18,402 nt of DNA from Lentzea aerocolonigenes. GTDB lineage: Bacteria > Actinomycetota > Actinomycetes > Mycobacteriales > Pseudonocardiaceae. Under the pieces are notes generated by a model. It was given only the letters and a program-made list of their open reading frames with translations, was not told where the DNA came from and made no database searches. Position numbers and translations under genes: made by a program. Shown piece by piece: positions 1-18,402 of this stretch; position 1 is the stretch's first letter; the number at the start of each line of letters is the position of its first letter. The stretch spans positions 1 through 18,402 of the forward strand of contig NZ_JYJG01000443.1 in NCBI RefSeq assembly GCF_000955955.1. The letters run 5' to 3'.

Positions 1-3000
1 CCGTGGCGGTGCGCCGCGACGCGGATCTCCTGCACTGGCGGGAAGTGCTGAACGGAGCACCGCTGCTGCAGCTGCCGACCGACCGGCCACGACCGGCGGT
101 GAGGTCGGGCGACGGCGCGAGCGTCACCCGTGAGTTCGGCGCTGACCTGGCCGAACGGCTGCGGGTGTTCGCGGGCACGCGGCGGGGCACGGTGTTCACC
201 ACCGTGCTCGGCGCGCTCGGTGCGGTGCTGTCGCGGTTCAGCGGCCAGGACGACTTCACCGTCGGCACCGCGGTGTCGAACCGCCCACCGGACGCGCGGG
301 ACGTCGTCGGCATGTTCCTCGACACCGTGCCTCTGCGGCTCGACCTGGCGGGCGACCCGTCGTTCGCCGAGCTGACGCATCGGATCCGCGACCTCAGCAC
401 CGAGGCGCTCGACCACCGCGACGTCCAGTTCGACGAACTCGTCGCCGCGGTCAACCCGGAACGCGACCTCGGCAGGAACCCGCTGTTCGACGTGATGGTC
501 GAGTTCGAACGCCAGGACGACATCGAGTTCGCCCCACCCGAGCTCACCGCGACGCTGCGGGACGTGCCCAGCGATCGCGCGCCCTTCGACCTCACCTACT
601 ACTTCACCCAGCACCGCGATGGACTGCGGTGCGTCGTCGAGTACGACACGGCGTTGTTCGACGAGGCCACCGTTTCGCGGCTGCTCGACTACGTCGGACA
701 CGTGCTGGACCGTGCGCTCACCGCACCTGACGCGCCGCTGTCGGAGCTGGTCACCCTCACGCGGGCCGATCGCGCCCTGCTCACCGCGGACAGCGGTGAA
801 CAGGCCGGGCGACCGGAGGCGTGCCTGCACGAACTGGTGGAACAGCAGGCACTTCGCACCCCGGACACCGTCGCGCTGATGGGACGGCACGGCGGGACGA
901 CCTACCGGGAACTGGTCGAGCGCGCGGCGGGACTGGCCGCCGCGCTGCGAGATCGTGGTGCCGGCCCCGGCGCGGTCGTCGGCGTTCTGCTCCCGCGCGG
1001 TGCCTACCTGATCGTCGCGGTGCTCGCCGTGCTGCGCTCGGGTGCCGCGTACCTGCCGCTCGACCCGGAACTGCCCGCGGCGCGGCTGCGGTATCTGGCC
1101 GGTGACAGCGCCGCCGCGCTCGTGATCACCTCCAGGTCCACAGTGGACAAGGCGGTGGACCTCCCCGTCCAGTACGTGGAGGACGCCGTGCCCGCACCGC
1201 ACGAACCGGTGCCCGGCGATCCGGACGGTCCCGCCTACGTCATCTACACCTCCGGCTCGACCGGACGGCCGAAGGGCGTCGTCGTCCCGCACCGCGGACC
1301 GGTGAACCTGGTGCGGTGGCACCTGCGTCACCACGAGCCGTTGCGCACGGCCCAGTGGACCTCGCTGTCGTTCGACGTGAGCGTGCAGGAGATCTTCACG
1401 ACGCTCGCCGCGGGCGCGACCCTCGTGCTGGTCGACGCCGGCGAACGGCACGACCTGGCGGACCTGGTGGTGCGGTACGGCGTGCAGCGGCTGTTCCTGC
1501 CGTTCAGCCCGCTGCGCCACCTGCTCGACCAGCGGCCGTCCCTGTCGTCGCTGCGTGAGGTGTTCTCCGCCGGAGAGGCCATGGTGATCACGCCGTCCGT
1601 GCGCTGGTTCCTCTCAGGCCACCCGCTCTGCGCGCTGTACAACCAGTACGGCCCCACCGAGACGTCGATCATCGTGACGTCGCACCGCGTCGACCCGGTG
1701 CTCGGCTCCCGGCCGCCCATCGGCAGGCCCATCACGGGGGCACGGGTGGAGGTCGTCGACGCGGCGGGCAGGGCGGTGCCGGTCGGCGCGGTGGGGGAGA
1801 TCCGCGTCAGCGGGCTGCCGGTGGCCACCGGGTACGTCGGCCTGCCGCCGTTCGGCGACGACTACCGGACCGGTGATCTCGGCAGGGTCCGCCCGGACGG
1901 CGAGATCGAGTTCCTGGGCAGGCGCGACGACCAGGTGAAGATCAGGGGTCACCGCGTCGAACCCGGCGAGGTCACCGCAGCGCTGTCCGAAGTGGACGGT
2001 GTGGCCGCGGCGGCCGTGATCGCCAGGCCGGATCGCGACGGTGCGGCCGAACTCGTCGCCTACGTCGTGCCGGCACACGACGCCGTGGACGTGACGCAGC
2101 TGCGGGACCGCCTCGCTGAGACGTTGCCCGGCCACCTGGTACCCCGGTCATGGGTGACGCTGGACCGCTTGCCGCACCAGGTGAACGGCAAGCTGGACCG
2201 CACCGCGCTGCCGGAACCGGCCCCGCCGGCGCCCACTGCCTGCGACGAGATGCCGGTGACGGACGCCGAGCTGTCGGTGCACGAAATCTGGTGCGCCGAA
2301 CTGGGTTTGCCGCGCATCGGCGTCACCCGGTCGTTCTTCGCGGCGGGCGGCCACTCGCTGAACGCGGTCAAAGTCGTGCACCGGATCGCGGTGGCACACG
2401 ACACCCGGATGACGGTGGCCGAGTTCTTCGCGGCGCCCACGATCCGCGCGGTCGCCGCGAGGCTGGAGACCACCGCCACGTCGCCGGTCACCTCGGTGGT
2501 GAGCAGGCTGTGGCACAAGCAGCAGCGGCTCGTCGAGCCGTCCGTCCACCACATCGCGCACCGGGTCGACGTGGAGGGCGATCTCGACGTGCCCGTGCTG
2601 CGGCGGGCGTTGGCGGAACTGGTGCGCCGGCACGAGGCGTTGCGGACACGGTTCCTGTGCCGCGACGGTGAGCTGGTCGCCGAGGTGCTGCCCGCGTTCC
2701 CCGTCGACCTGGTGCCCGAACGCGTGACCGACGCCGGCGCGTGGTGCTCGGACTGGGTGGCCGCGCCGTTCGCGCTCGACCGGAGTCCGCTGTTCCGGAT
2801 CGGCCTGGCCGAGACCGGCCCCGGCAGGCACGTGCTGGTCACCGTGTTCCACCACGCGATCTGCGACGCGTGGTCGTTGACCGTGCTCTGGCGGGACCTG
2901 GCGGAGCTGTACGCGGGACGCGACCTGCCGCGGCAGGTCGCGCAGTACGCCGACCGCGCGCGATGGGAGCGGGAGGTGCTCGGCGGAGGCGACCGTGCAC

Positions 3001-3734
3001 GGCTGGAACTGTTCTGGCGCACCGAGTTGCGCGGAGCGTCGCTGACCGCGTCGCTGCCGGCGGACCGGCTCCGGCCAGCCCGGCTGTCCGGCAGGGGAGG
3101 CCTGCACCGCGCGGAAGCGGGGCTGGGCGCGGTGCGGGCGGCGGCGAGCGGACTCGGGGTCACGCCGAACGCCGTGCTGGTGGCGGGGCTCGGGGTCTGG
3201 CTCTCGCTGCGCACCGGGCGCACCGACGTCGTGGTGCCGCTGTCGAGCGCGAACCGGGTGGAGCCAGGACACGAGGACGTCGTGGGGCTGCTGGGCGACG
3301 TGCTGCCGCTGCGCCTGCGACTGTCCGAAGTGGACGACTTCGCCGGGCTCGTCGTGGCGGCCTCCTCCGCGCTGGCCCGCTCGCTCGACCACGCCGCACT
3401 GCCGTTGACCGAGATCGTCCGAGCGGTGGGTGCGAAGGAGCCGCCGGACCTGCTGTGCACGGTGGTCACCACGCCACCGGCGCGGGTGTCGCTGCCCGGC
3501 TTGCGCACGACGACACGTCCGGTGCTGCGGCCTGGAGCCGCGAGGACCGAGCTGTACGTGGTGCTGGTACCGGGTGAGGAGACGGTGGAGGTGCTCGTCG
3601 AGTACTCGGCCGACCTGTTCGACGAAGGCACTGTTGCCGCGTGGACAGCGGAGCTGGTCGATGTGTTGACCTGGTTTGCCAACGATCCGCACCAACCGTT
3701 GTCGAGTTTGGCAAACTCTGGCAAACTCGGGTGA
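1..3734 (+). CDS. Nonribosomal peptide synthetase, C(partial)-A-T-C, 5' end outside the window
   Basis: This protein activates an amino acid as an acyl-adenylate, loads it on a carrier thiol and forms peptide bonds in the cytosol. The reading frame is open from base 3 and the gene starts upstream. Residues count from base 3. Residues 1-245 are the second half of a condensation domain (SNRP near 92, HRDVQFDEL near 138, the RNPLFDVM block near 158); its HHxxxDG lies upstream. Residues 275-740 are the adenylation domain (YTSGSTGRPKG 415-425, NQYGPTE 547-553, YRTGD near 621, NGKLDR 728-733). The carrier domain has GGHSL with phosphopantetheine Ser785. Residues 830-1235 are a second condensation domain (RHEALRTRF near 876, HHAICDAWS 950-958). 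There is no thioesterase, so release must use the terminal C domain, another protein or a downstream enzyme. The specificity residues read D-V-Q-F-F-A-Q-I-I plus Lys730, closest in pattern to proline-type DVQ codes but not a match. Domain calls are secure; the substrate is not. Confidence 0.96.
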   Translation, partial: VAVRRDADLLHWREVLNGAPLLQLPTDRPRPAVRSGDGASVTREFGADLAERLRVFAGTRRGTVFTTVLGALGAVLSRFSGQDDFTVGTAVSNRPPDARDVVGMFLDTVPLRLDLAGDPSFAELTHRIRDLSTEALDHRDVQFDELVAAVNPERDLGRNPLFDVMVEFERQDDIEFAPPELTATLRDVPSDRAPFDLTYYFTQHRDGLRCVVEYDTALFDEATVSRLLDYVGHVLDRALTAPDAPLSELVTLTRADRALLTADSGEQAGRPEACLHELVEQQALRTPDTVALMGRHGGTTYRELVERAAGLAAALRDRGAGPGAVVGVLLPRGAYLIVAVLAVLRSGAAYLPLDPELPAARLRYLAGDSAAALVITSRSTVDKAVDLPVQYVEDAVPAPHEPVPGDPDGPAYVIYTSGSTGRPKGVVVPHRGPVNLVRWHLRHHEPLRTAQWTSLSFDVSVQEIFTTLAAGATLVLVDAGERHDLADLVVRYGVQRLFLPFSPLRHLLDQRPSLSSLREVFSAGEAMVITPSVRWFLSGHPLCALYNQYGPTETSIIVTSHRVDPVLGSRPPIGRPITGARVEVVDAAGRAVPVGAVGEIRVSGLPVATGYVGLPPFGDDYRTGDLGRVRPDGEIEFLGRRDDQVKIRGHRVEPGEVTAALSEVDGVAAAAVIARPDRDGAAELVAYVVPAHDAVDVTQLRDRLAETLPGHLVPRSWVTLDRLPHQVNGKLDRTALPEPAPPAPTACDEMPVTDAELSVHEIWCAELGLPRIGVTRSFFAAGGHSLNAVKVVHRIAVAHDTRMTVAEFFAAPTIRAVAARLETTATSPVTSVVSRLWHKQQRLVEPSVHHIAHRVDVEGDLDVPVLRRALAELVRRHEALRTRFLCRDGELVAEVLPAFPVDLVPERVTDAGAWCSDWVAAPFALDRSPLFRIGLAETGPGRHVLVTVFHHAICDAWSLTVLWRDLAELYAGRDLPRQVAQYADRARWEREVLGGGDRARLELFWRTELRGASLTASLPADRLRPARLSGRGGLHRAEAGLGAVRAAASGLGVTPNAVLVAGLGVWLSLRTGRTDVVVPLSSANRVEPGHEDVVGLLGDVLPLRLRLSEVDDFAGLVVAASSALARSLDHAALPLTEIVRAVGAKEPPDLLCTVVTTPPARVSLPGLRTTTRPVLRPGAARTELYVVLVPGEETVEVLVEYSADLFDEGTVAAWTAELVDVLTWFANDPHQPLSSLANSGKLG

Positions 3735-3738
3735 GTTT
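3699..3738 (+). promoter_or_regulatory. Putative operator (GGCAA repeats) and alternative hairpins ahead of the DUF1611 gene
   Basis: GGCAA occurs at 3710-3714 and 3720-3724, exactly 10 bp apart, with TTGTC at 3699-3703. Two further elements, TTGAC 3666-3670 and TTGCC 3676-3680, are also 10 bp apart inside the synthetase gene. The same elements recur at 7388-7414 and 8354-8380. GAGTTT (3704-3709) pairs with AAACTC (3713-3718), and a second AAACTC (3723-3728) pairs with GAGTTT (3733-3738), so two small stems can form. The last synthetase codons here (AGT, TTG, GCA, TCT, AAA) break the strong G/C third-base habit, as expected if DNA-level constraint overrides codon choice. The regulator is unknown. 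Confidence 0.5.
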
Positions 3739-3762
3739 CCAGCCATTACCAGGGGGATCGCG

Positions 3763-4851
3763 ATGGAGCATCTGAAAAGGCTTGCCGTCCTGGCAGACGG
3801 CGAGATGGCACCGCACCCGTCGAAAACACTGGCCGGCGTGCTGCGCTACCGGTCGGACCGCGTCGTGGTCGCGGTCGACCGGCAACACGACGGGCGGGAC
3901 ACCGGTGACGTGCTGGGCCTCGGCCACGGCACCCCGATCGTCCGCGACGTCGCCGCCGCACTGGAGCACGGGCCGGACGGGGTGCTGCTCGCCACCGAAC
4001 CGACCGGCGGCGTGCTGCACCCGTACTGGCGCGACCAGATCCTGCAGGCGGCGGAGGCGGGCCTCGACGTCGTCAACGGTCTGCACACCCTGATCTCCGG
4101 CGACGAACGCATCGTGGCCGCCGCGCAGCGGTCGGGAGCGAGGATCTGGGATCTGCGCACCCCGCCGGTCGAGCGGTACCGGACGCCTCTCGACGCGGAC
4201 GGCAAGCCGATCGTCCGCGTTCGCGAGCACCGTCCGGGCACGAGGACCGTTCTCGCGGTCGGCACGGACTGCGGCATCGGCAAGATGACCACGATGCTCG
4301 AGATCGAGCGGGAGAGCGCGGCCCGCGGGCTCGGTCCCGCGTTCGTGGCGACGGGCCAGATCGCGATGATGATCACCGGTCGCGGTGTGCCGGTCGACGC
4401 GATCATGAGCGACTTCGTCAACAGCGTGGTCGAGGACGAGGTGTGCGACGCGGTGCGGGAGCACGACCTGGTGCTCGTCGAGGGGCAGGGTGCGTTGAAC
4501 CACCCGCGCTTCTCCGCGGTGACGCTCGGACTGCTGCACGGCACCCGGCCGGATTCGATGATCCTCTGCCACGACCTGCGCCGCCCGGCGATCAAGCTGA
4601 TGCCGGACTGGCCGCTGCCGCCGTTGAAGCGGGCCATCGAGATCAACGAGGAGGCCGCCCGGTGGCTGTGGCCGGACGGACCGGCGCGGGTCGTCGGTGT
4701 CTCCGTCATCACCGGTGCGGTGCCGGACGAGCAGGCCCGCGCCGAGCTGGCCCGGATCACCGAGGAGACCGGCCTGCCCGCGACCGACGTGCTGCGCTAC
4801 GGGCCGGGCCCGCTGGTCGACGCGATCATGGCCGGGCCCGTCGCGAGCTGA
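3763..4851 (+). CDS. DUF1611 family protein, DgcN-like P-loop enzyme, possible amino-acid N-acetyltransferase
   Basis: This is a 362-residue cytosolic protein of the DUF1611 family. The N-terminal half is a Rossmann-like domain; the C-terminal half opens with the P-loop GTDCGIGKMTT at residues 167-177, followed by VLVEGQGALNHP, a family hallmark. From family knowledge, the characterised member DgcN N-acetylates D-glutamate, and relatives are often paired with an enolase-superfamily racemase; no such partner is in the window. The ATG at 3763 is chosen because AGGGGGA lies just upstream (3751-3757). An upstream in-frame start at 3676 would sit inside the synthetase gene. The gap to the synthetase stop is 28 bp, so co-transcription is possible, but a putative operator sits at the junction and may give the gene its own promoter. 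In this context it may modify or protect an amino-acid precursor or the product; that is inference. Family assignment is firm, reaction is not. Confidence 0.9.
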   Translation: MEHLKRLAVLADGEMAPHPSKTLAGVLRYRSDRVVVAVDRQHDGRDTGDVLGLGHGTPIVRDVAAALEHGPDGVLLATEPTGGVLHPYWRDQILQAAEAGLDVVNGLHTLISGDERIVAAAQRSGARIWDLRTPPVERYRTPLDADGKPIVRVREHRPGTRTVLAVGTDCGIGKMTTMLEIERESAARGLGPAFVATGQIAMMITGRGVPVDAIMSDFVNSVVEDEVCDAVREHDLVLVEGQGALNHPRFSAVTLGLLHGTRPDSMILCHDLRRPAIKLMPDWPLPPLKRAIEINEEAARWLWPDGPARVVGVSVITGAVPDEQARAELARITEETGLPATDVLRYGPGPLVDAIMAGPVAS

Positions 4852-4865
4852 CCCGGTCCGCGATG

Positions 4866-4904
4866 GCACCGCGGCTCGTTCGATCGCCGAGCGGGCCGCG
4901 GTGC
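4866..4904. terminator. Strong hairpin between convergent genes
   Basis: GCACCGCGGC (4866-4875) and GCCGCGGTGC (4895-4904) are perfect 10-bp inverted repeats, and the stem can be extended by CTCG/CGAG on the inside. It fills the 60-bp gap between the stop of the DUF1611 gene and the stop of the convergent exporter gene. No U-run follows, as is usual in actinomycetes, so it probably acts as a bidirectional terminator or 3'-end stabiliser. Confidence 0.7.
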
Positions 4905-4911
4905 GGCGTGG

Positions 4912-6132
4912 TCAGCCGGCGCGTCGTGAACCCCAGGCCAGCAGCGTCGTGACGACGAGGACGAAGGCAGCGAGTGCCAGCCAGTACACGTGGTGCGCGC
5001 CCGCGTAGTACATCGTGAGGAACACGCTGCCGCCCGCGAGCGAACCGAGTGCCTCGCCCGCGGTCCAGCAGACCTGGCGCAGGTTGAACGCCTCGAACTT
5101 CGACTCGATGGCGAGCCCGGCGAACGCGGTGCTCTGCATCGGTGTGAACACCATCTCGGCCAGCGCGAAGATCGACACCGCGATCGCGGTACCCCACCAC
5201 GCCGGCACGTCCAGGCCGAGCGTGAACAGCGCCAGCGTGAAGATGAAGGAACCCCGCACCAGCACGGTGAACGGCGTCGCCCCGCGCCGCATGATCCTCG
5301 TGACCACCGCGGTGACCGGACCCTGGAACACCGCGATCGCCAGCGCCGGCCCGGCGATCAACGCGCCGCGCAGGAACTTCGAGTCCGCGAACTCCTGCGC
5401 GACCAGCAGTGCGATCGCCGAGTAGAAGTGCCCGTACACGAACGCCCCGGTCGCGCCGATGACCACCAGCCTGCGGGTGGCCGGATCGGTCACCGTCCAG
5501 CGCAGCACCTCGCCGCTGATGGGCCACGCGGCGGCCGCGGGCGCGGGGCGCAGGCCGCCTGGCACACCGGCGAACACCGCGAGGCCGGCCAGCAGATAGC
5601 ACGCGGCGACCACGGCCAGCAGCAGCTTCGCGTCGACGACGATGAGGAAGCCGCCGATGAACGGGCCGAGCGCGGCGGCCAGGTTCACCGCGATCTGCAG
5701 CATCGAGTACATCCGGTTGCGGCCGATGTCGCTGCGCAGCTCCTCGGCGATCAGCACCCTGGACATGAGGTAGTGGACGCTGACCCCGAGCCCGGCGATC
5801 ACGAGCAGCGCGACTTTCGCCAGTGGCGAGCCGACGTGCGGCAGCGACCCGAACGCGACGGCGCTGAGCACCATGCTGCCCGCCATGCCGCGCAGGTAGG
5901 TGAGCCTCGTGAGCCACCGGTTGAGCAACAGCGCCGACAGCCCGGCCGACGCGGAGTAGGCGAACAGGCCGATGCCGACGAACGCGGTGCTGGACCCCGT
6001 CGCGAGCAGCACGCCGAGTACGGGCAGCACCGAGTACAGGCCGAGGCAGCCGAGTCCCTGGTCCACCGCGAGCGACCAGCGCAGGCGCGCACCGAGCTCC
6101 TCGGCGGCGGGGGCGGGGGAGAGAGGCGTCAC
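4912..6132 (-). CDS. Major facilitator superfamily transporter (probable product exporter)
   Basis: The product is a 406-residue integral membrane protein with about 12 hydrophobic segments and a short basic loop after the second (around NRWLTRLTYLRG), as in drug/metabolite exporters of the MFS. A longer basic loop near the middle (after the GGLRP segment) divides the two six-helix halves. The GTG start at 6132 is preferred because GGAGG lies 4 bases upstream and the GTGA overlaps the ligase stop codon by 4 bp, a clear sign of translational coupling. A start at 6228 would add an arginine-rich stretch unlike a transporter N-terminus. Being the second gene of a ligase-exporter operon suggests that it exports the peptide product, perhaps also giving self-resistance. 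The substrate cannot be read from the sequence. Confidence 0.9.
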   Translation of the reverse strand: MTPLSPAPAAEELGARLRWSLAVDQGLGCLGLYSVLPVLGVLLATGSSTAFVGIGLFAYSASAGLSALLLNRWLTRLTYLRGMAGSMVLSAVAFGSLPHVGSPLAKVALLVIAGLGVSVHYLMSRVLIAEELRSDIGRNRMYSMLQIAVNLAAALGPFIGGFLIVVDAKLLLAVVAACYLLAGLAVFAGVPGGLRPAPAAAAWPISGEVLRWTVTDPATRRLVVIGATGAFVYGHFYSAIALLVAQEFADSKFLRGALIAGPALAIAVFQGPVTAVVTRIMRRGATPFTVLVRGSFIFTLALFTLGLDVPAWWGTAIAVSIFALAEMVFTPMQSTAFAGLAIESKFEAFNLRQVCWTAGEALGSLAGGSVFLTMYYAGAHHVYWLALAAFVLVVTTLLAWGSRRAG

Positions 6133-7349
6133 GACGCCTCCACCTCGAACCGCACAGCGGCCATGAGGTCGTCCGCGCGTTCGCGGGCCTGCTCGACGGT
6201 GTCGCCGCCGATGACGAGCAGGCCGCACCGATCGCCCGACGCGTGGACGGGCGGAATGACCTCACCTGGCCGCACGGTCAGTTCCGCGTGCAGCACCTTC
6301 GGGTGTGCGACGACCTCTTCCCAGCCCTCGACCTCGCGCAACCGGCCTGGTGGCGGCGTGAAGTAGCGGGAGGTGGCCGCCCGTGACGGTGCGGGCGGTG
6401 GGGTCGCGCCGCCGGTCAGCTGGTCGTCGTAGACCAGGCCGAACATCTCCGCCTCCGGTACCGCGTGGCCGAGCAGGCGGTGGATCCAGTCGCCGCCGGG
6501 CCGCGGGTGCACCTCGCCCAGTACGACACCGTGCGCGGTGACCCAGAACTCGACGTGGAAAACACCGTGGGACAGACCGAGTGCCGCCGCCGCGCGCCGC
6601 ACCTGACCGGACACCTCGCCGGCTACCGGCGCGGGCAGTTCCGCGGGGAGGGTGTGGGCGACCTCGACGAAGCCCGCCGTCTCCTTGGCGGTCAGCGCCA
6701 GCACGTGCGGCACACCGCGGAGGAACACCCCTTCCGCGCTGTACTCCTGACCGGAGACGAACTCCTCGACGAGGAACTCCGGCGGTGATGCGGCGACCGC
6801 GGCACGCAGCGAAGCCTCGTCGCGGGCCAGGTGCACGCCCTCGCTGCCCTGACCACCGCGGGGCTTCACCACCCACGGACCGGCCACCTCGCCGGCGAAC
6901 GCCACCGCGTCGGCGAGGCTCGCGCAGAGCCGCACCGCCGGCTGTGGCAGCCCGGCCGCCGCGAGGACCTGCCTGCACTCGTCCTTGCGCTGACTGCGCC
7001 GCACCGCGGCAGGGGAGTTGCCCGGTGTGCCGAGCGCCTCGCTGACGGCCGCCACCGAGGGCAGCACCGCGTCGCGGAGTCCGAGCACGACGTCGAACCC
7101 TTCCCCGGCGGCTGTCCGTTCCCGTGCCCAGCGCACGCACGCGGCCGGGTCGTCGGGATCCACGACGGCGGTCGCCGATGCGGCCGCCGTGACCGCGGGT
7201 GCCGATGCCAGCAGGCCGGCACTGGTGATCACGTACGTCCGCAGCCCTCTGGCGTGGGCCTGGGCCAGTGCGTCCGCGACGATGTCGCGGCTCGAGGAGA
7301 CCGGTCCCGCACCCCCGATCAGCAGCACGGACTTCGGCACGCCGGCCAT
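6129..7349 (-). CDS. ATP-grasp carboxylate-amine ligase 1
   Basis: This is a 406-residue cytosolic ligase expected to activate a carboxylate as an acyl-phosphate with ATP and join it to an amine. The N-terminal Rossmann-like domain starts with VLLIGGAG. The ATP-binding lysine is in VVKPRGGQGSEG (Lys165). FLVEEFVSGQEYSAEG (192-207) is the typical middle strand. Metal ligands are Glu267 and Glu279, and EVHPRPGGD (279-287) keeps the ExxxR arrangement with His in place of the usual Asn. The ATG at 7349 is chosen because AGGGGGAG lies just upstream; a longer frame to 7394 lacks any ribosome binding site and would run into the operator. Its closest broad relatives are the L-amino acid ligase/carnosine-synthase type enzymes, though it is clearly diverged from the two ligases encoded at 8391-10980. 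It is the first gene of an operon with the exporter. The acyl and amine partners are unknown. Confidence 0.92.
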   Translation of the reverse strand: MAGVPKSVLLIGGAGPVSSSRDIVADALAQAHARGLRTYVITSAGLLASAPAVTAAASATAVVDPDDPAACVRWARERTAAGEGFDVVLGLRDAVLPSVAAVSEALGTPGNSPAAVRRSQRKDECRQVLAAAGLPQPAVRLCASLADAVAFAGEVAGPWVVKPRGGQGSEGVHLARDEASLRAAVAASPPEFLVEEFVSGQEYSAEGVFLRGVPHVLALTAKETAGFVEVAHTLPAELPAPVAGEVSGQVRRAAAALGLSHGVFHVEFWVTAHGVVLGEVHPRPGGDWIHRLLGHAVPEAEMFGLVYDDQLTGGATPPPAPSRAATSRYFTPPPGRLREVEGWEEVVAHPKVLHAELTVRPGEVIPPVHASGDRCGLLVIGGDTVEQARERADDLMAAVRFEVEAS

Positions 7350-7387
7350 CGCTCCCCCTGGTTGTCGCGGACAGCTCGTCTGCCACG

Positions 7388-7414
7388 TTGCCACAGTTTG
7401 ACAACATGAGGCAA
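7388..7414. promoter_or_regulatory. Putative shared operator in the divergent promoter region
   Basis: TTGCC (7388-7392), TTGAC (7398-7402) and GGCAA (7410-7414) form a 27-bp array. Read on the minus strand it is TTGCC-N7-GTCAA-N5-GGCAA, the same order and spacing as the site at 8354-8380. It lies between the divergent ligase 1 gene (start 7349) and the GNAT gene (start 7446) and could control both. On the plus side TAAGGT (7432-7437) is a possible -10 box, but the AAGG in it could instead serve as a ribosome binding site. Confidence 0.6.
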
Positions 7415-7445
7415 ACGCGGTGCACCTTCGGTAAGGTCCGTCGGC

Positions 7446-8330
7446 ATGGAGTCAGTGCAGGTGAGGCTCATGCGCGAGGACGATCTCGCCGGGGCGGAAC
7501 GCGCGTCGGCCGTGACGTTCCACGAGGGCGACCGGCTCACCCGGCGGGTGAACGAGCCGGAGCCGCAGCCCAGGTCCGAAACGGCGTCCGCGCAGTGGAT
7601 CGAGCGGATGCGCTACCTGCTCACCACTGATCCAGGCGGGTGCTGGGTCGCGACGGACGGCGAGGAGGTCGTCGGGTTCGCGATCTCGCAGAACCGCGAG
7701 CGGTTCTGGTACCTCGCCACCTACGGCGTGCTGCCGGACAGACAGGGTGGTGGCATCGGCAGGCGGCTGATGGATGCCGTGCTCGCCCACGCCGACGGCA
7801 GGCAGGGCATGTTCTCCTCCACCGTGCATCCCGGCGCGACGCGGCGCTACCGGCTGGCGGGCTTCACGTTGTACCCGCAGCTGCGCATGGTCGGCGAGGT
7901 CGACCGCTCGACGTTGCCCTCGATCACCGGGCTGCGCGACGGCGACGCGGCCGACTTCGGCTGGATGGACGAGCTGGACCGCTCCCTGCGCGGCGCCGGC
8001 CACGGGCCCGACCACGGCTACCTGGTGAAGAACATGCGACTCGTGGTCGCGCGGCGGCGGGACCGGTCGGCGCACGGGTACGTCTACGTCGACAGTCGCG
8101 GCCGGGCGGCGCTGCTCGCCGCGTCGAGCGAGGACATCGCGCAGGACCTGCTGTGGGAGGCACTCGCCTCCGCGCAGGGCGACACGCTGGTCAACTGCAT
8201 CACCACCGCCAACCACTGGGCGGTCGACGTCGGGCTCGCCGCAAAGCTCGACATCGGGCAGGAGGGGTACCTCGCGGTGCGTGGCATGGGTGAGCCCGCG
8301 CCCTACCTCGCCAGCGGTCATTTCCTCTGA
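7446..8330 (+). CDS. GNAT family N-acetyltransferase with two GNAT-like lobes
   Basis: The protein has 294 residues, about twice the size of a minimal GNAT. The N-terminal lobe carries motif A, VLPDRQGGGIGRRLMDAVL, with the acetyl-CoA loop QGGGIG at residues 100-105. The C-terminal lobe (about 150-294) has the same fold pattern (DGDAADFGWMDELDR, then a strand-helix region) but no matching CoA loop, so it is probably a degenerate second GNAT domain, an arrangement known in several antibiotic-pathway acetyltransferases. The ATG at 7446 gives the full motif; the AAGG at 7433-7436 is a modest ribosome binding site, or the mRNA may begin at the start codon. It lies between two ligase operons and shares the putative operator, so a role in acetylating the product, for tailoring or self-protection, is reasonable but inferred. 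Confidence 0.9.
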   Translation: MESVQVRLMREDDLAGAERASAVTFHEGDRLTRRVNEPEPQPRSETASAQWIERMRYLLTTDPGGCWVATDGEEVVGFAISQNRERFWYLATYGVLPDRQGGGIGRRLMDAVLAHADGRQGMFSSTVHPGATRRYRLAGFTLYPQLRMVGEVDRSTLPSITGLRDGDAADFGWMDELDRSLRGAGHGPDHGYLVKNMRLVVARRRDRSAHGYVYVDSRGRAALLAASSEDIAQDLLWEALASAQGDTLVNCITTANHWAVDVGLAAKLDIGQEGYLAVRGMGEPAPYLASGHFL

Positions 8331-8353
8331 CCGGATCTGCGCGGTGCCACGCA

Positions 8354-8380
8354 TTGCCTCGATTAGGCAACGTCTGGCAA
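8354..8380 (+). promoter_or_regulatory. Putative shared operator/promoter of the ligase 2-ligase 3 operon
   Basis: TTGCC (8354-8358) and GGCAA (8366-8370) form a 17-bp dyad with a 7-bp spacer, and a second GGCAA (8376-8380) follows 10 bp on. The preceding TGCCACG (8345-8351) is also seen before the 7388 site (7381-7387). The GTG start of the next gene is at 8391, only 10 bases on, with no ribosome binding site, so the transcript is probably leaderless with its -10 box near 8379-8384. The dyad would then cover the -35 to -10 region. Confidence 0.6.
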
Positions 8381-8390
8381 TATCGGTGCG

Positions 8391-9662
8391 GTGGAACAAC
8401 GGGTGCTCGTCATCGGCGACCTCAAGTCCACCGCCGCCGCTGCGGCGGCGCTGGGTGCTGAGGTGTGGTGGGTGGTCCGGCACGGTGACGTCCCGGCGGA
8501 ACGACCCGCCGCGGTGGACGTGACGCTGGTGCTGGACTACACCACCGACTCCTTCCTGGACCTGGTCGCGGACCTGCACCGGGTGCGGCCGTTCGACGCG
8601 ATCGTGGCGACCCTCGAGAACGCGTTGCTGCCCGCGGCGGCGCTGACCGACCGGCTGGGCCTGCGCGGTCCTTCGCGGGAAGCGGTCCGCGTGCTCACCG
8701 ACAAGTGGTCGACGCGGAAGCGGCTGCGCGAACGCGGGGTGAGCCCGGTGGCCGCGGCACTCGGCAGGTCGGCGGACGACCTGCGGGCGTTCGCGGCGGC
8801 GCACGGGTTCCCGTTCATCGCCAAGCCGGTCGCGGCCACCGGCAGCTACGGGGTCGCGCTGGTCGACGGCCCCGAGTGCGTCGACGCGGTGGCGAGGCGG
8901 TTCGCCGAGGTCGGCACGGCGACCTTCCTGCTGGAGGAGTTCCTCGACGGCCACGAGATCAGCGTCGAGTCGTTCTCCTTCGACGGTGAGCACGTGGTGC
9001 TGGCGCTCACGGACAAGCTCGTGGGCGACGGGTTCGTGGAGGCCGGGCACACCGTTCCCGCCGTCCTCGACGACGCCGTCGCGCAGGAGGTCGTCGCACT
9101 GGTCACCGAGTTCCTCGACGCGGTGGGGCTGCGGCACGGTCCGTCCCACGTCGAGGTCAAGCTGACGTCACGTGGTCCGCGGGTGGTCGAGGGGCACGCG
9201 CGGCGTGGCGGCGACCGGATCAACGACCTCGTCCGGCTCGTGTACGGCATCGACATGGAGGAGATGACGGTGGCCTGGGCGCTGGGCCGCAGGGGACCGC
9301 TGACCGCCCGGCCACGGGCGCGGCGCGGCGCGGCCATCCGGTTCGCGACAGCCGGGCAGGGCGAGGTCGTCGCAGTGGACGGTCTGGCGCAGGTGCGGTC
9401 GGACCCGCAGGTCGTGGAGTCGGGCGTGACCTACGCGGTCGGGCAGCACATCGGCAGGACGCGGTGGTCGCTCGACCGGCCGGGGTTCGTCATCGCAGTC
9501 GGTGCCACGGCGGAGGAGGCGGCGCACCGGGCGGAGGTCGGCGCGGCCCGCATCGTCTACACGGTCGTGCACGGCCAGGACGACGGGGAGCTGGCCGCGG
9601 AACGCGTGCTGAACCGCGAACTCGACCTCGCGAGGCACGTTGGCTACGAAGGCGCTGGTTGA
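8391..9662 (+). CDS. ATP-grasp carboxylate-amine ligase 2
   Basis: This is a 423-residue ATP-grasp enzyme that should form an amide bond through an acyl-phosphate. It begins with a Rossmann-like strand (VLVIGD). Lys145 in FIAKPVAATGSYGV binds ATP, FLLEEFLDGHEISVES (179-194) is the central strand, and HVEVKLTSRGPRVVEGHARRGGD (253-275) supplies metal ligands Glu255 and Glu267 and Arg271. As in ligase 1, His (269) stands where many ATP-grasp enzymes have Asn. The GTG at 8391 is used because the preceding bases hold the operator and no Shine-Dalgarno; translation is probably leaderless. The gene overlaps ligase 3 by 23 bp, so the two are likely made together and may act in sequence or on different bonds of one product. 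Ligase class is firm, substrates unknown. Confidence 0.92.
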   Translation: MEQRVLVIGDLKSTAAAAAALGAEVWWVVRHGDVPAERPAAVDVTLVLDYTTDSFLDLVADLHRVRPFDAIVATLENALLPAAALTDRLGLRGPSREAVRVLTDKWSTRKRLRERGVSPVAAALGRSADDLRAFAAAHGFPFIAKPVAATGSYGVALVDGPECVDAVARRFAEVGTATFLLEEFLDGHEISVESFSFDGEHVVLALTDKLVGDGFVEAGHTVPAVLDDAVAQEVVALVTEFLDAVGLRHGPSHVEVKLTSRGPRVVEGHARRGGDRINDLVRLVYGIDMEEMTVAWALGRRGPLTARPRARRGAAIRFATAGQGEVVAVDGLAQVRSDPQVVESGVTYAVGQHIGRTRWSLDRPGFVIAVGATAEEAAHRAEVGAARIVYTVVHGQDDGELAAERVLNRELDLARHVGYEGAG

Positions 9663-10980
9663 CGTGCGGGGCACGGCGATCGCCGTCGTCGACGGCAACG
9701 CGATGACCGCGCACCTCGAGGTCGCGCTGCGCGGGCACGGCATTCGCTGCGTCGGCCTGCACAGTGCTCCCCGGCTGTCCGGCCGCTGGGCCGACCCGAC
9801 CGCGTACTCGGCGGAACTGGGACATCAGCGCACCCTCGACGCCGCTGTGGCGGCTCTGGCCGAGCTGCGGGTCGGCCGCGTGCTGGCCGGTGGTGACTCC
9901 GGCGTCGCGCTCGCCGACGTGCTGAACGACCGTCTCGGCCTGCCGGGCAACGACCCCGCCCGCACCGCGGCTCGCCGAGACAAGGCGGCGATGGCGGCCC
10001 AGCTGCACGCGGCGGGACTGGCCGCGCCCGCCACCGCCCAGGTCGGGTCTCCTGACGAGGCTGCGGACTGGTACTCGGCCTGCGGCCACCCCCGCGTGGT
10101 GGTGAAACCCGTGGCCAGCAGCGGCACCGACCACGTGCGGGTGTGCGCGAACGCCGGCGATGTGCGCGAGGCGGTCGAGCAGGTGCTGGGTGCCGAGAAC
10201 TTCTTCGGTGAGGCCAACTCGGCAGCGCTCGTGCAGGAGTTCCTCTCCGGCGACGAGTTCATGGTCAACACGGTCGCCGTCGACGGCGTGCACAAGGTGT
10301 CCGACGTCTGGAGCTCGAGGAAGACCGCCGGCCCCGGCGGCGTCCCGCTCTACGACTACCAGCAACCGGTCCCGCGTGCCGGCGCGGATGTCGTCGTGGA
10401 CTACGTCAAGGACGCGGTGGCCGCGTTGGGCGTCGTGACCGGCGCGGCGCACAGCGAGGTGATGCTGACTGCCCGCGGTCCGGTTCTCATCGAGACCGCG
10501 CCACGCCTGATGGGAGGCTTCCAGCCGGCCGAGGTGGAGCGCTGCTGCGGCACCTCGCACGTGGAACTCCTGGCCCGTTCCCTGGTGGACCCGGCGGCGT
10601 TCGACGCGTTCGAGGAGCGAGACGTGCGCTGGCGGCAGCAGCTGCGCAACGTGTGGCTGATCAACCCCAGGGCGGGAGTGTGCCGGTCCCGTTGGCCGGA
10701 GGCATTCGCCGCTCTGCCCGCGCATCGGGGTGTCACCGCGCGGTTCGGCCCAGGCGACCCGGCCCCGAGGACGGTGGACGCGAGGTCGTCGCCGGGCTAC
10801 GTGTGGCTGGCGGCGCGGACGGAAGCCGAGCTGGACCGCGACCTGGCGGCTGTGCGGGCGTTGGAGGCGGGTGACCTCTACGTGACGGGCCGGGCGCCGG
10901 ACGAGGGTGAGGCGGCTTCGGCCGACCGCGGCCAGCACCAGCGTGCTCAGGCCCTTGGCGTGAGGACGGTGCGCTCGTAG
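9640..10980 (+). CDS. ATP-grasp ligase 3, L-amino acid ligase-like
   Basis: The 446-residue protein has the pattern of the L-amino acid ligase branch of the ATP-grasp superfamily (BacD- and DdaF-type enzymes making dipeptide bonds). Lys156 lies in VVVKPVASSGTDHV, ALVQEFLSGDEFMVNTVAV starts at 196, and AAHSEVMLTARGPVLIE with ETAPRLMGG supplies Glu273, Glu285 and Arg289. The start is a TTG at 9640, inside the ligase 2 gene, with GAGG 4 bases upstream; a GTG at 9664 is the alternative and would lose eight residues. The last residues, after about 410, have no family counterpart that I recognise, and the final 34 bp lie antisense to the end of the dehydrogenase gene. The coupled start implies joint production with ligase 2. 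Substrates cannot be read directly. Confidence 0.92.
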   Translation: MATKALVDVRGTAIAVVDGNAMTAHLEVALRGHGIRCVGLHSAPRLSGRWADPTAYSAELGHQRTLDAAVAALAELRVGRVLAGGDSGVALADVLNDRLGLPGNDPARTAARRDKAAMAAQLHAAGLAAPATAQVGSPDEAADWYSACGHPRVVVKPVASSGTDHVRVCANAGDVREAVEQVLGAENFFGEANSAALVQEFLSGDEFMVNTVAVDGVHKVSDVWSSRKTAGPGGVPLYDYQQPVPRAGADVVVDYVKDAVAALGVVTGAAHSEVMLTARGPVLIETAPRLMGGFQPAEVERCCGTSHVELLARSLVDPAAFDAFEERDVRWRQQLRNVWLINPRAGVCRSRWPEAFAALPAHRGVTARFGPGDPAPRTVDARSSPGYVWLAARTEAELDRDLAAVRALEAGDLYVTGRAPDEGEAASADRGQHQRAQALGVRTVRS

Positions 10981-12032
10981 GGGCCGCTGTGTTCGGCTGC
11001 GCAGGTGACTGCGTCGTTGACCTGATCGAGGTTGAAACGGGTGACGCCTTCGGAGGTGAGGTCCAGGGCGCCCGTCGCGATGAGTCGGATCATGCCGATG
11101 TTCGCCGTGCGCGGGTACATCCACTGGCCGCGCACGGTCACCGAGTTGCGCATGATCCAGGGGTAGGGCAGGGCGAAATCCGCGCCGCCGAGCATGCCGA
11201 CGCCGCCCATCAGCACGACCCGCCCGTACTCGCGCACGGTCATGGCTGCCGCACGTGCCGCCGAACTGGGTGCCTGGGGCGGCAGGAGGTCGAGCACGAT
11301 GTCGATCGGGCCGTTGGCGGCCGCGGCCATCGCCGCCCGGTCGGTGTTCTCGTTTCCGCTGAGTTCGACCGGGCTCACCCGTGGGCCGAACCGCTCGGCG
11401 AGCAGGTCGAGGGCGGCCCGGTTGCGTCCCGGGGCCACTACGAGCCCTGCGCCCATGGCGAGCGCGACGGCCACCGCGCTGCTGCCGAGGTTGCCGGTCG
11501 CGCCACTGATCAGCAGCGTCTCTCCGGCCGCGAGCCGGCCGGCCAGCAGGCCACCGTAGGGAATGGTGTGCACAGCGAGTGCGGACCAGCGTGCGGGGTC
11601 GGCTGCTGCGGCGGCGGGCAGGGGGTACACGTTCTCGGTAGGCACCCGCATGAGTTCGGCGAACGGTCCGTCGTGCAGGTATCGGGCCAGCCGTGCGCCG
11701 CCCTCGCCCCGGGAACTCCAGCCCTGCAGCGTGATGTCGGGCGTCAGGGCATCGTCGCGGGCGCGGACCGTCGAGTCGCACCATACCAGGTCCCCCACCG
11801 CCAGTTTGGTCGCGTCCGGTCCCACCCGCAGGACTCGGCCGATACCGCCGGCACCAGGCACGACCGGTGGTTCCAGCGGGTAACGCCGTTCGCCGCTGAA
11901 CACCTCGGCCGCGTACGGGGGCACACAGGTCGCCAGGACCTCGACCAGCACCTCGCCGCTGCCGGCTTCCGGGTCGGGTACGTCGTGCACGGTGAGGGGG
12001 GAGCCGAACGCGGTGAGTGTCGCTGCACGCAT
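10947..12032 (-). CDS. Medium-chain dehydrogenase/reductase (zinc-type alcohol dehydrogenase-like, zinc ligands lost)
   Basis: This 361-residue cytosolic oxidoreductase has the GroES-like N-terminal half (residues 1-130) and a Rossmann nucleotide-binding half with GATGNLGSSAVAVALAMGAG, typical of NAD(P)H-using medium-chain enzymes. The GHE zinc motif is replaced by GAGG (PVVPGAGGIGRV) and the usual CxxxD zinc loop reads CVPPYA, so the catalytic zinc is probably absent, as in quinone-oxidoreductase-like members. The ATG at 12032 matches the family N-terminus (MRAATLTAFGSPLTV). Its promoter faces a divergent LysR gene, the usual layout for a LysR-controlled enzyme. It converges on ligase 3 with a 34-bp antisense overlap. 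I see no feature tying it to peptide assembly; a role in general redox or aldehyde/quinone handling is as likely. Confidence 0.88.
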   Translation of the reverse strand: MRAATLTAFGSPLTVHDVPDPEAGSGEVLVEVLATCVPPYAAEVFSGERRYPLEPPVVPGAGGIGRVLRVGPDATKLAVGDLVWCDSTVRARDDALTPDITLQGWSSRGEGGARLARYLHDGPFAELMRVPTENVYPLPAAAAADPARWSALAVHTIPYGGLLAGRLAAGETLLISGATGNLGSSAVAVALAMGAGLVVAPGRNRAALDLLAERFGPRVSPVELSGNENTDRAAMAAAANGPIDIVLDLLPPQAPSSAARAAAMTVREYGRVVLMGGVGMLGGADFALPYPWIMRNSVTVRGQWMYPRTANIGMIRLIATGALDLTSEGVTRFNLDQVNDAVTCAAEHSGPYERTVLTPRA

Positions 12033-12098
12033 GGGAAAGCCCTTCTGTCTCGTCCCACGCCACGCTAGGCAGGACAGGGGCATGCGGGAAGCGATGAT

Positions 12099-12111
12099 CC
12101 AGCATCTCTGG
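12099..12111. promoter_or_regulatory. Dyad in the LysR/dehydrogenase divergent promoter
   Basis: CCAG-CATCT-CTGG is an interrupted inverted repeat in the 93-bp gap between the divergent dehydrogenase and LysR genes. Its place, just upstream of the LysR start, fits an autoregulatory LysR box controlling both genes, although a clean T-N11-A is not evident. TATGCG (12112-12117) close to the ATG at 12126 may be a -10 box of a leaderless LysR transcript. Confidence 0.4.
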
Positions 12112-12125
12112 TATGCGTAGTCCGC

Positions 12126-13025
12126 ATGGACGTGTCGAGCACGAGCCTTCGTGTGCTTTGTCAGATAGCCGAGTCCGGCAGCTTCACCGCGGCCGCCGCG
12201 CAGCTGGGCTACACGCAGTCCGCGGTCTCGCGCCAAGCGGTCGCCCTCGAACGCAGCGCCGGCGCCACCCTGTTCGAGCGGCGGACCGACGGCGTACGGC
12301 TCACCCGGCCCGGACTGACGCTGCTGCGCCACGCCCGCACGATCCTGGAGTCGGTCGACGCAGCCGAACGCGACCTGACCGGTGGGACTCCACGCACGGA
12401 ACTGGTGCGCCTCGGCTACGTCCCCAGTGCCGGACCGGTCCTCCTTCCCGCCGTGCTCGCCCGACTCGCCCGGACAGCGCCACGGGTCCGGGTCACCACC
12501 CGCGAAGGCACCACACCCAGCCTGGCCCGCGCGTTGCGCACGGGTTCGATCGACATCGCCGTACTCACCTCCCGGCCACCGCACCGGCCACCGGACGGCG
12601 AGTCACCACGCCTGCACGTCACCACCGCCCACGACACCGAACTCGTCGTGGCGGCACCGGCCACCGGCACGTTCGCGGGCCGCACATCCGTGCACGTCGA
12701 CGAACTGGTCGACGCGCCCTGGATCGCCACGCACTCGTCGAGCGCGGAGCCCTTGCTCGGGGTCTGGCCGGGGCTGCCCGGTCGAGGCCGCATCGTCCAC
12801 AGCGCACGCGACTGGCTGACGAAACTGCACCTGGTCGCCGGCGGTCTCGGCGTCACCACGATCCCGGAAAGCCTGTCGCCGATCGTCCCGCCGGGCGTGA
12901 TCTCCCTGCAGGTCCAGGGCGCGCCACCCGAGATCCGCCGGGTCCTCGTGGCCCGGCTCCCCGGCACCGCCACACCAGCGATCACAGCGGTCACCCAGGC
13001 GATCACCTCAACGTTCCAATCGTGA
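12126..13025 (+). CDS. LysR family transcriptional regulator
   Basis: The 299-residue protein has the standard LysR build. A winged helix-turn-helix fills residues 1-62 (LRVLCQIAESGSFTAAAAQLGYTQSAVSRQ, ending with RRTDGVRLTRPG), followed by a linker helix and a two-lobed effector-binding domain from about 90 to the end. The length is typical. ATG at 12126 has no Shine-Dalgarno, so the mRNA may begin at or near the start codon. It is divergent from the dehydrogenase gene and most likely controls it and itself in response to a small molecule, as is usual for such pairs. Nothing links it to the TTGCC/GGCAA sites, which are absent from its own promoter. Its stop overlaps the tail of a minus-strand open frame by 18 bp. 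Confidence 0.93.
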   Translation: MDVSSTSLRVLCQIAESGSFTAAAAQLGYTQSAVSRQAVALERSAGATLFERRTDGVRLTRPGLTLLRHARTILESVDAAERDLTGGTPRTELVRLGYVPSAGPVLLPAVLARLARTAPRVRVTTREGTTPSLARALRTGSIDIAVLTSRPPHRPPDGESPRLHVTTAHDTELVVAAPATGTFAGRTSVHVDELVDAPWIATHSSSAEPLLGVWPGLPGRGRIVHSARDWLTKLHLVAGGLGVTTIPESLSPIVPPGVISLQVQGAPPEIRRVLVARLPGTATPAITAVTQAITSTFQS

Positions 13026-13412
13026 CGACGACCAGCATCCTGGCGGGCGTCGAAAGCCCAACTTCACGTCGGCATGAGCGGACGTGAGGTGAACCGGTCG
13101 GTTGGCGCGGGCGTTGACCGCGGTGATCTCCGCGGGCACCGGGGCTGACCGTGAGCGGGCCGGCGGACGCTCACCGTCGGTTCCCTCCCGGACGACGTGC
13201 CGGGCAGCAACGAGCGGGAGCGGCTCAACCTGTGGTACCTCGGTGACGCCGCTGCGGTTGACGCCGCGCTTCGAACCGATTGCCCGGCCATCGGACTCCG
13301 CCGTGTTGCTGTCGCCGGTCTGTCGGTTGCCGGGAGACATCTCGATGCTCGGAACTGCCTGTTCGAAAGGGTTGAGGCAGTTGCCCTCGAGGTCATTGCT
13401 GGCCGGAGTCAC
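13008..13412 (-). CDS. Uncharacterised 134-residue open frame, possible gene remnant
   Basis: I do not recognise this product. The frame runs from a GTG at 13412 to a stop at 13008; it remains open upstream to 13544 but with no start codon there, so it could be a 5'-truncated remnant. The product is hydrophilic, rich in Asn, Ser, Glu, Gln and Arg, with no membrane segment or known motif. In its first 77 codons I counted about 70% G/C in first, 53% in second and about 80% in third positions, the order expected of an actinomycete gene on this strand. Against it: no ribosome binding site and an overlap with the LysR 3' end. It may equally be a conserved non-coding or mobile-element-flank sequence. 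Confidence 0.25.
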   Translation of the reverse strand: MTPASNDLEGNCLNPFEQAVPSIEMSPGNRQTGDSNTAESDGRAIGSKRGVNRSGVTEVPQVEPLPLVAARHVVREGTDGERPPARSRSAPVPAEITAVNARANRPVHLTSAHADVKLGFRRPPGCWSSSRLER

Positions 13413-13679
13413 ATTGATTGCCGACAGACGTCGGCCGTACCCTTCCGCATGCTCGTTCGTCAGTTGATGTGAGGCGATGCGAGCGAAACCTTCATGGCTG
13501 TTGCAGAGTTGTGACTTTATCTGTCGTGGAATCGTTTGGGTGCATCACGGGCGGCGTGGTCGATTTTGTGATCTCTGCCGCGCATCCGTTTTCCGTCTCC
13601 TTCGTAGCGAGTTTCTCCCGGGTGAGTGGCTTGCCGGCAAGGCATAAGTGGCTCGAATTCGGAAGGGAGGTTGGATGTC
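13413..13679. other. Lower-GC intergenic region upstream of the aminotransferase-cupin operon
   Basis: No gene is evident. The stretch has visibly more A and T than its surroundings, with runs such as GATTTTGTG and GACTTTAT, and should hold the operon promoter. It contains a perfect 10-bp palindrome TTGCCGGCAA at 13631-13640, 40 bp before the aminotransferase start, whose half-sites equal the TTGCC/GGCAA elements of the ligase promoters but without their spacing. GGGAGG at 13664-13669 is the ribosome binding site for the GTG at 13680. Confidence 0.45.
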
Positions 13680-15026
13680 GTGACCAGCAGGGCCGTGGGT
13701 CAGGGTCTGTTCACGGTCGCTTTGAGCGACCTCCATGAAACGCAGAGCATGCCCTTTGCTGATGCGACCGCTCTTCGTCGGGTCGTGTCAGGAAAAGCGG
13801 ATGATGTCATCTCGCTGGCTTCTGGCACGCCGTACGAGGGCGACTTCGATTTGAAGGCCGTGCAGGACTACCTGGAACTCTTCCACCAACACCTCGTGGT
13901 CAGCTACGGCGGTGATGAGCGCGGCGCGACCAGGACGATCCTCCAATACGGCCGTGTCAAAGGGGTGATCAACGACCTCGTCGCTCGGCACCTCGAAGTC
14001 GATGAACAGATCACCGCGGATGCGGACTCCATCGTCGTGACAGTGGGCGGCCAAGAGGCACTCTTCTTGACGATGCGGGCACTGCGCCGTACCGACCAGG
14101 ATGCGGTTCTCGCTGTCCAGCCCACTTATTTCGGCTTCATCGGGGCCGCAGAGCTCGCTGATCTGAAAGTGCTGTCGGTGAAGGACAGCGCAGACGGGAT
14201 CGACCTGGATGATCTGGAGAACGTAGTCGCCGAGGCTGTTGCGGCCGGCCTCCGGCCACGTGCCGTGTACGTCGTGCCGGACTTCGCGAACCCCACCGGT
14301 ACGACGATGCCACTGCACACCAGACAGCGACTGCTCGAACTCGCCGGCGAACTCGGGTTGCTGATAGTGGAGGACAACGCGTACGGACTGCTGTCAACCG
14401 ATCGAGATCACCCGCGCACGATCAAATCGATGGACAGGGCCAGGCACGTCGTCTATTGCGGTTCGTTCGCCAAGACCGGTGTTCCTGGCGCCAGGGTGGG
14501 TTACGTCGTGGCCGACCAACCGGTGACGGGCGGCGCCCCCGGCGAGACGTTGTCGGATGAGCTCGCTCGGATCAAGAACATGGTCACGCTGAACACCTCG
14601 CCGATCGCGCAAGCGGTCATCGGAGGAAAGCTCATCCACCACGGTTTCAGCCTGCGCACCGCAAATCTCGCCGTGGCCCGGCACTATCGCCGTAATCTCA
14701 CCGTCGCACTGGACACCTTGGCCGAACTGTTTCCAGAGGGCTCCGTACCGGAGGTCACCTGGTCCGCGCCGCGGGGTGGGTTCTTCGTCGTGTTGAACGT
14801 CCCGTTCGAAACCGCCGATGAACTTTCCGAGGAGTGTGCCGCCGACCACGGCGTTCTGTGGGTGCCGATCCACCGGTTCCACGGCGACGGAAAACCGCGC
14901 CGCCAGCTGCGCATCTCGATCAGCTCGGTCACGCCTGAGGCGCTGCGCACCGGACTCATCAGATTGGCCGGCTTCATCTCGCAGCACGTCGAGAAGTCCG
15001 CACCGAGCGTTCCGTCAACCTGCTGA
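13680..15026 (+). CDS. PLP-dependent aminotransferase, class I/II (fold type I)
   Basis: The 448-residue protein is a cytosolic pyridoxal-phosphate enzyme. The cofactor lysine is Lys265 in CGSFAKTGVPGARVGYV, the PLP-contacting Asn204 is in DFANPTG, and Asp232 and Tyr235 are in VEDNAYG. The C-terminal RRQLRISIS holds the arginine that usually binds the substrate carboxylate. The pattern is closest to the 2-aminoadipate/MocR-type branch of class I aminotransferases. GTG at 13680 follows GGGAGG by 10 bases; an upstream ATG at 13626 lacks such a site. The cupin gene starts 14 bp after the stop, so the two form an operon. Third codon positions hold more A and T than those of the ligase genes, suggesting a separate origin. 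It could supply a keto or amino acid, or be one of the atypical PLP enzymes of this fold; the sequence alone does not decide. Confidence 0.9.
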   Translation: MTSRAVGQGLFTVALSDLHETQSMPFADATALRRVVSGKADDVISLASGTPYEGDFDLKAVQDYLELFHQHLVVSYGGDERGATRTILQYGRVKGVINDLVARHLEVDEQITADADSIVVTVGGQEALFLTMRALRRTDQDAVLAVQPTYFGFIGAAELADLKVLSVKDSADGIDLDDLENVVAEAVAAGLRPRAVYVVPDFANPTGTTMPLHTRQRLLELAGELGLLIVEDNAYGLLSTDRDHPRTIKSMDRARHVVYCGSFAKTGVPGARVGYVVADQPVTGGAPGETLSDELARIKNMVTLNTSPIAQAVIGGKLIHHGFSLRTANLAVARHYRRNLTVALDTLAELFPEGSVPEVTWSAPRGGFFVVLNVPFETADELSEECAADHGVLWVPIHRFHGDGKPRRQLRISISSVTPEALRTGLIRLAGFISQHVEKSAPSVPSTC

Positions 15027-15040
15027 CCGGGAGTTCCGCA

Positions 15041-15595
15041 ATGACAGAATTGGACGAAGTCCGGCCATCGTCGACCGAGCGGTCGGTCAGTGCCACCTGG
15101 CAGATCAGCCTGGCGGGAAGCCAGCAGGGCGCGACGATCGAGGGCCCCCAGAAGCAGTTCTTCCGACCCGTTGCGACCGAGGGGTTGTGCGGAGCGTCGG
15201 ACCTCTCCGCGTACAGCGTGGCTCTGACGCCCGATCGGCATGTGATCCCCCACTACCACGAGGACGATCGCATCGTCGTCATGCGCTCCGGAACAGCCGT
15301 GACCCTGCTCGCCGCACCGAATGGGACCTCGTGGGAGGTGGCACTGGTGTCAGGACCCGGAGACATGATCTTCATTCCCGCGTTCTGGCGGCATCAGGCG
15401 GTCTGCATGCACGACGTCGACGCCTTGGAGATCTCCGGAGATGCCCGATTCAACCACTCCGTGGTGCTCGCTCCCGAGTTCGAGCGTCCGGACCTCGAAC
15501 AGGAGCTGCGAGACCGCTACTCGGCGGGACGTTTGGCCCGCGGAGCTCACCAGCTGACTGAGCTCGCACGGCCGCGCGAATCTCTGCGGAGGTGA
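15041..15595 (+). CDS. Small cupin-domain protein
   Basis: This 184-residue protein has a single cupin barrel. Motif 1 is VIPHYHEDD (68-76) with probable metal ligands His71 and His73; motif 2 is GDMIFIPAFWRH (107-118) with His118. The usual motif 1 glutamate is not at its normal spacing, and Asp75 or Asp76 may replace it. ATG at 15041 follows GGGAG at a normal distance and lies 14 bp after the aminotransferase stop, so the proteins are made together. Cupins of this size may be metal enzymes (isomerase, oxygenase) or binding proteins; here it may act on the product of the PLP enzyme. The exact reaction is unknown. Confidence 0.88.
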   Translation: MTELDEVRPSSTERSVSATWQISLAGSQQGATIEGPQKQFFRPVATEGLCGASDLSAYSVALTPDRHVIPHYHEDDRIVVMRSGTAVTLLAAPNGTSWEVALVSGPGDMIFIPAFWRHQAVCMHDVDALEISGDARFNHSVVLAPEFERPDLEQELRDRYSAGRLARGAHQLTELARPRESLRR

Positions 15596-15650
15596 CGCGG
15601 CGGCGTGGTGGGAGCGACTTGGCCGAGGGCAAGGGACGCGGGGCTGAAAT

Positions 15651-15674
15651 CCGCTGGTCCCAGGACTGAAGCGG
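15651..15674. terminator. Hairpin between convergent cupin and regulator genes
   Basis: CCGCT (15651-15655) pairs with AGCGG (15670-15674), and GTCC pairs with GGAC inside, giving an imperfect stem in the 109-bp gap between the two convergent genes. No other strong terminator is visible in the gap. Confidence 0.4.
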
Positions 15675-15704
15675 TTGCCGATCGGCCTGGCCGGTGGTCG
15701 TGAC

Positions 15705-17972
15705 CTACTCCGCGGGCACCAGAGCGAGCTCCGCCTCCACCGCCTTGCGGTCGTCGCGGTTGGCGGGGTCGTCGCAGAGGTCGAGCGCGAGCGTGAGGCA
15801 GTCGTGTGCGCGCTGGAACTCGCCCGCGTGGCGCCACGCCGTGCCTTCGCACACGAGCAGCTCCACCCGGCTGCGGTAGGTCGGCCGGGCCGTGCCGAAC
15901 AGCCTGATGACCTCGTGGTACTGCTCGGCGGCCTCCTGCCAGCGGCCCAGGCCGGCGAGACAGTCGGCGATGTTCATCCGCACCAGCGTCATCGTCTTGG
16001 CGGCCACCTCCGGGTTCGTCTCGCCGATCCGTTCGCAGACCTCCGAGAGCAGCGGGGTGAGAACGGTGAGCGCCTCGCTGAAGCGGCCCGTCGCGAGTCG
16101 TATGCCGCCGCTCCCGATGTGCATCCAGAACCGGGTTTCGAAGAAGTCGTACGACTCCGACATCTCGGACGCGAGGTCGACGTGCCGCAGCGCCTCCTCG
16201 GGCTCTCCGAGGGACAGCAGCGGCCACCCCACCGCCGAGTGCACGATCATGGCACCGAAGTGGTGGTCGATCTCCTCGGCGAGGGCCAGCGCTCCCAGCA
16301 GGACGTCCCGCGCCCGTTCGCTCTCGCCCAGGCTCCAGTGGAAGGACGTTCCGTACTGGGCGAGCAGGTTGACCTCCGCCGTCCGATCCCCCAGCTCCCT
16401 CGCGGCGCGCACACCGCATCCGAACACGTCGGGCCAGGGGTACATCGGCTCACGCCCGTGCGCGTAGTTGTACAGCGCCCAGGTGCAGTCGACCACCTCG
16501 CGGTACCGGCGGGCCTCCGTCGCCCGGCTCACCACCGGGAGCCAGTTGGTGGACTCCTGCTCCAGCCACTCCTTCGCCTCGTCCTGGGAGCGGAACGGGC
16601 TGTCCTGCGGCATGCCGGTCATCTTGGCGAGGAACAGCTTCGAGGCGTCGGTGGTCTTGCGCAGCACATGCGTGAGGAGGTCGTCCTGCAGCCGTGCCCG
16701 GACGTCCTCCGGTTCCTCCGCCGCCAGGCGTTCCTGGGCGAACAACCGGACGAGGTCGTGGAACTGCAATCGCATCCGTGCGGCCGTCACGGTGAGCAGG
16801 GATGCTTCGACCAGTTCGTCCAGCTGTGCCTCGACCTCGTCCTGGGGGACGCCGGTGACGACCGCCGCGAGCTCCTCGCTGAAGTGGGCCCCGGGGACGA
16901 GGGCGAGCCTGCGGAACACCTCCTGCGCCGCGGGGCTGAGCCTGCGCAGCGAGACCTCGAAGGCAGGCCGGAGCCGCAGGTCGCCCGCCGCGAGCGAGTC
17001 GAGCCGGCGGCGTTCGTCGCGGAGCTGTCCCGCCAGGTAGGACAGCGACCAGTGCCGGCGGGTCGCCAGGCGGTTGCCGACGATCCGCACGGCCAGCGGC
17101 AGGTTGCCGCACAGCTCCACCACCTCCTTGGCGGCGGCGGCGTCGGCCTGCACGACGTCCTCGCCCACGATCGTGGTCAGGAGGTCGACGGCGCTCTGCT
17201 CGGGCAGCACGTCGAGCACCAGGCGCTGCGCCGGTTCCAGACCCCCGAGCGAGCGCCGGCACGTCACGATCGTGAAGCTGTGATCACCACCGGCCAGCAA
17301 CGGCAGCACCTGGGCGTCGTCCGCGGCGTTGTCCAGCAGGACCAGGATGCGGCGGTCCCGCATCAAGGTGCGGAAGAGCGAACTCCGTTCAGCCTCTCCC
17401 GGCGGGATGCGGCGGGCGGGCACGCCGAGAGCGGTGAGCATCCGCTCCAGCGCGGGCGCCGCCGTGACGGGGTGATCGTCCACACCGCGGAGGTCGATCG
17501 CGAGGCAGCCGTCCGGGAACAGCACCTTCAGGCGGTCCGCGGCAGCCACGGCGAGTGAGGTCTTGCCGACACCCGGAGGTCCGATCACGACCGCGGTGCC
17601 CCCTGCTCGCGCGGCGCGGGCCAGCTGGTCGAGCTCGTCGTCCCTGCCGACCAGCGCGGGTACGGCAGGCAGGCCGTACAACATCGTCCTGGTGCCGGAG
17701 AGGCTGGACCTGCGCCTGCCCTCCCTGGCCAGCAGGAGGAACGATTCGCGTTCGTCACCGGTCAGTCCCAGCGCTGTCGCCAGCAGCTCGGTGGACTTCT
17801 CCTGAGCGGCTGCCGCCCGTCCGCGCTCCAGCTCGCGCAGCGCACGCACACTCAACCCGGAGGCAAGCGCCAGATCCCTCTGCGACAGCCCGGCCTCGGT
17901 CCGGTATCTCAGCAGAGTGTGGCCGAAGGACGGACCGGGTGGTTCCTCGCGCAGCTCCGTCACGCCGACCAT
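15705..17972 (-). CDS. XRE-type HTH / NB-ARC / TPR transcriptional regulator (AfsR-like architecture)
   Basis: The 755-residue protein joins three parts. An XRE helix-turn-helix lies at residues 15-70 (GLSQRDLALASGLSVRALRELERGR). A STAND/NB-ARC ATPase follows, with Walker A GPPGVGKT at 131-138, Walker B ILVLLDN at 209-215 and GNLPLAV at 289-295. TPR-like helical repeats fill about 430-755, with repeated LG..EEAL and A..LGRW-type units. Such proteins are thought to switch when ATP and a ligand or partner bind, and often govern secondary metabolism in actinomycetes. The ATG at 17972 gives the full HTH; a GTG three codons later is possible, and no good ribosome binding site is seen. It is encoded convergently to the aminotransferase-cupin operon and shares its HTH style with the gene at the right edge. 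Whether it binds the TTGCC/GGCAA sites is unknown; its own upstream region lacks them. Confidence 0.93.
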   Translation of the reverse strand: MVGVTELREEPPGPSFGHTLLRYRTEAGLSQRDLALASGLSVRALRELERGRAAAAQEKSTELLATALGLTGDERESFLLLAREGRRRSSLSGTRTMLYGLPAVPALVGRDDELDQLARAARAGGTAVVIGPPGVGKTSLAVAAADRLKVLFPDGCLAIDLRGVDDHPVTAAPALERMLTALGVPARRIPPGEAERSSLFRTLMRDRRILVLLDNAADDAQVLPLLAGGDHSFTIVTCRRSLGGLEPAQRLVLDVLPEQSAVDLLTTIVGEDVVQADAAAAKEVVELCGNLPLAVRIVGNRLATRRHWSLSYLAGQLRDERRRLDSLAAGDLRLRPAFEVSLRRLSPAAQEVFRRLALVPGAHFSEELAAVVTGVPQDEVEAQLDELVEASLLTVTAARMRLQFHDLVRLFAQERLAAEEPEDVRARLQDDLLTHVLRKTTDASKLFLAKMTGMPQDSPFRSQDEAKEWLEQESTNWLPVVSRATEARRYREVVDCTWALYNYAHGREPMYPWPDVFGCGVRAARELGDRTAEVNLLAQYGTSFHWSLGESERARDVLLGALALAEEIDHHFGAMIVHSAVGWPLLSLGEPEEALRHVDLASEMSESYDFFETRFWMHIGSGGIRLATGRFSEALTVLTPLLSEVCERIGETNPEVAAKTMTLVRMNIADCLAGLGRWQEAAEQYHEVIRLFGTARPTYRSRVELLVCEGTAWRHAGEFQRAHDCLTLALDLCDDPANRDDRKAVEAELALVPAE

Positions 17973-18083
17973 TCAACCCGGCGGTCCGCGAGGTGCAAAG
18001 GGGCAGGGGGACATGCCCTTCTGCTTCGACATCGGGATCGAACGGCCGCACCGGTCCAGCGCGGGCTTGCGTCTGGCTGGTGA

Positions 18084-18254
18084 TCAAGGTATGCGGCGGG
18101 GGAGGAGGTCGCAGCCCTTCGTGTTCGAGGTGTCGATGCCGGAGGTGGCGGTGTGGTGCCTCGTGTTGTCGCGGTCGTGCTCTTTCGGCCTGTGTTCTCC
18201 TCGGTCGCGGTCGGAAGACTGCTGCGCGGTACCGGGGCGTTCTGGCTGATCCAT
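18084..18254 (-). CDS. Possible 56-residue hydrophilic peptide gene
   Basis: From ATG 18254 the frame encodes 56 residues, rich in Asp, Arg, His and Thr, ending in GCDLLPRRIP with a single Cys. A GTG at 18275 would add seven residues and place the start at the edge of the AT-rich dyad, from which it would be divergent to the XRE gene. I counted G/C in about 65%, 53% and 80% of first, second and third positions (44 of 55 third positions), the order expected for a gene on this strand. No clear ribosome binding site is present. It matches no peptide family that I recognise. An overlapping plus-strand frame (18013-18249) is the rival reading. Confidence 0.3.
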   Translation of the reverse strand: MDQPERPGTAQQSSDRDRGEHRPKEHDRDNTRHHTATSGIDTSNTKGCDLLPRRIP

Positions 18255-18268
18255 CCGGGCCCATCGTG

Positions 18269-18310
18269 CCAACACAACTTAGTAATAATACCTATAAGCA
18301 GTTATGTTGG
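18269..18310. promoter_or_regulatory. AT-rich inverted repeat, probable operator/promoter of the XRE gene
   Basis: CCAACACAACT (18269-18279) and AGTTATGTTGG (18300-18310) are inverted repeats matching at 10 of 11 positions, around a 20-bp A/T-rich core with a weaker inner dyad (TTAG against CTATAA). In a very GC-rich window this stands out. TATGTT (18303-18308) fits a -10 box placed 7 bases before the GTG at 18315, so the regulator transcript is probably leaderless and its start lies next to the right arm. The core could also fire leftward into the small peptide frame. Confidence 0.6.
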
Positions 18311-18314
18311 CCCG

Positions 18315-18402
18315 GTGGGAGCGTCGGAGTGCGGGTCGACTTTTGGCGAGTTGTTGCTGTGGTATCGGCGTGACGCCGGGTTGAGCCAGCAGGGGCTGGC
18401 GG
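18315..18402 (+). CDS. XRE-type helix-turn-helix regulator, 3' end outside the window
   Basis: Only the first 29 codons are present, starting at GTG 18315. The segment FGELLLWYRRDAGLSQQGLA aligns with FGHTLLRYRTEAGLSQRDLA of the NB-ARC regulator encoded at 15705-17972, so this is the start of a second regulator of the same HTH family and perhaps of the same full architecture. No ribosome binding site precedes the GTG, and a -10-like TATGTT ends 6 bases before it, which points to leaderless translation. Whether NB-ARC and TPR domains follow cannot be seen. Confidence 0.7.
   Translation, partial: MGASECGSTFGELLLWYRRDAGLSQQGLA

Follow-up and report, generated by a model that had tools for sequence, protein, structure and literature searches.

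A shared array of GGCAA half-sites as a putative operator of biosynthetic units in a Lentzea aerocolonigenes natural-product cluster, and a candidate HTH-TPR regulator

The window (the whole stretch of DNA analysed, 18,402 nucleotides) comprised an entire contig, designated C90, of the draft genome of Lentzea aerocolonigenes (10.25 Mb in 648 contigs), and was assigned by domain and sequence matches to part of a natural-product cluster. An adenylation/condensation frame, judged to be a non-ribosomal peptide synthetase (NRPS) from its own sequence and from local matches, ends with a stop codon at 3732-3734. It is followed by a DUF1611 (DgcN-like) gene on the plus strand (3763-4851, ATG at 3763), the product of which scored 242 bits against the DgcN model, under the cut-off of 480. 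The minus strand carries the gene for ATP-grasp ligase 1 (6129-7349), which has a LAL_C2 domain, and, 3' of it, an MFS exporter gene (4912-6132). A GNAT acetyltransferase gene (7446-8330, plus strand) is divergent from ligase 1 and precedes the plus-strand genes for ligase 2 (8391-9662, LAL_C2 domain) and ligase 3 (9655-10980), the latter overlapping the end of ligase 2; C90 thus encodes three ATP-grasp proteins. Each of these genes from DUF1611 to ligase 3 is a putative target of the operator described here. The other genes on the contig encode a zinc dehydrogenase, a LysR protein, an aminotransferase and an HTH-NB-ARC-TPR protein, and a cupin match was weak.

Three arrays of TTGCC/GGCAA half-sites were found in the window, which the preliminary description had taken to mark four transcription units as one regulon; its reading of the letters proved correct throughout. 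Array 1 (3666-3724) is composed of TTGAC-N5-TTGCC at 3666-3680 and TTGTC-N6-GGCAA-N5-GGCAA at 3699-3724. It lies 39 bp 5' of DUF1611, so that the placing of an array before this unit stood, but it also falls within the 3'-terminal part of the NRPS frame, and to that extent the earlier account of its position needed qualifying. Array 2 (7388-7414) falls between ligase 1 and GNAT, two divergent genes. Its sequence, TTGCC-N5-TTGACAA-N5-GGCAA, is nearly palindromic and reads TTGCC-N7-GACAA-N5-GGCAA on the plus strand and TTGCC-N7-GTCAA-N5-GGCAA on the minus strand; it therefore appears alike to both genes, which explains how it may serve both. Array 3 (8344-8380), 5' of the ligase 2-3 unit, is GTGCC-N5-TTGCC-N7-GGCAA-N5-GGCAA, in which TTGCC-N7-GGCAA-N5-GGCAA occupies 8354-8380 and the GTGCC at 8344 is an extra half-site ahead of it. 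The dehydrogenase, LysR and NB-ARC genes were, as previously stated, without an array upstream. A lone TTGCCGGCAA was observed at 13631-13640, upstream of the aminotransferase gene; its spacer of 0 is a non-preferred spacing.

The arrays were compared with shuffled and control DNA. Matches to GGCAA-N5-GGCAA with at most one mismatch numbered six in the window (0.67 expected), a count reached in none of 200 shuffles. Loose arrays (at least three half-sites, two of them exact) numbered three in the window, while dinucleotide shuffles (n=300) held a mean of 0.17 and a maximum of 2, with three in none. Set against control stretches of the same genome the loose rule was too weak (seven arrays in the 63.8 kb of three cluster contigs, C90, C547 and C172, compared to eight in 214.6 kb), and it was replaced by a phased rule of exact half-sites at preferred spacings. 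Phased exact arrays numbered six in the 63.8 kb and one in the 214.6 kb, a density approximately 20 times higher, and the array in this form is less frequent in the control DNA than in the cluster; array 2 is uncounted under this rule due to its middle half-site, GACAA/GTCAA.

Across the genome, the 27-bp pattern with at most one mismatch gave five matches, of which four, at two places, were on C90, so that the near-exact array is concentrated on this contig. With up to two mismatches there were 14 matches compared to 27 for a reversed-letter control, and only near-exact arrays are therefore informative. The minimal dyad TTGCC-N6..8-GGCAA was found at 21 places (45 for the reversed-letter control), four of them on C90, C547 and C172, which together make up 0.62% of the genome. 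As looser arrays are not rare, the claim was founded on half-sites that are both exact and phased, together with cross-genome comparison. The occurrence of the arrays is probably not due to chance. The explanation that they are chance repeats in GC-rich DNA could draw on the eight loose arrays of the control stretches, on the position of array 1 in coding DNA and on the deficit of the minimal dyad relative to its control; it is nevertheless very improbable given the shuffles, the same-genome controls and, as set out below, a cross-genus footprint at the GNAT promoter and enrichment upstream of genes of one regulator family.

Further arrays were located on the two other contigs. On C547, one (15001-15064) lies 5' of a TauD-like (dioxygenase) gene starting at 15084 and a desaturase gene, and another (28601-28637) lies between divergent polyketide synthase (PKS) and NRPS genes, while C172 carries arrays at 1887-1912 and 4346-4390. 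A 33-kb block in a genome of another genus (G078, contig C6, 182.7-215.1 kb) holds genes matching all three contigs, namely the exporter, GNAT and ligase 1 genes of C90, seven genes of C547 and two of C172, including that of the candidate regulator introduced below. As their genes share this one block, C90, C547 and C172 are probably one cluster split by assembly. For ligase 2, ligase 3, the dehydrogenase, LysR, the aminotransferase and the cupin, the G078 block contained no clear separate ortholog. The putative regulon is larger than the four units of the window and takes in the C547 and C172 arrays.

The exact three-part pattern was scanned, with a control pattern, in 390 genomes of the family. 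By hand counts, 51 matches were found in 40 genomes compared to 23 control matches, and the majority of single matches look like background; at seven loci with isolated matches (L071-L077) no such cluster was recognised from the first residues of neighbouring predicted proteins. The pattern was consequently rejected as a family-wide detector. Two or more exact matches within 20 kb were found, apart from the source genome, only in G078, where three fall within 7 kb, and G350, where two fall within 12 kb; the source genome itself has two, on different contigs. A related cluster in each of G078 and G350 encodes PKS, NRPS, ATP-grasp, dioxygenase, desaturase and exporter proteins, and G078 has five distinct phased arrays in 88 kb. 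GNAT orthologs are present in both (78% in G078, 71% in G350). Array 2 is conserved upstream of the G078 ortholog, where the TTGCC, the central CAA, the GGCAA and a TAARGT box are all kept. This -10-like box, assigned from sequence only, is TAAGGT in the window (7432-7437, plus strand) and TAAAGT in G078, each 17 nt after the last GGCAA. In G350 the GNAT ortholog follows another gene with no array directly before it, and no half-site was found in the 200 bp upstream of the DUF1611 ortholog (62%). The own-genome statistics, the array conserved at the GNAT promoter in another genus and the arrays in related clusters together support the regulon that had been proposed from the window, as far as sequence comparison can carry it.

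Ligase 1 was also considered as a guide to the operator. Homologs were present in 13 of the 297 genomes of the family, with no second genome of the genus among them, and operator-like arrays were found in two (G287 and G078:C6) of the ten neighbourhoods fetched. Eight neighbourhoods without the regulator family contained two phased arrays in 155 kb. The ligase alone was not predictive and was set aside for this purpose.

One gene of the G350 cluster, which has half-sites in its promoter, encodes an XRE-type HTH-TPR protein. Relatives at E<=1e-40 were found in five of the 390 family genomes, G000, G078, G350, G287 and G069, with identities of 58% (G000, C172:1953-3149), 57% and 45% (two copies in G078), 50% (G287) and 39% (G069); these five include the source genome (G000) as well as both of the other genomes that have at least two exact arrays within 20 kb. 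In the source genome the regulator gene (C172:1953-3149) begins 40 bp 3' of TTGCC-N7-GGCAA-N4-GTCAA. No phased array was found in 60 kb of G069, and among seven short loci of distant HTH-TPR relatives (L082-L086, L088 and L097, that of G069 included) one had a phased pair.

Regulators encoded in the window, at 15705-17972 and from 18315 onward, had been named for binding tests. On this alternative the arrays would still form one regulon, with LysR, HTH-NB-ARC-TPR or the truncated HTH product (18315 onward) as the binder. These genes share a contig with the arrays, yet none has an array upstream. Of the three array-bearing genomes G078, G350 and G287, only G078 gave a LysR match (29%), the other two having none at E<=1e-8; NB-ARC matched partially (31-39%) in G078 and G287 and had no match in G350. 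LysR and NB-ARC were rejected as binders on two grounds, the absence of arrays before their genes and the lack of good orthologs in clusters that have arrays. As the C172 XRE-type HTH-TPR protein and its actinomycete relatives carry the operator in their own promoters, a binder encoded in the window is a distinctly improbable explanation and the regulators first named are unlikely candidates.

The regulator family was surveyed using one genome per species (84,980 species). The best 80 of 120 relatives gave 79 loci (1.49 Mb) in the genera Streptomyces, Nonomuraea, Actinomadura, Micromonospora, Actinoplanes, Amycolatopsis, Actinokineospora and Streptosporangium, from which 58 non-redundant representatives were taken; the loci are kin by descent, so the counts that follow are not independent events. 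Across the 79 loci, half-site pairs peaked at inverted TTGCC-N6..9-GGCAA (31, 14, 21 and 10), everted GGCAA-N4-TTGCC (102) and direct N5..7 (31, 26 and 24), with further peaks one helical turn on, while reversed-letter pairs mostly numbered 0-6 per spacing with isolated values to 13. Among the 58 representatives, the 400 bp before the regulator held 46 array clusters (19.9 per 10 kb) compared to 0.1-1.9 per 10 kb in other distance bins, and two control patterns gave 0 and 2 in the same 400 bp. With no motif assumed, the top-enriched 5-mer upstream of the regulator genes was GGCAA/TTGCC (234 compared to 40.1 expected). At least one half-site was present in all 58 regulator upstreams, compared to 193 of 604 upstreams of other genes.

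Strictly phased pairs were present in 38 of the 58 regulator upstreams, and absent in 20, compared to 46 of the 604 others. These 46 bear on another explanation, that the arrays are real operators of a different regulator, for example a global one, which also acts on the HTH-TPR gene promoters. Regulator promoters are often under the control of other regulators; many of the 46, however, belong to the same clusters, the site is sparse across the rest of the source genome, and across several genera it accompanies one regulator family. Control by such a different regulator is thus considered unlikely.

By crude gene calls, 57 of the 79 arrays away from the regulator promoter were near a predicted gene start (-150 to +300 bp), 13 were inside genes and 9 were elsewhere. 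Regulator promoters showed a preferred distance from the array to a -10-like box. For arrays away from them, no -10 peak was seen at 18-19 nt (5 and 2 of 494) and the largest value was at offset 0 (27 of 494). The predicted promoter geometry is firm for the regulator promoters and the GNAT pair only.

On this evidence the arrays are likely to be multi-half-site operators of the C172:1953-3149 HTH-TPR regulator, which would switch the biosynthetic units and its own gene together. Dimers of the regulator would contact GGCAA half-sites approximately one helical turn apart, two or more dimers could occupy the same helix face across the -35 region, and the TPR domain may sense a ligand that switches the bound complex. 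The units under common control would be those of the ligases, exporter, acetyltransferase, DUF1611, dioxygenase/desaturase, PKS and NRPS, along with the gene of the regulator itself. We infer binding, ligand sensing and the sign of control, as we do the union of the three contigs in one cluster; the regulator gene is on a contig other than that of the window, and its linkage is drawn from synteny in other genomes. We lean slightly towards activation of the biosynthetic units in response to a ligand, as the GNAT half-site sits at the consensus -35 position with the same spacing in two genera. Repression has about the same likelihood, particularly at the promoter of the regulator itself.

The combination of an N-terminal HTH and a C-terminal TPR region is shared with the RRNPPA regulators of Bacillota (PlcR/PapR, NprR/NprX and ComR/ComS); the C172-type regulator differs in its multi-half-site GGCAA arrays and its setting in actinomycete natural-product clusters. 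The proteins gave Pfam HTH_31/HTH_3 matches and weak TPR matches. In a Foldseek search with a predicted model of the L106 protein (pLDDT 91), PlcR ranked first; the predicted fold resembles PlcR, NprR and Rap among other TPR proteins, and the unrelated APPBP2, LGN and APC/C match the model about equally or better. As the TPR fold is common, HTH plus TPR is by itself no proof of RRNPPA membership. Inspection by eye of the 420 bp downstream of the regulator, same strand, in the 58 representatives revealed no recurring small ORF as a candidate propeptide (pheromone) gene, and one signal-peptide-like ORF was seen in L141. A further proposal is that an actinomycete PlcR-like branch senses, in place of a ribosomal pheromone, the ATP-grasp/NRPS peptide of its own cluster, or a precursor, such that the product is the signal and is read through the GGCAA arrays; this is tentative and rather unlikely to be right.

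A related HTH is found in RamB/PrpR of Corynebacterium and Mycobacterium. The NCBIfam RamB model matched two HTH-TPR regulators in the N-terminal part only, at 38.8 (residues 8-79) and 34.2 bits, below its cut-off of 700, and neither regulator was matched by any NCBIfam model at its cut-off. The passages of PMC6765138 on RamB/PrpR sites give TTTGC(A/G)AA, which resembles the TTTGCC/GGCAAA of the present operator, and describe other C-terminal domains in PrpR, which binds CoA derivatives; these domains differ from TPR repeats. Like the C172-type regulator, MmyB has an XRE-type HTH linked to an antibiotic cluster, with pseudo-palindrome binding suggested, whereas the MmyB-like C-terminus is a PAS-like fatty-acid-binding domain rather than TPR, according to the relevant sections of PMC3406030. 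PMC12565409 cites two XRE regulators in Streptomyces, one in S. coelicolor and one for candicidin in S. albus.

The C172-type proteins were also compared with a major regulator class of natural-product clusters. SARP regulators (AfsR and others) act through repeats near the -35 region that are direct heptamers, unlike the inverted and direct pentamers found here. The definition of SARPs in PMC12224297, as far as its domain description goes, requires Trans_reg_C and BTAD domains, and a Pfam search found neither in the HTH-TPR proteins or in the NB-ARC protein of the window. At least 626 proteins match the regulator at E<=1e-30, with generic names among the matches listed, and no description of the operator or the regulator family was recognised in searches of an open-access library. 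What appears to be new is a cluster-situated XRE regulator of RRNPPA-like architecture with a multi-half-site operator, a variant on known types.

Signals in actinomycetes are typically enzyme-made small molecules (PMC10075063), and a TPR domain that proved to read a peptide would bring intracellular peptide sensing into the secondary metabolism of this phylum. A defined DNA site and a candidate regulator allow the activation of these PKS-NRPS/ATP-grasp clusters to be tested directly. The operator could also help to draw cluster borders, to join the pieces of a cluster in a draft assembly (C90, C547 and C172 in the present case) and to find new clusters. NRPS-like matches were present in 31 of the 58 regulator loci, compared to one of ten control stretches of the window's genome.

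The -10-like boxes of the ligase 2 gene (AATATC) and the GNAT acetyltransferase gene (TAAGGT) end 6-8 nt upstream of the respective start codons (box to start codon, window 8379-8391 and 7432-7446, respectively), a distance which, on inspection of the sequence, gives both genes a leaderless appearance. At window 13631-13640, approximately 40 bp upstream of the aminotransferase start, TTGCCGGCAA forms a dyad with a spacer of 0, which is outside the preferred half-site spacings.

The AfsR-like NB-ARC-TPR protein encoded at window 15705-17972 scored 287 bits against NCBIfam AfsR, under the cut-off of 1430, and differs from AfsR in having an XRE-type HTH where the SARP domain would sit.

The gene for the HTH-TPR regulator, the candidate binder of the half-site arrays, is adjoined, in its own genome and in G078 (another genus) alike, by a frame that by eye resembles an EF-G/TetM-type GTPase; candidate frames were located at approximately 1300-1700 of locus L089 (contig C172) and at L090:3663-5771. 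In only one of the 58 regulator loci, L141, is the regulator gene followed, from 14 bp past its stop, by an ORF of 68 aa whose beginning resembles a signal peptide.

A protein starting MLY(A/S)G recurs in three loci (L108:1-773 and 7100-8146, L091:4707-5729 and L133:6125-7180), and is preceded by an array in L108; by eye, its sequence recalls an IS110-like transposase domain.
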